Source: Blautia sp. An81 (GTDB lineage Bacteria > Bacillota > Clostridia > Lachnospirales > Lachnospiraceae). From it: a DNA stretch of 64,000 nucleotides. The stretch is from assembly GCF_002161285.1 (NCBI RefSeq), contig NZ_NFHH01000001.1, positions 62,001 to 126,000 of the forward strand. Reading direction: 5' to 3'. A program made the position numbers and the translations under genes. Positions within the stretch are counted from its first letter, which is position 1. Every line of letters starts with the position of its first letter. Below the pieces are notes generated by a model. The model ran no database searches. It was not told the origin of the DNA and was given only the letters and a program-made list of their open reading frames with translations. This document shows, in pieces, positions 1-64,000 of the stretch.

Positions 1-1661
1 CGGGAGAAAAAGTCTTCCGAATCTTTTCCCTCCAGCTCTTTCAATATCTTCTGGACTTCTTTTGGCCGAATCTCCTCTTTGCTCTTCTTTACCTTTACTC
101 CGGCTCTGTGTACCAGTTCCAGTACAGGTTCCATTTTTTCCATATCCGGAGTATCATGGGTCCGATATACAAAAGGAATCCCTGCCTGGGCATACTCCTG
201 GGCAACTGTCTCATTGGCAGCCAGCATAAAGTCCTCGATGATCCTGGTAGCCACATTCTGTTCATAGGGATAAATCCTCACTGGTTTTCCATTTTCATCC
301 AGCTCTATCTTGCTCTCCGGAAAATCAAAGTCTATGGCTCCTCTTTTCTTTCTCCGCTTTCTCAGAAGAGCAGAGAGCTCTTCCATCTGGAAAAACATAG
401 GCAGCAGCTCTCTGTATCGTTCTGCCAGCTGCTGGTCTTCTTTTCGAAGGATTTTTTTTACGTCTGTGTATGTCATCCTTTCATTTACATGGATCACAGT
501 CTCCGCAATCCCATGGGAAACCACTTTTCCCTTTTCATCAATATCCATAAGGCAGCTAAGGGCCAGACGGTCCTCCCCGGCATTTAAGGAACAGATGCCG
601 TTGGAAAGCTTTTTGGGCAGCATGGGAATCACCCGGTCTACCAGATAAACACTGGTTCCTCTCTTTAAGGCCTCCCGATCCAAAGCGCTGCTGTACTGGA
701 CATAATTGCTCACGTCTGCAATGTGGACACCCAGATGGAAAAGATTTCCCTCTTTAGAAAGGGAAACCGCATCATCCAGGTCCTTGGCGTCTTCTCCATC
801 TATAGTGACCATAGGCACATCACGGAGATCCAGTCTGCCATAGAAATCTCCCTCGTTAAGAGATTCTCGTATCCTCTCTGCCTGATTCAGTACCTTTTCC
901 GGAAATTCCATGGGAAGTCCGCAGCTTTTGGCCACACTGAGCACATCAATGCCTTTCTCCTCTGAATTTCCTAAAACCTGAATGATCTTTCCTTCGGGAG
1001 ATCTTTTTCTGGTCCCATAGTCCCGGATCTCCACCACTACTTTATCCTGGTTCCTGGCTCCCAGAAAGTTCTCCTTCTGTATAAAAATATCCCTCAGAAA
1101 TCTCTGATTATCCGGAACAACAAAGCCGAATCCGGCAGACTCCTGAAAAGTGCCGACGATTTCCCTGGTGCCTCGTTCCAGGATCTTTATCACCCGGCCT
1201 TCCCGTCTTTTTCCCGGTTTATTTTCTTTTTTCAGTGCAACCTGCACCTTATCTCCGTGAAATGCCCCGCCTGTCTCTTCCTCAGGAATATAGATATCCT
1301 CTCCATTTTCATCCAGAAGCTCTACAAATCCAAATCCCTTTGCATGTCCTGCAAAAATTCCAATAAGATACTTCTGGGTTTCTTTCTTTTTCTTCTCTTT
1401 CTTATCTCTTTTTCCTTTTTTCTCTTCTTTTTCCTGTTCCTTTTTGGAACCCCTTACTGCTTCATATTTTCCTCTTTTATTTACAGTGATCTTTCCTTCC
1501 TTCAGGAGCATGTCCAGGATTTCATGAAGTTCCTCTCTTTTTCCCGCCGGCACCTGAAGGAGTACGGCCAGATCTTTTGCCCTCATAGGCTGATACTCTT
1601 TACAGCATATAAGATCATATACAATTTTTTTTCTTTTTTTAGTCTGTTGATTTTTCTTCAA
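1..1661 (-). CDS. rnr: Ribonuclease R (3'-5' exoribonuclease), 3' end beyond window
   Basis: This is a processive, hydrolytic 3'-5' exoribonuclease of the RNB family. It degrades structured RNA and works with SmpB/tmRNA. The start is a TTG at 1659-1661, five bases after a perfect AGGAGG (1667-1672); no better ATG is in frame. The N-terminus is Lys-rich, followed by a winged-helix-like segment, a highly charged Lys/Glu linker, cold-shock domains, then the RNB core. The catalytic signature GEDAKDLDDAVSL lies near 750-800. The frame stays open to base 1, so the S1 domain and stop are missing from view. It lies downstream of secG, as in many Firmicutes (secG-rnr-smpB), but a terminator-like hairpin and a second hairpin separate the two genes. 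Confidence 0.95.
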   Translation of the reverse strand, partial: MKKNQQTKKRKKIVYDLICCKEYQPMRAKDLAVLLQVPAGKREELHEILDMLLKEGKITVNKRGKYEAVRGSKKEQEKEEKKGKRDKKEKKKKETQKYLIGIFAGHAKGFGFVELLDENGEDIYIPEEETGGAFHGDKVQVALKKENKPGKRREGRVIKILERGTREIVGTFQESAGFGFVVPDNQRFLRDIFIQKENFLGARNQDKVVVEIRDYGTRKRSPEGKIIQVLGNSEEKGIDVLSVAKSCGLPMEFPEKVLNQAERIRESLNEGDFYGRLDLRDVPMVTIDGEDAKDLDDAVSLSKEGNLFHLGVHIADVSNYVQYSSALDREALKRGTSVYLVDRVIPMLPKKLSNGICSLNAGEDRLALSCLMDIDEKGKVVSHGIAETVIHVNERMTYTDVKKILRKEDQQLAERYRELLPMFFQMEELSALLRKRRKKRGAIDFDFPESKIELDENGKPVRIYPYEQNVATRIIEDFMLAANETVAQEYAQAGIPFVYRTHDTPDMEKMEPVLELVHRAGVKVKKSKEEIRPKEVQKILKELEGKDSEDFFS

Positions 1662-1683
1662 TTTTGCCTCCTAGGGATATCGA

Positions 1684-1718
1684 ACAATAGACAGTACGCC
1701 CGGCGAACTGTCTATTGT
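1684..1718 (-). promoter_or_regulatory. 12-bp perfect hairpin in the rnr leader
   Basis: The arms ACAATAGACAGT (1684-1695) and ACTGTCTATTGT (1707-1718) are exact inverted repeats around an 11-nt loop. The element lies 11 nt upstream of the rnr Shine-Dalgarno and after the secG terminator. No T-run follows on either strand, so it is not a normal terminator. It could be an mRNA stability or processing hairpin, or a protein-binding dyad. Confidence 0.6.
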
Positions 1719-1725
1719 CGTGAAC

Positions 1726-1770
1726 AAAAAGGCCGCCCCACTAAACCTCTCTCGTTTAATGCAGCAGCCT
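1726..1770 (-). terminator. Rho-independent terminator after secG
   Basis: Reading on the minus strand, a 17-bp stem (one mismatch, three wobble pairs; arms 1754-1770 and 1730-1746) encloses a 7-nt loop and is followed by TTTTT. It lies six bases past the secG stop. Its arms resemble those of the glgA terminator at 32111-32186. Confidence 0.85.
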
Positions 1771-1775
1771 CATGC

Positions 1776-2012
1776 TTAAAAATTCAGATTTAATACTAAA
1801 GCCAGCACGAAAAACAAAACACCCATGATCCGTGTAGCCTTTACTAAAGCACCTTCCATGGAGCGGCCCTTGTTTTTGCCCCAGTAGGTTTCGGCCATTC
1901 CGGCGATGCTTCCAAGTCCCTGAGATTTTCCTTCCTGCATCAGAATGATCACAGTCAGTCCTATACAATCAATAACGAAAAGGATCGTTAATACAATTCT
2001 CAATATCTCCAC
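1776..2012 (-). CDS. secG: Protein translocase subunit SecG
   Basis: SecG is the small third subunit of the SecYEG membrane channel and aids SecA-driven export. The 78-residue protein has the family plan: two hydrophobic helices (about 3-24 and 58-77) joined by a polar loop with GMAETYWGKNKGRS. The start is GTG (2010-2012) behind AGGAGGTG. The gene follows eno by 55 bp. That gap holds a short GTTAAAC/GTTTAAC inverted repeat without a T-run, so cotranscription with eno is possible. Confidence 0.92.
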   Translation of the reverse strand: MEILRIVLTILFVIDCIGLTVIILMQEGKSQGLGSIAGMAETYWGKNKGRSMEGALVKATRIMGVLFFVLALVLNLNF

Positions 2013-2067
2013 TGTAACACCTCCTACCTGTTAAACATATCAAGTTTAACACATGGCTGGAAGGATT

Positions 2068-3402
2068 TCAACCGTTTTTCTCAATGTTTTTCCAGGGGCT
2101 TATATAGAGGCTGTGACTGCCCAAACGGTCTTCAATGGCCAGAAGCCGGTTATATTTGGCTGTCCGTTCTCCTCTGCAGGGAGCCCCTGTTTTAATCTGC
2201 CCTGCTCCCATGGCTACCGCTAAATCTGCAATAAAAGTATCCTCGCTCTCCCCTGAACGGTGGGAGATCACTGGATTCCACCCTGCCTTCTGTGTCATCC
2301 TCACAGCCGCCACGGCCTCTGTAAGGGTGCCGATCTGGTTTACCTTGATCAGCACTGCATTACCGGTCTTCTGACAGATACCTTTTTCTATTCTCTTTAC
2401 ATTGGTCACAAAAAGGTCGTCTCCCACAAGCTGTACTCTACTGCCCAGTTTCTCTGTCATCAGTTTCCATCCATTCCAGTCCTCTTCCCACAGACCGTCC
2501 TCAATAGAAACTATGGGATATTCCTCCAGAAGTTTTCCATAGTAGTCCACCATTTCCTGGGCAGTCCTCAGGATTTTTTCTCCTGTCATAGAGGATTCTC
2601 CCGGGAAATAATATGCTTTTTCCTCTTCCAGATACAGCTCACTGGCGGCTGCATCCATAGCAAAAGAAATATCCTTTCCCGGTTCATAGCCTGCCTCTCT
2701 GACTGCAAGGCTCATAAAGTCCAGTATCTCTCTTGCGTCTTTTACATCTGGAGCAAAGCCACCTTCGTCTCCTACTGCGGTGGACAGGTTTCGTTCCTTT
2801 AATATAGATTTCAGTTTCTGATAGGTCTCTGCACACATCTGCAGAGCCTCTTTAAAACAGCAGGCCCCTGTGGGCATGATCATAAATTCCTGGAAATCTA
2901 CCGTATTGTCTGCATGTTTTCCGCCGTTTAGGATATTCATCATAGGCACAGGCATTCTGTCTGTGATACAGCCTCCCAGATACTGATACAGAGGCAGGCG
3001 GAGAGCTTTTGCAGAGGCGTCGGCCACTGCCAGGGAGACCCCCAGCATAGCATTGGCTCCCAGATGTTCCTTATTCTCTGTGCCGTCTGCCTCCAGGATC
3101 AGTCTGTCAATCTGGCTCTGGTCCAGGGCATTCTCTCCCAGAACAGCGTCAGCCAGCTTGGTATTTATATTGCTCACCGCCTTCTGTACGCCCTGACCTC
3201 CATAACGTTTTTCACCGTCCCGGAGCTCAAGAGCCTCAAATTTTCCAGTTGAAGCGCCGGAGGGCACAATTGCTTTCCCCGTATACCCGTCTTTCCCCAC
3301 AACGCCTTCTCCGACTGTAACTTCCACTTCCACAGTGGGATTTCCTCTGGAGTCCAGCACTTCTCTTCCATATACTTTTCTAATTGGCAAATACCTTTCC
3401 AT
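2068..3402 (-). CDS. eno: Enolase (phosphopyruvate hydratase)
   Basis: Cytosolic glycolytic enzyme that dehydrates 2-phosphoglycerate to phosphoenolpyruvate with Mg2+. At 444 residues it is slightly longer than typical (about 430), partly from a short insertion before VPSGASTG. Visible motifs: [14 protein letters not shown] at the N-terminus, [15 protein letters not shown] (metal Glu/Asp), [12 protein letters not shown] (catalytic Lys) and SHRSGESED (His/Arg/Ser loop). The ATG is preceded by AGGAGG. It follows a small membrane protein by 15 bp. gpmI, the preceding pathway step, lies just upstream but behind its own terminator. Confidence 0.97.
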
Positions 3403-3417
3403 AGCAATACCTCCTGA

Positions 3418-3810
3418 TCATTTTGGACTTCTTTTTTGTTTCCACGCCAGAGCCAGCAGGCATGTCTCACTGATGGTCCACAAAAATATCATCTCCATCC
3501 ATTGAGCTCTGCCCTCTGCCTCCATAGTCTGTATTTTTTCCGTCTCCTGTTCATCCGGGGTATCTTCCATCCTGAGTTCCAGGGCTGACATCTGTTTTTT
3601 CTTATTGATCTGTATTTCTGTCTTATATTTTTTCTGGTCCAATGCATAATATTCCCCGGTTTTTATGTCCCAAACCAGGTATTTTCCTGGAAACTTATCT
3701 ATGAACCTTCCTCTGACAGCTTTTCCAGCCAGTATTACACAGCACAGGGATAAAAGCAGCAGCAAAAATATCTTTTTGATTTCATTTTTTCTTTTTTTGC
3801 TTTTTTTCAT
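3418..3810 (-). CDS. Small basic membrane protein of unknown function
   Basis: I do not recognise this 130-residue protein. The chosen ATG (3808-3810) has GGAAAGGGGA upstream; an in-frame start 36 bases further up lacks a good ribosome site. The N-terminus is very Lys-rich (MKKSKKRKNEIKK), then comes a hydrophobic helix (about 14-32), a polar middle with a Glu/Met/Thr-rich stretch, a second hydrophobic segment (about 103-122), and a basic tail. It ends 15 bp before eno and is probably cotranscribed with it. Function cannot be inferred. Confidence 0.65.
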   Translation of the reverse strand: MKKSKKRKNEIKKIFLLLLLSLCCVILAGKAVRGRFIDKFPGKYLVWDIKTGEYYALDQKKYKTEIQINKKKQMSALELRMEDTPDEQETEKIQTMEAEGRAQWMEMIFLWTISETCLLALAWKQKRSPK

Positions 3811-3966
3811 ACACAGTCCCCTTTCCCAGGGAACAAAAAGGTGCAAACTCCCCGGAAACCGGCTGTTCTCTTTTCCCTGTTCATATTCAGTTTCTCTGTC
3901 TGCATTGATTTGGAATTTTGGCCGAATGGCCGGATTTAGAAATTATGATATCTGAAGTGTGATTTT

Positions 3967-3995
3967 ATCTTAGCACTGCCTTCCGCAGAAAACAA
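3967..3995 (-). promoter_or_regulatory. Candidate sigma-A promoter for the small protein and eno
   Basis: Minus-strand TTGTTT (3990-3995) and TAAGAT (3967-3972) are separated by 17 bp in the gap after the gpmI terminator. The -35 is weak, so this is only a candidate. Confidence 0.35.
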
Positions 3996-4060
3996 TACCG
4001 GAATACTTTACAAAATCCATTGAATTTTTCTCCTGGAAATTTAGTAAGTATTTTAGATGG

Positions 4061-4100
4061 AAAAAGGAGCCTTCACACCAAGCAAAAGTGTGAAGGCTCC
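4061..4100 (-). terminator. Rho-independent terminator after gpmI
   Basis: A 13-bp perfect stem (GGAGCCTTCACAC and its complement) with a 9-nt loop is followed on the minus strand by TTTTT. It begins 13 bases after the gpmI stop. Confidence 0.95.
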
Positions 4101-4113
4101 AGTCCTAAACATC

Positions 4114-5655
4114 TTATTTTTTGATCAGTAAAGATTTTCCTGTCATTTCAGCAGGCTGCTCCATTCCCATCATCTCGATAAGAGTAGGCGCGATATCTGC
4201 CAGGCAGCCTCCTTCTCTTAATGTATAAGAAGGATCTGCATTCACCAGGATAAATGGTACAGGATTTGTTGTATGTGCAGTGAAAGGAGCTCCTGTTTCA
4301 TAGTCAACAAGCTGCTCTGCGTTTCCGTGGTCTGCACAGATAAACATCTGTCCACCTACTTCTTTCACAGCTTCTACAGCTCTTCCCACACACTCGTCTA
4401 CAGTCTCAATAGCTTTGATAGCTGCTGCTTCCACTCCAGTATGACCTACCATATCAGGATTTGCAAAGTTGATGATGATCACATCATATTTTTCGGACTT
4501 GATCGCTTCTACCAGTTTGTCGCATACTTCATAAGCGCTCATTTCCGGTTTCAGGTCATAGGTAGCAACTTTCGGGGATTTTACCAGGATCCTGTCTTCT
4601 CCTTCATTTGGCTCCTCAACACCGCCGTTAAAGAAGAAAGTTACATGCGCATATTTCTCTGTCTCTGCAATACGGGCCTGTTTCAGTCCGTTGGCAGCAA
4701 GAAATTCTCCAAAAGTATTCTTAATGGATACCTTGTGGAAAGCTACCTCTGTATTAGGAATTGTAGGATCATACTCTGTAAAGCATACATAGGTAAGGTC
4801 CAGTCTCTTCTCTCTCTCAAATCCTGTAAAATCATCTGCGCAGAAAGCTCTGGTGATCTCTCTTGCTCTGTCAGGACGGAAGTTAAAGAAGATAACGGAA
4901 TCTTTATCCTGGATCCTTCCCACTGGCTGTCCGTCTTTTACGATCACGGTAGGAACAACAAATTCATCTGTCTTTCCTTCTTCATATGAAGCTTTTACAG
5001 CGCATACCGGGCACTCAGCCTGAATGCCTTCCCCTTTTGTAAGAGCTTTGTAAGCCAGTTCCACACGGTCCCAGCGGTTATCTCTGTCCATGGCATAGTA
5101 GCGTCCCATTACAGATGCAACCTGTCCTACGCCGATTTCTTTCATCTTATCATTTAATTCCTGGATGTAGCCTTTTCCCCCTGTAGTAGGTGTATCTCTT
5201 CCGTCCAGGAAACAGTGCACGAATACTTTCTCCAGTCCCTCTCTCTTAGCCAGCTCAAGAAGCCCGTACACATGAGTATTATGGCTGTGAACGCCACCGT
5301 CAGAAAGGAGTCCGAAAAGGTGAAGAGACGCATTATTTTCTTTTGCGTTGCGAACTGCTTTTAACAGCGCTTCATTCTTAAAGAAATCCCCGTCCTGAAT
5401 CTCTTTTGTGATCCTGGTAAGCTCCTGATATACAATACGGCCTGCGCCCATGTTCAGATGTCCTACTTCAGAATTTCCCATCTGACCTTCAGGAAGTCCT
5501 ACGGCCATGCCGCTGGCATTTCCTTTTACAAATGGGCACTGAGACATCAGCTGGTCCATAACAGGTGTCTTGCCTTCGCATACAGCATTGGCCTCACAGT
5601 TATTGTTCAGACCATATCCATCCAGAATCATTAATACGGTTGGTTTTTTACTCAT
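4114..5655 (-). CDS. gpmI: 2,3-bisphosphoglycerate-independent phosphoglycerate mutase
   Basis: Interconverts 3- and 2-phosphoglycerate through a phosphoserine intermediate; Mn2+-dependent and cytosolic. The 513-residue length is normal. The alkaline phosphatase-like core shows MILDGYG (metal Asp), [15 protein letters not shown] (catalytic Ser), and late ADHGNAE and AHTTNPVP metal motifs. The ATG follows AAAGGAGA. It has its own sigma-A promoter and terminator, so it forms a single-gene unit beside eno. Confidence 0.97.
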
Positions 5656-5706
5656 GACGATTTCTCCTTTATCTCAAATTTCTCTTGTTCCTTATGTCCG
5701 TTTATT

Positions 5707-5734
5707 ATTTTAACAGAATTGCAGGATTTTTCAA
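5707..5734 (-). promoter_or_regulatory. Sigma-A promoter of gpmI
   Basis: TTGAAA (5729-5734), a 16-bp spacer and TAAAAT (5707-5712) read on the minus strand, about 50 bp upstream of the gpmI start and just past the stop of the upstream transporter ATPase gene. Confidence 0.6.
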
Positions 5735-5739
5735 TAAAT

Positions 5740-6483
5740 TTATAAGACCTTAGACAGAAATTCCCGCAGTCTTGGATTTTTCGGACAGGCAAAAAATTCC
5801 TGAGGCGGAGCGTCCTCCTGTATATTGCCTTCGTTGATAAAAAGCACCCGGCTGGCTACTTCTCTTGCAAATCCCATTTCATGAGTCACCACGACCATGG
5901 TCATGCCTGACTGGGCCAGTTCTCTCATAATTTCCAGAACCTCTCCCACCATCTCCGGGTCAAGAGCCGACGTAGGCTCGTCAAAAAGCATTACGTCTGG
6001 ATTCATAGCCAGAGCCCGTGCAATGGCTATCCTTTGTTTCTGTCCCCCTGAAAGACTGCCGGGATAAGCGTCTGCTTTATCTGGAAGCCCTACTCTCTTT
6101 AAAAGCTCTTCCGCTCTCTGAGAAGCTTCTTCAGGAGTCATAAGCTTCAGAGTCACAGGAGCCAGCATGATATTTTCTTTTACTGTCTTATGGGGGAACA
6201 GATTAAACTGCTGAAATACCATTCCAATCTTCTGGCGGTGGCGGTCAATATCCACCTTCGGATCTGTAATATCTACATTCTCAAACAGTATTTTTCCCCC
6301 GGTAGGTACCTCCAGAAGATTCAGGGAACGAAGAAAGGTAGATTTTCCTGAGCCTGAGGGGCCGATAATGGCAACTACCTCTCCTTTATGTATCTCTGTA
6401 CTAATACCGTCCAGAACTTTATTTTCTCCAAAATGCTTCTGAAGATTTTCTACCTTTATCAGTACTTCACCTTTAGTGGTCAC
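5740..6483 (-). CDS. Polar amino acid ABC transporter, ATP-binding subunit (GlnQ/HisP type)
   Basis: Cytoplasmic ATPase that powers amino acid uptake with the permease and binding protein encoded just upstream. Its 247 residues carry Walker [10 protein letters not shown] (about 40-48), a Q-loop FQQFNLFPH, signature LSGGQKQR, Walker [13 protein letters not shown] and switch His VVTHEMGFA. This matches the GlnQ/HisP/ArtP branch. The start is GTG (6481-6483), ten bases from AGGAGG (6494-6499), inside the last 11 bp of the permease gene, suggesting translational coupling. The actual substrate is not determinable. Confidence 0.95.
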
Positions 6484-7165
6484 TTCTGCGCAGCCTCCTT
6501 TCCACCTTGCCCATGAAATAGGTCAGCAGCATTACCAGCACCAGATAGAAAATCGCTGCTGAGATCAGCGGTACAAAGGCGCTGTAAGTACGGCTCTGCA
6601 CTAAAGTAGCTGCTTTTGTAATATCTATTGTGCCGATATAACCAATGATAGCCGTTTCTTTTAAAAGCACGATCATTTCATTGATCAGTGCTGGCAGGAC
6701 ATTTTTAAAAGCCTGGGGCATAATGACCAGTTTCATGGTCTGGCCTGAGCTCAGACCCAGACTTCTGCCTGCTTCCATCTGCCCCTTGTCAATAGACATA
6801 ATACCGGAGCGGACAATTTCTGCCACATAAGCCCCTGAATTGATTCCAAAGGCAATACCGCCGATAATAATATTATTCAGGGGTATACTGGCAAAAACTA
6901 CAGAATAAAAAATCAGTATCTGAATCATAGACGGGGTTCCTCTGATGACTGTCAGATAAACCACACATATGGCATTCAGCAGCTTCAGTTTTCCGGTCTG
7001 CTCATGGGCAGAACGGATAAGGGCCACCAGAAATCCCAGGACCACACCGATGCACAGGGCCAGAAGGGTTACTAATATTGTGGTCTTTAATCCGTTGATC
7101 CACCACTCAGAGGCGCCGTTGTCTACAAAATACCGCTGAAACCCATGCTGGAGATTTTCCCACAT
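6473..7165 (-). CDS. Polar amino acid ABC transporter, permease subunit (HisM/GlnP family)
   Basis: Integral membrane subunit that probably acts as a homodimer forming the translocation path. The 230 residues include about five hydrophobic segments and the EAA loop [20 protein letters not shown], which docks the ATPase. An N-terminal amphipathic stretch precedes the first helix. It sits between the binding-protein gene (34-bp gap) and the ATPase gene (11-bp overlap) and starts at an ATG behind AAGGAGG. Confidence 0.95.
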
Positions 7166-7199
7166 AATTTCATATCCTCCTTAGTCAGATATTCTGTCA

Positions 7200-8000
7200 T
7201 TATTTTCTTACGATAACAACCTGGGTAGCTTCTGCATAGGTATCTGTAAACTCTACGCTCTCTTCTCTCTCCGGTGTAACTGTCATACCCGCTGCGCCAA
7301 AATCTGCTTTTCCTGTATCTACAGAAGTAAGGATAGCTTCAAAAGCCATATCTTCGATTTTCAGCTCATATCCCAGTTTATCACAGATTGCCTGGGCAAT
7401 ATCAGCGTCGATTCCTACAATTTCATCTCCCTCTTTATACTCCCAGGGTTCAAATTCCGCATTGGTAGCCATGGTCAGAGTTCCATTGGAACGGTCCACA
7501 TCTGCCGGAGACTCATAGGGATGTTCTCCAATCTCATCACCAATATAATTGCTCTGGATTTCATCCAGGGTTCCCTCTTCTTTTAACTCTGCCAGGGCCT
7601 CATTAAAGGAATCTCTCAGTTCTGTATTGCCTTTTTTCATACAGATAGCATATTCTTCTGTTTCAAAAATCCCGTCTACGATCTTAAGATCATCATTTGC
7701 CTCTACAAACTTCTGGGCAGGAAGGGAGTCGATAACCACACAGTCTACCTTTCCGTTTTTCAGAGCCTGGATAGCGTCTGCTCCCTTATTGAAACGGTTC
7801 ACCTGGGAATCCTCATTTACAGCTTCTGTAGCTGCTGAGTCTCCTGTGGTCCCGATCTGGACACCAATATTAAGCTCTGCCAGATCTTCTACAGAAGTTA
7901 CCTCTACAGGTTCTGAAGATGCCTGGTTTCCTCCGGAACAGCCTGCTGCAGTGAGAACCATAGCAGCGGCACAAAATGCTGCGAATACTTTTTTCTTCAT
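7200..8000 (-). CDS. Amino acid-binding lipoprotein with circularly permuted SBP_bac_3 fold
   Basis: Extracellular binding component of the adjacent amino acid transporter. The start at MKKKVF (7998-8000) is chosen for GGAGAGG just upstream; a longer in-frame reading lacks one. A signal peptide ends in LTAAGC (lipid-anchored Cys21). Odd feature: residues about 37-152 (SVEDLAELNIGVQIGTTGD through EGTLDEIQSNYI) match what is normally the second part of the family. Residues about 173-266 (GTLTMATNAEFEPWEY, IVGIDADIAQ, GMTVTPERE, ending VVIVRK) match what is normally the first part. An acidic/Pro-containing linker of about 20 residues joins them. Both parts occur once and look complete, so this reads as a permutation rather than a truncation or duplication. 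Confidence 0.9.
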   Translation of the reverse strand: MKKKVFAAFCAAAMVLTAAGCSGGNQASSEPVEVTSVEDLAELNIGVQIGTTGDSAATEAVNEDSQVNRFNKGADAIQALKNGKVDCVVIDSLPAQKFVEANDDLKIVDGIFETEEYAICMKKGNTELRDSFNEALAELKEEGTLDEIQSNYIGDEIGEHPYESPADVDRSNGTLTMATNAEFEPWEYKEGDEIVGIDADIAQAICDKLGYELKIEDMAFEAILTSVDTGKADFGAAGMTVTPEREESVEFTDTYAEATQVVIVRK

Positions 8001-8099
8001 CTTTTTCCTCTCCTTTTTATAATTATTCATTTCATCTTCCGGTTTTTCGGAAAACACTGAAATAATCACATGGCAATGCATATTTATTCAGTTTCATGA

Positions 8100-8128
8100 A
8101 TTATATCAGCTTTTATAAGAAATATCAA
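8100..8128 (-). promoter_or_regulatory. Sigma-A promoter of the amino acid ABC transporter operon
   Basis: TTGATA (8123-8128), 17 bp, then a consensus TATAAT (8100-8105) on the minus strand, about 100 bp before the lipoprotein start. It overlaps the end of the upstream L,D-transpeptidase gene. The leader shows no clear riboswitch or T-box. Confidence 0.75.
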
Positions 8129-9600
8129 TATACCACTACCGGAGTATTTACCTCTATATTTTCATAAATGGTTCTGGCGTTCTCCAAAGGTGTATTAATG
8201 CACCCATGAGAGCCATTATAGAGATAAATGTCTCCCCCGAAGCTGCTCCTGGTTGTCAGGTCATGAATACCTACTCCACCGTTAAAGGGCATCCAGTAGT
8301 TTACAGGAGTTTCATATTCAATGGAACCGTCAGGGTTTCTGCCTACAAGAGTGGAGGGACTTGCCTTATCTTTCAGTCTCCATACTCCTCCTGAAGGAGT
8401 TCCATTTCCTGCATTGGGATTTCCCGTTACCACAGGGGTATCTACAAGAAGCGTTCCGTTTTTATAAAACCACATTCTCTGCTCACTGATGGAAATTTCC
8501 ACGTAGGTTCCGTCTATATCATTGCCCCCATGCTTTTGTCCGGAATAAAGCCAGGTAGGTTCCACGGCTCCGCTCTGTCCGGCATTCAGCATATTTACCA
8601 GGGACTCTGTAGTCTTATCCTGCCACAATCTCCATCCATAATCTCCCTGAGTCAGATGCACTGTGTTTCCATTGGAAGTAACAAAATCCCTGGGCTGTCC
8701 AATGGTATTATATTTTTCAGACCAGGCAATGACTGTCTGCTTTACTGTCTCTGTGTCGAAATAATAATTTCCGTCCCCGCCTTTTTTCAGCCAGGATTTC
8801 AACTGGTCTCTGGTCACCGTTTCTGTTCCCGTTCCAAAATTCAGGCTGGCCTGGAGGCTTGTAAATTTATTCAGCTGCTCTGCCTCTTTTTTCAGATTTT
8901 CATCATCCTGGTATACTGCCGGCTTCACATAACAGTCTGTTTCTTCCAGAGAAACCTCTGTCTGTCGCTGGTCTACTGCAGATTTAATGGCTGCAAGTGT
9001 CTTTTCTTTATCCAGAGTCGTTCCCTCTACTTCCGGAATAATTTCATAGGAAGTTCCATTATCCTCCACTCTGGCGTCCTGTACAGGCGTCATGTTGGCA
9101 TCCTGCATACAGGACAAGGCAGCTACTGCCTGGTTCAGACTTTCTTCATTATAAGAACTGTCTGCATTTACTGTATAATTTTTATCCCCAAAAATCTGTA
9201 CAGGCCAAAGCCAGGAATTTTGTTCTGCCTTTACCTGCTGGGCTCCGTTATCATCCTGGTAGGACAGCTGGATCGTAGTTCCATCGATAGTCTCTGTCTG
9301 CTCTCCTCTTTCTTTAATTGTCAGGGAATAGGTCTCCGCACTGTTTTTCAGAAGTTCTCTGACATATTCCGTATCCTTTCCTCCACAGTCAATACCGTTG
9401 ATCATGGTCCCGGGATAAAACTTATCCTGATAATAAACTCCTACCCCTGCATATCCTGCAAGAATCACCGCTGCTCCCAGTCCCAGACCAATTCCCAGAG
9501 CTTTTTTAGATTTCTTTTTACTCTTCTTACCGTTTCCCTTCTTCAGCTTTTTGTCAGCCTTTTTAAAAGCTTTCAGTTTCTCTTTTTTATTGTCTTTCAT
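8125..9600 (-). CDS. L,D-transpeptidase, membrane-anchored (YkuD domain)
   Basis: Cell-wall enzyme that makes 3-3 peptidoglycan cross-links or attaches proteins to peptide stems. The 491 residues begin with a Lys-rich cytoplasmic tail (1-33) and one transmembrane helix (about 34-57). An extracellular region resembling the peptidoglycan-binding domains that precede YkuD comes next. The YkuD catalytic domain is C-terminal (from about 365, YVEISISEQRMWFY) with GIHDLTT and the active-site motif SHGCINTP. The ribosome site is weak (AAGGAT, far from the ATG). It is divergent from the radical SAM gene; the gap carries a large foldback element. Confidence 0.92.
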   Translation of the reverse strand: MKDNKKEKLKAFKKADKKLKKGNGKKSKKKSKKALGIGLGLGAAVILAGYAGVGVYYQDKFYPGTMINGIDCGGKDTEYVRELLKNSAETYSLTIKERGEQTETIDGTTIQLSYQDDNGAQQVKAEQNSWLWPVQIFGDKNYTVNADSSYNEESLNQAVAALSCMQDANMTPVQDARVEDNGTSYEIIPEVEGTTLDKEKTLAAIKSAVDQRQTEVSLEETDCYVKPAVYQDDENLKKEAEQLNKFTSLQASLNFGTGTETVTRDQLKSWLKKGGDGNYYFDTETVKQTVIAWSEKYNTIGQPRDFVTSNGNTVHLTQGDYGWRLWQDKTTESLVNMLNAGQSGAVEPTWLYSGQKHGGNDIDGTYVEISISEQRMWFYKNGTLLVDTPVVTGNPNAGNGTPSGGVWRLKDKASPSTLVGRNPDGSIEYETPVNYWMPFNGGVGIHDLTTRSSFGGDIYLYNGSHGCINTPLENARTIYENIEVNTPVVVY

Positions 9601-9637
9601 TTCTATTTAAACATCCTTGCCTATTTACTTTGGTATA

Positions 9638-9787
9638 TGGAGCTGTGGCGTTAAGCCAAATCAAGAATATTTATACATTTTATTGCTCAGTCTCCGTCGC
9701 TTTGAGCCTAAGGTCTCAAAGCTATACTCGACAAATTCGCATAAAATGTATAAAAATTCCTGGCATATCCTTAATGCCGCAGCTCTA
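9638..9787 (+). repeat. 150-nt nested foldback element (structured RNA or MITE-like)
   Basis: Three concentric pairings read on the plus strand. The outer stem pairs 9638-9655 with 9770-9787 (18 pairs, three of them G-U). The middle stem pairs 9670-9686 with 9739-9754 (16 pairs, one bulge). The apical stem is GCTTTGAG (9699-9706) with CTCAAAGC (9715-9722). The wobble pairs hold only in plus-strand RNA, and a TTTTT tract begins a few bases after the outer stem. It lies in the 316-bp divergent gap 9601-9916, which otherwise holds only a promoter candidate. No similar copy was seen elsewhere in the window. Confidence 0.65.
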
Positions 9788-9849
9788 CTTTTTCACAGGC
9801 CCATTCTACTCCAAAAGTCCAAAAAATAAAAGGCTTTTCTTCCTTTCTG

Positions 9850-9878
9850 TTGAATTTCACCAATTTTTTTACTATCAT
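9850..9878 (+). promoter_or_regulatory. Candidate sigma-A promoter for the radical SAM gene
   Basis: TTGAAT (9850-9855), 17 bp and TATCAT (9873-9878), about 40 bp upstream of the ATG at 9917, which has AAGGGAG as its ribosome site. Confidence 0.55.
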
Positions 9879-9916
9879 AAGAAAAGATATGAACATTTTT
9901 AAGGGAGAACTTTTTC

Positions 9917-10831
9917 ATGAAATGGGATAATTCTTTGCTGGACATGACCAGCTGCCGGCTCTGCCCCAGAAACTGCGGTGCAGACCGTACCAAAAGAAGG
10001 GGATACTGTGGAGAAAAGGCGGTTCTAAGATGTGCCAGAGCCGCTCTCCATCACTGGGAGGAGCCCTGTATCAGCGGTACCCGTGGAAGCGGCACTGTAT
10101 TCTTTTCTGGCTGTAATCTAAGATGCTGTTTCTGCCAGAACTACAAAATCAGTCAAGAAGGTACGGGAAAGGAGCTTTCGCCGGAAAATCTGGCTGACAT
10201 TTTTCTCCGCCTTCAGGAACAGGGGGCTCATAACATTAATCTGGTAACTGCCGGACATTTTCTTCCGGCAGTGCTGAAAGCTCTGGAGCTTGCAAAGCCC
10301 CGTCTCCATATTCCCGTGGTTTATAACTGCGGAGGCTATGAAAAACCAGAAGTCATTGAAATTTTAAAGGATTATGTGGATATTTACCTGCCGGATCTGA
10401 AATATTTTGATCCGGTCCTTTCCGCCAGATATTCAGGGGCCGGAGATTATTTCTCTGTAGCTTCCCGGGCAATCGCCGCCATGATATCTCAGACAGGAAA
10501 TCCTGTTTTCGATGAAGAGGGACTTCTGAAAAAAGGTGTGATCATCCGCCACATGGTACTGCCTGGCTCCAGGAAAGATTCTTCTGCTATCCTTCACTGG
10601 CTCAAAGACAATCTTCCGGAAGGCAGTTTCCTTCTCAGCTTATTAAGTCAGTACACGCCTTTTTACAAAAGCAGCCAATATCCGGAAATCAACCGGCGGC
10701 TCACCACCTATGAATATAACAAGGTGTTGGAAGAAGCAATTTCTCTGGGACTTACCCAGGGATTTATGCAGGAAAAAAGCAGCGCCAAAGAAGAATACAC
10801 CCCTCCATTTAATCTTGAAGGTCTAGAATAA
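9917..10831 (+). CDS. Radical SAM protein, PflA-like (COG1313/PflX type)
   Basis: Predicted 4Fe-4S S-adenosylmethionine enzyme related to pyruvate formate-lyase activases. The substrate is not known for this subgroup. The 304 residues begin with a Cys-rich segment (CRLCPRNCGADR, then GYCG). The radical SAM motif CNLRCCFC (CxxxCxxC) follows at about residues 68-75, then a partial TIM-barrel core with HNINLVTAGHFLP, YNCGGYE and DIYLPDLKY. It is the first of only four plus-strand genes and is monocistronic, ending before a strong terminator at 11005-11075. No glycyl-radical enzyme partner is visible in the window. Confidence 0.88.
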   Translation: MKWDNSLLDMTSCRLCPRNCGADRTKRRGYCGEKAVLRCARAALHHWEEPCISGTRGSGTVFFSGCNLRCCFCQNYKISQEGTGKELSPENLADIFLRLQEQGAHNINLVTAGHFLPAVLKALELAKPRLHIPVVYNCGGYEKPEVIEILKDYVDIYLPDLKYFDPVLSARYSGAGDYFSVASRAIAAMISQTGNPVFDEEGLLKKGVIIRHMVLPGSRKDSSAILHWLKDNLPEGSFLLSLLSQYTPFYKSSQYPEINRRLTTYEYNKVLEEAISLGLTQGFMQEKSSAKEEYTPPFNLEGLE

Positions 10832-10901
10832 AGTGGGCAAGCCCACTTCAGCTCCCCCTTTCCTCAATCTTGAGGGGCTTGAACACTTTGTGCGCCGCCG
10901 C

Positions 10902-11004
10902 AATACCGCAAGGCGGTAACACACCTTATTGCGGCGTGTGCATCCCGCCCAGCGGGCTTTATATTCTATAGGGCAGTCCGGAGGACTTTCCTATAGAATA
11001 TAAA
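10902..11004 (+). repeat. Interspersed palindromic repeat, copy A
   Basis: About 100 bp shared with 32015-32115 in the same orientation. It contains a TACCGC/GCGGTA hairpin and a CCCGCC..GGGC segment. It also has CTATAGG (10966-10972) and CCTATAG (10990-10996) flanking a 17-nt core (10973-10989) that is the exact reverse complement of the core in copy B. In this copy an extra arm GCCGCAATA (10897-10905) pairs with TATTGCGGC (10927-10935). It lies in the convergent gap 10832-11084 between the radical SAM gene and tpiA, next to a terminator. Confidence 0.8.
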
Positions 11005-11075
11005 GGACTGCCTCCGGAGCAGTGGGGAAATTCCTGCAGGATTTTCCCTTAACTGTCCCGGAGGCAGTTCTTTTT
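11005..11075 (+). terminator. Long terminator hairpin of the radical SAM gene, possibly bidirectional
   Basis: ACTGCCTCCGG (11007-11017) pairs with CCGGAGGCAGT (11058-11068). Inner pairing of GGGGAAA with TTTTCCC surrounds a CCTGCAGG centre. TTTTT follows on the plus strand. On the minus strand it lies directly after tpiA with AAAAAG before it and a short TTT after it, so it could also stop tpiA transcription. Confidence 0.8.
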
Positions 11076-11084
11076 CAATCACTT

Positions 11085-11837
11085 TTATTTATTGTAGTTT
11101 ACAATGGCGCCAAAGTCTGGTTTCAGAGCGGCTCCACCTACCAGTCCGCCGTCGATATCCGGCTGAACAAATAAGTCTGGAGCTGTTTTAGCATTTACAG
11201 AACCGCCGTACTGAATACGGATAGCATCTGCAGTTGCCTGATCATATACCTCTGCGATACACTCACGGATAGCCTTGCATACTTCCTGAGCCTGTTCTGT
11301 TGTAGCAGTCTTTCCTGTACCGATAGCCCAGATAGGCTCGTAAGCGATAACTGCTTCTTTAGCCTGATCTGCTGTGATTCCCTGGAATCCAACTTTTACC
11401 TGCTGACGGATAAAGTCCATGGTCACGCCCTGCTCTCTCTGCTCCAGTGTCTCACCGCAGCACATGATAGGTGTTAAACCATGCTCAAAAGCTTTCAGCA
11501 TTTTCTTATTGATATCTTCGTTTGTCTCACCGAAGTATTCTCTTCTTTCAGAGTGGCCCAGAATTACATATTTTACTCCTGCGTCTACTAACATGTTTGG
11601 AGAAATCTCACCTGTGTAAGCGCCTTTTTCTTCAAAGTACATATTTTCAGCGCCAACCTGGATATTAGTTCCCTTTACAGCTTCCACTACAGGAACAATG
11701 TCAATAGCTGGTACGCAGAAAACTACGTCTACTTCTTCGTTTGCAACTAATGGTTTTAAAGTGTTTACTAATTCCACTGCCTCGCTGGGAGTCATGTTCA
11801 TCTTCCAGTTTCCGGCAATAATTTTTTTCCTTGCCAT
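11085..11837 (-). CDS. tpiA: Triosephosphate isomerase
   Basis: Interconverts dihydroxyacetone phosphate and glyceraldehyde 3-phosphate in glycolysis. A normal 250-residue TIM barrel with GNWKMN (Lys), [11 protein letters not shown] (catalytic His region), [11 protein letters not shown] (catalytic Glu) and the phosphate-binding IQYGGSV and GGLVGGAAL motifs. It is third in the order gap-pgk-tpiA. A 318-bp repeat-filled gap separates it from pgk, so coupling to pgk is uncertain. Confidence 0.97.
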
Positions 11838-11882
11838 GGGAATTACCTTCTTTCTTGTTCTTTATAACTTGCAGGTGCAGAC

Positions 11883-12152
11883 GGAGGGGTATGTTCACCT
11901 TACTAAGTTCGGGCTAAGCTCTGTCTGCGCCTGCGGCTTGCCAATCGGGTATCTTCCCTCTACTAAGCTCAGACTGCGCCCTGAAGGGCTTGCTTCGCTA
12001 AGGATCGGGAAGGACCTCGCACCGCTATACAGCAGGAGGGGTATGTTCACCTTACTAAGTTCGGACTGCGTCCTATGGACTTGCCTCACTAAGTGCGGTG
12101 AACTAAGTGCGCACTAAGCTCTGTCTGCGCCTGCGGCTTGCCAATCGCTAAG
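11883..12152 (-). repeat. CTAAG-unit hairpin repeat cluster between pgk and tpiA
   Basis: A 30-bp sequence is duplicated exactly (11883-11912 and 12035-12064). A 34-bp unit is duplicated exactly 200 bp apart (11914-11947 and 12114-12147). Related units sit at 11963-11997 and 12055-12088, with truncated units at 12089 and 12103. On the minus strand each full unit reads CAA-stem-GCAG...CTTAG. The stems are GCC/GGC, GCCC/GGGC and GTCC/GGAC, so the pairing is kept while sequence changes. This cluster fills nearly all of the 318-bp gap; no gene is visible there. Confidence 0.8.
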
Positions 12153-12155
12153 TGC

Positions 12156-13349
12156 TTACTTATCATTTGCAGCTGCTACGCCGGGGAGTTCTTTGCCTTC
12201 CAGGAATTCCAGGGAAGCGCCGCCGCCGGTGGAGATGTGGGTCATCTTGTCGCCATATCCTAAGATGTTTACTGCTGCTGCAGAATCACCGCCGCCGATA
12301 ATGGTGGTAGCATCTGTTTCAGCCAAAGCTTTTGCAACGGCTTCTGTACCATGAGCAAAGTTTGGCATTTCAAAGCATCCCATTGGTCCGTTCCATACAA
12401 CAGTCTTGGCATCTTTTACAGCTTCGCAGAACAGCTTCTCTGTTTCTGGTCCGATATCCATGCCTTCCCATCCGTCAGGGATCTGACCGGTAGGCACTAC
12501 CTGGATATTGCAGTCATTAGAGAAAGCATCACCGATTCTGTTATCTACAGGAAGAAGCAGTTTCACACCCTTCTCTGCTGCTTTTTTCTTCATATCCAGC
12601 GCATACTGTAAATAATCATCTTCACAAAGAGATACACCGATCTTACCGCCTTCTGCTTTAGAGAAAGTATAGGCCATACCGCCTCCGATGATCAGAGTAT
12701 CTACCTTATCCAGCAGGTTATTGATAACAGAAATCTTACTGGAAACTTTCGCACCGCCCAGGATTGCAACAAATGGTCTCTCAGGATTGTTTACAGCATT
12801 TCCCAGGAAGTCGATTTCTTTCTGCATCAGATATCCAACTACTGCGGTATCTACATATTTTGTAACACCTACATTTGAGCAGTGTGCTCTGTGGGCTGTA
12901 CCAAAAGCATCATTTACAAATACATCGCAAAGGGAAGCCAGTTCTTTAGAGAATTCATCTCCGTTCTTTGTCTCCTCTGCACGATAACGGGTGTTCTCCA
13001 AAAGGATTACATCTCCGTCTTTCATGGCCTCTACAGCAGCTTTTGCATTAGGACCTACAACTTCCGGATCAGCAGCAAACTTTACTTCCTGTCCCAGCAG
13101 TTCAGTCAGACGTTTTGCAACAGGAGCCAGGGATAATTCCGGTTTCGGTTCTCCCTTTGGCTTTCCTAAATGAGAGCAGAGAATAATCTTCCCGCCGTCA
13201 GCGATCAATTTTTTAATAGTAGGAAGTGCAGCTACCAGACGGTTCTCATCTGTGATCTTTCCATCCTGAAGAGGTACGTTAAAGTCACAGCGCACCAGCA
13301 CTCTTTTTCCTTTTACGTTGATATCATCTACTGATTTTTTATTAAGCAT
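12156..13349 (-). CDS. pgk: Phosphoglycerate kinase
   Basis: Transfers phosphate from 1,3-bisphosphoglycerate to ADP, a substrate-level ATP-forming step of glycolysis. The 397 residues match the two-domain family: N-terminal [23 protein letters not shown] (substrate Arg/His region), [12 protein letters not shown] hinge, and C-terminal nucleotide site [11 protein letters not shown] and [15 protein letters not shown] behind AAAAGGAGG. It lies 103 bp downstream of gap, with the gap terminator between them, so expression depends on read-through or an unseen promoter. Confidence 0.97.
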
Positions 13350-13380
13350 TGGAAATGCCTCCTTTTCTTTATATAGCCGA

Positions 13381-13418
13381 AAAGGGCCCGGTCCATACCG
13401 TAGTAGACCGGACCCTTA
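13381..13418 (-). terminator. Terminator hairpin after gap, before pgk
   Basis: A 12-bp GC-rich stem (13383-13395 with 13407-13418, one wobble) with an 11-nt loop is followed by TTTT on the minus strand. In an operon this would make gap transcripts more abundant than pgk transcripts. Confidence 0.8.
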
Positions 13419-13452
13419 AATGAGCCTTTATAATACTTTCAGCAGCAAATTA

Positions 13453-14472
13453 TTATTTGTTTAATAATTTACCGAAGTATTTGATTGTTCTAACCATCTG
13501 GCTTGTGTAGGAGTTCTCGTTGTCATACCATGATACAACCTGAACTTCTGTTGTTCCGTTGTCCAGAGGCAGAACCATTGTCTGTGTAGCATCGAACAGA
13601 GAACCATATCTCATACCAACGATATCGCTGGATACGATTTCATCTTCGTTGTATCCGAAGGACTCTGTAGCTGCTGCTTTCATAGCGTCATTGATCTGCT
13701 CTTTTGTAACGTTTCCTTTAACAACTGCTGTTAAGATTGTTGTGGAACCTGTAGGAGTAGGAACACGCTGTGCAGCACCGATCAGTTTTCCGTTTAATTC
13801 AGGAATAACTAAGCCGATAGCTTTTGCAGCACCTGTGCTGTTTGGAACGATATTAACTGCTGCAGCACGGGATCTTCTCAGATCGCCTTTTCTCTGTGGT
13901 CCATCCAGAGTCATCTGGTCGCCTGTGTAAGCGTGGATTGTACACATAATACCGGACTGGATCTCAGCTAAGTCATTTAATGCTTTAGCCATAGGTGCCA
14001 GGCAGTTTGTTGTACAGGAAGCTGCTGAAATGATGTTATCATTTTCTGTTAATGTTTCATGGTTTACATTGTAAACGATAGTTGGCAGGTCATTTCCAGC
14101 TGGTGCAGAAATAACAACTTTCTTAGCGCCGGCATCGATATGAGCCTGTGCTTTTGCCTTAGATGTATAGAAGCCTGTACACTCCAGAACAACGTCTACA
14201 CCGATTTCTCCCCAAGGAAGTTCAGCGGCATTAGCCATTGCATAAATTTTGATTTCTTTTCCGTCTACAGTGATAGAATCTTCGCCAGCTGTAACTTTAT
14301 CAGCTAACTCATATCTTCCCTGTGTAGAGTCATATTTCAGTAAGTGAGCTAACATTTTGGGAGATGTTAAATCGTTGATTGCTACGATTTCAAATCCTTC
14401 TGCTCCAAACATCTGTCTGAATGCAAGACGTCCGATACGTCCAAAACCATTGATTGCTACTTTTACTGCCAT
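13453..14472 (-). CDS. gap: Glyceraldehyde-3-phosphate dehydrogenase, type I
   Basis: NAD-dependent oxidation and phosphorylation of glyceraldehyde 3-phosphate. The ATG at 14470-14472 ([15 protein letters not shown]) has AGGAGG at ideal spacing; an ATG three codons earlier is too close to it. The 339 residues carry the Rossmann motif, [13 protein letters not shown] with catalytic Cys, and the late [12 protein letters not shown] and WYDNENSYT motifs. A consensus-like promoter and a large dyad lie in the leader. Confidence 0.97.
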
Positions 14473-14510
14473 GATTTTCATTCCTCCTAAAAGTGATTGA
14501 TTTTCTGTGA

Positions 14511-14547
14511 GTTCTTTAACTGTTGTAAGCTACATTGTTAAAGAAAC
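14511..14547 (-). promoter_or_regulatory. Large dyad in the gap 5' leader
   Basis: GTTCTTTAAC (14511-14520) pairs with GTTAAAGAAAC (14537-14547), and TGTA/TACA pairs inside around AGC. It sits just downstream of the predicted transcription start (near 14556) and before the ribosome site. It could be an operator for a glycolytic repressor or a stabilising mRNA hairpin. Confidence 0.55.
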
Positions 14548-14562
14548 ATCAACCTTGTCCAT

Positions 14563-14591
14563 ATTGTACTCGTTTTTGTCCAAAAATTCAA
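14563..14591 (-). promoter_or_regulatory. Sigma-A promoter of gap
   Basis: TTGAAT (14586-14591), 17 bp and TACAAT (14563-14568) on the minus strand, about 90 bp before the gap start. Confidence 0.7.
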
Positions 14592-14643
14592 GCCTAATTT
14601 CATATTTCCTAAGCGTTTTAACTCTAATTTAACCTCTTTCCTC

Positions 14644-14673
14644 TTGCTAGAGCCCTAAAATTTCCCTTATAAT
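14644..14673 (+). promoter_or_regulatory. Candidate sigma-A promoter of the PHP phosphatase gene
   Basis: TTGCTA (14644-14649), 18 bp and consensus TATAAT (14668-14673), 44 bp before the ATG at 14717. Confidence 0.6.
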
Positions 14674-14716
14674 GCTTATATTAGGTAAAAAACATCTACA
14701 AAAAGGAGTTGCTTTT

Positions 14717-15517
14717 ATGTATTGTGATTATCATCTTCATTCTTCTTTCTCCGGGGACAGTGAAGTTCCTATGGAAGAAATGATACAAAAAGGAATCCAG
14801 CTGGGCCTTCCCGCCATGTGCTTTACAGAGCATCTGGACCCTGATTTCCCCGAAGGGGATTATTCCTTTGACCTGGATCTTCCTGCCTATGAAAAAAAGC
14901 TGAGAGAGCTGAAAGAAAAATACCGGGACCGTATCCAGATTTATTTTGGCATGGAAATGGGGCTGCAGCCCCATCTGACAAAGGTAATCCCAGAGATTGC
15001 ATCCTCTGCTTCCTTTGACTTTCTGATCGGTTCCACCCATGTAGCAGATCACATGGATCCTTATGACCGGACATTTTTTGAAGAAAGGAGCGAATATCAG
15101 GCTTATCACCGCTATTTTGAAGTGCTCCTGGAAAATCTGAAGACTTTTTCCTGCTTTGACACCTGCGGCCATATCGATTATGTTGTACGCTACGGTCCAA
15201 ATCAGAACCAGGATTATACCTACGAAAAATATCAGGATATCCTGGACGCCATTCTGAAAACGCTCATAGAAAAACAGATAGGGCTGGAATGCAACACCGC
15301 AGGCTTCAAATATGGCCTGGGACATCCCAACCCTACAGAAAAGGTACTGGCACGCTACCGGGAGCTGGGAGGAGAAATCCTGACACTTGGCTCTGACGCC
15401 CATGCTCCAGAACATATTGCCTATAATTTCAAGGAAACCGGCGAGCTCTTAAAAGCCTGTGGTTTCCGATACTATACTATCTTTAAAGAAAGAAAGCCAG
15501 AGTTCTTAAAGCTCTAG
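14717..15517 (+). CDS. PHP-domain phosphatase, histidinol-phosphatase (HisK) family
   Basis: Predicted metal-dependent phosphoesterase; the family includes HisK histidinol phosphatases, but no his genes are nearby. The start at [14 protein letters not shown] is chosen for AAAAGGAG 8 bases upstream. The 266 residues show metal-binding [37 protein letters not shown], and C-terminal [11 protein letters not shown], so the active site looks complete. It converges on mnmA with a 12-bp overlap of coding ends and no room for an ordinary terminator. Confidence 0.85.
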
Positions 15518-16600
15518 TGCAGGCCCTAATATAATGCCGCCGCCAGCTACATACTCTCCCCGGTACAGGACTACAGCCTGTCCCGGGGTTACAGCTCTCT
15601 GGGGCTCCAGAAAGTCTACCTGCACTCTGCCATTTTCCAGTTTTTTTAGGGTACAGGGGGCCCCTGGATGATTATATCGGATCTTACCAGAAAGGATTTC
15701 CCCTTCTTTAATCTCTTCCATTGCCATGTAATTCATCCGGTCACAGACCAGACTTTTCACAAAGAGCTCTTCATTTTCCCCTATGACCACCTCATTTGTT
15801 TCTGGCCGAATTTCTGTAACAAACACCGGATGCCCCATAGAAAGATTCAGTCCCTTTCTCTGACCAATCGTATAATGGATAATTCCTTTATGTTCCCCAA
15901 TAACAGTCCCGTCTTTTTTCACATAATTTCCCCGAAGGATTTTTTGTCCTGTACTTTTTTCGATAAAACCCGCATAGTCATTATCCGGCACGAAACAGAT
16001 TTCCTGACTATCTTTTTTATGTGCTACAGGAATTCCCGCTTCTGCGGCAATCTGACGGATCTCCTCTTTTGTATATGCTCCTACAGGCATTAGAGTATGA
16101 GCAAGCTGTTCCTGGGTAAGATTATACAAAGCGTAGGTCTGGTCTTTTCTGGCAGTTACCGAATTACGAATGGCATAACGTCCGTTTTCCAGCTGTTCTA
16201 CTCTTGCATAATGTCCTGTGGCAATATAATCTGCTCCTATATCCAGACTCCGCTTCAGAAGGGCCTCCCATTTCACATAACGGTTACAGGCAATACAGGG
16301 ATTTGGTGTTCTTCCCTCCTGGTATTCCCTTATAAAATAGTCGATGACATTTTCCTTAAACTCTTTCCTGAAATTCATCACATAATAAGGGATTTCCAGC
16401 TTCGCCGCCACTCTTCTGGCATCGTCTACAGCGCTGAGGCCGCAGCAGCCCCCGTTTTCTTCCTGAAATTCAGGCTCTTCTTCCTGCCAGATCTGCATGG
16501 TGACTCCAATGACCTCATATCCCTGCTTCTTCAGCAGATAGGCTGCCACTGAAGAATCTACTCCTCCTGACAGACCTACTACCACTTTCTTCTTTTCCAT
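15506..16600 (-). CDS. mnmA: tRNA-specific 2-thiouridylase MnmA
   Basis: ATP-dependent 2-thiolation of the wobble uridine in tRNA for Lys, Glu and Gln. The 364 residues show the PP-loop [15 protein letters not shown], the catalytic nucleophile in [14 protein letters not shown] and the second cysteine in [13 protein letters not shown] late beta-barrel region ends the protein. Its start overlaps the iscU stop (TGATG), so translation is coupled to iscU. Placement directly after iscS-iscU fits IscS supplying persulfide sulfur to MnmA. Confidence 0.96.
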
Positions 16601-17043
16601 CAGTACTCTTCCTCTTCTTCCTCTTCGCCTTCATGGATATCAGACTTTGGTTTAGAAAGTCCTTCGATTTTAATCCCATTCTTTTCTGCATAGTCCCACA
16701 GAGCTGCATGAATGGCTTCTTCTGCCAGCAGAGAACAGTGGACTTTTACTGGAGGCAGGCCATCTAAAGCTTCCATTACTGCTTTATTGGTAACCTGAAG
16801 GGCCTCCTGTATGGTTTTTCCTTTTACCAGTTCTGTAGCCATGCTGCTGGTAGCTACGGCTGCGCCGCAGCCGAAAGTCTTAAATTTACAGTCCTGGATA
16901 ATCTGATTTTCATCAATATCCAGGTAAATTCTCATAATATCTCCACATTTTGCATTTCCTACTGTTCCTACTCCGCTGGGATTTTCAATCTCTCCTACAT
17001 TTCTGGGATTCTGAAAATGATCCATAACTTTTTCACTGTACAT
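16600..17043 (-). CDS. iscU: Fe-S cluster assembly scaffold IscU/NifU-like
   Basis: Scaffold on which [2Fe-2S] clusters are built from IscS sulfur. The start [10 protein letters not shown] is preferred (GGAGG eight bases upstream) over an ATG five codons earlier. Three conserved cysteines are visible in [17 protein letters not shown] and [10 protein letters not shown]. The 147-residue protein ends in a run of Glu residues (GEEEEEEY), longer and more acidic than usual. It is 34 bp downstream of iscS and overlaps mnmA by one base. Confidence 0.94.
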
Positions 17044-17077
17044 TATTCCTTCCTCCATTTTTCTTTTATGAACTTTT

Positions 17078-18274
17078 TTATTTATTTTCCGCTTTTTCCT
17101 GTTTTCTTATAAAGTCTTCATATAAGGGAGACAGATTTCTCAGTTTCGCCACAATCTCTTTAATCTGCTCCAAGGTATAATCTAAGTCCTCTTTAGTAGT
17201 GTCTGCTCCCAAAGTCAGTCTCAGAGAGCCATGGGCAATCTCATGAGGCAGTCCAATAGCCAGAAGTACATGGGAAGGATCTAAAGACCCTGAGGTACAT
17301 GCAGAACCGCTGGAGCCTGCAATCCCCTTCATATCCAGCATGATCAGGAGTGATTCACCTTCAATAAACCGGAAGCTGAAATTGGCATTATTGGGAAGAC
17401 GTTTTACCGGGTCTCCGTTCAGGCGTACATAAGGCACTTCCTCTAAAACCCGGCGGATAAAGTAGTCTCTCAGCTCCTTCTCCTTCTTTGTCCTCTCTTC
17501 CATGGTCTCAGCTGCCATCCGTGCCGCTACCCCATATCCTACGATTCCCGGAACATTCTCTGTGCCGGCTCTTCTCTTTCTCTCCTGAGCTCCGCCGTGT
17601 ACGAAAGAACGTATCTTTACCCCCTTCCGGATGTAGAGACAGCCAATCCCTTTGGGGCCGTTGATCTTATGAGCGCTGGAGCTTAACATATCAATATTCA
17701 TTTCATCTACATCTATAGGCACCTGGCCAAAGGCCTGGACAGCGTCTGTGTGAAAAAGAATCCCATGCTCTCTGGCAATCATTCCGATTTCCTTTACTGG
17801 CTCAATGGTACCGATCTCATTATTTGCAAACATAATGGTAATCAGTATGGTCTCCGGGCTAATGGCTTTCTGAAGCTGCTCCAGATCTACCAGTCCATTC
17901 TCATCTACATCCAGATAAGTGACCCGGGCGCCCTGTTTTTCCAGATATTGACAGGTGTGAAGGACTGCATGATGCTCGATCTTGGTAGTGATAATATGAT
18001 TTCCTTTATTCTTATAAGCTTCATAAGCTGCCTTTATGGCCCAGTTATCCGCTTCAGAACCCCCTCCGGTAAAGTAGATTTCTTCTGTCTTTGCCCCGAT
18101 AACCCGGGCAATTTCTTCCCTGGCATTAGTGATAGCTTCTTTGCTTCTCTGTCCCAGCTCATAAATACTGGAAGGGTTTCCATAACTCTCTGTAAAATAA
18201 GGGAGCATGGCGTCCACTACTTCCTGAGCGGTTCTTGTAGTTGCTGCGTTATCTAAATAAATCCTTGTCTTCAT
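17078..18274 (-). CDS. iscS: Cysteine desulfurase (IscS/NifS family)
   Basis: PLP enzyme that converts cysteine to alanine and carries persulfide sulfur for Fe-S clusters and tRNA thiolation. The 398 residues have YLDNAATT at the N-terminus, HTDAVQAFGQ, the PLP lysine in SSAHKINGPKGIG, and the mobile catalytic-cysteine loop SSGSACTSGSLDPSHVL. Start ATG behind AGGAGAGG. It lies 56 bp downstream of the regulator iscR in the iscR-iscS-iscU-mnmA operon. Confidence 0.96.
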   Translation of the reverse strand: MKTRIYLDNAATTRTAQEVVDAMLPYFTESYGNPSSIYELGQRSKEAITNAREEIARVIGAKTEEIYFTGGGSEADNWAIKAAYEAYKNKGNHIITTKIEHHAVLHTCQYLEKQGARVTYLDVDENGLVDLEQLQKAISPETILITIMFANNEIGTIEPVKEIGMIAREHGILFHTDAVQAFGQVPIDVDEMNIDMLSSSAHKINGPKGIGCLYIRKGVKIRSFVHGGAQERKRRAGTENVPGIVGYGVAARMAAETMEERTKKEKELRDYFIRRVLEEVPYVRLNGDPVKRLPNNANFSFRFIEGESLLIMLDMKGIAGSSGSACTSGSLDPSHVLLAIGLPHEIAHGSLRLTLGADTTKEDLDYTLEQIKEIVAKLRNLSPLYEDFIRKQEKAENK

Positions 18275-18330
18275 AGCTTTCCTCTCCTATTTTCACATTT
18301 TTCAAAGAGTTCAGATATATGACTGAACTG

Positions 18331-18771
18331 CTACATATCAGATCCGGTTTTTTCCTGGATGCGGCGGCTTTCTTCCACCAACTGGCTGATCATAATAGAA
18401 TCTACGGTCTCCTGAATGCTTTTATTCACTTTCTCCCAGACATATCTGGCTACACAAAGGTCCTGCCCCAGGCAGTTGGCGTTATTCTCGTCTCCGCAGG
18501 AAACCGCCTCAATACTGCCTTCTAAAGCCCTGAGAACATCCCCCACGGAAATCTCCTGGGCAGGTTTTGCCAGCCTGTAGCCTCCCTGGGCTCCCCGGAC
18601 GCTGGTCACAAGACCTGCTTTTTTCAGTTTCCTTACCAGCTGTTCCAGGTAACTGTCTGAAATCATCTGTCTGGCAGAAATACTCTGGATGGAAACGGCT
18701 TCTTTCTCACCATACAGCGCCAGGTCAATAAGGGCCCGCAGTCCATATCTGCCTTTTGTAGATAGCTTCAC
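18331..18771 (-). CDS. iscR: Rrf2-family Fe-S-sensing repressor, IscR type
   Basis: Predicted [2Fe-2S] transcription factor that represses its own isc operon when clusters are plentiful. The 146 residues have an N-terminal winged helix (MKLSTKGRYGLRALIDLA) and three cysteines in CGDENNANCLGQDLC, the expected cluster ligands. The start is GTG (18769-18771) with AGGGG upstream. A dyad operator lies between promoter and gene. Confidence 0.93.
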   Translation of the reverse strand: MKLSTKGRYGLRALIDLALYGEKEAVSIQSISARQMISDSYLEQLVRKLKKAGLVTSVRGAQGGYRLAKPAQEISVGDVLRALEGSIEAVSCGDENNANCLGQDLCVARYVWEKVNKSIQETVDSIMISQLVEESRRIQEKTGSDM

Positions 18772-18788
18772 TGTTATCGCCCCTTCTT

Positions 18789-18813
18789 AATTCCGACTAT
18801 TTTACTCGGATTT
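18789..18813 (-). promoter_or_regulatory. Probable IscR/Rrf2 operator
   Basis: ATTCCGAC and its near-complement GTCGGAT-type half flank TATTTTA in a 25-bp dyad between the -10 and the ribosome site. The placement over the start of transcription fits autorepression. The Rrf2-site assignment rests on family knowledge of CCGA-N-TCGG dyads. Confidence 0.7.
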
Positions 18814-18826
18814 CTATTCTGGATGT

Positions 18827-18855
18827 AGAATATCACCTTTAGCATGTTCTGTCAA
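18827..18855 (-). promoter_or_regulatory. Sigma-A promoter of the isc-mnmA operon
   Basis: Consensus TTGACA (18850-18855), 17 bp, TATTCT (18827-18832) on the minus strand, about 60 bp before iscR. Confidence 0.8.
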
Positions 18856-18899
18856 GGAGAATTTTGGAATATATTATGGAAAAAGCAAAAGGAAATCTT

Positions 18900-20216
18900 A
18901 TGGAAAATAAACACGTGCTTCTGAAAGGAACTCTCCTTCTCACAGGAGCAGGATTTATCACCAAAATCATCGGCTTTATCTATAGAATATTCCTCTCTCA
19001 GACAATTGGTGCAGAGGGCATGGGAATCTACCAGCTTATCTTCCCTATCCACACCCTCTGCTTCGCCCTGTCTGTAGGCGGGATACAGACGGCCATCTCC
19101 CGCTTTACCGCTGCCAGGGCAGCCTTAAAAGACGAACAGGGCGCCAGGGACATTTTTGTTCTCTCAGGAGCCCTTTCCACAGCCATTGCCCTGGTAGTTT
19201 CTGCGGTTCTTTATCAGAATGCTTCCTGGTTTGCCCTTCATATTCTTCTGGAAGAAAGATGCGCTCCTCTGCTCCGGCTCATGGCTTTTTCTATTCCCAT
19301 GGGCACTCTTCATTCCTGTGTAAACGGTTACTACTTTGCCCGAAAAAAACTGGTCATTCCTGCTGCTGCCCAGCTTCTGGAACAGAGTGCCAGAGTCGGT
19401 GTTTCCTATGGCATGTTTCTCATTCTGACGGAACAGAATGTGCCGGTAACTCCTATGCTGGCTGTGGCAGGCTTACTGGGAGGCGAGCTGGTTTCCATGA
19501 TCTTTTCTCTCCTGGTAATCCTCTGGGATTATCAAAAGCATGGCTACCGTCTGAGGAGTCTCCGCTCTCCTGTAAAAGACCTAAAAGAAATACTGGCCCT
19601 GGCCTTTCCTCTGACCTGCAGCCGGCTTCTTGTAAATGTCCTTCACAGCATAGAGTCTGTACTGATTCCTGGTCATCTGCGGCTTTTCGGTATGGACAGC
19701 GGCTCTGCTCTGTCTGTTTATGGCGTCCTCACTGGTATGGCCCTTCCTCTTATTCTTTTTCCTTCCGCCATAACCAATGCCGTATCTACAGTCCTTCTTC
19801 CCTCTGTGGCAGAGAATCAGGCCGTAGGCAATCGAAAGGCCATACGCAGAGCTATCCTTCTCTCCGTAAAATATTGCCTTATTTTAGGATTCTTATCCAC
19901 AGCTTTTTTCTTTTTTGCAGGAGATTTCCTGGGACTGATTCTTTTTAAAAATGAATTTGCAGCCACATTTATCAAAACCCTGTCCTTTATCTGTCCCTGC
20001 CTCTACCTTTCCGGTACTTTAAGCGGGATTCTAAACGGCCTGGGAGCTGCTAACCAGTCCTTTATCCTGAACACTCTGGGACTGGGTGTCCGGATCGCCT
20101 TTGTCTTTTTTGTCATTCCCGAATATGGCATCCTGGGATATCTATGGGGACTTATTGTCAGCGAAATCCTCGTCACAGGGCTTTCTCTCTGCTTTTTAAG
20201 GGAATACTTTTCCTGA
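18900..20216 (+). CDS. SpoVB-like lipid/polysaccharide flippase (MOP superfamily)
   Basis: Multi-spanning membrane protein of the polysaccharide transporter branch, related to SpoVB and possible lipid II flippases. The start MENKHVLLKGTLLLTGAGF is chosen because it matches the usual family N-terminus and has AAAGGAAA upstream; TTG (18864) and ATG (18876) starts are also in frame. The 438 residues contain about 12-14 hydrophobic segments and the N-terminal FITKIIGFIYRIFLSQTIGAEGMGIY. It is divergent from iscR and 99 bp upstream of the DAHP synthase gene. Confidence 0.88.
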   Translation: MENKHVLLKGTLLLTGAGFITKIIGFIYRIFLSQTIGAEGMGIYQLIFPIHTLCFALSVGGIQTAISRFTAARAALKDEQGARDIFVLSGALSTAIALVVSAVLYQNASWFALHILLEERCAPLLRLMAFSIPMGTLHSCVNGYYFARKKLVIPAAAQLLEQSARVGVSYGMFLILTEQNVPVTPMLAVAGLLGGELVSMIFSLLVILWDYQKHGYRLRSLRSPVKDLKEILALAFPLTCSRLLVNVLHSIESVLIPGHLRLFGMDSGSALSVYGVLTGMALPLILFPSAITNAVSTVLLPSVAENQAVGNRKAIRRAILLSVKYCLILGFLSTAFFFFAGDFLGLILFKNEFAATFIKTLSFICPCLYLSGTLSGILNGLGAANQSFILNTLGLGVRIAFVFFVIPEYGILGYLWGLIVSEILVTGLSLCFLREYFS

Positions 20217-20232
20217 CTGCTGAGAAAAAGTA

Positions 20233-20261
20233 TCGACAACCGGGATTTCTTGTATTATAAT
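20233..20261 (+). promoter_or_regulatory. Candidate sigma-A promoter of the DAHP synthase gene
   Basis: TCGACA (20233-20238), 17 bp and consensus TATAAT (20256-20261), about 55 bp before the ATG. Confidence 0.6.
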
Positions 20262-20315
20262 TTTTCTGTTAGAGAGACTAAGTAAAATATTTATAAAAAT
20301 ACAAAGGAGAATACT

Positions 20316-21347
20316 ATGAGTTTTAAATTTGTCAGACAGCTGCCTTCTCCGGACCAGGTCAAGGAACAGACCCCTATGTCCGAAGAAATGAAAAAAATAA
20401 AGGAGCAGAGAGACCGTCTGATCCAGGATGTGATCACCGGCGATTCTGATAAGTTTCTGGTAATCGTAGGACCCTGTTCAGCGGATAATGAAGATTCTGT
20501 ATGTGAATATACAAACCGCCTGGCAAAAGTCCAGGAAAAAGTAGCGGACCGTCTGGTCCTGGTTCCCCGGATCTATACCAACAAGCCCCGGACAACAGGA
20601 GAAGGATATAAAGGCATGCTCCATCAGCCGGACCCTGAGGCCCAGCCAGATGTTATGGCAGGAATTTTAGCCATCCGTCACATGCATATGCGTTCCATGG
20701 AAGAAACCGGCCTGACCTCTGCTGATGAAATGCTTTATCCCGACAACTGGCATTATCTTTCCGACTTGCTCTCCTATGTGGCCATTGGCGCCCGTTCTGT
20801 GGAGAATCAGGAGCATCGCCTTATGGTCAGCGGCCTGGATATTCCTGCTGGAATGAAGAATCCCACCAGCGGTGACTTTTCTGTTATGCTGAACTCCGTC
20901 GTAGCAGCCCAGGGAGGCCATGACTTTATTTCCAGAGGCTGGGAAGTAAAGACAGAGGGAAATCCCCTTACTCACACTATTTTAAGAGGCGCTGTAAACA
21001 AACATGGAAATACCATTCCCAATTATCACTATGAGGATCTCCAGCTTCTTCTGGAAATGTATGAAAAAAGAGATCTGAAAAATCCGGCAGTCATCATTGA
21101 TGCCAATCATTCCAATTCCGGTAAAAAGTATGAACAGCAGATCCGTATTGTCAAAGAAGTCCTCCACAGCCGTCTGGTGTCCCCGGACATCCAGAAACTG
21201 GTCAAAGGCGTCATGATTGAAAGCTATCTGGTAGAGGGCAGTCAAAAAATCGGCCCCGACCATGTATATGGAAAATCCATTACCGATCCCTGCCTTGGCT
21301 GGGAAGATACAGAAAAGCTTCTTTACACCATTGCGGAGCTGTGTTAA
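20316..21347 (+). CDS. 3-deoxy-7-phosphoheptulonate (DAHP) synthase, class I
   Basis: Condenses PEP with erythrose 4-phosphate, the first step of aromatic amino acid synthesis. The 343 residues match the AroF/AroG/AroH form (feedback-regulated N-terminal extension plus TIM barrel), not the shorter AroA/chorismate mutase type. Visible: VGPCSADNED, PRIYTNKPRTTGEGYKG, ARSVENQEHR, DANHSNSGKKYEQQ (metal/phosphate). ATG behind AAAGGAG. It ends at a terminator shared with xerD. Confidence 0.94.
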   Translation: MSFKFVRQLPSPDQVKEQTPMSEEMKKIKEQRDRLIQDVITGDSDKFLVIVGPCSADNEDSVCEYTNRLAKVQEKVADRLVLVPRIYTNKPRTTGEGYKGMLHQPDPEAQPDVMAGILAIRHMHMRSMEETGLTSADEMLYPDNWHYLSDLLSYVAIGARSVENQEHRLMVSGLDIPAGMKNPTSGDFSVMLNSVVAAQGGHDFISRGWEVKTEGNPLTHTILRGAVNKHGNTIPNYHYEDLQLLLEMYEKRDLKNPAVIIDANHSNSGKKYEQQIRIVKEVLHSRLVSPDIQKLVKGVMIESYLVEGSQKIGPDHVYGKSITDPCLGWEDTEKLLYTIAELC

Positions 21348-21360
21348 ATTTCCTCAGAGC

Positions 21361-21398
21361 AAAAAGACTTTCCCTGAACTTTGTGGGAAAGTCTTTCT
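21361..21398. terminator. Bidirectional terminator between DAHP synthase gene and xerD
   Basis: AAAGACTTTCCC (21363-21374) and GGGAAAGTCTTT (21385-21396) form a 12-bp perfect stem with a 10-nt loop. A-tract and T-tract sides serve both converging genes; it abuts the xerD stop. Confidence 0.85.
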
Positions 21399-22281
21399 AT
21401 TTTCTGGGATGCGCTTTCATGTAAACATCCCGGATTTTATGGATATTCATATTCATATAAATCTGTGTAGTGGAAATATCAGAATGGCCCATCATTTCCT
21501 GTACGCTCTTCAGGTCTGCTCCGTTCTGTACAAGATGTGCCGCAAAAGAATGCCGAAGGGTATGAGGTGTGATATCTTGCTGGATTCCTGCCGAAGCAGC
21601 GTATCCTTTCAAAACCTTCCAGAATCCCTGCCGGCTCATAGATTTTCCTGAACAGTTTAAAAAGAGATAGTCACTTTCCTGTTCTCCCAGAAGTATTTTC
21701 CGAGCACCCTCCATGTAATGCTCCACTGCCTGTTTTGCCGTAGTTCCAAAAGGAATCACCCGTTCTCTTTCTCCGCTGCTGCAAGTCAGATAGCCTAATT
21801 TTAAATTTATATCTTTTACCTTCAGGCTGATCAGCTCACTCACCCTGATACCAGTGGCATACAGCAGTTCCAGCATTGCCCGGTCTCTGATCCCCTTAGC
21901 CGTATTTTCTTTGGGCTGTTTAAGGAGCAGTTCCACTTCCTCCACCGAAAGAATGTCCGGCAGTTTCTTTTCAATCTTCGGCGCTTTCAGCTTCTCTGCA
22001 GGATTTTCCTTCCACCTGTATTTCTGCGTCAAAAACTGAAAAAATGCACGGATAGACGCGATGCTTCTGGATATTGAAGAAGCCGCAAAATTTTTCCGCT
22101 CCATATAAAGGACATAAGAATTCAAAACCGTGGAAGTTATCTGTTCCGCGGTTTCGAATCCCCCTTCTGTTAAATACTTTTCTAACTTTTTCAAATCACG
22201 CTCGTATGAAACTTCTGTATTTTTTGAAGTGCCCCTGGTTTTATGTAAATAATCAATAAATTCTTGTATCTCGCACTTCAT
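21397..22281 (-). CDS. xerD: Site-specific tyrosine recombinase XerD-like
   Basis: Tyrosine recombinase, probably resolving chromosome dimers at dif. The 294 residues have the N-terminal SAM-like core-binding domain (EIQEFIDYLHKTRGTSKNT) and a catalytic domain with Arg in ATGIRVSELISL, HTLRHSFAAHL (His/Arg), GHSDISTTQIY (His and nucleophile Tyr). Position next to spoIIM matches the Firmicute xerD neighbourhood, but a 185-bp gap with its own promoter separates them. Confidence 0.9.
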   Translation of the reverse strand: MKCEIQEFIDYLHKTRGTSKNTEVSYERDLKKLEKYLTEGGFETAEQITSTVLNSYVLYMERKNFAASSISRSIASIRAFFQFLTQKYRWKENPAEKLKAPKIEKKLPDILSVEEVELLLKQPKENTAKGIRDRAMLELLYATGIRVSELISLKVKDINLKLGYLTCSSGERERVIPFGTTAKQAVEHYMEGARKILLGEQESDYLFLNCSGKSMSRQGFWKVLKGYAASAGIQQDITPHTLRHSFAAHLVQNGADLKSVQEMMGHSDISTTQIYMNMNIHKIRDVYMKAHPRK

Positions 22282-22312
22282 TCTTTCTTTTCCCTTCTGT
22301 AAACATAGTTCG

Positions 22313-22342
22313 ATTATATATCAAGACTTGGTAAAAAATCAA
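22313..22342 (-). promoter_or_regulatory. Candidate sigma-A promoter of xerD
   Basis: TTGATT (22337-22342), 18 bp and consensus TATAAT (22313-22318) on the minus strand, about 35 bp before xerD. Confidence 0.6.
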
Positions 22343-22466
22343 ACCCTAAATTTAACAAAAACCTTTATGTTAACAGATATTTTGACATTTTCCACAAGAT
22401 ATCGAAACCCCTCTTTTCATTTTCCACTACATGTGGTAAAGAACCATTTGTAAATTTTTTGTGAAC

Positions 22467-23030
22467 TCAAAGAATTTTTTCTAAAATCCAGGCAAGAATT
22501 TTTTGATTGACATAACTTTCTGTCCAGATTCCCAGCAAAAGGAGAACCCCTGCCATGGACATAAAGAAAAAATAGGACTTATAGTCCTCCCGATAGCGCT
22601 TTTGTCCTGAAAGAGATTTCCTGCTCATCTGCATGATAGAAAAGAAATAGAGGAGCCATCCCGGAATATAGAAAAGGATCTGAGGAACCATACAGAGGAT
22701 TCCTGCCCCCATCCCTTTAAGTCCCCATTCCGTCAAAAAAAGAGCGGCAAGATTTCCTCCCAAAAATCCTGCCCACAACAGACCTCCTGCTGCAAAAAAT
22801 GTTCCCAGAACAGTAACTCCGCACACAGCTCCTACAAAGAAAAAACTTCCCCTTTGAAAAAGGAGCTCTTGAAACAGCATGCTTTCTTCCCAGTCAGGAG
22901 GCTTATTTAGATATATGGGAAGCAGTCCCGTCTGATACCCCGTCTTTCCCAGAAAAAGAGCCGCTGTCAGAACTCCTGCCCCAAATCCTGCCAAATACAG
23001 CAAAAGAAACAGCCGCAGATTTTTTTTCAT
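22467..23030 (-). CDS. spoIIM: Stage II sporulation protein M
   Basis: Membrane protein of the DMP complex, which with SpoIIP and SpoIID drives septal thinning and engulfment in the mother cell. The 187 residues have about five hydrophobic helices: one at the very N-terminus, then from about 68 onward, ending near 155-170. GAVCGVTVLGTFFAAGGLLW and GAGILCMVPQILFYIPGW-like stretches fit the SpoIIM family. It lies upstream of xerD and downstream of the rny terminator, with a sigma-E-like promoter candidate. Confidence 0.85.
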   Translation of the reverse strand: MKKNLRLFLLLYLAGFGAGVLTAALFLGKTGYQTGLLPIYLNKPPDWEESMLFQELLFQRGSFFFVGAVCGVTVLGTFFAAGGLLWAGFLGGNLAALFLTEWGLKGMGAGILCMVPQILFYIPGWLLYFFSIMQMSRKSLSGQKRYREDYKSYFFFMSMAGVLLLLGIWTESYVNQKILAWILEKIL

Positions 23031-23046
23031 TCATTTCACCCTATAC

Positions 23047-23075
23047 AGTTTATGTCTTTGGACCTGAAAATAGTC
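23047..23075 (-). promoter_or_regulatory. Candidate sigma-E promoter of spoIIM
   Basis: Minus-strand GACTATT (23069-23075), 14 bp, CATAAACT (23047-23054), upstream of a gene that belongs to the mother-cell regulon in Bacillus. The match to the sigma-E consensus is partial. Confidence 0.35.
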
Positions 23076-23085
23076 TCTGAATTAG

Positions 23086-23113
23086 AAAAAGACCCTTACT
23101 TTCGTAAGAGTCT
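23086..23113 (-). terminator. Rho-independent terminator after rny
   Basis: AGACTCTTAC and GTAAGGGTCT pair around a GAAA tetraloop on the minus strand, followed by TTTTT. Confidence 0.9.
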
Positions 23114-23138
23114 CTCTCTATTAGATTCAAAGTCGACT

Positions 23139-24698
23139 TTATTTTGCGTAATCCACTACTCGTGACTCGCGAATTACATTTACCTTTATCTGGCCCGGAT
23201 ATTCCAGCTCAGCTTCAATCTGCTTGGAAATATCTCTTGCCAGGAGTACCATATCGCTGTCGCTGACATGCTCAGGTACAACCATAACACGAATTTCTCT
23301 TCCTGCCTGAATAGCAAAAGATTTGTCCACTCCTTTGAAAGAGTTTGTAATATCTTCTAACTGTTTTAATCTGTTGGTATAAGTTTCTAAAGTTTCTCTT
23401 CTTGCTCCGGGCCTTGCCGCTGAAATCGCATCTGCAGCCTGGACCAGACATGCGATCAGGGATGCAGGCTCTACGTCTCCGTGGTGAGCCTCTACCGCAT
23501 TAATGACTGTCTGGGATTCTTTATATTTTCTACATAAGTCAGCACCAATCTGAATGTGGGATCCTTCCACTTCATGGTCGATGGATTTTCCGATGTCATG
23601 GAGCAGTCCTGCTCGTTTTGCCATACGTATATCCGTTCCGACTTCTCCTGCCAAAAGGCCGGCAAGCTGGGCCACTTCAATAGAATGTTTCAAAGCATTT
23701 TGACCGTAGCTTGAACGGAACTTCATACGTCCAAGAAGTCTGATCAGTTCGGGATGGATTCCGTGTACCCCAACTTCCAATGCTGCGGCTTCTCCTTCTT
23801 CCCGCATCATGGTCTCGACTTCTTTCTGTGCTTTTTCAACCATTTCCTCAATTCTGGCCGGATGGATACGGCCATCTACAATCAATTTTTCCAAAGCGAT
23901 TCTGGCTACTTCTCTGCGGATTGGATCAAATCCGGAAAGCACCACTGCCTCCGGCGTATCATCAATGATCAGATCCACTCCCGTCAGAGTTTCCAGGGTT
24001 CTGATATTACGGCCTTCACGACCAATGATCCTTCCCTTCATCTCATCGCTTGGAAGCTGTACAACAGAAATTGTAGCTTCTGCCACATGGTCTGCTGCAC
24101 ATTTCTGTATAGCAGTTACTACATATTCTTTTGCCTTTTTGTCCGCGTCTTCTCTTGCCCTGCTCTCCAATTCCTTGTAAAGCTTGGCGGTGTCAATTTT
24201 CACTTCATCTTCAACAGTTTTCAACAAATAATCTTTTGCTTGTTCGGAGGTAAGACCTGAAATTCTTTCCAGTTCCTGTATTCTCTGTCCCTGCAGTTCG
24301 TCGACTTTTTTCTCTTTTTTCCTTAAATCTGCTTCCTTTGCTGCATATTCGGCTTCTCTTTTTTCCAGGGCATCTGCCTTTTTATCGAGAGCCTCTTCCT
24401 TTGACAAAACACGCTTTTCATACTTCTGAAGCTCGTTTCTTCTCTCCTTTGTCTCCTTCTCCAGTTCATTCTTGGTACGAAGGTTTTCTTCTTTTGCTTC
24501 CAGGAGAGCTTCGCGCTTCTTTGTTTCAGCAGTCTTCAATGCTTCATCTATAATGTTTCTTGCTTTCACTTCTGCGGTTCCGATAGTCTCTGCGTCTTTC
24601 TCTGTCTTTTTCTTAACAGAAATATTGGCAGTAACAGGAACTGCGATCAGCAATGTAACAGCTACAGCAACGATTGCAATGATTACATTGATTGCCAC
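23139..24698 (-). CDS. rny: Ribonuclease Y
   Basis: Membrane-anchored endoribonuclease that initiates mRNA decay. The 519 residues follow the family order: an N-terminal transmembrane helix (about 1-25), a long Lys/Glu/Arg coiled coil (about 30-195), a KH domain ([19 protein letters not shown], about 230-250), and an HD domain ([26 protein letters not shown]) with catalytic His-Asp. The start ATG is behind AGGAGG. It forms a single-gene unit with its own promoter and terminator. Confidence 0.96.
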
Positions 24699-24745
24699 AG
24701 GAGCACCTCCTTATTAAGTTTTCATTGTACGAATACAACAGTATA

Positions 24746-24774
24746 ATTTTATACTGATTTCACAAAAAAGTCAA
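24746..24774 (-). promoter_or_regulatory. Sigma-A promoter of rny
   Basis: TTGACT (24769-24774), 17 bp, TAAAAT (24746-24751) on the minus strand. The AAGGGAACC/GGTTCCCTT hairpin at 24819-24844, overlapping the recX stop, lies just upstream. Confidence 0.6.
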
Positions 24775-24827
24775 CATAAAACCAAGAAATAGAATGGGGG
24801 TCTATGTATATTTTATACAAGGGAACC

Positions 24828-25457
24828 CTATGTCAGGTTCCCTTCATCATCTTCAGAAAATTCTCTCAATACACAGAGGATATCTGAAGTAGAAAATCCC
24901 CGGCGAAGGAGAAATCCGTAAAGCCTCTGCTTCTCTTTTTCATCCATGGGCCCCTGCCCTCTTCGCTTCTTCTGAACAAGTTCCCGGATCACAGCTTCCG
25001 TGTCCGTCTCTTCTTCCATTTCCTGAAAGGCCTGGTCAATATATTCCTGAGGAACACCTTTTCTGCGAAGCTCCATCTGAATCCTGGCTCGGCCTTTCCT
25101 TCCGCTCTGGTTCTGAATATAAGACAGGGCATACCTTTTATCATCAATATAGTGGAAGGATTCTACATAGGCCAGCGCCGCTTCTGCAGCTTCCGGAGGA
25201 TATCCGTTTTTCAGAAGCTTTTCTTCCAGATCTTTTTTTGTCCTGTCTCCCTGTTCCAAAAGATGCAGAGCTCTGAGCTTTGCTCTCTTTGTCAGCACTT
25301 CTTCTATAATCTCCCTGTATATTTCCGGGGAAATTTCCCGGTCTTTCTCTATATGGTACCGGAATACTTCTCCTTTATACAGGACAAAAGGCGAATGGCC
25401 TTCCACTTCTATCTGATATTTCTGTTTTGTCACAGGTCTGATCTCTGTAACAGTCAT
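24828..25457 (-). CDS. recX: Regulatory protein RecX
   Basis: Modulator that binds RecA filaments and limits recombinase activity. The 209-residue protein (ATG at 25457 preferred; an ATG two codons earlier is too close to AAGGAG) has repeated three-helix units: ALHLLEQGDRTKKDLEEKL, YIQNQSGRKGRARIQMELRRKGV, and YGFLLRRGFSTSDI. It starts 11 bp after recA and is clearly cotranscribed, so it should share LexA control. The stop lies inside a 9-bp hairpin that lacks a good T-run. Confidence 0.92.
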   Translation of the reverse strand: MTVTEIRPVTKQKYQIEVEGHSPFVLYKGEVFRYHIEKDREISPEIYREIIEEVLTKRAKLRALHLLEQGDRTKKDLEEKLLKNGYPPEAAEAALAYVESFHYIDDKRYALSYIQNQSGRKGRARIQMELRRKGVPQEYIDQAFQEMEEETDTEAVIRELVQKKRRGQGPMDEKEKQRLYGFLLRRGFSTSDILCVLREFSEDDEGNLT

Positions 25458-25468
25458 CTGCATTCTCC

Positions 25469-26548
25469 TTATGCTTCTTCTGTATCAAGAGGGAGAGTTT
25501 CCTGAGCCGGCGCTTCCTTCCCTGCTGTTTCAGTTCCTTCCTCTACAGCCAGTCCGTAATGCTCTCTCACCTTTTTCTCAATCTCTTCGCGAACAGCAGG
25601 ATTTTCTTTCAGATATTTCTTTGCGTTTTCACGTCCCTGTCCGATCTTGGCATTATCATAAGCATACCAGGCGCCGCTTTTATTTACGATACCCAGATCT
25701 GCTGCCAAATCCAGCACATCGCCTTCTTTGGAAATGCCTTCTCCAAACATAATATCAAATTCTGCCTCTTTGAAAGGAGGAGCAATCTTATTCTTCACGA
25801 CTTTGATCCTGGTACGGTTTCCTACCATCTCTCCGCCCTGTTTCAGTGTCTCGATCCTTCTTACATCCATACGGACAGAAGAGTAAAATTTCAGAGCCCG
25901 GCCACCGGTAGTTACTTCCGGATTTCCGAACATCACGCCTACCTTCTCACGAAGCTGATTGATAAAGATCACGATACAGTTTGACTTGCTGATATGGGCA
26001 GTCAGTTTACGCAGAGCCTGAGACATCAGTCTTGCCTGGAGTCCCACATGGGAATCACCCATATCTCCCTCAATCTCTGCCCTGGGTACCAGTGCGGCAA
26101 CAGAGTCCACGATAATGATATCCACAGCTCCGGAGCGGACCATAGTCTCTGTAATCTCCAGGGCCTGCTCTCCGTTGTCCGGCTGTGATATATACAGGTT
26201 ATCAATATCTACGCCGATATTTTTGGCATAAGCCGGATCAAGAGCATGCTCTGCGTCAATGAATCCGGCAATGCCTCCTCTTTTCTGCACTTCTGCCACC
26301 ATATGAAGAGCTACTGTGGTCTTACCGCTGGACTCCGGTCCGTAAATCTCGATGATCCTTCCCTTTGGAACCCCGCCCATGCCCAAAGCGATATCCAGGC
26401 TCAGTGAGCCTGTAGGAACTGTCTCCACGTTCATGTTGGCTGCAGAATCTCCCAGTTTCATCACAGAGCCTTTGCCAAACTGTTTCTCTATCTGTCCAAG
26501 AGCGGCATCTAATGCCTTTAATTTATCTTCTTTCACCATCTGTGCCAT
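25469..26548 (-). CDS. recA: Recombinase RecA
   Basis: ATP-dependent strand-exchange protein and SOS co-protease. The 359 residues include Walker [10 protein letters not shown] (about 67-75), [37 protein letters not shown]-like loop L2 region (here [15 protein letters not shown]), and an acidic C-terminal tail. ATG follows AAGGAG. A strong promoter and a near-consensus LexA box control it, and recX follows directly. Confidence 0.98.
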
Positions 26549-26582
26549 TTTTCTTCTCCTTTTATTTCGCTGTTTCCTTCTA

Positions 26583-26596
26583 CGAACTTATGTTCG
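26583..26596 (-). promoter_or_regulatory. LexA (DinR) box at recA
   Basis: CGAACTTATGTTCG matches the Gram-positive SOS box consensus CGAAC-N4-GTTCG in both arms. It lies just downstream of the -10, over the expected start of transcription. Confidence 0.92.
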
Positions 26597-26608
26597 CCTA
26601 TGTATCCA

Positions 26609-26637
26609 ATAATAGTATAGTTTTCAGGGATTGTCAA
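26609..26637 (-). promoter_or_regulatory. Sigma-A promoter of recA-recX
   Basis: Consensus TTGACA (26632-26637), 17 bp, TATTAT (26609-26614) on the minus strand. The rest of the gap to the coat-gene terminator (26638-26861) contains no gene I can support, only a weak 65-codon TTG-start frame. Confidence 0.85.
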
Positions 26638-26861
26638 CTGTTTCTTTTACTCTTTACCTGTGTTAAAGCGGTCTTTATCTGGGGAACCGGAGGAATCCGG
26701 AAAGAGCCTGAGCTGTAAGGAAGAGGTGCTCTGTACCTTCTCTGAGAATATAGAATGTATTTCTCTGATATGTTTATGAAAATTATAACACGTCCCAAAG
26801 GCCCCTGTAAATCCCAGGAAAATCACCAAAAATCCTCTTTTCAATCCTGTTGAAAACTGTG

Positions 26862-26895
26862 AAAAAAGCCCTCTCCCCCCGAAAAGAGGAAAGGA
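26862..26895 (-). terminator. Rho-independent terminator after the coat-like genes
   Basis: A 12-bp stem (AGTCCTTTCCTC with GGGGAGAGGGCT, three wobble pairs) and 7-nt loop is followed by TTTTTT on the minus strand, 34 bp past the last coat-like gene. Confidence 0.85.
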
Positions 26896-26928
26896 CTTTT
26901 TCTTATCCCTATGGTTTTCGGATTTTTC

Positions 26929-27186
26929 TTACTGAACAGCAGGCTGGCTGAGCACAGAACGCACATGGGCCACTTCTTCAGGCTTTGCACAGGCTGCGGG
27001 AACATAATAGCTCTTGGCTCTGGCAATCTGATAGATTTCCTCCTGAGACATTTCGCACTGGTTCCGCATCTGTTTCAGCACCTGTTTTAACTGGGAATTC
27101 TCTGTCTGAGAGATCATCTCTCCGTAGCGTACCAATTCGCCGTTGATTCCTGCCAAAGTATCTGCCACCATTGTCTTATCTGTCAT
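26929..27186 (-). CDS. Small spore coat-like protein (CotF family)
   Basis: An 85-residue soluble, helical protein resembling the CotF/ferritin-like coat family common in sporulating clostridia. MVADTLAGINGELVRYGEMI and QMRNQCEMSQEEIYQIARAKSYYVPA-type helices are characteristic, ending in an Ala/Pro-containing tail. ATG behind AGGAGG. It follows another small coat-like gene by 12 bp and ends at a terminator. The exact coat role is inferred from family resemblance. Confidence 0.75.
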   Translation of the reverse strand: MTDKTMVADTLAGINGELVRYGEMISQTENSQLKQVLKQMRNQCEMSQEEIYQIARAKSYYVPAACAKPEEVAHVRSVLSQPAVQ

Positions 27187-27198
27187 CTTCTCTACCTC

Positions 27199-27384
27199 CT
27201 ACTGTAAAAACTTCATAAGCTGCTGCTTGCTCTCCAGAGCAGACTGGGCTGATTTCTGGAAAAACTGCTTCACCTGAGGGTCCTGGGCCTCATGGGCGTA
27301 GTCCTGCATTTTACAGTGGGTAGTGTCAAAACCACCAATGAGATGACGAAGATTCTGAAGGTCTAATACCGAAATTTCTGTCAT
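27199..27384 (-). CDS. Small coat-associated protein, CotF-like partner
   Basis: A 61-residue protein starting MTEISVLDLQNLRHLIGG, with AGGAGG 8 bases upstream. A longer in-frame start ten codons earlier has no ribosome site. It is mostly helical with HCKMQDYAHEA and a Gln/Lys-rich C-terminus, as in small proteins paired with CotF-like coat genes in clostridia. Tight spacing to the next gene indicates a two-gene operon, likely expressed during sporulation. Confidence 0.65.
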   Translation of the reverse strand: MTEISVLDLQNLRHLIGGFDTTHCKMQDYAHEAQDPQVKQFFQKSAQSALESKQQLMKFLQ

Positions 27385-27416
27385 GATCTTTTCCTCCTTA
27401 AATTTAGTTTCCACAG

Positions 27417-27445
27417 TTAGTATGACAAAAATCCGGATTTTTATG
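27417..27445 (-). promoter_or_regulatory. Candidate sporulation sigma (E or K) promoter for the coat-like pair
   Basis: CATAAA (27440-27445), 15 bp, CATACTAA (27417-27424) on the minus strand. The -10 resembles both sigma-E and sigma-K sites; CATAAA recurs as the -35 of the spoIIIA candidate. Confidence 0.35.
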
Positions 27446-27450
27446 TGGCA

Positions 27451-29448
27451 TTAAGGATTTCGGATAATCCTTTTGCTGCCAAAATAGGTAAGTAAAAAAT
27501 AGGCTCCATAAATCAGGATAAAAATCACTGCTGCGGCAAGAACAGAGGAAAAGTAGTCAATCCTTCCCAAACTCTGAAGAGCGATTTTTATAAAAATCAT
27601 GCCGAAAACAGAGTGGACAGCCGCCAGAAGCAGGGGAATAAAGAAGAATATTCCAATCTGACGGAAAAGGGCCTGATTGATCATTTTCTCGTCTGTACCC
27701 AGCTTTCGCAGCATAGCATAGCGTTCCTTATTATCAGAGCTTTCAGAAAGCTCTTTTAACGCCAGTATGGCTGCACTGCAGATAAGGAAAATAATACCCA
27801 GATAGATGGATACAAAGGTAACTGAAGCAGAAAGTCCTCCGCTGACTGCAATAATATCTATTTTTGTGTTGATCAGAAGGCCATCTGACATATTGGTCAC
27901 ATCATACTTCATGACTTCCTGGTCAATCTGCTCTTTTTCTTTCTGGGTATCTGCCCGGTAATCCCCTGCCAGAAAACTGCTGCCTCTCCATTCTTCCCGG
28001 ACCTGATCGTCTGCCAGGATAAAAATTCCGGTATTTCCATGATTCGCCATCATTTCTACAAATCCATAGACGCAGTTTTCGTAAGCTGGCTCATAAGTTT
28101 TTCCATTAAGAGAAATGGTCTTTCCGGCCTTTAAAAGCTGGTTTCTCAGTTCTTCTGTGACTTCATAATCGCTGACAATAGCATAGGTATCTTCTTCTAC
28201 CTCTACAGGCTCCATACCGTACAGAGCAGCCAGACGATTATACTCAGATTCTTTCATAATAGTTTCCTGAATTTCATTCCCCTCAAGATTCACCGCCAGT
28301 CCTGAGATATCTACATCTAATCCCGTTCTGTCCAGAGTATCCTTTAAAGTAAGCTCAGGAGTGTTGTAAAAGCTGACTTCCACATATCCATCTTCTAAAA
28401 GGGACATGTCAAATCCCTTTTCTTTCAGCTTGGTACTGGCTTCTGCTCCGGAAATATCTGTAAAGTTCACATCCACAGGCGTCAGTTCCCGAAGCATTTT
28501 CTGAAAGCTGAAGTTAATCCCCAGACCGCCTCCCAGAACACAAATGGTGAGAAACAGCATCAGACAGATAAGGGTCATAGAAAAAACCATAGTATTTACC
28601 TTGCTGTGGATCTGTCGAAGGATAAAAGCGTTCAGATCTCTAAGATAGTATTTCCTGCTTTTCTGAAAAATCTGCAGAAGAAAGCCGGAAAGAGACCAGA
28701 AAAAAAGAAAAGTTCCCACACAGCCTGCCAGGATAATGACCAAAATACCGGAAGTTGTGATTTCCTCTGGATGGCTTACCTGATAATACTGATAAGCCAG
28801 GTCTGCCACAGCCAGCAGAAATACCACCACACAGCGTATGGGATTTTTCATCCCTATCTTTTCATTTTTCCTTCCTGCTGCCAGAAGTTCCGACAATGTA
28901 TACCTGGAAAGACTTATAACATTAAACACTGCTACGATCAGGAACATAATGCCAAAATATAAAATTGTTTTCCAGAATGCATCTCCGGAAAAAACAAACT
29001 GATAGCCGTCCATAACGCCGTTAAACATCCGGACTACCAGAAGAGACATAAACTGGGCTCCAAATATTCCTATAAGCAGTCCCACTGCCAAAGACAGCAG
29101 GCCTATGAGAAAAGTTTCTCCTAAAAGGATCCTGGAAATCTGCATCTTTCCCATTCCCAGAGTCATGTAAATGCCAAATTCTTTATTCCGTCTCTTAATA
29201 AGAAAGTTGTTGGCATAGACAATGAGAAAGCCCAGGATAAAAGAAACGAACACAGACACGCCTCCCAGCATCTGGATCATGAAATCTATGATCTCATAGG
29301 TAGAGTTTCCCATGACTGACATGGCCTGCTGGGAATCCAGGGAGTTAAAAATATAGAAGATAGCCACACCCAGGATTAAAGTAAGAAAGTAAATGGCATA
29401 ATCTTTAAAACTTTTTTTCATATTTTTCAGAGAAAGCCTAAAGAACAT
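27451..29448 (-). CDS. BceB-type ABC transporter permease (FtsX family)
   Basis: Membrane subunit of a peptide-antibiotic sensing and detoxification transporter. The 665 residues have ten predicted hydrophobic helices in a 1-3-4-2-type layout and a large extracellular domain (about 320-540) between two helix groups, the hallmark of BceB proteins, which also signal to BceS-type kinases. The N-terminus MFFRLSLKNMKKSFKDYAIYF is typical. It overlaps bceA by 11 bp. The substrate is unknown; bacitracin or lantibiotics are family precedents. Confidence 0.92.
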   Translation of the reverse strand: MFFRLSLKNMKKSFKDYAIYFLTLILGVAIFYIFNSLDSQQAMSVMGNSTYEIIDFMIQMLGGVSVFVSFILGFLIVYANNFLIKRRNKEFGIYMTLGMGKMQISRILLGETFLIGLLSLAVGLLIGIFGAQFMSLLVVRMFNGVMDGYQFVFSGDAFWKTILYFGIMFLIVAVFNVISLSRYTLSELLAAGRKNEKIGMKNPIRCVVVFLLAVADLAYQYYQVSHPEEITTSGILVIILAGCVGTFLFFWSLSGFLLQIFQKSRKYYLRDLNAFILRQIHSKVNTMVFSMTLICLMLFLTICVLGGGLGINFSFQKMLRELTPVDVNFTDISGAEASTKLKEKGFDMSLLEDGYVEVSFYNTPELTLKDTLDRTGLDVDISGLAVNLEGNEIQETIMKESEYNRLAALYGMEPVEVEEDTYAIVSDYEVTEELRNQLLKAGKTISLNGKTYEPAYENCVYGFVEMMANHGNTGIFILADDQVREEWRGSSFLAGDYRADTQKEKEQIDQEVMKYDVTNMSDGLLINTKIDIIAVSGGLSASVTFVSIYLGIIFLICSAAILALKELSESSDNKERYAMLRKLGTDEKMINQALFRQIGIFFFIPLLLAAVHSVFGMIFIKIALQSLGRIDYFSSVLAAAVIFILIYGAYFLLTYFGSKRIIRNP

Positions 29449-30205
29449 CGTTCAGCTCACCTCCCAGCAAAGTGACCACCTCGATGATCCTGCCAAAGAA
29501 CTCCTTCCGGGAATCCTCCCCTCTGTGAAGCTCATTAAACAGCTTTCCATCTTTAATAAAAAGTATCCTGTCTGCATAACTGGCCGTAAAAGCGTCATGG
29601 GTCACCATAAGGAGAGTGGCTCCCAGTTTCTGGTTCATATACTGAAAACTTTCCAGCAGCATCCTGGCAGATTTGGAGTCCAGAGCTCCTGTAGGCTCAT
29701 CTGCCAGCACCAGCTGGGGCTGGGTAATGATCGCCCTGGCACAGGCCACCCTCTGTTTCTGTCCTCCTGACATTTCATAAGGATATTTATGGAGGACCGA
29801 AGAAATATCCAGCTCCTTTGCAGTCTTTTCCACTTTTTCTGCGATTTTTTCCGGCTTTACCCGCTGGATGCTGAGAGCCAGTGCAATATTCTCATAGGCA
29901 GTCAGAGTATCCAGCAGATTAAACTCCTGAAAAATAAATCCCAGTTCTTCCCTGCGGAATCTGTTCAGATGGTTTCCTCTGAGCCGTGTAATATCCATAT
30001 CATTAACAATAATCTTCCCGCTGGTAACCCGGTCAATGGTGGAAATACAGTTCAGAAGGGTAGTCTTTCCAGACCCGGAAGCCCCCATGATCCCTACAAA
30101 CTCTCCCTCCTGTACTTCAAAGCTGATCTTGTCCAGAGCCTTGGTTAAGCTGCCTTTATTCCCATAGTATTTCTCTACATTTGCAACCTCTAATACTGTA
30201 TGCAT
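29438..30205 (-). CDS. BceA-type ABC transporter ATP-binding protein
   Basis: ATPase partner of the large FtsX-type permease. Its 255 residues include Walker A GASGSGKTT (about 41-49), Q-loop FIFQEFNLLDTL, signature MSGGQKQRVACARA, Walker B LVLADEPTGALDS and MVTHDAFTA. This places it in the MacB/BceA/LolD branch. ATG behind AAAGGAG. It lies 100 bp downstream of the sensor kinase; the gap carries a possible regulator binding site. Confidence 0.94.
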   Translation of the reverse strand: MHTVLEVANVEKYYGNKGSLTKALDKISFEVQEGEFVGIMGASGSGKTTLLNCISTIDRVTSGKIIVNDMDITRLRGNHLNRFRREELGFIFQEFNLLDTLTAYENIALALSIQRVKPEKIAEKVEKTAKELDISSVLHKYPYEMSGGQKQRVACARAIITQPQLVLADEPTGALDSKSARMLLESFQYMNQKLGATLLMVTHDAFTASYADRILFIKDGKLFNELHRGEDSRKEFFGRIIEVVTLLGGELNDVL

Positions 30206-30284
30206 GATTCTGCTCCTTTCCTGTTGATACTTTTATCTTACAGGAAAGACTTATTTTCTCCCATGGATTTACCTTACACTTTCC

Positions 30285-30298
30285 TTTCATTTTTGTAA
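30285..30298 (-). promoter_or_regulatory. Possible BceR-type operator upstream of bceAB
   Basis: Minus-strand TTACA-AAAA-TGAAA matches the published BceR-type pattern TnACA-N4-TGTAA with one mismatch. It is about 80 bp before bceA; a well-formed -35 was not found, as is common for activator-dependent promoters. Confidence 0.45.
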
Positions 30299-30305
30299 CC
30301 TTTCT

Positions 30306-31325
30306 TTACTGGAAAATCTCTTCTGTCATACTTCCTAAAGGGAAACGTATAATGACCATGCAGCCTCTCCCCCTGGCCGAGACAATTTCTATCCTGTGTC
30401 CCATTTTTTCACAGAGTTTTTTGCACAGATACAATCCAATTCCCGTAGATTTTTTCCCGATCCTGCCATTTTCTCCAGTAAAACCTTTGTCCCAGATTCT
30501 GGGAAGATCTCCAGCTGAAATTCCTATGCCCGTATCCCTCAGATACAGCTTCACCTGTTCCCGCCCCTTTTCTGCATACCATTCCAGAGTCCGCTCTCCC
30601 TCTCCCATATATTTGATACTGTTAGAGAGGATCTGCTGGAGGATAAAAGCCAGCCATTTGCTGTCTGAGAAGACTTCCACATCCAGATCATGGCACTGTA
30701 TAGAGATTTTTTCTTCCAGAAGGAGTTTTCGATTCTTTTTCAGTACCTCTGACGTAACCTTTCTCAGAGAAATTTTTTTCAGTACATAGTCTTTTTCCAC
30801 ATAACTGCTTCTGGCATAGAAAAGGGCCTGTTCCGCATAAGCATCAATTTTATCCAGCTCTTCTATCATACTCTCATCGTAAAACTGACGGTTATTCTCC
30901 ACCAGCAGTTTTCCTGTGGCTATGGGCAGCTTGATCTCATGTACCCAGAGTTCAATATACTCTTTATATTCTTTCTGCTTTTGTTCATAACTGCTAACCC
31001 GTTCTGCCATAGAGCGTCCCATTTCCTTCATAGCCTGGCAGGCAAGTCTTCCTTCCAAAAATTCCGGCTCGCTTAAAATCTCCGGCAGAAGGTATGCCTT
31101 GTCCAAATCCCGGACTTTCTCCCGAAGTTCCTCATAAAATTCTTTTTTCCGTCCATAATCCCAGCAAAGGAGCCCCAGGCCCAAAAGAAAACTTCCGACT
31201 CCTGTTATTACCAGGAAATAAAGAGGAATTTGGGTAAGTCCTCCGAAAATAAGGAGAGTAACAAGAAAAAGGGCTTCAATGCATATGGAAAGCCAGTGGT
31301 CTTTCAGATAATCTTTATAGTTCAT
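30306..31325 (-). CDS. BceS-type intramembrane-sensing histidine kinase
   Basis: Short sensor kinase with two adjacent transmembrane helices (about 13-55) and almost no extracellular loop, so it senses through its BceAB partner. The 339 residues show HEIKLPIATGKLLVENN (phospho-acceptor His in WVHEIKLP), the N box QQILSNSIKYMG, and G boxes DTGIGISAGDLPRIWDKG and STGIGLYLCKKLC. It overlaps bceR by 4 bp (ATGA), so the two are coupled. Confidence 0.93.
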   Translation of the reverse strand: MNYKDYLKDHWLSICIEALFLVTLLIFGGLTQIPLYFLVITGVGSFLLGLGLLCWDYGRKKEFYEELREKVRDLDKAYLLPEILSEPEFLEGRLACQAMKEMGRSMAERVSSYEQKQKEYKEYIELWVHEIKLPIATGKLLVENNRQFYDESMIEELDKIDAYAEQALFYARSSYVEKDYVLKKISLRKVTSEVLKKNRKLLLEEKISIQCHDLDVEVFSDSKWLAFILQQILSNSIKYMGEGERTLEWYAEKGREQVKLYLRDTGIGISAGDLPRIWDKGFTGENGRIGKKSTGIGLYLCKKLCEKMGHRIEIVSARGRGCMVIIRFPLGSMTEEIFQ

Positions 31326-31990
31326 TCCAGAAGGTATCCCTGTCCTCTCTTAGTTTTTATAGCCTGGGCTTTTCCCAGAAGTTCCAGCTTAGCCCTGAGC
31401 CTGGTCATATTTACTGTAAGAGTATTATCATCTACAAACAGTTCGCTGTCCCACAGGTCGTTCATGATCTGGTCCCGTGACAGAATTTTCCCCCTGTTTC
31501 TGGCAAGACTGAAAAGTATCCTGCTTTCATTTTTGGTAAGCTCTGCTTCCTGTCTTCCGTCACCTATGGTACTTCTGGATACATCCAGCCAGAATCCTCC
31601 GCATTCTATCTTGTCATCTTCTCTGTTTCCTGCCATGGTCCGCTTCAGCACAGCTTCTACATGGGCCAGAAGAATCTGGGGATTAAAGGGTTTTGCCATA
31701 AAATCATCTGCCCCGTAATTCATACAGAGGAGCTCATTCATCTCTGTATCTTGGCTGGTAATGATCACAATAGGCAAAGAAGTCTTTTTTCTCAAGCTCC
31801 GGCAGAGGAATTTTCCATCGTTCACCGGAAGACCTATGTCCAGGAGAAGCAGGTCTCCATGGGCTTTCAGGACACTTTCCTCCAGATTTTCATAGTCCGT
31901 AAGTTCTTCCGTCTCATATCCCTCCATAGAAAAAAATCTTGCCAGTTCTGTTCTCAGTTTATCATCATCTTCTATGATCAGCAGTTTCAT
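31322..31990 (-). CDS. BceR-type response regulator (OmpR family)
   Basis: DNA-binding partner of the adjacent kinase. The start MKLLIIEDDDKLR is chosen for GGAGG five to six bases upstream; longer frames run into the repeat B region. The 222 residues have a receiver domain (LLLDIGLPVNDG with phospho-Asp; ITSQDTE, AKPFNPQ Lys) and a winged helix (LTKNESRILFSLARNRGKILSRDQIM, DDNTLTVNMTRLRAKL). It is first in the operon bceRSAB. Confidence 0.94.
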   Translation of the reverse strand: MKLLIIEDDDKLRTELARFFSMEGYETEELTDYENLEESVLKAHGDLLLLDIGLPVNDGKFLCRSLRKKTSLPIVIITSQDTEMNELLCMNYGADDFMAKPFNPQILLAHVEAVLKRTMAGNREDDKIECGGFWLDVSRSTIGDGRQEAELTKNESRILFSLARNRGKILSRDQIMNDLWDSELFVDDNTLTVNMTRLRAKLELLGKAQAIKTKRGQGYLLE

Positions 31991-32014
31991 TATTTCCTCC
32001 ATGTTTTTTTCTAA

Positions 32015-32115
32015 AATACCGCAAGGCGGTAACATACCTCATTGCGGCGTGTGCATCCCGCCCGGAGGGCTTTTATACTATAGGAAAGTCCTCCGGACTG
32101 CCCTATAGAATAAAA
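32015..32115 (+). repeat. Interspersed palindromic repeat, copy B
   Basis: About 100 bp shared with 10902-11004. CTATAGG (32078-32084) and CCTATAG (32102-32108) flank core 32085-32101, which is the exact reverse complement of the copy A core. The left arm that pairs in copy A is missing here. It lies immediately upstream of the bceR start and abuts the glgA terminator. Confidence 0.8.
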
Positions 32116-32186
32116 AGAGCTGCCGCCTTTAACAAAGTTCCAGAGTCCTTCACTCTTAACATATGTTAAATGCAGCAGCCCATTTT
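32111..32186 (-). terminator. Terminator after glgA
   Basis: On the minus strand GGGCTGCTGCATTTAAC (32165-32181) pairs with the arm at 32117-32133, with a 31-nt loop, then TTTTT. The arms resemble those of the secG terminator. Confidence 0.75.
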
Positions 32187-32199
32187 TAATTTTCTATGG

Positions 32200-33645
32200 T
32201 CAACCTCCGATCAGCCAATTGTACATCTCCTCGTACTGTTTTGCAGAATTATTCCAGGAGAAATCTTTTGCCATGGCCCGATCAATCATTTTATTCCATT
32301 CTCTCTTCTTATCGTAGTATACGCCTTCCGCATAACGAATGGTTCCCAGCATCTCATGAGCATTGTAATTTTTAAAGCTGAATCCGGTGCCGGTGCTCTC
32401 ATATTCATTATAAGGCTCTACGGTATCTTTCAAACCTCCGGTCTCTCTTACAATAGGAAGGGTTCCATAACGAAGGCTCATCAGCTGGCTCAGGCCGCAG
32501 GGCTCAAAAAGGGACGGCATAAGGAAAGCGTCACAGGAAGCATAAATCCTGTGGGAAAGTGCATTGTCATAGAAAATATTGGCAGATACTTTGCCCTGAT
32601 ACTTCCATGCAAAATGACGGAACATATTCTCATAACGCTCTTCGCCAGTTCCCAGAACTACGATCTGTACATTATCCTGGCACAGTTCATCCATTACATA
32701 AGCCACCAGGTCGAATCCTTTCTGGTCTGTAAGCCTGGATACGACACCGATCATCATAGCTTTTGGATCTTCGTTTAATCCCAGCTCTCTCTGGAGGGCC
32801 GTCTTATTCTTTACCTTTTCCTTCCGGAAGGTCTTGGCATTAAAGTTCTTTGCGATCATAGGATCTGTTTCCGGATTCCACTCATTATAGTCCAGACCAT
32901 TGACAATACCCCTGAGGTCATTGCTGCGGGCTCTCATCAGTCCGTCAAGGCCTTCTCCGTAGAATTCCGTCTTGATCTCCTCTGCATAAGTATTGCTTAC
33001 AGTGGTAATGGCATCTGCATATACCAGACCGCCTTTTAACAGATTGGCATCTTTGTATGCCTCTAATTTATCTGGTGTAAAGAAGTAAGCCGGCAGTCCT
33101 GTCAGCTCACGGATGGTCTTAATGTCCCAGGTTCCCTGGAATTTTAAGTTATGTATGGTCATAACTGTCTTAATTCCCTGATAGAAGGGGCTGTCCTGGA
33201 ATCCGTCTTTTAAGTATACTGGAATCAGTCCGGTCTGCCAGTCATGACAGTGGATCAGGTCCGGTCTGAAGTCAATGGTAGGCAGAATAGAAAGAGCTGC
33301 TTTTGAGAAAAAGGCAAATTTTTCAATATCAAAACGGATGTCTCCGTATGGCTGATATCCTGAAAAATAATATTCATTGTCAATGAAATAGAACTTAATA
33401 CCGTCATATTCCAGCTGCATAATGCCTACATATTCTCTTCTGTAGCCAATATCCATATAAAAATGGGTAATATACTGAAGCTGGTTTTTATACTCTTCCT
33501 TCATGCATAAATATTTCGGAATAATAACCCTTACATCAAAATAGTTTTTGTCGAAACACTTGGGCAATGCGCCTACAACGTCTGCTAATCCCCCGGTCTT
33601 TATAAAAGGCACTGCCTCTGAGGCCACAAATAATATCTTTTTCAC
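32200..33645 (-). CDS. glgA: Glycogen synthase (ADP-glucose type)
   Basis: GT5 glycosyltransferase that extends alpha-1,4-glucan from ADP-glucose. GTG start (33643-33645) chosen because AAGGAGGG precedes it and the N-terminus KKILFVASEAVPFIKTGGLADVVGALPK then matches the family; an upstream in-frame ATG would add 25 atypical residues. At 481 residues the length is normal. Also visible: LIHCHDWQTGL, TIHNLKFQG, and the C-terminal acid motif PSLFEPCGLSQL. No other glg gene is in view. Confidence 0.95.
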   Translation of the reverse strand: MKKILFVASEAVPFIKTGGLADVVGALPKCFDKNYFDVRVIIPKYLCMKEEYKNQLQYITHFYMDIGYRREYVGIMQLEYDGIKFYFIDNEYYFSGYQPYGDIRFDIEKFAFFSKAALSILPTIDFRPDLIHCHDWQTGLIPVYLKDGFQDSPFYQGIKTVMTIHNLKFQGTWDIKTIRELTGLPAYFFTPDKLEAYKDANLLKGGLVYADAITTVSNTYAEEIKTEFYGEGLDGLMRARSNDLRGIVNGLDYNEWNPETDPMIAKNFNAKTFRKEKVKNKTALQRELGLNEDPKAMMIGVVSRLTDQKGFDLVAYVMDELCQDNVQIVVLGTGEERYENMFRHFAWKYQGKVSANIFYDNALSHRIYASCDAFLMPSLFEPCGLSQLMSLRYGTLPIVRETGGLKDTVEPYNEYESTGTGFSFKNYNAHEMLGTIRYAEGVYYDKKREWNKMIDRAMAKDFSWNNSAKQYEEMYNWLIGG

Positions 33646-33708
33646 CTTAAAATACCCTCCTTGCCAGACATTCTGATTCTTTGTCCTTTTCGGACTAAAT
33701 CTAACGAT

Positions 33709-33714
33709 ATTATA
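33709..33714 (-). promoter_or_regulatory. Candidate -10 of glgA
   Basis: Consensus TATAAT on the minus strand, about 65 bp before the glgA start, with no good -35 at normal spacing. Confidence 0.35.
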
Positions 33715-33769
33715 CCCCATTTTTTATGCAAAGAAAAGTGATTTTTTAAAGGAATCCAGGTATATTGTG

Positions 33770-34564
33770 TTATTTTTTATATTCCAGCCTGATTTTATCT
33801 GCAATCAGGGCGATAAACTCTGAATTGGTAGGTTTTCCTTTTCCTGTACTTACCGTATATCCGAAAAGTTCGTCGATAGTGTCCATTTTCCCCCTGCTCC
33901 AGGCCACTTCAATGGCATGGCGGATTGCTCTTTCTACCCTGCTTGGTGTGGTCTGATGCTTTTTCGCTATGGTAGGATATAAGATTTTTGTGATGGAATT
34001 GAGCATTTCCATATCGTTTACAGAAAGGATAATGGCATCTCTGAGATACTGATATCCTTTTATATGGGCGGGAACGCCGATCTCATGTATGATATTGGTC
34101 ACATCTGCTTCCAGATTTCTCTCATAATAACTGGTACTGTTTTCATAGGCATTTACTTTCCGCAGGTCTTTCTTTCTGCCTTCTTTCTCCTGGCGGATAT
34201 GTTTGATCCTGGACAGAAGCATGTCATTGTCAAAGGGTTTGAGGATATAATAATTGGCTCCCAGCTGGAAAGCGTCCTCTGTAATCTGTTCCTGTCCTAC
34301 TGCAGAAACGACGATAAAGGCCGGATGCTTTTTCAGTTCAACATCTTTGCTTACCCGTTCCATAACAGTCAGACCGTCCACTTTGGGCATTATAATGTCC
34401 AGAAGGACTACATCGGGCTCTTTTTCCTTAATAATATCGTATATTTCGGCGCCGTTGCTGGCATGTCCTACTAACTCCAGCTCCTGGTCTTCATTTATCA
34501 GGTTTCCAAGTAAATCTAACATTTTTTCATTATCATCTGCTATAGCGACATTTAACTTCTCCAT
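33770..34564 (-). CDS. spo0A: Sporulation master regulator Spo0A
   Basis: Phosphorylation-activated regulator that commits the cell to sporulation. The 264 residues have a receiver domain ([11 protein letters not shown] acidic pocket, [14 protein letters not shown] phospho-Asp, LKPFDND Lys) and the Spo0A C-terminal DNA-binding domain ([39 protein letters not shown] recognition helix). ATG behind GGAGG. It lies downstream of spoIVB, the conserved clostridial/Bacillus order, with its own promoter and a 0A box upstream. Confidence 0.97.
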
Positions 34565-34648
34565 TACTTATCCTCCATATATTTGTTGCCATATTCTTCA
34601 GGAAATGACGGGCGCCCTCTAGAATCGCCATTCCTAAAGACTATTAGT

Positions 34649-34677
34649 ATTATATTATTTGTGGTTTTCAGAATCAA
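34649..34677 (-). promoter_or_regulatory. Sigma-A promoter of spo0A
   Basis: TTGATT (34672-34677), 17 bp and consensus TATAAT (34649-34654) on the minus strand, about 85 bp before spo0A. Confidence 0.65.
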
Positions 34678-34726
34678 GCTAAATCATACTACAATTAGCG
34701 ATATATTCTGATAACTTTTCTTCTTT

Positions 34727-34733
34727 TTCGACA
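34727..34733 (-). promoter_or_regulatory. Spo0A box upstream of spo0A
   Basis: Minus-strand TGTCGAA, the core 0A-box heptamer (extended ATGTCGAAA), about 50 bp upstream of the spo0A -35. This suggests autoregulation, as in Bacillus. Confidence 0.5.
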
Positions 34734-34765
34734 TATTTCATATTTTCTTCCCAGAGTGTTTGGAT

Positions 34766-35959
34766 TTATTCCAGCATATTTTCAATGAAAATCCCGTATC
34801 CTTTTGAAGAATCCTGAACAAAAACATGAGTTACCGCGCCGATGAGTTTTCCATCCTGAAGGATCGGGCTGCCGCTCATTCCCTGAACGATTCCTCCTGT
34901 CTTTGCCAAGAGCTCAGGATCTGTCACCTGTATCTGGAAAGATTTATTGGTATCCTGCTGACTGCTGTATATATCTGTGATCTCTATATCATAATATTCC
35001 ACCTTTCCCTCTAACTGCATAAGAATCTGGGCTTTTCCTTTTTTTACTTCCTGTTTGTATCCGATCTTCACCTTTTCACCAGAAATCTGGGTGTCAGAAA
35101 AAATCTGGCCGAAAATCCCGATATCTGTATTTTTCTCTATGGTTCCGATTTTTTTCTCGTCTTCATATTCAATATAACCAGAAAGTTCTCCCGGAACGCC
35201 TTGGGCTCCCCGGATTATAGAAACGATCTGGGCCTGATAAAGTTCGCCTCCCGATACATCCAGAAGTTCTCCTGTGTCTGTGTCGCTGATACCGTGTCCC
35301 AGGGCTCCGAATCTGCCTTTCTCATCCACATAGGTCATAGTACCGATTCCCTGGGTATTATCCCTTACCCAAATTCCCAGCTTATAATTTTCTTCCTGGG
35401 TAAGCACAGGCTCCAGAGACAGGGGAATCTCTTCTCCCTTTCGATTTACCACCAGCTCTACATTCTCCCCCTGGCAGTCTTCAATTTCTGCAATTAGTTC
35501 TCTTTTTCTGGAAACTGTTTTTCCATTTACCTCCAGGATATAGTCTCCTGGCTGGACAATGTTTGCCGCAGGTTCCAGGGCTATACCATTTTGGTTTGTA
35601 ATCTCTCCCGTATCTACGATGAGCACACCCTGAGTCTCCATGTACAGTCCAACAGGATTTCCTGAAACGCAGACCCACTGATCCTCTACCGTCTCTACCT
35701 GTACATTCTTCAGGGGGAGCATTCCCAAGAGCGAGCAGGGAATCTGATAGCTTCCTCTGTCCGACACGTCAATGGTCTCTGGATAGGTTATCAGAGGAAT
35801 ATCCAGAGAATCCCCCAGGCCTTCCTCCTGTCCATACCGGATATAGACCGTATCCGGTATCCTGTCTTTAAGTTCTTCCAGAGAAAGAACTCCCGCAGCT
35901 ATCAGGTCCGCTAATAAAAATCCGAAAAGAAAGAGACGATAATTACGTTTTTTCGACAA
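34766..35959 (-). CDS. spoIVB: SpoIVB serine peptidase (S55 family)
   Basis: Forespore-secreted protease that triggers pro-sigma-K processing in Bacillus. The start is read as TTG (35957-35959) with AGAGGATG upstream; a GTG 15 codons earlier lies inside the recN terminator. The 397 residues have an N-terminal membrane anchor (about 6-26), a PDZ domain (about 105-190, GDYILEVNGKTV), and the peptidase domain with LGHGISDTDTG (His) and QGMSGSPILQDGKLIGAVTHV (Ser). The catalytic residues are present. Confidence 0.93.
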   Translation of the reverse strand: MSKKRNYRLFLFGFLLADLIAAGVLSLEELKDRIPDTVYIRYGQEEGLGDSLDIPLITYPETIDVSDRGSYQIPCSLLGMLPLKNVQVETVEDQWVCVSGNPVGLYMETQGVLIVDTGEITNQNGIALEPAANIVQPGDYILEVNGKTVSRKRELIAEIEDCQGENVELVVNRKGEEIPLSLEPVLTQEENYKLGIWVRDNTQGIGTMTYVDEKGRFGALGHGISDTDTGELLDVSGGELYQAQIVSIIRGAQGVPGELSGYIEYEDEKKIGTIEKNTDIGIFGQIFSDTQISGEKVKIGYKQEVKKGKAQILMQLEGKVEYYDIEITDIYSSQQDTNKSFQIQVTDPELLAKTGGIVQGMSGSPILQDGKLIGAVTHVFVQDSSKGYGIFIENMLE

Positions 35960-35988
35960 AAAATCACATCCTCTCTTAATTTTATACG

Positions 35989-36020
35989 AAAAAAGGATAC
36001 ACACTACTGTGTACCCTTTT
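35989..36020 (-). terminator. Rho-independent terminator after recN
   Basis: AAAAGGGTACACA and TGTGTATCCTTTT pair around GTAG on the minus strand, followed by TTTTTT. It separates the long housekeeping operon from spoIVB. Confidence 0.9.
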
Positions 36021-36038
36021 TATTATGTGACCTTTTGT

Positions 36039-37724
36039 CTATTTCAATCTTGTATTTTTTTGTTGCTGTGCCAAATCTTTCATTTCTGCAGCATTTTGCA
36101 GAACCGCATCGGTTATCTTTGCGCCGCCCAGCATTCTGGCCAGCTCTTCTACAGAATCATCATAAGAAAGTCTGCGGATCCTGGTACTTGTTTCCATATT
36201 TTCCACATTTTTCTCTATAAGATAATGGTAATCCGCCTGAGAAGCAATCTGCGGAAGATGGGTAATGCACAGAACCTGATGATTCTCTCCGATAACCTTC
36301 ATTTTCTCTGCTACCTTCTGGGCAGTCCTGCCGCTGATCCCGGTGTCAATCTCATCGAAGATCAGGGTCTCCGTCTGGTCTTTATCTGCCAGCAGAGTCT
36401 TGATTGCCAGCATGATCCTGGAAAGTTCTCCTCCTGATACCACCTGCTGCAAAGGCAGCACCGGTTCTCCCGGATTGGTAGAGATCATGAACGTTATACT
36501 GTCTTTTCCCTGGGCTGTATAACTTTCTTTTTCCCTGAAAGAAATATGAAATTCCACATTTAAGAAATTCAGGTCCTGAAGGCTCTGGATAATCTTCTCC
36601 TCCAGCATAGAAGCCCAATCTTTTCTGCATCTGGTAAGTTTCTGGGAAGCTTTCTTTAAAAGCATCTCCTGCTCCTCCAGCCTTCTTTCCAAATCTTTTT
36701 TTCTGGCCTGGAAATTTTCCAGTCTTTCCAGTTCTTTCTCTTTTTCACCCTGGTAAGAAAGAATTTCCTCAATAGTATGTCCATATTTGGATTTTAAATG
36801 ATTAATAAGGTCCAGACGGTTCTCCGTTTCCTGAAATTCTTCATCTGAAAAAACAAATTCCGAAAGATAAGAGGACAATTCCCGGTTCAGATCGTTGAGA
36901 AGACTGTCCATGTCTTCCATAGAGCTGTAAATATTTTCCAGTTCACTGTCATATTCCCGGATCTGGGAAATTTTCTGCATGGCTCTTCCCATCTGGGCTC
37001 CCATCCCTTCTCCTTCATATCCGGTAATCTGATATACGCTGCCAAGGCCTTCCGTTATTTTCTTTCCATTTGCAAGTTTTCTGTAGACAGTCTCCAGTTC
37101 CTGGTCCTCTCCTGGCTTCAGCTGGGCCTGGGAAATCTCCTGGATCTCATATTCCAAAAATCCCATTTCCCGCCGCCGCTGCTCTTCATCTATCTGATAG
37201 CTTTCCAGCTCTTTTTTCAGCCTGCTGTATTCTATGTAAAAACCTTTTACTCCTTCTTTTTTTTCAAGAATCTCCCCGCCGCCGAATTCATCCAGAATCT
37301 CCATCTGTTTCTCCGGATAAAGAAGGGACTGATGTTCATGCTGTCCGTGGATATCCAGTAAAAGAGCTGCGATCTTTTTAATATTTCCTGCCGTGCTGGC
37401 CTCTCCATTGACTTTACTGATGCTGCGATTTTCCATAAGCTTTCTGGTTATGATAACCTGACCTTCTTCCGGAAAAACATCCAGCTCTTTTAGTTTTTCC
37501 TCTGTACAGGAATCTACCTGAAACACCAGTTCCACCAGGGCATAAGGTGCGCCTTCCCGGATCATGCCTCTGGACATCTTCTGCCCCAGGGCCAGATTCA
37601 CGGAACCCATTAAGATAGATTTTCCTGCGCCGGTCTCTCCTGTAAGTATATTCAGTCCCGGTCCAAAATCTGCCTGGACCTCCTGGATCAGCGCCAGGTT
37701 CTTCACATGTAAATGCACCAACAT
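36039..37724 (-). CDS. recN: DNA repair protein RecN
   Basis: SMC-like ATPase acting early in double-strand-break repair. The 561 residues have Walker A GETGAGKSIL (about 30-39), a long coiled coil (about 155-370), signature VSGGELSRIMLAIKTLL, and Walker B TLIFDEIDTGISG. It is the last gene of the asp23-to-recN operon, 18 bp after argR; the nadK-argR-recN order is common in Firmicutes. No LexA box is visible directly upstream. Confidence 0.96.
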   Translation of the reverse strand: MLVHLHVKNLALIQEVQADFGPGLNILTGETGAGKSILMGSVNLALGQKMSRGMIREGAPYALVELVFQVDSCTEEKLKELDVFPEEGQVIITRKLMENRSISKVNGEASTAGNIKKIAALLLDIHGQHEHQSLLYPEKQMEILDEFGGGEILEKKEGVKGFYIEYSRLKKELESYQIDEEQRRREMGFLEYEIQEISQAQLKPGEDQELETVYRKLANGKKITEGLGSVYQITGYEGEGMGAQMGRAMQKISQIREYDSELENIYSSMEDMDSLLNDLNRELSSYLSEFVFSDEEFQETENRLDLINHLKSKYGHTIEEILSYQGEKEKELERLENFQARKKDLERRLEEQEMLLKKASQKLTRCRKDWASMLEEKIIQSLQDLNFLNVEFHISFREKESYTAQGKDSITFMISTNPGEPVLPLQQVVSGGELSRIMLAIKTLLADKDQTETLIFDEIDTGISGRTAQKVAEKMKVIGENHQVLCITHLPQIASQADYHYLIEKNVENMETSTRIRRLSYDDSVEELARMLGGAKITDAVLQNAAEMKDLAQQQKNTRLK

Positions 37725-37742
37725 CTCTGATCCACCCCGTTT

Positions 37743-38195
37743 TTACTGATTGATGATTTTCTTTATTTTGTTCAAAAGCTGCAATGTTTCCTCAGGACTT
37801 TTGCTGAAGCATGCAATAGTATCGTCTCCTGCAATACTGCCCACTACTTCCCGCCAGTTCATATGATCCAGGGCTACCGCCGCTGCGTTTGCCATTCCCA
37901 CTCCTGTCTTGATCACCAGGATATTCTGGGCCGCGTCCATAGATACAAAAGCTTCTCTCAGAACCCGGATATATTTTTCTCCGTCAGGAGTTTCCTGAGA
38001 GGTTACAGCCATATATTTGGATCCTCCTCCTGGCTTTGCAACTTTTGTCAGGTTCAGCTCCCGGATATCTCTGGAAACAGTGGCCTGAGTCACCCGAAAT
38101 CCGGCCTCATTCAGCCTGGAAGCCAGTTCTTCCTGTGTCTCGATATCATAATGATTGACCAATTCTATAATTTTTGAATGTCTGGCAATCTTCAT
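37743..38195 (-). CDS. argR: Arginine repressor ArgR
   Basis: Arginine-responsive hexameric repressor/activator. The 150 residues have an N-terminal winged helix (ETQEELASRLNEAGFRVTQATVSRDIRELNL) and a C-terminal oligomerisation domain with arginine-contacting VGSIAGDDTIACF. ATG follows AGGAGG. It lies between nadK and recN; ArgR genes of clostridia and bacilli often occupy this place although arginine genes are elsewhere. Confidence 0.95.
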   Translation of the reverse strand: MKIARHSKIIELVNHYDIETQEELASRLNEAGFRVTQATVSRDIRELNLTKVAKPGGGSKYMAVTSQETPDGEKYIRVLREAFVSMDAAQNILVIKTGVGMANAAAVALDHMNWREVVGSIAGDDTIACFSKSPEETLQLLNKIKKIINQ

Positions 38196-38204
38196 ATCTG
38201 CCTC

Positions 38205-39065
38205 CTAATCTCTCATTTTGGTGCGGAGCACCTCCAAAAAACTGATGTTACTGATCTTAATGATCCTGGTATCTTTTACAGACCGGCGGATCACGATTCT
38301 GTCTCCCACATTCATGGCAATGTTGGTATCTCCATCAAAAGATGCCACTGCCTTTCCATTTCCCCTGTGAGTTCCCTGAGCAATCTCCACTCCAATCTCG
38401 TCCTCGCCGGGGAAGATAATGCTCCGGGTATTCAAAGTGTGGGGAGAGATAGGAGTCATGAGCATGATATTGGTCTCCGGGGAAACAATAGGGCCTCCTG
38501 CTGAAAGGCTGTATCCTGTAGAGCCTGTAGCCGTAGAAATAATAATTCCGTCTGCCGCATAAGCGTTAAGGAATTCCTGGTTGATATAATTTCGGAACCT
38601 GGTCACTCCCATAGGGCCATCTCTTCCGATAACAATATCATTTAACGCCACATCCTCTGCCACCATTTTTCCCCGGTGATATACTTTCCCATTAAGCATC
38701 ATCCGTTTTTCAATGGTATATTCATCTGCCATAAGATGATTCAGGGCCGGTTCAATAGATCCGCTGTCAATCTCTGCCAGATATCCCAAAGTTCCCAGAT
38801 TAATCCCCAAAAGAGGAATCTGCCGGCTGACCACATCTCTGGCCGCCTGCAGGAGGGTTCCGTCTCCTCCCAGTACAAGCACACATTCCACTTCCTGAGG
38901 AATCTGATTTATGTCCGTATAGTGATGAAGATTATCTCTGGTCCCCGTAGATGCAGGACGGATATAGCAGTTCTTTCCTTTGCTCTTTATGTATCCTGCC
39001 ACCCGGGAAGCAATCTTCAGTCCTTCGTCTTTATCACTGTTTGCAATAATATAAAAATTATCCAT
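38205..39065 (-). CDS. nadK: NAD kinase
   Basis: Phosphorylates NAD to NADP. The 286 residues contain the diagnostic LGGDGTLLQAARDV (GGDG), GINLGTLGYLAEID, and the NAD-binding ATGSTGYSLSAGGPIV, followed by a C-terminal beta-rich region (ISPHTLNTRSIIFPG). It follows tlyA by 2 bp and precedes argR by 9 bp, tightly within the operon. Confidence 0.96.
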   Translation of the reverse strand: MDNFYIIANSDKDEGLKIASRVAGYIKSKGKNCYIRPASTGTRDNLHHYTDINQIPQEVECVLVLGGDGTLLQAARDVVSRQIPLLGINLGTLGYLAEIDSGSIEPALNHLMADEYTIEKRMMLNGKVYHRGKMVAEDVALNDIVIGRDGPMGVTRFRNYINQEFLNAYAADGIIISTATGSTGYSLSAGGPIVSPETNIMLMTPISPHTLNTRSIIFPGEDEIGVEIAQGTHRGNGKAVASFDGDTNIAMNVGDRIVIRRSVKDTRIIKISNISFLEVLRTKMRD

Positions 39066-39067
39066 AA

Positions 39068-39874
39068 CTATTTATCCAGTTCTTTGTGGGCCTGGGCCAC
39101 AATTCCATCTATGTCTATATTTCCATCTTCTGGAACCCCCTCCTGCTTTTTCTGGAGGTGAAGAAGATATTCTATATTTCCCTCTGGCCCCTTAATAGGT
39201 GAATACTCCAGATTCAGCAGAGCAAAGCCCGTCTCAGAGGCAAAGGCTGTGACTTTTTCTATAACTTCCCGATGAACTGCCGGATCCCTGACTACGCCTT
39301 TTTTTCCCACCTTTTCTCTTCCTGCTTCAAACTGAGGCTTAATAAGACAGACTACCTGTCCCTGGTCTTTCAGCAGTTCATAGACAGGAGGCAGCACTTT
39401 GGTCAGGGATATAAAGGACACATCAATGGAAGAAAAATCTGCTTTTTCTTCCAGATCCTCAGGCGTAACATAGCGGATATTGGTCTTTTCCATACAGACT
39501 ACCCGGGGATCGTTCCGCAGTTTCCAGTCTAACTGCCCATGGCCTACGTCTATGGCGTAAACTTTTACTGCTCCGTTCTGGAGCATACAGTCTGTAAAGC
39601 CTCCCGTGGAAGAACCAACATCCATGCACACACAGCCATCCAGGCTCAGCCCGAAGTGGGACATGGCCTTTTCCAGCTTCAGTCCTCCCCGGCTTACATA
39701 TTTTAAGGTATTTCCCCTTACTTCAATCTGAACCGTATCGGGAAACATAGTGCCGGCCTTATCTTCCTTCTGATTGTCTACAAATACGCTTCCAGCCATG
39801 ATCACTGCCTTGGCTTTTTCCCTGGAAGCCGCCAGGCCCCGCTTTACCAGCAAGACATCCAGACGCTCTTTCAT
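39068..39874 (-). CDS. tlyA: TlyA family rRNA 2'-O-methyltransferase / S4-domain protein
   Basis: Predicted ribosomal RNA cytidine-2'-O-methyltransferase, historically annotated as hemolysin. The 268 residues have an N-terminal S4 RNA-binding domain (ERLDVLLVKRGLAASREKAKAVIMAG) and an FtsJ-like Rossmann methyltransferase with CMDVGSSTGGFTDCML (SAM motif), SIDVSFISL and LIKPQFEAG. It directly abuts dxs (adjacent coordinates), consistent with the common dxs-tlyA-nadK order. Confidence 0.93.
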   Translation of the reverse strand: MKERLDVLLVKRGLAASREKAKAVIMAGSVFVDNQKEDKAGTMFPDTVQIEVRGNTLKYVSRGGLKLEKAMSHFGLSLDGCVCMDVGSSTGGFTDCMLQNGAVKVYAIDVGHGQLDWKLRNDPRVVCMEKTNIRYVTPEDLEEKADFSSIDVSFISLTKVLPPVYELLKDQGQVVCLIKPQFEAGREKVGKKGVVRDPAVHREVIEKVTAFASETGFALLNLEYSPIKGPEGNIEYLLHLQKKQEGVPEDGNIDIDGIVAQAHKELDK

Positions 39875-41731
39875 TTATCTGGCCTCCTTGATTTTCTCGT
39901 AAATAGATACCGGGTCCAGTCCCAGTTTTTCTTTCAGTTTTTCCGGATTTCCATGCTCCACGAACTGGTCCGGCACTGCAAAAATCAGTACCTGAACCTG
40001 AGGATGGTTCATCCGCATATAGTCAGCTACTGCCATACCAAAGCCTCCTGTCTTCACATTCTCTTCCATTGTAACGATCAGGCTGTGGCCGGCTGCCAGA
40101 AAGTCCAGCATCTTTTCATCTAAGGGCTTTACAAATCTGGCATTGATCAGAGTCGGGTTCTCCCCATCCTCCTTCAACTGACGGTACACTTTCTCCCCGG
40201 TCTTTACCATACTTCCCACCGGAAGAAGGGCTGTCTTTTCCCCTTCAAAAAGAAATTCGCTGCGTCCCAGGACAATGGGAGCCCGAAATTCTTCTAATCC
40301 GTCATAAGCCTCACCTCTTGGGTAACGGATAGCAATGGGGCCCTGATATTTCACTGCAAATTTCAGCATATCGGAAAGTTCCCATTTATTCTTGGGAGCC
40401 ATTACTGTCATATTGGGGATCATAGACAGATAGGTCAGGTCAAAACAGCCCTGATGGGTTTCTCCGTCGCTTCCCACTAATCCTGCCCGGTCTACGGCAA
40501 AAATCACATGAAGTTTCTGAAGACACACATCTTCTATAATCTGGTCAATGGCTCTCTGAAGGAAAGAAGAATAAACCGCCACCACCGGTATCAGGCCTCC
40601 CAGAGCCAGTCCTGCGGCAAAGGTCACTGCATGTTCCTCTGCAATCCCCACATCAAAGAATCTGTCCGGGAACATATTACGGAATCTTTTCAGTCCGGTT
40701 CCATCGGGCATTGCAGCGGTAACAGCTACCACCTTCTCCTCCCTGTCTCCGAACTTTCGCATAACTGTAGAAAAAATATCGGTGTAGTTGGCTTTTCCAT
40801 TTTTGTTTAAAGGAATTCCATGCTCCAGGTCAAAAGCAGCGGTACCGTGGAATCTGGCCGGATGGCGCATAGCCGGCTCATAACCTCTTCCTTTTTCCGT
40901 CTTTACATGAACCAGCACCGGGCCCTGGATTTTCCTGGCCTCCTGGAATACCTGGATCATTCTGGCACAATCATGTCCATTTATAGGGCCCAGATAAGTA
41001 ATGCCCATATCTTCAAAAAACATCCCCGGAATGAGCAGCCTTTTCATACTGTCTTTCGCTTTGTGGATTTTCTTCACTGTGGCAGGTCCGATTCCCGGAA
41101 TCCGGTTCAGCCCTTTTTTCACTTCAATTTTCAGGTCATTATACCCTTCCGCAGTGCGCAGGTTTCCCAGATAACTGGAGATTCCTCCCACATTCTTGGA
41201 GATAGACATTTCATTGTCGTTGAGCACAATGATAAAATTAGATTTCAGCTGTGAGGCATTGTTCAGGGCTTCATAGGCCATGCCTCCTGTCAGGGCTCCG
41301 TCTCCGATAACAGAAACCACCTGATAGTTCTCTTTATTCAGATCTCTGGCACACACATACCCCATTCCCGCTGAGATAGAAGTGGAGCTGTGTCCTGTGT
41401 CAAAAGAATCACAGGGACTTTCACTCCGCTTGGGAAATCCGCTCATTCCTCCCAGCATACGGAGATGTTCGAATCCTTCTTTTCTCCCTGTAAGGATTTT
41501 ATGGGTGTAGGACTGGTGTCCCACATCCCAGATAATCTTATCCTCAGGGAGACAGAGCACATAGTGGAGGGCCATAGTCAGTTCTACTGCCCCCAGATTC
41601 GAAGCCAGATGGCCTCCTGTTTTGCTTAAATGCTCCAGAAGAAAGGTCCGGATCTCCCCTGCAAGCTGGGGAAGCTGCTCCAGAGGTATATTCTTTATAT
41701 CGTTTTCTTTCTTTATTTCATCTAACAGCAT
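39875..41731 (-). CDS. dxs: 1-deoxy-D-xylulose-5-phosphate synthase
   Basis: Thiamine-diphosphate enzyme that condenses pyruvate with glyceraldehyde 3-phosphate, the entry to the MEP isoprenoid pathway. The 618 residues show DVGHQSYTHKILTGR, the ThDP motif VIGDGALTGGMAYEALN, the central GIAEEHAVTFAAG (catalytic Glu) and LVGSDGETHQGCFDL. It is 13 bp downstream of ispA and begins at an ATG overlapping no other gene. Confidence 0.97.
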   Translation of the reverse strand: MLLDEIKKENDIKNIPLEQLPQLAGEIRTFLLEHLSKTGGHLASNLGAVELTMALHYVLCLPEDKIIWDVGHQSYTHKILTGRKEGFEHLRMLGGMSGFPKRSESPCDSFDTGHSSTSISAGMGYVCARDLNKENYQVVSVIGDGALTGGMAYEALNNASQLKSNFIIVLNDNEMSISKNVGGISSYLGNLRTAEGYNDLKIEVKKGLNRIPGIGPATVKKIHKAKDSMKRLLIPGMFFEDMGITYLGPINGHDCARMIQVFQEARKIQGPVLVHVKTEKGRGYEPAMRHPARFHGTAAFDLEHGIPLNKNGKANYTDIFSTVMRKFGDREEKVVAVTAAMPDGTGLKRFRNMFPDRFFDVGIAEEHAVTFAAGLALGGLIPVVAVYSSFLQRAIDQIIEDVCLQKLHVIFAVDRAGLVGSDGETHQGCFDLTYLSMIPNMTVMAPKNKWELSDMLKFAVKYQGPIAIRYPRGEAYDGLEEFRAPIVLGRSEFLFEGEKTALLPVGSMVKTGEKVYRQLKEDGENPTLINARFVKPLDEKMLDFLAAGHSLIVTMEENVKTGGFGMAVADYMRMNHPQVQVLIFAVPDQFVEHGNPEKLKEKLGLDPVSIYEKIKEAR

Positions 41732-41744
41732 GGGCTATGCACCT

Positions 41745-42635
41745 CTATTTTCTGCGGGTACACAGAGAAAGAAACAGTTCTTTTAAGAACTCCGTGTCCC
41801 CTGGCAGCTCATCAAGGAGCTTCAGGGCTTCCTCTGTCAGATTTTCCACTTCCTGACCCGCTTTTTCCATTCCTTCCAGCGTAACATAGGTTGTCTTATG
41901 ATTTTTTTCATCACTTCCCACCGGCTTGCCAAGCTCTTCCTGGTTTCCCGTTACATCCAGGATATCATCCTGAATCTGAAAAGCCAGGCCGATATATCTG
42001 CCGATAGTTTCTATCTTTTCCAGGTCTTCCATACCTGCCAGGGCGGCGCCTGCCATAAGTGAGGCTTCAATAAGGGCTGAAGTCTTATTAATGTATATAT
42101 ATTCCAGCATCTCTCTCGTTAAAGGCTTTCCGTCATTCTCCACATCTACTCCCTGACCCCCTAACATTCCCCGGATCCCGGTCTTTTTTCCCAGGATTTC
42201 CAAAGCTCTGGCCGCCCTTCTAAGGGCTTTATCATCTTTTGCCATGCCAAAAGCCCGGAAGGCCGTTTCATAGGCGTAGTTTAAAAGAGCGTCACCTGCC
42301 AGAATAGCCGCAGATTCTCCGAAAACCACATGTGTAGTCTTTTTTCCCCGGCGGTATTCATCATTATCAATAGCAGGGAGATCATCATGGATCAGGGAGT
42401 GTGTGTGTATCATCTCAATTGCTGCCATAAAAGGTTCTGCCAGTTCTCCCTCTCCGCCGCAGACCTGATACATCTCTCCCAGGAAAATAGGCCTGAGCCG
42501 CTTCCCCCCTGCCTCCATGCTGTAATTCATGGCCTTTATGAGATTTTTTGAAAAACCCTCTTCAGCAGGAAGAAATTTCCCGATGACCTGCTCCGCTCTC
42601 TCTGTTCTTTTTTCCAACTCATCTCTAAAATTCAC
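41745..42635 (-). CDS. ispA: Farnesyl (geranyl) diphosphate synthase, IspA type
   Basis: Prenyl transferase that builds the C15 chain from IPP and DMAPP. The 296 residues have GGKRLRPIF, the first Asp-rich motif LIHDDLPAIDND (DDxxxxD form of bacterial FPPS), and the second FQIQDDILDVTG with GSDEKNHKTTYV. The start is GTG (42633-42635), inside the last 11 bp of xseB. Confidence 0.94.
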   Translation of the reverse strand: MNFRDELEKRTERAEQVIGKFLPAEEGFSKNLIKAMNYSMEAGGKRLRPIFLGEMYQVCGGEGELAEPFMAAIEMIHTHSLIHDDLPAIDNDEYRRGKKTTHVVFGESAAILAGDALLNYAYETAFRAFGMAKDDKALRRAARALEILGKKTGIRGMLGGQGVDVENDGKPLTREMLEYIYINKTSALIEASLMAGAALAGMEDLEKIETIGRYIGLAFQIQDDILDVTGNQEELGKPVGSDEKNHKTTYVTLEGMEKAGQEVENLTEEALKLLDELPGDTEFLKELFLSLCTRRK

Positions 42636-42849
42636 TTAGATCACCATCTTCATTTATTTTCAGCATTTTTTTCTCGACTTTGTCGATTTTTCCACTGCAC
42701 TGCTTTAAAAGCTCCATACCTTTCTGGTACATAGTAAAAGACTCCTCCAGAGAAATTTCTCTGCTCTCCAGCTTTTCCACGATGTCATACAGTTCTTTGA
42801 GGGACTCTTCAATGGTGGTCTCCTGTCTGCTATTTTCTGTCTGTTCCAT
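42625..42849 (-). CDS. xseB: Exodeoxyribonuclease VII small subunit
   Basis: Small helical subunit that binds XseA in a single-strand-specific exonuclease. The 74 residues show SLKELYDIVEKLESREISLEESFTMYQKG-type signature, characteristic of XseB. It overlaps xseA by 20 bp and ispA by 11 bp. ATG behind GAGGAG. Confidence 0.94.
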   Translation of the reverse strand: MEQTENSRQETTIEESLKELYDIVEKLESREISLEESFTMYQKGMELLKQCSGKIDKVEKKMLKINEDGDLSEF

Positions 42850-44062
42850 TTTTTACGCTCCTCTCTTCCTGCTTTTTGCTCTTTACCTCCGTCTCCAGAG
42901 AACCGTCTGTGACCCGGATGACCAGCCGGTCTCCTACTTCTGCCTGGGTAATGCTGGTCACTGCATGTCTCTGCTTGTCCTCTACATAGGAAAAGCCCTG
43001 ATTCAGTTTGTCCAAAGGAGACAGGCCTTTCATCCGCTCGATATAAATATCCAGCCTCTGTCTTGCCAGATAAATCTGGTTTTTCATAGAGGCCTCCAGC
43101 TTTTCTTCGATATCCATGAGCCGTGTCCTCATTTCCTGGATCCTGTACCGGGGGCTGCCATGTTCCAGCCGGGTCTGATAATACTTCAGATTTTGTCTCA
43201 ACATCAGAAGCCTGTTTTCCATAGCTCTGTCCATTTTTCTTTGGTAATTCTCCAGAGAATCAAAAAATGTCCGTATATCTGCTACTGCCAGTTCTGCAGC
43301 GCCGGAAGGAGTGGGGGCCCGCAGGTCCGCCACATAATCTGCAATGGTGGTATCTGTCTCATGACCCACAGCGGAAATTACCGGAGTCCGGCAGTCAAAG
43401 ATTGCTCTGGCCACTGCCTCTTCATTAAAGGCCCATAAATCTTCTATGGAGCCTCCTCCTCTTCCTACAATTATAACATCTACGCCCAGTCTGTCCAGGG
43501 TCTGAATTCCCTTTACAATGCTCTGAACAGCCCCATCTCCCTGGACAAGGGCCGGGTAAAGGATAAGCTGCACATAGGGATTCCGTCTTCCTGCAATGTT
43601 CCGGATATCCTGTATGGCAGCACCGGTAGGAGCAGTGACCACTCCTACTTTTCGGGCGTATTTGGGAATAGGCTGTTTGTATTCCTGGGCAAACATTCCC
43701 ATTTCTTCCAGTTCTTTTTTCAGGGCCAGAAATCTCTCATAGAGAAGTCCCGCCCCCTCCAGGGTAATCTCTCTGGCATAGAGCTGGTACTTTCCGTCTC
43801 TTTCATAGACGCTGACGCTGCCTCCTGCCACCACCCGGTCTCCGTCTTTCATAGGAAAGGCCAGGCCTTTTCTCTGGCCGGCAAACATCACACAGGATAT
43901 GGTCCCCGTCTCATCCTTCAGGGAAAAATAAATGTGTCCGGAGGTATGATACTTACAGTTGGACACCTCTCCCTTGATATAGATCCGGTTCAGCATAAAA
44001 TCCTGGTTAAACATGTTTTTAATATAAGTATTGACCTGTCCTACGGAATAGATACTGTTCAT
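42830..44062 (-). CDS. xseA: Exodeoxyribonuclease VII large subunit
   Basis: Catalytic subunit of a bidirectional single-strand exonuclease. The 410 residues have an N-terminal OB fold (MNRIYIKGEVSNCKYHTSGHIYFSLKD), a catalytic core with GVVTAPTGAAIQDI and RGGGSIEDLWAFNEE and GHETDTTIADYVADLRAPTPSGAAE, then a coiled coil. Overlaps nusB by 4 bp and xseB by 20 bp. Confidence 0.96.
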   Translation of the reverse strand: MNSIYSVGQVNTYIKNMFNQDFMLNRIYIKGEVSNCKYHTSGHIYFSLKDETGTISCVMFAGQRKGLAFPMKDGDRVVAGGSVSVYERDGKYQLYAREITLEGAGLLYERFLALKKELEEMGMFAQEYKQPIPKYARKVGVVTAPTGAAIQDIRNIAGRRNPYVQLILYPALVQGDGAVQSIVKGIQTLDRLGVDVIIVGRGGGSIEDLWAFNEEAVARAIFDCRTPVISAVGHETDTTIADYVADLRAPTPSGAAELAVADIRTFFDSLENYQRKMDRAMENRLLMLRQNLKYYQTRLEHGSPRYRIQEMRTRLMDIEEKLEASMKNQIYLARQRLDIYIERMKGLSPLDKLNQGFSYVEDKQRHAVTSITQAEVGDRLVIRVTDGSLETEVKSKKQEERSVKNGTDRK

Positions 44063-44466
44063 AATGCCTCTCTTGCTACTTTTCCCAGAATTCCGTTAAT
44101 AAAGGAAGCGGAATCCTCTCCTCCAAAGGTCTTGCTGATCTCCACAGCTTCATTGATAGCCACTTTCACCGGAACATCCTCATCATATTTCATCTCATAT
44201 ACAGCCAGACGAAGGATATTTAAGTCTACCTTGCTCATTCTCTTTGTCTTCCAGCCTGTGGATTTTTCGTTTAATATGTTGTCGATCTCCTCCAGATGTT
44301 CCTGTACCTTTCCATACTTGTCTTCCATGTAGGCCTGCTCTGTGGGAGCCAGCTCCTCCATAGCATCAAAATACAGCTTTATCTGCTGAGGCATTTCCTC
44401 AGCCTCATTAAACTCCCTTAAAAACAGAAGCTTAAAGATATGTTCTCTCATTTCTCTTCTTCCCAT
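44059..44466 (-). CDS. nusB: Transcription antitermination protein NusB
   Basis: Binds boxA RNA with S10 in rRNA antitermination. The start MGRREMREHIFKLLF is taken because AAGGAGG lies just upstream, not the ATG five codons earlier. The 135-residue helical protein ends with VPVKVAINEAVEISKTFGGEDSASFINGILGKVA, the strongly conserved C-terminal motif. A terminator-like hairpin precedes it, after asp23, so expression from the asp23 promoter may be attenuated. Confidence 0.93.
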   Translation of the reverse strand: MGRREMREHIFKLLFLREFNEAEEMPQQIKLYFDAMEELAPTEQAYMEDKYGKVQEHLEEIDNILNEKSTGWKTKRMSKVDLNILRLAVYEMKYDEDVPVKVAINEAVEISKTFGGEDSASFINGILGKVAREAL

Positions 44467-44484
44467 GGTTTCCTCCTTCAAAAG

Positions 44485-44512
44485 AAAAAGGTGCCTCTAA
44501 AAAAGACACCTT
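44485..44512 (-). terminator. Short hairpin terminator/attenuator between asp23 and nusB
   Basis: AAGGTGTC and GGCACCTT pair (8 bp, one wobble), loop TTTTTTAGA, followed by TTT on the minus strand. It is shorter than the others in the window, so partial read-through into nusB is likely. Confidence 0.6.
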
Positions 44513-44552
44513 ACCTCTCTGCTCTTTTAGATGTTTACTTGTCAATGAACTA

Positions 44553-44933
44553 CTATTTGGTCTTTTCGATCTCCACGCTGGCAATGCGTACGTTTACATC
44601 GGAAACGGTCAGCCCTGTCATATTTTCGATAGCTGCCTTCACTCTCTCCTGAACAGTCTTGCTTGTTTCCAGGATATTGTATCCATATTTAATATTCAAA
44701 GCCAGGTCTACACATACCACATCCTCCAGTACGTCTACCTTCACGCCTTTGGAAAGGTTCTTCATACCCAGCTTTCCTACCAGTTCGTTGGTAATATTTC
44801 CAGCCATGGAATCCACGCCCTCTACCTCTGTGGCAGCCAGTCCGGCGATGATGGCCACTACCTCATCGGCGATCTGCACTTCTCCAAGAGAGCCGTTGTC
44901 ATGTATCTTATATACGTTTCTGTCTTCCGCCAT
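44553..44933 (-). CDS. Asp23/Gls24 family envelope stress protein
   Basis: A 126-residue alkaline-shock-type protein, cytoplasmic and often membrane-associated in Firmicutes. GEVQIADEVVAIIAGLAATEVEGVDSMAG is the family signature, followed by the beta-alpha fold VCVDLALNIKYGYNILETSKTVQERV and IENMTGLTVSDVNVRI. It precedes nusB, the usual context in clostridia. ATG behind AGGAGG, with an extended -10 promoter. Confidence 0.92.
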   Translation of the reverse strand: MAEDRNVYKIHDNGSLGEVQIADEVVAIIAGLAATEVEGVDSMAGNITNELVGKLGMKNLSKGVKVDVLEDVVCVDLALNIKYGYNILETSKTVQERVKAAIENMTGLTVSDVNVRIASVEIEKTK

Positions 44934-44969
44934 AATCTCTACCTCCTAACAGGAAATATCCTGTGATTT

Positions 44970-44978
44970 ATTATACCA
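44970..44978 (-). promoter_or_regulatory. Extended -10 promoter of asp23 and the downstream operon
   Basis: TGGTATAAT (TGn plus consensus -10) on the minus strand, about 35 bp before asp23; the -35 region (TTTTAA) is weak. It would drive the long operon to recN if the hairpin at 44485-44512 is leaky. Confidence 0.5.
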
Positions 44979-44994
44979 AAAGCCATAGAAAATT

Positions 44995-45033
44995 AAAAGC
45001 GGTTTTTTGCTTTTCCCGCAAAAAACCGCTTTT
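44995..45033 (-). terminator. Strong terminator after prfC
   Basis: A 14-bp perfect stem (AAGCGGTTTTTTGC and its complement) with a 7-nt loop and a following TTTT on the minus strand. It starts 12 bp past the prfC stop. Confidence 0.95.
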
Positions 45034-45044
45034 CCTTCCTATTC

Positions 45045-46637
45045 TCAGTTTTTCGAAAATTCTGCAAGCTTTAAACCTTCATTTCTGTCTAAGGTCATTC
45101 CAATGCTCCAGCTGTTGATAAACAGAAGCAGCGGATTTCCTTTCAGGTCCATAACCTTCTTCATATCAGAGGTTCCTGTAAGCTTCTTCACATCCACTTC
45201 TTCCTTATTTTCAATCCAGCGGATGTGCTCATAAGGCAGAGACTCCAGACGGATATCCACATTGTATTCATTTTCCAGACGGTATTTCAGCACGTCAAAC
45301 TGGAGCACACCTACTACCCCTACAATGATTTCTTCCATGCCTCCCATGATTTCCTGGAAAATCTGGATAGCGCCTTCCTGGGCAATCTGGTTGATGCCTT
45401 TTACAAACTGTTTTCTCTTCATACTGTCCAAAAGCCGTACTCTGGCGAAATGTTCCGGAGCAAAAGTGGGGATTCCCTCGTACTGGATTTTTCTTCCCGG
45501 AGCACAGACCGTGTCCCCAATAGAAAAGATTCCCGGGTCAAATACGCCGATGATATCTCCTGCATAGGCTTCGTCTACCACATGGCGGTCCTGAGCCATC
45601 ATCTGCTGAGGCTGGGACAGACGCATTTTCTTATTTCCCTGGACATGGTAAACCTCTGCTGAGGCTTCAAACTTTCCGGAGCAGATCCGCATAAATGCAA
45701 TACGGTCCCTGTGATTCTTGTTCATGTTTGCCTGGATCTTAAAGACAAAGGCAGAAAAATCCGGATCCATGGGATCGATCTCTCCCTCATCTGACATTCT
45801 TGGCAGGGGAGAAGAAGTCATTTTCAGGAAATGTTTCAGAAAGGTCTCCACGCCAAAGTTGGTAAGCGCGGAACCAAAAAACACTGGGGACAGTGCTCCT
45901 CTGTCTACCTTTTCCTGGTCAAACTCTGCACTGGCTCCATCCAGCAGCTCGATTTCTTCTAGAAGCTGTTCCTTCTGATCCGGATCAATGACTTCATCCA
46001 GACGGGCTTCTTCAATCCCTACTTCTTCCTCGATACCTTCCTTGGTACCTTTCATAGTATCTGAAAAAGTCAGGACTTTTCTGGTCTCCCGGTCATAAAC
46101 TCCCCGGAATTTTTTTCCGGAACCAATAGGCCAGTTTACCGGACAGGTAGGGATTCCCAGTTCTTTTTCAATATCGTCTAATAGGTCAAAGGTGTCATTG
46201 GCATCTCTATCCATCTTATTGATAAAAGTAAAGATAGGAATATGCCGCATAGCGCATACCTTAAAAAGCTTTCTGGTCTGGGCTTCCACACCTTTTGATG
46301 CGTCAATGACCATGACTGCAGAGTCTGCTGCCATAAGGGTACGGTAGGTATCTTCTGAGAAATCCTGATGTCCTGGGGTATCCAATATGTTGATGCAGTA
46401 ACCGTCATAGTTAAACTGCAGCACAGAGGAGGTAACGGAAATACCTCTCTCCTTTTCAATTTCCATCCAGTCTGAAACCGCATGACGGGCAGTCGCCTTT
46501 CCCTTAACGCTTCCTGCCAGATTAATGGCTCCTCCGTAGAGGAGGAATTTTTCTGTCAGAGTGGTCTTTCCGGCATCCGGATGAGAAATAATTGCAAATG
46601 TACGTCTTTTTGATATTTCTTTGGTATAGTCAGCCAC
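45045..46637 (-). CDS. prfC: Peptide chain release factor 3
   Basis: Translational GTPase that recycles RF1/RF2 from ribosomes. The 530 residues have G1 ISHPDAGKTTLTE (about 17-29), G3 DTPGHQDFSED, G4 FINKMDRD, and domain II/III regions typical of RF3. The start is GTG (46635-46637) with GGAGGG upstream. It has its own promoter between spoIIIAH and itself and ends at a strong terminator. Confidence 0.95.
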   Translation of the reverse strand: MADYTKEISKRRTFAIISHPDAGKTTLTEKFLLYGGAINLAGSVKGKATARHAVSDWMEIEKERGISVTSSVLQFNYDGYCINILDTPGHQDFSEDTYRTLMAADSAVMVIDASKGVEAQTRKLFKVCAMRHIPIFTFINKMDRDANDTFDLLDDIEKELGIPTCPVNWPIGSGKKFRGVYDRETRKVLTFSDTMKGTKEGIEEEVGIEEARLDEVIDPDQKEQLLEEIELLDGASAEFDQEKVDRGALSPVFFGSALTNFGVETFLKHFLKMTSSPLPRMSDEGEIDPMDPDFSAFVFKIQANMNKNHRDRIAFMRICSGKFEASAEVYHVQGNKKMRLSQPQQMMAQDRHVVDEAYAGDIIGVFDPGIFSIGDTVCAPGRKIQYEGIPTFAPEHFARVRLLDSMKRKQFVKGINQIAQEGAIQIFQEIMGGMEEIIVGVVGVLQFDVLKYRLENEYNVDIRLESLPYEHIRWIENKEEVDVKKLTGTSDMKKVMDLKGNPLLLFINSWSIGMTLDRNEGLKLAEFSKN

Positions 46638-46697
46638 TGTTGGCCCTCCTTCTCTATTTTAAAGGTGTTGTTTTCTCCAAAATTGCACACTGACGCT

Positions 46698-46726
46698 ATT
46701 GTAGTATACCCTCAGAAAGGTGTCAA
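46698..46726 (-). promoter_or_regulatory. Sigma-A promoter of prfC
   Basis: Consensus TTGACA (46721-46726), 17 bp, TACAAT (46698-46703) on the minus strand, in the 96-bp gap after spoIIIAH. Confidence 0.8.
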
Positions 46727-46733
46727 GGGCCTT

Positions 46734-47501
46734 TTACTCATTTGTCCCGGTTCCTTCTTCTAAAGGTGTGATCACAATATTTTCCACAGGAACGCTGGTC
46801 TTCCGCTTTACGATATCCTCGATCTGGGCTCTGCTGGCATCTTCCATATAGGCCTGAGGCACAATTACGTCTGCGCTTTCTCCCGTAAGGTTTACTACCA
46901 CATCAGTAAAGCCCTGGGCCTCTAAAAGCAGTTCTGCTGCCTCTTCCTGCTCTGCCAGGTCTGTCATATTTACCATAGAGTTTACTGCTTCCTGCTTCTG
47001 CTCATCTCCCAGATTTTCATTGTTGATGATTTCTAAAAGGGTCTCCTTATTGGCAGATCGGACCTGTTCTCTGCTCACCTTTGCCTGGGCGGCAAAATTA
47101 GAAGCGCCGGTAAGTACTGCTTCTCCGGGAGTCTCTGTCTGGGCAGTATCCCCACTGGAAGCGTCTGCAGTGTCCGTTCCCTCCTGAGCTTCTACTGCCT
47201 GGCTTTCTGTCTCCTGGGTGTCGGCATCTTCCTGAGTGCCATCTTCTCCCTGAGCAGCCTGGCTGTTTTCTTCCAGCAGAGCCGTCTCATCTGTCAGGTC
47301 ATAGTCCAGGCTGTCAATCTCTTCTACAATCCCCTCTGTATCAGAGGCTGTCTGGGCAGTATCCTCCCCATCACTCCCCAGGTTTTCCAGGGCGCTGTCC
47401 ATTCCCAGATGATTGTCTGAGTAATTAATGTATCCCGCCACAGCGATCATAATGGCCAGGGCCGTAATGATAACCTGATTTTTCTTGAAGATTTTTTTCA
47501 T
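46734..47501 (-). CDS. spoIIIAH: Stage III sporulation protein AH
   Basis: Mother-cell half of the SpoIIQ-SpoIIIAH channel that bridges mother cell and forespore. MKKIFKKNQ start is preferred for spacing to AGAGGAG. The 255 residues have one N-terminal membrane helix (about 9-26), an unusually long acidic linker rich in Glu, Asp, Thr and Gln (about 30-135), and a C-terminal YscJ/FliF-like ring domain. No terminator follows before the prfC promoter. Confidence 0.92.
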   Translation of the reverse strand: MKKIFKKNQVIITALAIMIAVAGYINYSDNHLGMDSALENLGSDGEDTAQTASDTEGIVEEIDSLDYDLTDETALLEENSQAAQGEDGTQEDADTQETESQAVEAQEGTDTADASSGDTAQTETPGEAVLTGASNFAAQAKVSREQVRSANKETLLEIINNENLGDEQKQEAVNSMVNMTDLAEQEEAAELLLEAQGFTDVVVNLTGESADVIVPQAYMEDASRAQIEDIVKRKTSVPVENIVITPLEEGTGTNE

Positions 47502-47513
47502 AGACATTCTCCT

Positions 47514-47993
47514 CTAATTCATTTTCATTACTTTAATTTTATGGGCTTCTACCTGAAATAATACCTGGACAGCCTCCTGAATATTTTGGATCACTACCGG
47601 GTCATCTCCGCCCTGAGCCACTACCAGAACTCCTGTGACCTGGGGATAGATTTCCGCAGATACATAAGGGGTCTGATTTCCTCTGGAATCCCGCTCATAG
47701 ACGGTCTCTGTCTCATCCTTTTCCACAACCTTTTCCTGGGTGCCTTCGCAGGTAAGGAATACTTCTGCCTTTCCCACTCCCTGAACCTGCTCCAGCACCT
47801 CCACCAGCCGTTCCTCCATCTTGGTCTGCCAATCCTGTTCCTGAAGACTCTGGTCTGTCTCCTGGGTATTCTCCTCTGTAATGGTATTTTCATTTTCCTG
47901 TCTGGTGGGGAGGGCAATGACCAGCAGTAACAGCCCAACTAAAAGCAGGACTCCCAGATTTTCCTTCTTCATCCATTTTTCCAAAGGTTTCAT
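47514..47993 (-). CDS. spoIIIAG: Stage III sporulation protein AG
   Basis: Ring-forming component of the SpoIIIA channel in the mother-cell membrane. The 159 residues have one membrane helix near the N-terminus (about 13-28), a Glu/Gln/Thr-rich linker, then the beta-alpha ring-building domain (QVQGVGKAEVFLTCEG, YVSAEIYPQVTGVLVVAQGGDDPVV). It overlaps spoIIIAF by 4 bp. Confidence 0.93.
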   Translation of the reverse strand: MKPLEKWMKKENLGVLLLVGLLLLVIALPTRQENENTITEENTQETDQSLQEQDWQTKMEERLVEVLEQVQGVGKAEVFLTCEGTQEKVVEKDETETVYERDSRGNQTPYVSAEIYPQVTGVLVVAQGGDDPVVIQNIQEAVQVLFQVEAHKIKVMKMN

Positions 47994-48307
47994 GGAATCA
48001 CCTCCTGCCCTTCTATGACTTCCCCTTCATCGTCTTCATTCCAGGACTCCTCCCAGTCCTGGGCTTTTTTCTGCCACTCTTCCCTGTCTGTCCGGGAATC
48101 CTGGAATTCTTTCACAAAGCTGTCAATCTCTTCCTCCAGACCGGTAAACTGGAAAGCCGGGGAGAGGATCACCAGGATCAGCAGCAGCCCCATATAAAAC
48201 TGCACGTACTTTTTGTAGCTGTTTTCCGGCAGAAAATGCATCACCGCAGAGGCCAGTATAAAAAAACAGGCCAGATTCTGTATCCAGGAATAAATACTTT
48301 CCGCCAT
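47990..48307 (-). CDS. spoIIIAF: Stage III sporulation protein AF
   Basis: Small membrane component of the SpoIIIA complex. The 105 residues have two N-terminal hydrophobic helices (about 7-25 and 34-52, FYMGLLLILVILSPAFQFTG) and a charged, Glu/Asp-rich cytoplasmic tail. It is shorter than Bacillus SpoIIIAF, apparently lacking most of the C-terminal soluble domain. It is placed between AE and AG as expected. Confidence 0.88.
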   Translation of the reverse strand: MAESIYSWIQNLACFFILASAVMHFLPENSYKKYVQFYMGLLLILVILSPAFQFTGLEEEIDSFVKEFQDSRTDREEWQKKAQDWEESWNEDDEGEVIEGQEVIP

Positions 48308-48319
48308 CTCCGTGCCCCC

Positions 48320-49543
48320 TTAATGAGATATGAAAGATACTGACAAAATAGCAATGGTGATCAACAAAAGGAGTTCCAGGGTAAGCAGCACTTTCAGAAG
48401 GAGCCTGCAGCCTTCTCCCATGGCAGAAAGGCAGCCTGTCATCCGTCTGTCAGAAACCGGCTGGAGCAGAGCCGCCAGGAGTTTATAAACAAGGGAGTTC
48501 ATCGCCAGTTTAATGACAGGAGGAAGGCCCAGCAGCACTAAAACCACAATTCCCATAACGCCAAGGCAGTTGCGGATCAGTACTGCTGTTCCAAGGGCTA
48601 CTTCTGTGGCCCCGTTGATCACATTTCCTATACCGGGAATGGAAGCCGCCGTCTTTCCCAGCGCATCCCTCTTCAGTGAATCCAGGGCCGGACTGACCAT
48701 ATTCTGGATCAACTCCATACCAATAACCACCGCTGTAATAGTTCTCATGGTCCATTCCAAAATGGTTTTCAGCAGGTCTGCCAGCTTTGAAAGGAAGTCT
48801 TCTTTATGCAGATAGTTGATCAGCTCTATGATCACATAGGCCTGGATACCGGGGATCACTGCTTTTAAAAGAAGTACCTGGGTCAGATAGATGACCCCAA
48901 AAACCATTTCGTAAAAGACCATTGCAGTGGCTGTCCCGGAAGCTGCCGTCACTGCCAGAAAATAGGATGGCATAAGGGCCTGCATAAAAGCAGTCAGGTC
49001 CTCCAGACTCCCGGACAGCTCTGCACTAAGTTCTCCGAAGGAGTGGATCAGAAGCGCCAGGAAAAGCATATATACAATGTAGAAACTGGCTTCTCCTGCC
49101 TGACTGCCGGAAAACACATTGGTAAAATTGGCAAACAGCGCCGCCAGGATTACCAGCAGCACTACCTGAAAAAGCACCTCCCGGTCTGCCAGCAGATGCT
49201 CATACAAAAATCCTCTGACTGTTTCCAGAACAAAGTCTGGGGTAAATACTTCTTCTCCGGCAAGTATCTTCTCCAGAGCTTGGCGAACACTAAAAGTCTC
49301 CTCTCCCAGCAGTTCATTTACTGTCTCCTGCATCTCTCCCAGTTCCAATCCCTTCAAAAGAGCTTCCTGACTTTCCTCCTGTTCCTGGAGCAGATCTTCT
49401 TCTGTCTGGGAGTTGTCACTCTGCTCTTCCCGAAGGGCTCCATCAGCTGCCGAAACAGGTATGGAAAAAAGCAGCATAGCCAGCATTGTCAGAAGAATCC
49501 CTGCTGGGAGGTCTGTCCTCTTTTGTCTGTTCTTTCTTCTCAT
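48320..49543 (-). CDS. spoIIIAE: Stage III sporulation protein AE
   Basis: Polytopic membrane protein of the SpoIIIA channel. The 407 residues begin with a signal peptide (MRRKNRQKRTDLPAGILLTMLAMLLFSIPVSAADG), an acidic extracytoplasmic stretch, then about eight hydrophobic helices including KAVIPGIQAYVIIELINYL and AASIPGIGNVINGATEVALGTAVLIRN-type segments typical of the family. It overlaps AD by 4 bp. Confidence 0.94.
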   Translation of the reverse strand: MRRKNRQKRTDLPAGILLTMLAMLLFSIPVSAADGALREEQSDNSQTEEDLLQEQEESQEALLKGLELGEMQETVNELLGEETFSVRQALEKILAGEEVFTPDFVLETVRGFLYEHLLADREVLFQVVLLVILAALFANFTNVFSGSQAGEASFYIVYMLFLALLIHSFGELSAELSGSLEDLTAFMQALMPSYFLAVTAASGTATAMVFYEMVFGVIYLTQVLLLKAVIPGIQAYVIIELINYLHKEDFLSKLADLLKTILEWTMRTITAVVIGMELIQNMVSPALDSLKRDALGKTAASIPGIGNVINGATEVALGTAVLIRNCLGVMGIVVLVLLGLPPVIKLAMNSLVYKLLAALLQPVSDRRMTGCLSAMGEGCRLLLKVLLTLELLLLITIAILSVSFISH

Positions 49544-49926
49544 GACAGGAAGCCGTGAATGGCTTCCATAAGTGCCAGAAGCACTGGCATAGACAAGACC
49601 ATAATATAAAGCTTGGTAAAGATCTCTATCTGAGCTCCTATAGAACCATAACCTGCATCTTTGCAGATTCCGGAAGAAAACTGTCCGATATAAGTAATCC
49701 CTATGATTTTCAAAAGAGTAGTAAGATATTCGATATCTACTGGGAGATAATCCTGTATTTTCATCACAGAGGAAAAAAGGTAGGAAAGCTTATCCGTCAT
49801 ATAGAAAAAGATCAGGATTCCTGCTGCCAGGCTGAGATAGACAGAATATTCCGGTCTTGTTCCTTTCAGGAAAAGACCCAAAAGCACCCCTGTCATCCCC
49901 AGCATGACGATTCTCACCACTTCCAT
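49540..49926 (-). CDS. spoIIIAD: Stage III sporulation protein AD
   Basis: Small membrane protein with four hydrophobic helices in 128 residues. The ATG (MEVVRIVMLGMTG) is chosen for AAGGGGG seven bases upstream; a TTG two codons earlier is the alternative. LLKIIGITYIGQFSSGICKDAGYGSIGAQIEIFTK-type segment is conserved across SpoIIIAD. It lies 12 bp after AC. Confidence 0.92.
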   Translation of the reverse strand: MEVVRIVMLGMTGVLLGLFLKGTRPEYSVYLSLAAGILIFFYMTDKLSYLFSSVMKIQDYLPVDIEYLTTLLKIIGITYIGQFSSGICKDAGYGSIGAQIEIFTKLYIMVLSMPVLLALMEAIHGFLS

Positions 49927-49938
49927 CCTCAATCCCCC

Positions 49939-50133
49939 TTACAGTGCAAATAATTCCTGTATTGTCCGAAACAGGTCATAAATATAAGGCAGTATCCAGA
50001 ACAGTACCAGCACCAGACCTGCCAGACTGGTGAGAAAGGCCAGTTCCTCCCTCTGGCTGTGTTTCAGTATCTGACAGAGCACAGATACCAGAATTCCCAC
50101 CGCACCTATTTTAAACAGTAAACTAACCTCCAC
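49939..50133 (-). CDS. spoIIIAC: Stage III sporulation protein AC
   Basis: A 64-residue protein of two hydrophobic helices (about 5-24 and 34-52) joined by QILKHSQREE, matching SpoIIIAC. GTG start (50131-50133) with GGAGG upstream. It lies 50 bp after AB. Confidence 0.9.
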   Translation of the reverse strand: MEVSLLFKIGAVGILVSVLCQILKHSQREELAFLTSLAGLVLVLFWILPYIYDLFRTIQELFAL

Positions 50134-50183
50134 GCTCTTTCCTCCCTGCTCTCACTTCCTTCATCCCCCATCACGACTCCTTT

Positions 50184-50702
50184 TCATACCAGCATGATCG
50201 CCAGAAACATTCCTGCCATAAGCCCCAGGGCCTGATACATTTTTTTCCTGGCCGGCCCTTCTTTCTCTGTTTTTAGGATCTCTCCTTTCAATTCCTCCAG
50301 ATACAGATTTATGGTATTTTCCTGCATGGTAATATCCATATATCCCAGGTCTTCTCCCAGGCGGATAAATTCCTCCAAATCTGTTTTCATCAAGCTGGTC
50401 TCCTTTAGATATTTTTCTGCTTTCTGAGAAAAAATCTTGGAAAACCGCTCTCCCTGGTATTCCTTTGCCGCTCTGGATACTTCTCTGAGAAAATCTGAAA
50501 GAGGAGGGCGGATCTTGTCCGCCACCCGGACCATAGCCTCTGGCAGAGCTTCCCTGCGGTAAGTGATCTCCCCCAGAAGAAAATACAGCATTTTCTGTAT
50601 CTCCTCCAGTTCTCTCTGCCTTTTGGTATAACTCAGACTTTTTCCATAACCCATGGCTCCGCAGGAAAGAACCACCAGAAGGGCTCCCACTGCTTTCAGC
50701 AT
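50184..50702 (-). CDS. spoIIIAB: Stage III sporulation protein AB
   Basis: Membrane-anchored component resembling a type II/IV secretion inner-membrane protein. The 172 residues have an N-terminal helix (MLKAVGALLVVLSCGAMGYG), a helical cytoplasmic domain with LYFLLGEITYRREALPEAM, and a C-terminal hydrophobic anchor. It overlaps spoIIIAA by 7 bp. Confidence 0.92.
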   Translation of the reverse strand: MLKAVGALLVVLSCGAMGYGKSLSYTKRQRELEEIQKMLYFLLGEITYRREALPEAMVRVADKIRPPLSDFLREVSRAAKEYQGERFSKIFSQKAEKYLKETSLMKTDLEEFIRLGEDLGYMDITMQENTINLYLEELKGEILKTEKEGPARKKMYQALGLMAGMFLAIMLV

Positions 50703-51667
50703 AGGATTCCCTGTTTTCGTTTCCAGTCAAAAAGGCTGGTGCCTCTCTCGTCAAAAATGGCTTTTACCCTTCCTGCCCGGTCCTGATGGTGGAGAACAAT
50801 ATACCTCTCAAAGATTCTCTCCCGGACCAGTCTCTGCATAAGGGGCTTTCTCTTAATGTCCTCCACAGAACTGCCATGGACTGTGGCAAAAAGTTTACAG
50901 CCGCAGTGGATCACTGACTCAATGGCGTGGATGTCCTCATAGTCTCCCAGCTCGTCTACTGCCACTACCTCTGGAGACATGGAACGGATAAGCATCATCA
51001 TGCCTTCGGCTTTTGGACAGCAGTCCAGGACATCGGTACGGATTCCCAGGTCATTTTGGGGGATTCCCTGATAGGAACCTCCGATTTCTGATCTTTCATC
51101 TACCACTCCCACAGACACTCCTGGCATATAAGGACTGCCGCTGCTGACCTGACGGATCAGGTCTCGGAGCAGGGTGGTCTTTCCGCACCTGGGCGGGGAA
51201 ATGATCAGTGTGTGGCAGATTCTGCCGTTTTTGATAATATAGGGAAGTATTGGCGAAGCACAGCCTTTTATCTGGTGTGACAGCCTGAGATTCATATAAG
51301 ATATGTATTTTACGCTTTTGATCCTGTCCCCTTCCAGGACAGTCTTTCCTGCAATGCCTACCCGGTGTCCACCCTGAATGGTAATGAACCCCTGGCGGAT
51401 TTCCTCTTCAAATGCATACATGGAATAGCTGCTCACATATTCCATGGTTTCTTTCAGATCTTCTGCCTTTACAAAGCAGCCCTGGGATTCCTCCCGTGAG
51501 AATTCCCCATCTTTTCTGAGAAAATACTCCTTTCCCTGATAAATCAGTATCAGAGGAGCATTGACACGGAGCCGTATTTCATAGAGCTGCTCCATGTCAA
51601 AATGAGCTGCCAGCAGAGCCTGCCGGATATGGGCAGGAAATAGTTTTGCGATTTCTTCCTGTTTCAT
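50696..51667 (-). CDS. spoIIIAA: Stage III sporulation protein AA (ATPase)
   Basis: Cytoplasmic secretion-type ATPase of the SpoIIIA feeding-tube complex. ATG at 51665-51667 is preferred (AGAGGTG upstream), though a GTG three codons earlier is in frame. The 323 residues have GGHRVGIAGK, Walker A SPPRCGKTTLLRDL, VVDERSEIGGSY and Walker B region VVAVDELGDYED with TVHGSS. First gene of the operon, behind a sigma-E-like promoter. Confidence 0.95.
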   Translation of the reverse strand: MKQEEIAKLFPAHIRQALLAAHFDMEQLYEIRLRVNAPLILIYQGKEYFLRKDGEFSREESQGCFVKAEDLKETMEYVSSYSMYAFEEEIRQGFITIQGGHRVGIAGKTVLEGDRIKSVKYISYMNLRLSHQIKGCASPILPYIIKNGRICHTLIISPPRCGKTTLLRDLIRQVSSGSPYMPGVSVGVVDERSEIGGSYQGIPQNDLGIRTDVLDCCPKAEGMMMLIRSMSPEVVAVDELGDYEDIHAIESVIHCGCKLFATVHGSSVEDIKRKPLMQRLVRERIFERYIVLHHQDRAGRVKAIFDERGTSLFDWKRKQGILC

Positions 51668-51690
51668 TGTCCTCACCTCTTTTTAAGATA

Positions 51691-51718
51691 TATATATGAG
51701 GACAATCCTTTTTTATGC
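51691..51718 (-). promoter_or_regulatory. Candidate sigma-E promoter of the spoIIIA operon
   Basis: GCATAAA (51712-51718), 13 bp, CATATATA (51691-51698) on the minus strand, 24 bp upstream of spoIIIAA. The operon is sigma-E dependent in Bacillus. Confidence 0.5.
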
Positions 51719-52324
51719 CTCTTTCTCTCTCGGATATAGGTGCCGGATTTCCAGCTGAAAAGGTTCTTCTGCGGCCACACAGCCGGCCAGATCTTTTTCC
51801 AGCCAGAAGAACTGGTGGCAGGCAGGCGCCTTCAGGGTTCTCATATCCTGACGGAGTCCTTCTCCGGAAAGCTTGATGCAGCTTTCCTTGTAGGTCCAGA
51901 GTTTGATAAACTCCTTGGTACTGTCTTCAGCCTCCAGAATTTGTCGCTGCTCCTGGGCGTTCATGGTCCGTTCTATCATTCTCTGGGACCTTACGGCCCG
52001 TTTTTCCTGAATGTCTACCCCACAGGGCATAGAAGAAATCGCACAGACTCCATAGCCCCCTGAATGACTGATGTTAAAATGAATTTCCGGATGTCCTGCC
52101 AGGTATGGCTTCCCGTAGGGGCCTTTTTCCAGTGAAGCATCCAAGGCTTTTAGCAGTTGTTTCCGGTCTTTATTTCTTGAAAACAACCTGTCATAGCCCA
52201 ATTCCTGAAGGCCACAAAGGAGAAGAAGCCGGCCACAGAGGCTTTCCCGGTTCTTCTCCTCTTTCCATTCTCCAGTCCACTCTTCCACTTTTCCTGCATA
52301 GAGATAAATTACTCCCGGTTTCAC
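51713..52324 (-). CDS. 4'-phosphopantetheinyl transferase (Sfp family)
   Basis: Transfers phosphopantetheine from CoA to carrier-protein serines. The 203 residues contain GPYGKPYL, FNISHSGGYGVCAI, the metal site GVDIQEKR and the second motif LWTYKESCIKLSGEGL. That is the Sfp type, not the small AcpS type. It overlaps the helicase gene by 4 bp, and no polyketide or peptide synthetase is in view, so it may serve fatty-acid or other carrier proteins. Confidence 0.9.
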   Translation of the reverse strand: MKPGVIYLYAGKVEEWTGEWKEEKNRESLCGRLLLLCGLQELGYDRLFSRNKDRKQLLKALDASLEKGPYGKPYLAGHPEIHFNISHSGGYGVCAISSMPCGVDIQEKRAVRSQRMIERTMNAQEQRQILEAEDSTKEFIKLWTYKESCIKLSGEGLRQDMRTLKAPACHQFFWLEKDLAGCVAAEEPFQLEIRHLYPREKEA

Positions 52325-54183
52325 AGTTCCTTACTCCTTTCCACCAGACCAGATTCCAGAAGGAACCTGGAAGGCTCCAGCTTCTTCTCATGGCGTTCTC
52401 CCACATAGAAAAGGGAGAGTTCTTTTCTGGCCCTGGTCATCCCTACATAGAGAAGGCGCCGTTCTTCCTCCACATCGCTCTCTCCTGCTGCTTTCCGGTA
52501 GGGAATGATCCCTTCATTTACATCCATAATAAAAACCCGGTCAAATTCCAGGCCTTTGGCACTGTGAAGGGTAGAGATTACTACGCCTTCTTTTTCTGTA
52601 TTCTGCTGTCTAGCCTGTTCCTTCAGTTTTTCCGTATACTGGGCAATATGAGTAAACCATTCTTCAAAGGTCTTATATCCCTTTGCACTTTCTGCCAGTT
52701 CATCCAATACCTCGTAAAGCTCCTCGGTACGGAGTTTTCGATAGGAGGCATAGTCTTTTAGAAACTCTTCATAGCCTACTCCATAGCGGATATAATTAAT
52801 GGCTCCATACGGCGTCATAGCCTTTAGAGTCTTCAGATCCTCCTCCATACGGTCAATCCTGTCACACATCCATTCCTTATCCTCATAGAACCACCGCAGT
52901 TCTTCAAAGGAAACGGTCTCTGTATCCAAGGCTTCTCTGGATATGTAGCGGTTGGGCCGGTTCATGACCTGGAGAAATTCCTTACGGCTTCTGTCTCCCA
53001 TAGCCAGCTTCATATAAGAAATCATATTTTGGGCAATCCAGTGGTCGAAAAGATTGGGAAGACTGTCCCGCATCTGAAAGGGAATCTGGTACTCCAGCAG
53101 AATCTCCACCAGGAATCTGGCGCCGGAATTAGTCCGATAAAGAACTGCCATCTCCTCGTAAGGACACCCCTCTTTTCTGGCCTTCTGGATACAGTCTTTT
53201 ACATAAAGCTCTTCTTCCCGTCCCTTTTCAAACTTTTTGATCACCGGCACCGGTCCCGGCTGATTTTCTGTATAAATCTTTTTCCGGAATCTTTTCTTAT
53301 TCCCGGCAATCACTTTTCCCGCCGCCTCCAGGATCTGTGGGGTAGAACGGTAATTGCAGGAAAGAAGTTCTGTCTGGACTTTAGGGAAATCTTTTGGGAA
53401 ATTCATCATGATCTCCGGTCTGGCTCCCCGGAAGGCATAAATAGACTGGTCGTCGTCACCTACAATGAAGAGATTGTTCTGAGGCGCTGCCAGCATTTTT
53501 ACAATATCATACTGAAGTTTATTAATATCCTGGAATTCGTCTACCAGGATATACTGAAATTTTCCCTGCCATCCCCGGCGGATATCCTCCCTCTGGTCCA
53601 GAAGCTCATAGCAGTAAAGGAGCATATCGTCAAAATCCAGAAGTCTGCCCCGGCGGCAGCGATTTACATAGGCAATATAAATGCTCCGAAAAATCTCATC
53701 AGGGCAGTTGGCAGAGTAATAATGTTCCAGAGGAATCCTGGTATTTTTTACCTGGCTGATCTCCTGGGATAGTCCCTGGAAAAAGTCCTTCTCATCTTCG
53801 ATTTCCAGGTGCTTTCCATAAGCAATTTCTTTAAGCATCTCATACTTTCGCTCTTCACTGAGGATATTTTTCCCTGTGAGGTGATAAGCATGGCGGAGGA
53901 TTCCGTAAAAAACTCCGTGAAAGGTACCAAAAGTCACCCGGCGGTAATCCGCCTTCAGCCCGGCCTCTTCACAGAGTTTCTCAAATCTGTCTTTCATTTC
54001 TCTGGCGGCGGCCCTTGTAAAGGTCACCACCAGAATATTTCCCGGATTTACCTGATAGTTTTCCAGAAGATACTCAACTCTTCTGGTCATGGTAGCGGTC
54101 TTGCCGGATCCCGGACCTGCCAGCAGCATCATAGGTCCTTTAAAATGCCTGACCGCCTTTTCCTGGGCACTGTTCATCTTCAT
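52321..54183 (-). CDS. UvrD/PcrA-like ATP-dependent DNA helicase (short form)
   Basis: Superfamily 1A 3'-5' helicase. At 620 residues it is shorter than typical PcrA/UvrD (about 720-750), mainly for lack of the C-terminal extension. Q-motif SAQEKAVRHF, Walker A AGPGSGKTATM, Walker B LVDEFQDINKLQ, motif III VGDDDQSIYAFRGA, motif V STLHSAKGLEFDRVF, motif VI EERRLLYVGMTRARKEL. Complete motor motifs suggest an active enzyme. It is 28 bp after gltX. Confidence 0.93.
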   Translation of the reverse strand: MKMNSAQEKAVRHFKGPMMLLAGPGSGKTATMTRRVEYLLENYQVNPGNILVVTFTRAAAREMKDRFEKLCEEAGLKADYRRVTFGTFHGVFYGILRHAYHLTGKNILSEERKYEMLKEIAYGKHLEIEDEKDFFQGLSQEISQVKNTRIPLEHYYSANCPDEIFRSIYIAYVNRCRRGRLLDFDDMLLYCYELLDQREDIRRGWQGKFQYILVDEFQDINKLQYDIVKMLAAPQNNLFIVGDDDQSIYAFRGARPEIMMNFPKDFPKVQTELLSCNYRSTPQILEAAGKVIAGNKKRFRKKIYTENQPGPVPVIKKFEKGREEELYVKDCIQKARKEGCPYEEMAVLYRTNSGARFLVEILLEYQIPFQMRDSLPNLFDHWIAQNMISYMKLAMGDRSRKEFLQVMNRPNRYISREALDTETVSFEELRWFYEDKEWMCDRIDRMEEDLKTLKAMTPYGAINYIRYGVGYEEFLKDYASYRKLRTEELYEVLDELAESAKGYKTFEEWFTHIAQYTEKLKEQARQQNTEKEGVVISTLHSAKGLEFDRVFIMDVNEGIIPYRKAAGESDVEEERRLLYVGMTRARKELSLFYVGERHEKKLEPSRFLLESGLVERSKEL

Positions 54184-54211
54184 AGTCTGCTGCTTTCTTC
54201 CTCCTTACAGC

Positions 54212-55660
54212 TCAGCGAAGTTTTTCCACGGCAGCCTGCAGTCTCTTAAGGCTTTCTTCTTTGCCCAGAACCTCCAGGATTTCCGTAGCTCCTGCAGGAG
54301 TCATCTGCTTTCCGGAAAGAGCTGTACGGATAGGCCAGAGGATCTGACCGTTCTTGTATCCATTCTCCTTGGCAAATCCGCAGAGCAGTTCATAGAGAGC
54401 ATCATTGCTGTAGTCTTCCTGATTTTCCAGCACAGGAATGATCTTCTCCAGCACTTCTAAAGAAAGCTCCGGATTTGTCTTCATCTTTTTATGGGTATAC
54501 ATGGAAACATCGTATTCCGGCACCTGTTCAAAGAAATCGATCAGCTCCGGAATATCCGGGAATACTTCAATCCTGGTCTTCACCATGGCAGCGATCTTCT
54601 TAAGGTCAATGTCTCTTGTAATGGTTTTCTGGATATAGGGCAGCGCCATGTCATAGAACTTGTCAAAGTCCATAGCCTTCATATACTCTCCGTTCATCCA
54701 CCGAAGCTTCTGTACATCAAAGACTGCAGGAGACTTGCTCATATGACGGTAGTCAAAAGCTTCTACCAGTTCCTCCAGAGAGAAGATCTCACGATTATCC
54801 TCAGGACACCATCCCAGAAGCGCCACATAATTTACAATGGCCTCTGTAAGGAATCCCTGTTCTACCAGGTCTTCATAGGAAGAATGGCCGGAACGTTTGG
54901 AAAGCTTTTTATGCTCTTCATTGGTAATCAGAGGGCAGTGTACATAGGTAGGAACTTCCCAGCCAAAAGCCTCATAAATACGATTATATTTTGGTGAAGA
55001 GGAGAGGTATTCGTTACCTCTTACTACATGAGTGATCCCCATCAGATGGTCGTCTACTACATTTGCAAAGTTGTAGGTAGGATATCCGTCAGATTTGATC
55101 AGGATCAGGTCATCCAGCTCATTATTAGGCACAGTAATGTCTCCGTAAATATCATCGTGGAAAGTGGTTGTCCCCTCCACCGGCATGTTAAACCGGATGA
55201 CATAGGGCTCTCCTGCAGCCAGTTTTGCTTCTACTTCTTCTTTGCTTAAGTGAAGGCAGTGCTTGTCATACATAGCCACTTCTTTTCCTTCAATGTTTGT
55301 CTTTAAGGATTCCAGTCTCTCCTTAGTACAGAAGCAGTAATAAGCGTCTCCCTGGTCAATCAGCTGCTTTGCATATTTCAGATAGATGCCCTGGGCGTTT
55401 CTCTCACTCTGGACATAAGGACCGCAGCCTCCGTCTTTATCCGGACCTTCGTCATGTTTCAGTCCTGTCTCCTCCAGGGTATGGTAAATGATATCCAGGG
55501 CCCCTTCTACAAAACGTACCTGGTCGGTGTCCTCAATACGCAGGATGAAATCTCCTCCCTCATGCTTTGCAATGAGATAAGCGTACAGTGCAGTCCTTAA
55601 ATTTCCCACATGCATCCTTCCGGTAGGGCTGGGGGCAAATCTTGTTCTTACTTTACTCAT
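54212..55660 (-). CDS. gltX: Glutamyl-tRNA synthetase
   Basis: Class I aminoacyl-tRNA synthetase charging tRNA(Glu), in many Firmicutes also tRNA(Gln). The 482 residues show the HIGH-type motif in [18 protein letters not shown], the KMSKS-type motif [14 protein letters not shown], and the C-terminal anticodon-binding helices. ATG behind AAGGAG. A promoter and a leader hairpin precede it. Confidence 0.97.
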
Positions 55661-55716
55661 TCTTTTCTCTCCTTATCTATTGAATACTGTGAAGCCTTAT
55701 AATTAAACATGGAAAG

Positions 55717-55745
55717 GGGGTATGCGGTCCGCAACCATATACCCC
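55717..55745 (-). promoter_or_regulatory. Leader hairpin of gltX
   Basis: GGGGTAT and ATACCCC form the outer stem around an inner TGCGG-T-CCGCA palindrome, just downstream of the promoter. There is no T-run or T-box signature, so its role is open (mRNA 5' protection or regulator site). Confidence 0.5.
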
Positions 55746-55754
55746 ACTGCACAA

Positions 55755-55783
55755 ATTATACATAACCTGTTTTTCTTTTGCAA
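55755..55783 (-). promoter_or_regulatory. Sigma-A promoter of gltX
   Basis: TTGCAA (55778-55783), 17 bp, consensus TATAAT (55755-55760) on the minus strand, about 95 bp before gltX. Confidence 0.75.
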
Positions 55784-55816
55784 GGTTAAAAAAAGAAAAA
55801 TCATTTCTGTCTTTCT

Positions 55817-56575
55817 CTATCTCACCGGAGCAAACAATACCTTACCTGTCCCTCGGTAAACATTTACCAGACCTTCTCCGGACACAGCGGAACCCATCAG
55901 GGATCTTCCTGACCTCTCCACAGTAAAGTCCAGGCTGCCGCTCCAGGCCACTGCCATGTTGCCGTCGATCTTGATCACATCATCCCGAAGGGTCACTTCC
56001 ACCAGTTCTTCCTTGGGACAGGGGGATTCCAGACATAAGACTCCGCTTCCTACGATCCCCAGATTAAACAGCCCCTCATTGCCTGCTGCTGCAGAAGAAA
56101 GGGTGGAACGCATTACTGCCTTATGCCGGAGATTCGCGTCGCAGGCCAGGAACATGCCGTCATCCAGGACTACTGAACCGTTCCATTCGTCTACATCCAG
56201 AAGGATTATGTGCTTATAGGTTGGCTCCAATACCATAACCCCATCTCCTGTATATTCCGGCTTTATAGCCGACTCTCCTGTCACCTTTCCTCTGACTGCC
56301 TTCCCAAGCAGATCGCCAACTCCCTTAATCCCTGTGGTGGCTTTTACATTTCCCACCATCCACTGCATAGCTCCGGACTGGACCGTCACATTTGCCTGGC
56401 TCAGATCACACATAACCTGGCGCTTCCGCACATTCATGGCATTGCAGAAATAGGCCGCCATGGCGTTGGTTGGAGCTACGCTGAGATCCCGTGCGTATTC
56501 GATCACAGTAAAAGGCCCCATAGAGTCCAGTACATTGATATCATCATTGTTGGTAAAATTACTGATGTGGAACAT
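55817..56575 (-). CDS. AIM24 family protein
   Basis: Predicted beta-rich protein of the AIM24/TIGR00266 family; molecular role unknown. Start MFHISNFTNNDDI chosen for GGGAGGGA upstream; a much longer in-frame start would overlap the Nudix gene. The 252 residues show the family repeat of short Gly-rich strands (QWMVGNVKATTGIKG, GVMVLEPTYKHIILLD, GLFNLGIVGSGVLCLES, VYRGTGKVLFAPV). It is the third gene of a tight operon with an AAA/nuclease and a Nudix hydrolase. Confidence 0.85.
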   Translation of the reverse strand: MFHISNFTNNDDINVLDSMGPFTVIEYARDLSVAPTNAMAAYFCNAMNVRKRQVMCDLSQANVTVQSGAMQWMVGNVKATTGIKGVGDLLGKAVRGKVTGESAIKPEYTGDGVMVLEPTYKHIILLDVDEWNGSVVLDDGMFLACDANLRHKAVMRSTLSSAAAGNEGLFNLGIVGSGVLCLESPCPKEELVEVTLRDDVIKIDGNMAVAWSGSLDFTVERSGRSLMGSAVSGEGLVNVYRGTGKVLFAPVR

Positions 56576-56600
56576 TATCCATCCCTCCCATGTCTTATAT

Positions 56601-57020
56601 TTATAATTCCAATATATTTGCTTCCCGAAGCTGTCTGATCTGCTCCATAATATGTCCGATATTTCCTTCTCCTGCATACTTCTTTGTATCAAAAAAATCA
56701 CAGTCTATTTCTGACCAGAACAGTTCATTTCCCTCCCCTAACACTTCCCTGTCTTTATTCAGTCTCCCTACATATACTTCCAGATAGCAGTCTGATAAAT
56801 AATAAGTAAAATCCATAAGATGAGTAAGCACTATATCCTCTTTCGTAATGCCTGTCTCTTCCCACAATTCCCGATATGCACCCTCCAGACCAGCTTCTCC
56901 TTTTTCTATCTTGCCGCCGGGAAAATTTATCATTCCCTGATAAGGCGGTTTACGCCTTTTACACATTAAAACTTTATTTTTATCCACATTAAAAGCAATC
57001 AGTAAATTGTAACCCTGCAC
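56601..57020 (-). CDS. Nudix hydrolase (MutT-like)
   Basis: Hydrolyses nucleoside diphosphates linked to another moiety. The 139 residues contain a complete Nudix box (GKIEKGE, then REL and EETGI, matching GX5EX7REUXEEXGU) within about residues 30-55. The N-terminus MQGYNLLIAFNVDKNKVLMCKRRKPPYQGMINFPGG fits 8-oxo-dGTP-type MutT proteins, but substrate cannot be assigned. GTG start (57018-57020), one base past the upstream nuclease gene's stop. Confidence 0.88.
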   Translation of the reverse strand: MQGYNLLIAFNVDKNKVLMCKRRKPPYQGMINFPGGKIEKGEAGLEGAYRELWEETGITKEDIVLTHLMDFTYYLSDCYLEVYVGRLNKDREVLGEGNELFWSEIDCDFFDTKKYAGEGNIGHIMEQIRQLREANILEL

Positions 57021-57021
57021 A

Positions 57022-58719
57022 TTAATCTTTCCTTTCCCTGATCAAACATTCTTTTTTATAAAAACTGATCCCATACTTTCGGATGTCCTGATATCCTTCT
57101 TCCTGCAGGGTGCCGGCATACTGCTGTTTCTCAATCTGATCTAAAGCCTCCCTGCACTTGTCTTCCATTTCTTCATAGGTCCCGGCAATTTTCAGTTCCA
57201 GGATCATAGCTTTTCCGTTCCGGATTCCCGGTGTTTTCATTACAATATCCGGTCTTCCCAGCCCCTGTTCCCGGTTTGAATAGACACGGTACTTTTCTGA
57301 AACATTGAGAAGCCCTGTCAGAAATCCGTGATAATAGCTTTCTGAATAATCGTAAAAGCTGATGGTTTCTAAAAGCTGATGGGAGAGAAAGGCTCCTGCT
57401 GATTCACAGTCTCCTTTTTCCAGATCCCGGATAAATGGTTCAATATTTGTCTGGCTGGCTTTCTGCTGAAACCATGTCAGAACACTGTTGCGGTAAATAT
57501 AAAGGATCTCTTCATTTGGTATGGCAAGCCAGAAATAGATATTTCCCTCTTCATAGACTTCTTTTATCTTTTTTAAATAGCCTGTAAAGAAAAGGAAATT
57601 CCAGAGGTTGTCTTTGCTCTCTTCAATATCTCCGTAGGTAATATCTTCGTGAACCGGTTTGCGGATAGCTTTTCCCTCCAGCAGTTCTTCAATTTCCTCT
57701 CTGGTAGCCGGATCCGCTTCCTGGATCAGCTTCCGAATAATACTGTTGGAAGATGTATTGGACCAGTAGGGTTTTGGAAAGGCAGCATATTTTCTTACTG
57801 CTGTTTTAACGTAGTTAATAATGCTCCAGGGATTATAGATTTCCTCATCTCCGAAAGAATAGCCGTCATACCACTCTTTTATCTCCGGCATTTTTCCTTC
57901 CAGCCCATAGTAATCGGTCATTTCCCGGACTTCTTTTTCTGTAAAGCCGAAGCTGTCGGCAAAATCAGGACTTGTGATAGAAAAAATATCCAGATTATTC
58001 AGTCCTGTAAAAATACTTTCTCTGCTGATCCTGAGACAGCCTGTGATCACTGCAAATTCCAGATAGGGATTGGTCTTCAGGGCAGATTCCAGCAGTGACC
58101 GTACAAATCCCGTCATCTCCTGGTAAAATCCTTCAAAATATGCATTTTCCAAAGGGACATCATATTCATCTAAGAGAATAATGGCCTTTTTCCCGGATTC
58201 CTTCCACAAACAATAGGACAAAAATTCCAGAGATTTGGCATATTCAATTTTCTCCGCCTCCCGGTTCAGCACTGCCTCAAAACGCTTTTTTTCTCCTTTA
58301 GGAAGACTTGGGGATTCCAGCACATAAGAATGTCTACGGTATTCTTTTGCAATCTCATCAATGAGACTGTCTCTTGCCATCTGAAAATCCGGCTGCCTGG
58401 CCGACTTCATGGTCAGAGCGATCACCGGATATTTCTGCTGATGGTTCCTGCAGATTTCCTGGCAGCGGGCAATACCCAGATTCTGAAAAATATAGCTGTT
58501 ATCTGTCTTTAGCCCTTCCTCATTACGCTCCAGCTCAAAGAAGCGCCGGATCATACTGAGATTCAGGGTTTTTCCAAAACGTCTGGGTCTGGTGAAAAGA
58601 TTTACCTTTCCTCCTCTTTCCAAAAGCTCACGGATCATCAGAGATTTATCCACATAATACAGATTTCTGTCTGAGATTTCCCGGATATCCTCATAGCCTA
58701 CCGGCAGTATTTTTTTCAT
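57022..58719 (-). CDS. AAA-ATPase-like / PD-(D/E)XK nuclease fusion protein
   Basis: Member of a widespread family (AAA-ATPase_like plus DUF1703-type nuclease) with no settled function. The 565 residues begin PVGYEDIREISDRNLYYVDKS, then Walker A NLFTRPRRFGKTLNLSM (about 40-56), Walker B AIILLDEYDVPLENAY (about 180-195). A C-terminal nuclease-like core has GRPDIVMKTP and MILELKIAG (Asp and ExK). Its own promoter drives this gene, then Nudix and AIM24. It is not flanked by integrase or repeats, but such genes are often variable between strains. Confidence 0.85.
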   Translation of the reverse strand: MKKILPVGYEDIREISDRNLYYVDKSLMIRELLERGGKVNLFTRPRRFGKTLNLSMIRRFFELERNEEGLKTDNSYIFQNLGIARCQEICRNHQQKYPVIALTMKSARQPDFQMARDSLIDEIAKEYRRHSYVLESPSLPKGEKKRFEAVLNREAEKIEYAKSLEFLSYCLWKESGKKAIILLDEYDVPLENAYFEGFYQEMTGFVRSLLESALKTNPYLEFAVITGCLRISRESIFTGLNNLDIFSITSPDFADSFGFTEKEVREMTDYYGLEGKMPEIKEWYDGYSFGDEEIYNPWSIINYVKTAVRKYAAFPKPYWSNTSSNSIIRKLIQEADPATREEIEELLEGKAIRKPVHEDITYGDIEESKDNLWNFLFFTGYLKKIKEVYEEGNIYFWLAIPNEEILYIYRNSVLTWFQQKASQTNIEPFIRDLEKGDCESAGAFLSHQLLETISFYDYSESYYHGFLTGLLNVSEKYRVYSNREQGLGRPDIVMKTPGIRNGKAMILELKIAGTYEEMEDKCREALDQIEKQQYAGTLQEEGYQDIRKYGISFYKKECLIRERKD

Positions 58720-58744
58720 GAAATCACCTACCTCACTTAAAGAT

Positions 58745-58773
58745 AGTATAACGGTTCGGAAAAAGTATTACAA
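58745..58773 (-). promoter_or_regulatory. Promoter of the AAA/nuclease-Nudix-AIM24 operon
   Basis: TTGTAA (58768-58773), 17 bp, TATACT (58745-58750) on the minus strand, 25 bp before the ATPase start. The -35 overlaps the T-tract of the upstream GH127 terminator. Confidence 0.6.
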
Positions 58774-58829
58774 TAAAAATACTCTAAATAAAATGGTCAT
58801 TTTTTCAAACCAAATATTATTTAGAGTAT
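58774..58829 (-). terminator. AT-rich terminator hairpin after the GH127 gene
   Basis: ATACTCTAAATAA (58779-58791) and TTATTTAGAGTAT (58817-58829) form a 13-bp perfect stem with a 25-nt loop, followed by TTTTTA on the minus strand. The long AT-rich loop is unusual. Confidence 0.65.
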
Positions 58830-58839
58830 CTCTTTTCTC

Positions 58840-60780
58840 TTATTCTTTTTTTATCCAGACAAGCATTTCGCCTTCACCTCTATTTCCCCAAGAAAAATAA
58901 GGGATTGCAGTTAACCAAGTCTCCTGTTTTGTAGTACAGTATTCATAATATAATCCATCTTGTATGCTGCTGGTTTTTCTGACTGCCTCCACTTTCAGCA
59001 AAATTTCTTTTTCTCCATTTTCTGTCAGGATTTCTGCTTTATCTTTAATATATAGCTCGCCCAAGCGAGCACCGTTATCTTTTTCTTCAATACAATATAA
59101 AAGAGGTCCTCTCATAATTGCAGCTTTTCCCAGATTATATGCGACTTTAGGATTTGCCTGCATAAGCACAGGCATCATCTCCAGAGTAAGTTCTATCTGA
59201 AGCTTTTCTCCCTTATAGGAAAGGTACAGATAACCATTGAGCACCTCTGGGTCTTTTAATGGCTTCCCATTGATCTCTGCCTTCCATTGGCGGCACCAAC
59301 CCGGGATCCGAAGCGCTATTTTCGTTTCTAAATCTCCCAAGACCTGGATACAGACTTTTCCATCCCAAGGATACTCTGTCTTTGTATCAAGCTTTACCGA
59401 CTTGCCGTTTCTGAAAAATTCCCCGCTGCTCTGGGCAAATATCTGGACAAATACTGTACTGTCATCCTCCCCGAAAATATATTTGCCAAGATCTGCAATA
59501 GTCCTTGCAATATTCGGCGGACAGCATGCACAGGCATGCCATTTCGGACGCTGTGGTTTCAGATGATATCTTTCCGGATTTACTTTTGCAAAATACGGAT
59601 TCATCTCCATTGGATTTGTGTAAAAGAAATGTCTCCCATCTCTTCCCAGTGCTGCCAAAACTGTATTATACAAACTCTTTTCTATAATATCCCCATAGCA
59701 TCCTTTTCCCTCTGCCTGAAATAATTCCTGGGAGAAAAAAATCAGGCCCAGAGCTGCGCAGGTCTCCGAATAATTTGTATCGTTTGGCAGATCATAATCC
59801 CTTGTAAAAGCCTCCCCGGAAACCGTGGCTCCCACACTTCCGTTTATGTACATTTGCCGGCAGACGATATTCTCCCATAATTTTCTGCATACCTGTAATT
59901 TGTCTTCATCTTCTTTCTCTTCGGCAAGGTGCGCCATAGCTGTATACATATAAAGGGCTCTTACCGCATGTCCCACAGCCTTTGTCTGTTCCCATACCGG
60001 AAGATGAAATTGATTGTATTCTTTATAAGAAAACTGATTATAGACCTTATTCGGCTCTTTTTCAACAGCATTGGTCCAATGGCTGATGCAGTTTCTGTTT
60101 TTAAATTCTTCCTCAAAGAAGTCGTTTCGGCCTCTTTCTTCCAGAAAATATTCTGCAAGATCCTGATAGACTTTATTTCCCGTCAAATCATAAAGCTTCT
60201 GCAAACCAAGTTCTATTTCCTGATGTCCTGGATATCCATGAAGTTTCCCCTCTTCTTTTCCGAATTTTTCTACAATACAGTCTGCAAACCTGCATGCGAT
60301 ATCGAGGATTTTCCTTTTCCCGGTTCCTTTAAAATATGCGACGGCAGCCTCCATAAGATGTCCGGCACAGTACAGTTCATGGCATTCCAAAATATTGGTC
60401 CACTTTTTTTCCGGTTCTTTTATCTGATAATATGTGTTTAAATATCCGTCTTTTTCCTGGGTCTGCTCTAAAAGGTCAATGGTCCAGTCTGCTGCCTCCT
60501 CCATTTCTGGATCTTCCCGTATCTGCAGCATATTTCCCACTGCTTCCAGCCATTTATATAAATCACTATCCTGAAAAACGAAACCTTTATGGGGCCCCTG
60601 TATCCTGCCAGCGGCTACGGAAAAATTATAGATGGTAAAGCTTTTTTCTGCTCCCTCTATACGGTCGTTCAGGATTTCCCACTGATAGGGAATAACCTCC
60701 TGAAAAATAAGCTCCTGATACTCTTTCCAAAATCCTCCTGTGATCTTAATCTGGCTCAGTCCTGCTCCTTTAATTTTCAT
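58840..60780 (-). CDS. GH127 family beta-L-arabinofuranosidase-like glycoside hydrolase
   Basis: Predicted to release L-arabinofuranose from beta-linked arabino-oligosaccharides, for example from hydroxyproline-rich plant glycoproteins. The 646 residues lack a signal peptide, so it is probably cytoplasmic. The (alpha/alpha)6 barrel has GHLMEAAVAYFKGTGK, NYSETCAALG (Glu and Cys of the zinc site) and WHACACCPPNIARTIA (paired Cys, including the nucleophile in GH127), so the catalytic set is intact. It is last in the operon after its regulators. Confidence 0.9.
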   Translation of the reverse strand: MKIKGAGLSQIKITGGFWKEYQELIFQEVIPYQWEILNDRIEGAEKSFTIYNFSVAAGRIQGPHKGFVFQDSDLYKWLEAVGNMLQIREDPEMEEAADWTIDLLEQTQEKDGYLNTYYQIKEPEKKWTNILECHELYCAGHLMEAAVAYFKGTGKRKILDIACRFADCIVEKFGKEEGKLHGYPGHQEIELGLQKLYDLTGNKVYQDLAEYFLEERGRNDFFEEEFKNRNCISHWTNAVEKEPNKVYNQFSYKEYNQFHLPVWEQTKAVGHAVRALYMYTAMAHLAEEKEDEDKLQVCRKLWENIVCRQMYINGSVGATVSGEAFTRDYDLPNDTNYSETCAALGLIFFSQELFQAEGKGCYGDIIEKSLYNTVLAALGRDGRHFFYTNPMEMNPYFAKVNPERYHLKPQRPKWHACACCPPNIARTIADLGKYIFGEDDSTVFVQIFAQSSGEFFRNGKSVKLDTKTEYPWDGKVCIQVLGDLETKIALRIPGWCRQWKAEINGKPLKDPEVLNGYLYLSYKGEKLQIELTLEMMPVLMQANPKVAYNLGKAAIMRGPLLYCIEEKDNGARLGELYIKDKAEILTENGEKEILLKVEAVRKTSSIQDGLYYEYCTTKQETWLTAIPYFSWGNRGEGEMLVWIKKE

Positions 60781-60795
60781 ACCGTCTCTCCCCTT

Positions 60796-61614
60796 CTAAC
60801 TCTTTGTATTCCTGCATTTCATTTCATAAATCCTGTATTCATTAGGCGTACATCCTTGTGTTTTTTTAAAAACCTGGATAAAATAGCTTGGATTGTCAAA
60901 GCCTGTCATATCTGCAATTTCTTTTACCTTCATATGGGTCTCCCGCAAAAGGAGTTTTGCCTTTTCTATCCTTACCTCCGTCAGATACTGGCTGAAAGAA
61001 CAGCCTACCTCTTTATGAAACAATTCGGAAAGATAATTCTTATTTAAGAATACATTTCCTGCAACTTCTTCTAAAGAAATATTCTGTTGATAATTTTCTT
61101 CTATATATTGTTTCGCTCTGGCGATGGACAGATTTCTCTGTTGGTTCTCCTCTTTTTCTCCTGTCCACTGATTAAGATATTCCTTTTTTAATTTGCTTAA
61201 TTCCGTTTCTAAAAGTTTTATTTTCCCTTTTTCTCTTTTCTTTTTCTTCCAGAGTCCATACATTTTTGCAACACACTCCGCCAGCTCTTCTTTCTGGATA
61301 GGCTTCAGCAGGTAACCGCCCGCTCCGTTTTTTATGGCCTCCTGAACATAAGCGAAATCTGTATAAGCACTGATGAATATACATAAAATATTCTCATCTA
61401 TTTTCTTAATATGCTCTAATAATTCCAGCCCTGTCATATAAGGCATGCGGATATCTGAGATCACAATATCCGGCTTATATTTTCTGCAAAACTCCAACGC
61501 TTCTTCACCATTTGAAGCATATCCTGCGATCACAATGTCCTTATTGATTTCCTGCAGATATTTGGAAACAAGAAAACGAACATCTTTTTCATCATCAGCA
61601 ATCAGTACCTTCAT
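60796..61614 (-). CDS. AraC-type response regulator (YesN-like)
   Basis: Carbohydrate-responsive transcription activator, partner of the adjacent YesM-type kinase. The start MKVLIADDEKDVR is chosen over a longer frame. The 272 residues have a receiver domain (IADDE, PDIVISDIRMPYMTG phospho-Asp, LKPIQKEEL) and a C-terminal double AraC helix-turn-helix (NISLEEVAGNVFLNKNYLSELFHKEVG and NPSYFIQVFKKTQGCTPNEYR). It overlaps the kinase gene by 20 bp and precedes GH127 by 15 bp. Confidence 0.93.
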   Translation of the reverse strand: MKVLIADDEKDVRFLVSKYLQEINKDIVIAGYASNGEEALEFCRKYKPDIVISDIRMPYMTGLELLEHIKKIDENILCIFISAYTDFAYVQEAIKNGAGGYLLKPIQKEELAECVAKMYGLWKKKKREKGKIKLLETELSKLKKEYLNQWTGEKEENQQRNLSIARAKQYIEENYQQNISLEEVAGNVFLNKNYLSELFHKEVGCSFSQYLTEVRIEKAKLLLRETHMKVKEIADMTGFDNPSYFIQVFKKTQGCTPNEYRIYEMKCRNTKS

Positions 61615-63349
61615 AATTTTTCCGCACCTCCACCCGAAAAGATATTTTCGTCCCCAATTCCGGCTTACTTTCGATTTCAAGTTTTGCTTTCTGTCCATAA
61701 CACATTTGCAGTCGATAATTGACATTTTTCAGCCCTATTCCTTTTGTATGATCCTGCCCGTCCTTGCCGCCTGCCTCCAGGATATTCTGTATCTGCCGCA
61801 GTTTATCCGCCTCTATGCCCATGCCGTTGTCCTGCACAGATACATATACTTCAGATTCATGCATGGTACATTCTATAATGATAATTTTCCCCTGCTTTTT
61901 CTCAGAAAATCCGTGTTTATAGGCGTTTTCAACTATGGGCTGGATTGTCAGCACCGGTATTTTCTGCTTCATAGCTTCTTTATCGATACGATAGAAGATC
62001 TGAACAGAATCTCCAAATCTGAACTCCTGAATCCTGACATAATTTTTGACGTATTGGATTTCATCCTTTAAATATACTTCCGTCCCCATATCGGTTAAAA
62101 TATACCGATACATCATTGCCAAAGCTTCCGTTATTTTTTCTATCTCATAATTTTGGCTCTGTACGGCCTGACTTCGTATCATTTCAAAACAATTTGACAA
62201 AAAATGGGGATTGATCTGCATCTGCAGCACAGCAAGCTTAGCTCTTAAAGTTTCATTTCGAGCCTTTGCCGTGGCCTCGATCATAGTATCCAGCTGCTCC
62301 GCCATCCCGTTATACTGTCTTTCCAATATCTGCAGCTCTTCAAATTCGCTTAACACCTGCAGCCGTTTTAACTGGCCGGATCGTTCCATCTCTATAAGAT
62401 TTCCAGTCAAAACACGAAGAGGCAGCGTAATTCTTTTCGACGCTTTGTAGGCGTAACAGCTGGCGCCCATCGCAAACAAAACAATTAGCAATACAGAGGT
62501 CTTCATATTTGATTGAAAATTTTTTGTTGCTGAATCATAACTCATATACACTTCCAGCTTCCAGCCGTTTGGCAATTCGTATTTTTTATGATAGCTTTTT
62601 TCGTGTATATTTTTTTCTTTTTTATAGTCTTCTGTTATTTGAACAGATTTTCCAATAGCATTTTGGATCGGAAAAGATACCAGATGGTCTTCGCCATCTG
62701 AAATATACGCCAATGCAGCTGCATTGGAATTTATCACATCTAATCTGTTCTCCAGCTCTTCATACTTAAAATCTATCTGAAGGATTCCTCTGATGGTATG
62801 GATATCATAAATATTATATATTTTTTTAACATAGGAAAATATATACGGTCCCTGCGTATTCCCCAAAAGATAATCCTGCCGGTGGACCGGGACATAAGGC
62901 TGTTCGGCATTCTCATACGCCTGTCTGACGCTTACTCCCGATAAGATTTTCTCTGTATCCAGATCACCCTGAGTTGTACAGATCCACGAATCTTCCGGCA
63001 GCCAAAAAATATCCTGTATATATGCATAAGAACGGCGGAGGGCCATAAACTCTTCCTCAATTTCCTTATGCGTATCTAGCGCTTTCTTTTTGGGATTTTG
63101 TTCCATGCTGGGATAATCCTTTTCCTGTGTCAAAATATCTACTGCCTGATACTGCACAATATCAATCTGGGCAAAAAGATTTTCCAATTCCTTCAAAGCC
63201 TGCTTGGATTCCTTTTCAATCTCGCCGATACTCTGCTCCCTTGTATATCTATAATTCTTATAGATATAAAATCCGCTCATGATACATGCAGTCAGAGATA
63301 TTAATATCATATAGGATATCAGCATACTATTTTTAATTGTTTTCTTCAT
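61595..63349 (-). CDS. YesM-type sensor histidine kinase
   Basis: Membrane kinase that likely senses an extracellular sugar via its large external domain. The 584 residues have two membrane helices (about 7-28 and 286-302) flanking a Cache-like extracellular domain, a HAMP segment, the His_kinase domain with NPHFLSNCFEMIRSQA (phospho-acceptor His), and HATPase motifs VENAYKHGFSEK and DNGMGIE plus GIGLKNVNYRLQMCYG. It overlaps its regulator by 20 bp. Confidence 0.93.
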   Translation of the reverse strand: MKKTIKNSMLISYMILISLTACIMSGFYIYKNYRYTREQSIGEIEKESKQALKELENLFAQIDIVQYQAVDILTQEKDYPSMEQNPKKKALDTHKEIEEEFMALRRSYAYIQDIFWLPEDSWICTTQGDLDTEKILSGVSVRQAYENAEQPYVPVHRQDYLLGNTQGPYIFSYVKKIYNIYDIHTIRGILQIDFKYEELENRLDVINSNAAALAYISDGEDHLVSFPIQNAIGKSVQITEDYKKEKNIHEKSYHKKYELPNGWKLEVYMSYDSATKNFQSNMKTSVLLIVLFAMGASCYAYKASKRITLPLRVLTGNLIEMERSGQLKRLQVLSEFEELQILERQYNGMAEQLDTMIEATAKARNETLRAKLAVLQMQINPHFLSNCFEMIRSQAVQSQNYEIEKITEALAMMYRYILTDMGTEVYLKDEIQYVKNYVRIQEFRFGDSVQIFYRIDKEAMKQKIPVLTIQPIVENAYKHGFSEKKQGKIIIIECTMHESEVYVSVQDNGMGIEADKLRQIQNILEAGGKDGQDHTKGIGLKNVNYRLQMCYGQKAKLEIESKPELGTKISFRVEVRKNYEGTDC

Positions 63350-63365
63350 TCACAATCTCTTTTCT

Positions 63366-64000
63366 TTATTCTTCCCACAGATTTTCTCTGTTCAGATACG
63401 CAGTGCCGATCTGTTCTCTCACAATTTCATCTGGGTTTTCTATATACATGGCACCATTATACCATAGTTTCCATCCTTTCTCTTCCTTTATCACATAAGG
63501 TTTGTAAACTGCCTTTTCGTCAAAGCCTCCTCTATCCGGCGCAATAATAGGATTTTTCCCATATCTTTCCCAGTCCTTGATCCCGTCCTTCGATCTGGCT
63601 AATCCGATCGCCGCTCTGTCAACGTGTATAAATCCAATATAAAACATATAATAATAGTCTTTCCATTTTAAAACATGGCAGGCAGCTACTTTTTCTCTTT
63701 CCCAGGGAATATCCGGCTCATTTTTTAAAATAGGATTGCTCTTATATTTTTTCCAGTGCATTCCATCTTTGCTCTCTGCATATCCTATAGCATCCGGCTC
63801 ATGGTTTCCTCCTCCTGAGTACCACATTTTATAGAGCCCGCTCTCTTCTTCGTAGATCACATGGGGACACATGATCGCCTGAAGCTCCCATTCCTGATCT
63901 GGTACCATCACCGGCTTTGAAAACCTTTCCCAGTGAATGCCATCTGTACTCTGGGCATATCCGATATAGGAACGTCCCTCATTTTTATAAGGATCCATCT
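63366..64000 (-). CDS. Five-bladed beta-propeller glycosidase-like protein (GH43/GH130-like), 5' end beyond window
   Basis: Partial protein, about 210 residues visible at the C-terminal side; the true start lies upstream of 64000. Repeated motifs YIGYAQSTDGIHWER, AIGYAESKDGMHWKKY, AIGLARSKDGIKDWERYGKNPII are the blades of a sugar-acting propeller. YKMWYSGGGN and WKLWYNGA strands alternate with them. Family assignment between GH43, GH130 or an uncharacterised group is not possible from the fragment. It heads the visible part of the arabinofuranoside-type locus. Confidence 0.7.
   Translation of the reverse strand, partial: MDPYKNEGRSYIGYAQSTDGIHWERFSKPVMVPDQEWELQAIMCPHVIYEEESGLYKMWYSGGGNHEPDAIGYAESKDGMHWKKYKSNPILKNEPDIPWEREKVAACHVLKWKDYYYMFYIGFIHVDRAAIGLARSKDGIKDWERYGKNPIIAPDRGGFDEKAVYKPYVIKEEKGWKLWYNGAMYIENPDEIVREQIGTAYLNRENLWEE

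Follow-up and report, generated by a model that had tools for sequence, protein, structure and literature searches.

Organization of the Importer Locus

The window analyzed here, a stretch of 64,000 nucleotides from Blautia sp. An81, carries on its minus strand the genes of a putative polar amino acid ABC importer. The binding-protein gene (7200..8000, minus strand), identified from its ORF, Pfam and phmmer matches, and rotation scores, is in frame with zero internal stops and encodes 265 amino acids plus Met, the latter being left out of the residue numbering. The gene begins with a signal peptide (7938..8000) which, as read from the sequence, ends in a lipobox cysteine (TAAGC; Cys 20). This is followed by lobe B, the canonical second half, which now comes first (7530..7901, residues 33-156; SVEDL...IGVQIGTTGD...SNYIGDE) and was delimited by phmmer, HMM, and structure. 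A linker of about 15-20 residues (157-171; 7485..7529, from the sequence) then bridges the former C- and N-termini, and lobe A, the canonical first half, stands last (7203..7484, residues 172-265; GTLTMATNAEFEPWEY...VVIVRK; Pfam, phmmer, HMM, and structure), with the stop directly behind VVIVRK. On the same strand lie the permease (6473..7165; PF00528 and TIGR01726 above cut-off) and a GlnQ-like importer ATPase (5740..6483; PF00005, with GlnQ as the best NCBIfam model, below its cut-off); these matches agree with the sequence-only reading, which had taken both neighbors to be intact. In most loci of sufficient length, the permease and ATPase genes were also found 3' of the binding-protein ORF. 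Upstream of the importer, positions 8125-9600 of the minus strand encode an ordinary L,D-transpeptidase (YkuD) that also carries a peptidoglycan-binding domain.

The Two Lobes Are Encoded in Exchanged Order

In Pfam, the window protein matched SBP_bac_3 (PF00497) in two stretches (E 5.4e-37, 126.9 bits vs. a cut-off of 26.4), and the NCBIfam models of GlnH, ArtI, and lysine/arginine/ornithine binding also gave two stretches each. When searched with phmmer, 108 distinct PDB sequences matched at E 0.001, and in all three alignments among the matches listed, both halves matched one canonical chain in reversed order; in AncQR (4zv1), for example, residues 171-265 aligned with chain positions 9-104 and residues 33-153 with 109-232. 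Against a canonical profile built from 73 distinct A-B ORFs, the protein as encoded scored 145.9 bits (best stretch, covering profile positions 99-215 only), about half of the 294.5 bits (positions 1-215) that it reached after the halves were exchanged. A second copy of either lobe was not present within about 1.5 kb on either side of the gene (locus L045), and searching the complete genome with PF00497 returned the two halves of this gene and two further places on other contigs. The sequence-only reading had proposed a circular permutation in which each half is present once and the termini have moved to the first hinge crossing; the alignment, the rotation scores, and the predicted structure (see below) support the permutation and the position of its ends, and the lack of a second lobe copy adjoining the gene supports the single halves. 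Judged from these matches, the window protein is a permuted relative of the SBP_bac_3 family and not a canonical member, since the family match extends over both lobes and the canonical A-then-B order is absent. Pfam labels it SBP_bac_3 like any other, so the family name alone hides the permutation.

Permuted Relatives and Cut Sites

The same lobe order was present in related genomes, where the sequence-only reading had suggested searching for it, including a dozen loci at 79-90% identity; the nearest relatives belonged to the genera Blautia, Fusicatenibacter, and Scatomonas. A contig scan across genomes yielded 40 loci, comprising 28 with the B-A order, 10 canonical, and 2 cut-off pieces. In a family survey of 299 genomes, 224 had a match at 1e-20, and at least 63 contained a single hit across both lobes in the B-A order, a count from which G195 was excluded because its B-A hits stem from an (A-B)x3-permease ORF. 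With segment HMMs, the distinct ORFs were resolved into 75 B1-B2-A, 23 B1-B2-A-permease fusions, 73 A-B1-B2, and 43 B2-A-B1-like (41 CP2 and 2 CP3), numbers that mirror locus sampling and are not frequencies.

Four permutation cut sites were distinguished in the phylum of the window, each located either at the hinge or within lobe B. The CP1 cut, that of the window gene, lies at the hinge before the SxEDL helix; the CP1x cut lies after this helix, which is moved to the C-terminus (L028, L029, L031, L032, and in family f97 L251 and L268-L271); the CP2 cut (B2-A-B1; 41 ORFs) separates the PAxxFV helix from the LKIL strand; and the CP3 cut lies inside B1 (family f152: L233, L236, L239). When placed on the model, the three non-hinge cuts fall in helix-to-strand loops of lobe B. 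A less biased survey, in which a natural tandem A-B-A-B was the query, covered 316 genomes of the window's class and found a match in 228. The 150 matches listed included 115 canonical, 19 CP1, 13 CP2, 1 tandem, and 2 that were left unclassified (G406 and G497, the latter lying at the edge of its contig); a lobe A cut was seen in none of the classified rows among these 150. Rotation raised the score against the canonical profile in all 75 distinct B1-B2-A ORFs (66 CP1 and 9 CP1x; median 147.4 to 292.9 bits, least gain 56.4) and in 41 of 41 B2-A-B1 ORFs (157.6 to 198.6), and in 0 of 73 canonical controls (331.5 to 169.4).

Several tandem and fused forms were encountered as single cases: (A-B)x3-permease (L085), (A-B)x2 (L240), (A-B)x2-permease (L242), and (B-A)x2-permease (L235). 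In L085 (G195, 2913-5831, minus strand), an ORF of 973 residues holds three very similar canonical A-B domains and a permease, by the look of it a recent tandem triplication, and in L235/L272 (G810) two tandem permuted B-A domains are joined to a permease in an ORF of 779 residues. Divergent fusions of a binding domain with a permease, from another SBP_bac_3 subfamily and apparently permuted too, were found in L094, L266, and L267. The B1-B2-A-permease gene of L108 (G209) lies in two reading frames, being either broken or affected by a sequencing error, and the permuted binding protein of L030 comes from a contig binned with an archaeal MAG (Methanocorpusculum), as a result of either gene transfer or contamination.

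It is most improbable that the window gene is a tandem A-B-A-B remnant, a mis-assembly, or a frameshift merely resembling a permutation: tandem ORFs exist (L085, L240, L242) and yield B-A hits, as happened in G195, but the window gene is one intact ORF with each lobe once, the signal peptide directly before B, and the stop directly after A, the B-A order is held by 28 of the 40 scanned loci, and the gene is under purifying selection (see below), so that the intact single-copy ORF and its orthologues in many genomes refute the tandem-remnant and mis-assembly explanations and rule out a frameshift as the cause of the order.

Predicted Structure, Function, and Selection

An AlphaFold prediction made with 29 same-order sequences, the alignment input being same-order homologues only, gave a confident two-lobed fold (pLDDT 88.9, pTM 0.82), and the two ten-residue blocks covering the linker had a mean pLDDT of 88 and 95. 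A single-sequence model was too poor for use (pLDDT 39.6). When compared with the model (VIA), domain 2 of TmArgBP fitted residues 28-113 and domain 1 fitted residues 126-260, and the three best whole-chain matches were OpuAC chains. Order-bound Foldseek comparisons gave weak matches (query TM-scores of 0.30-0.47 among the 50 matches listed), as expected with a permuted chain. The structural matches listed for the model are, by their names, presumably type II-like.

The canonical arrangement of lipid anchor, lobe A, and lobe B is changed in the window protein to lipid anchor, lobe B, linker, and lobe A. From the lobe matches, each lobe would be one continuous stretch with a single hinge crossing remaining, and the protein would be tethered at the hinge via lobe B instead of lobe A. 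The amino acid would be bound in the cleft, upon which the protein would close and deliver it to the adjacent permease and ATPase as usual. With a short hinge and one crossing left, lobe B of one chain might instead pair with lobe A of another in an obligate domain-swapped dimer, and a domain-swapped dimer of TmArgBP has reportedly been described; however, AlphaFold packs both lobes of one chain together (pTM 0.82), and we regard obligate swapping as very unlikely.

The amino acid clamp of SBP_bac_3 consists of an Arg in lobe A and of Asp and Thr/Gly in lobe B. These positions are retained in the window protein, and T50, G52, D90, and R244 are invariant in the 29 permuted sequences. Compared with L005, the window gene showed a dN of 0.053 and a dS of 0.896, and with L007 a dN of 0.066 and a dS of 1.282; four further pairs pointed in a like direction. 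The low dN relative to dS indicates purifying selection on the window gene and, together with the conserved clamp positions and the intact permease and ATPase genes, suggests a working importer. We consider it highly probable (roughly 90%) that the product of the window gene, an SBP_bac_3 protein in circularly permuted form, works as the binding lipoprotein of an ABC importer for polar amino acids.

Repeated Origin of a Permuted Order

Phylogenetic relationships were analyzed in a maximum-likelihood tree of 136 rows with all segments in canonical register, which was midpoint-rooted and in which the bootstrap was not fully settled. In this tree, CP2 needed four changes, all four forced by starred branches. 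The CP2 row L145 grouped with canonical L171 (100/99), L147 with its canonical congener L180 (100/99), and L109 with canonical L033/L040/L163 (99/87), and 15 CP2 rows formed a separate clade (100/100). Likewise, the CP1x row L028 grouped with canonical L037/L039 (100/98). The pairings were repeated in a tree of 118 rows built by a quick method from other genes than the binding protein, namely the permease and ATPase: L147 with L180 and L028 with L037/L039 (99) on starred branches, and L145 with L171 (93) and the L109 group (94) on unstarred ones, the starred branches forcing three CP2 changes. L227 (CP1) and L233, L236, and L239 (CP3), related proteins from two families, differ in their cut sites as if the ends had moved, and L227, L233, and L239 form one clade in the 136-row tree (100/92).

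A single CP2 origin was rejected on both data sets (p-AU 8.5e-5 for the binding protein and 0.0053 for the permease and ATPase). Joining L028 to the main CP1 group was rejected in a post hoc test (p 0.033) that left nested long-branch rows free, a first test having forced them out (p 0.023). In AU tests on an earlier 125-row tree without four long-branch rows, neither one B-A origin (p-AU 0.355) nor one B2-A-B1 origin (0.823) was rejected; rejection of the latter came after wider sampling. As judged from these sequence trees, the B2-A-B1 (CP2) cut arose more than once.

A Permutation in Place within One Genus

Within genus g354 (family f45), the CP2 genes of G494 and G355 and the canonical gene of G382 occupy a syntenic locus, which shares the ORF clusters c11, c14, and c13 upstream and the permease, ATPase, c12, and c9 downstream, some of the neighbor clusters being antisense ORFs. 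The upstream side of canonical G430 and G452 was likewise common to the g354 locus, and CP2-bearing G602 had zero upstream clusters in common within the stretch compared. When L276 was compared with L277 by blastn, the upstream region and signal peptide were collinear (-1597..124 with -1598..124), positions 127..275 then corresponded to 700..848 (81%) and 328..842 to 160..689 (83%), and collinearity was resumed thereafter, which places the last ~150 bases of the canonical coding region directly behind the signal peptide. Exchange at the DNA level was also found for L282 (from the L145 genome) vs. canonical L284, for L289 (from the L109 genome) vs. L033, and for L031, L029, and L028 vs. L037 or L039; in L289 vs. 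L290, the A-B1 part alone was visible at the DNA level. These results show that at least one permutation, that in genus g354, came about in situ, by rearrangement of a gene already present at the locus. Permutants may arise via tandem duplication followed by partial deletion; tandem ORFs of the (AB)n as well as the (BA)2 type were encountered.

If instead the B-A order were ancestral, the canonical forms of the group would be derived, for which the midpoint rooting of the trees leaves room and the deep branching of divergent B-A proteins (L155, L157, L158, L159, L227) would speak. However, the three solved relatives among the phmmer matches listed are A-B, the canonical gene is present in five of the eight examined g354 loci, and the permuted tree representative of g354 pairs with one canonical member of the genus, which makes a B-A ancestor improbable.

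Neutral By-Product or Adaptive Change

The permutation might be a neutral by-product of frequent tandem duplication, the move of the anchor to lobe B having no effect, an explanation that we hold to be plausible at somewhat under even odds. It is favored by the presence of tandem forms, by canonical and permuted genes adjoining the same permease at syntenic loci, and by permutants seemingly without a lipobox. Against it, the 32 permuted survey rows among the 150 matches listed cluster at two positions, none in lobe A, and one cut site was used on more than one occasion. The lipobox, as defined by a strict pattern, was present in 61/66 CP1, 18/23 permease-fusion, 8/9 CP1x, 2/3 CP3, 41/41 CP2, and 71/73 canonical ORFs, several of the misses being due to the strictness of the pattern; canonical relatives are lipid-anchored as often as permuted ones. 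A lipobox is apparently lacking in four permuted proteins (L020, L021, L053, L069), which might be secreted or attached by other means; this weakens explanations of the permutation that invoke the anchor.

We tentatively put forward, as a possibility that we would not yet bet on, that in gut Bacillota permutation has been recurrently adaptive for tethered proteins that bind amino acids, because the anchor is shifted from lobe A onto lobe B and the clamshell is thereby held differently with respect to the permease. If so, independent cuts at the hinge or in a helix-to-strand loop of lobe B would each have shifted the lipid anchor to lobe B. In glutamate receptors, the ion channel is attached at two hinge points, the first membrane helix following on from lobe A; on the adaptive reading, the B-A-permease fusions would have their membrane attachments at the same two hinge points.

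Comparison with Known Systems

Circular permutations in natural proteins tend to be treated as individual ancient events. Here, one transporter family combines four cut sites, the repeated origin of one of them, permease fusions, tandems, and syntenic loci with and without the permutation in one genus. Gut bacteria have thus made such swaps repeatedly, in one instance among the species of one genus. This variety within one family makes both the DNA-level route to permutants and the effect of anchor position on transport testable. In those parts of the open-licence literature that were covered, no report of permuted SBP_bac_3 proteins was found, which is weak evidence of absence; a family with multiple cut sites and a permutation within a genus were likewise not encountered there.

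GlnH, HisJ, TmArgBP, and AncQR resemble the window protein in sequence, lobe folds, clamp positions, and permease/ATPase operon; in contrast to them, the window protein has its halves swapped, its anchor on lobe B, and probably one hinge crossing instead of two. GlnPQ has tandem substrate-binding domains joined to its permease. Such tandems (SBD tandem 6h30), like L085, could be a source of possible intermediates, with the canonical order kept within each domain. The window protein had no Pfam match at E 0.001 to PF04069, the OpuAC family. OpuAC, the glycine betaine-binding protein of B. subtilis, has a permuted type II topology to which the window model appears similar, a likeness and not membership; its ligand differs, and its permutation separates distant families and is not recurrent inside one. 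Among proteins that bind glycine betaine, permutation is already known from structures, and OpuAC is one of the cases (PMC2395249). According to Brautigam et al., Tp0684/TpMglB-2 of Treponema ("Type Ic / Cluster Bc") is, like the window protein, a naturally circularly permuted, tethered binding lipoprotein, and differs from it in its Type I fold, its glucose ligand, and the fourth hinge crossing that its permutation introduces (PMC4990184). It was suggested there that the permutation of TpMglB-2 may suit membrane anchoring (PMC4990184), an idea that the set of permutants described here fits without proving it.
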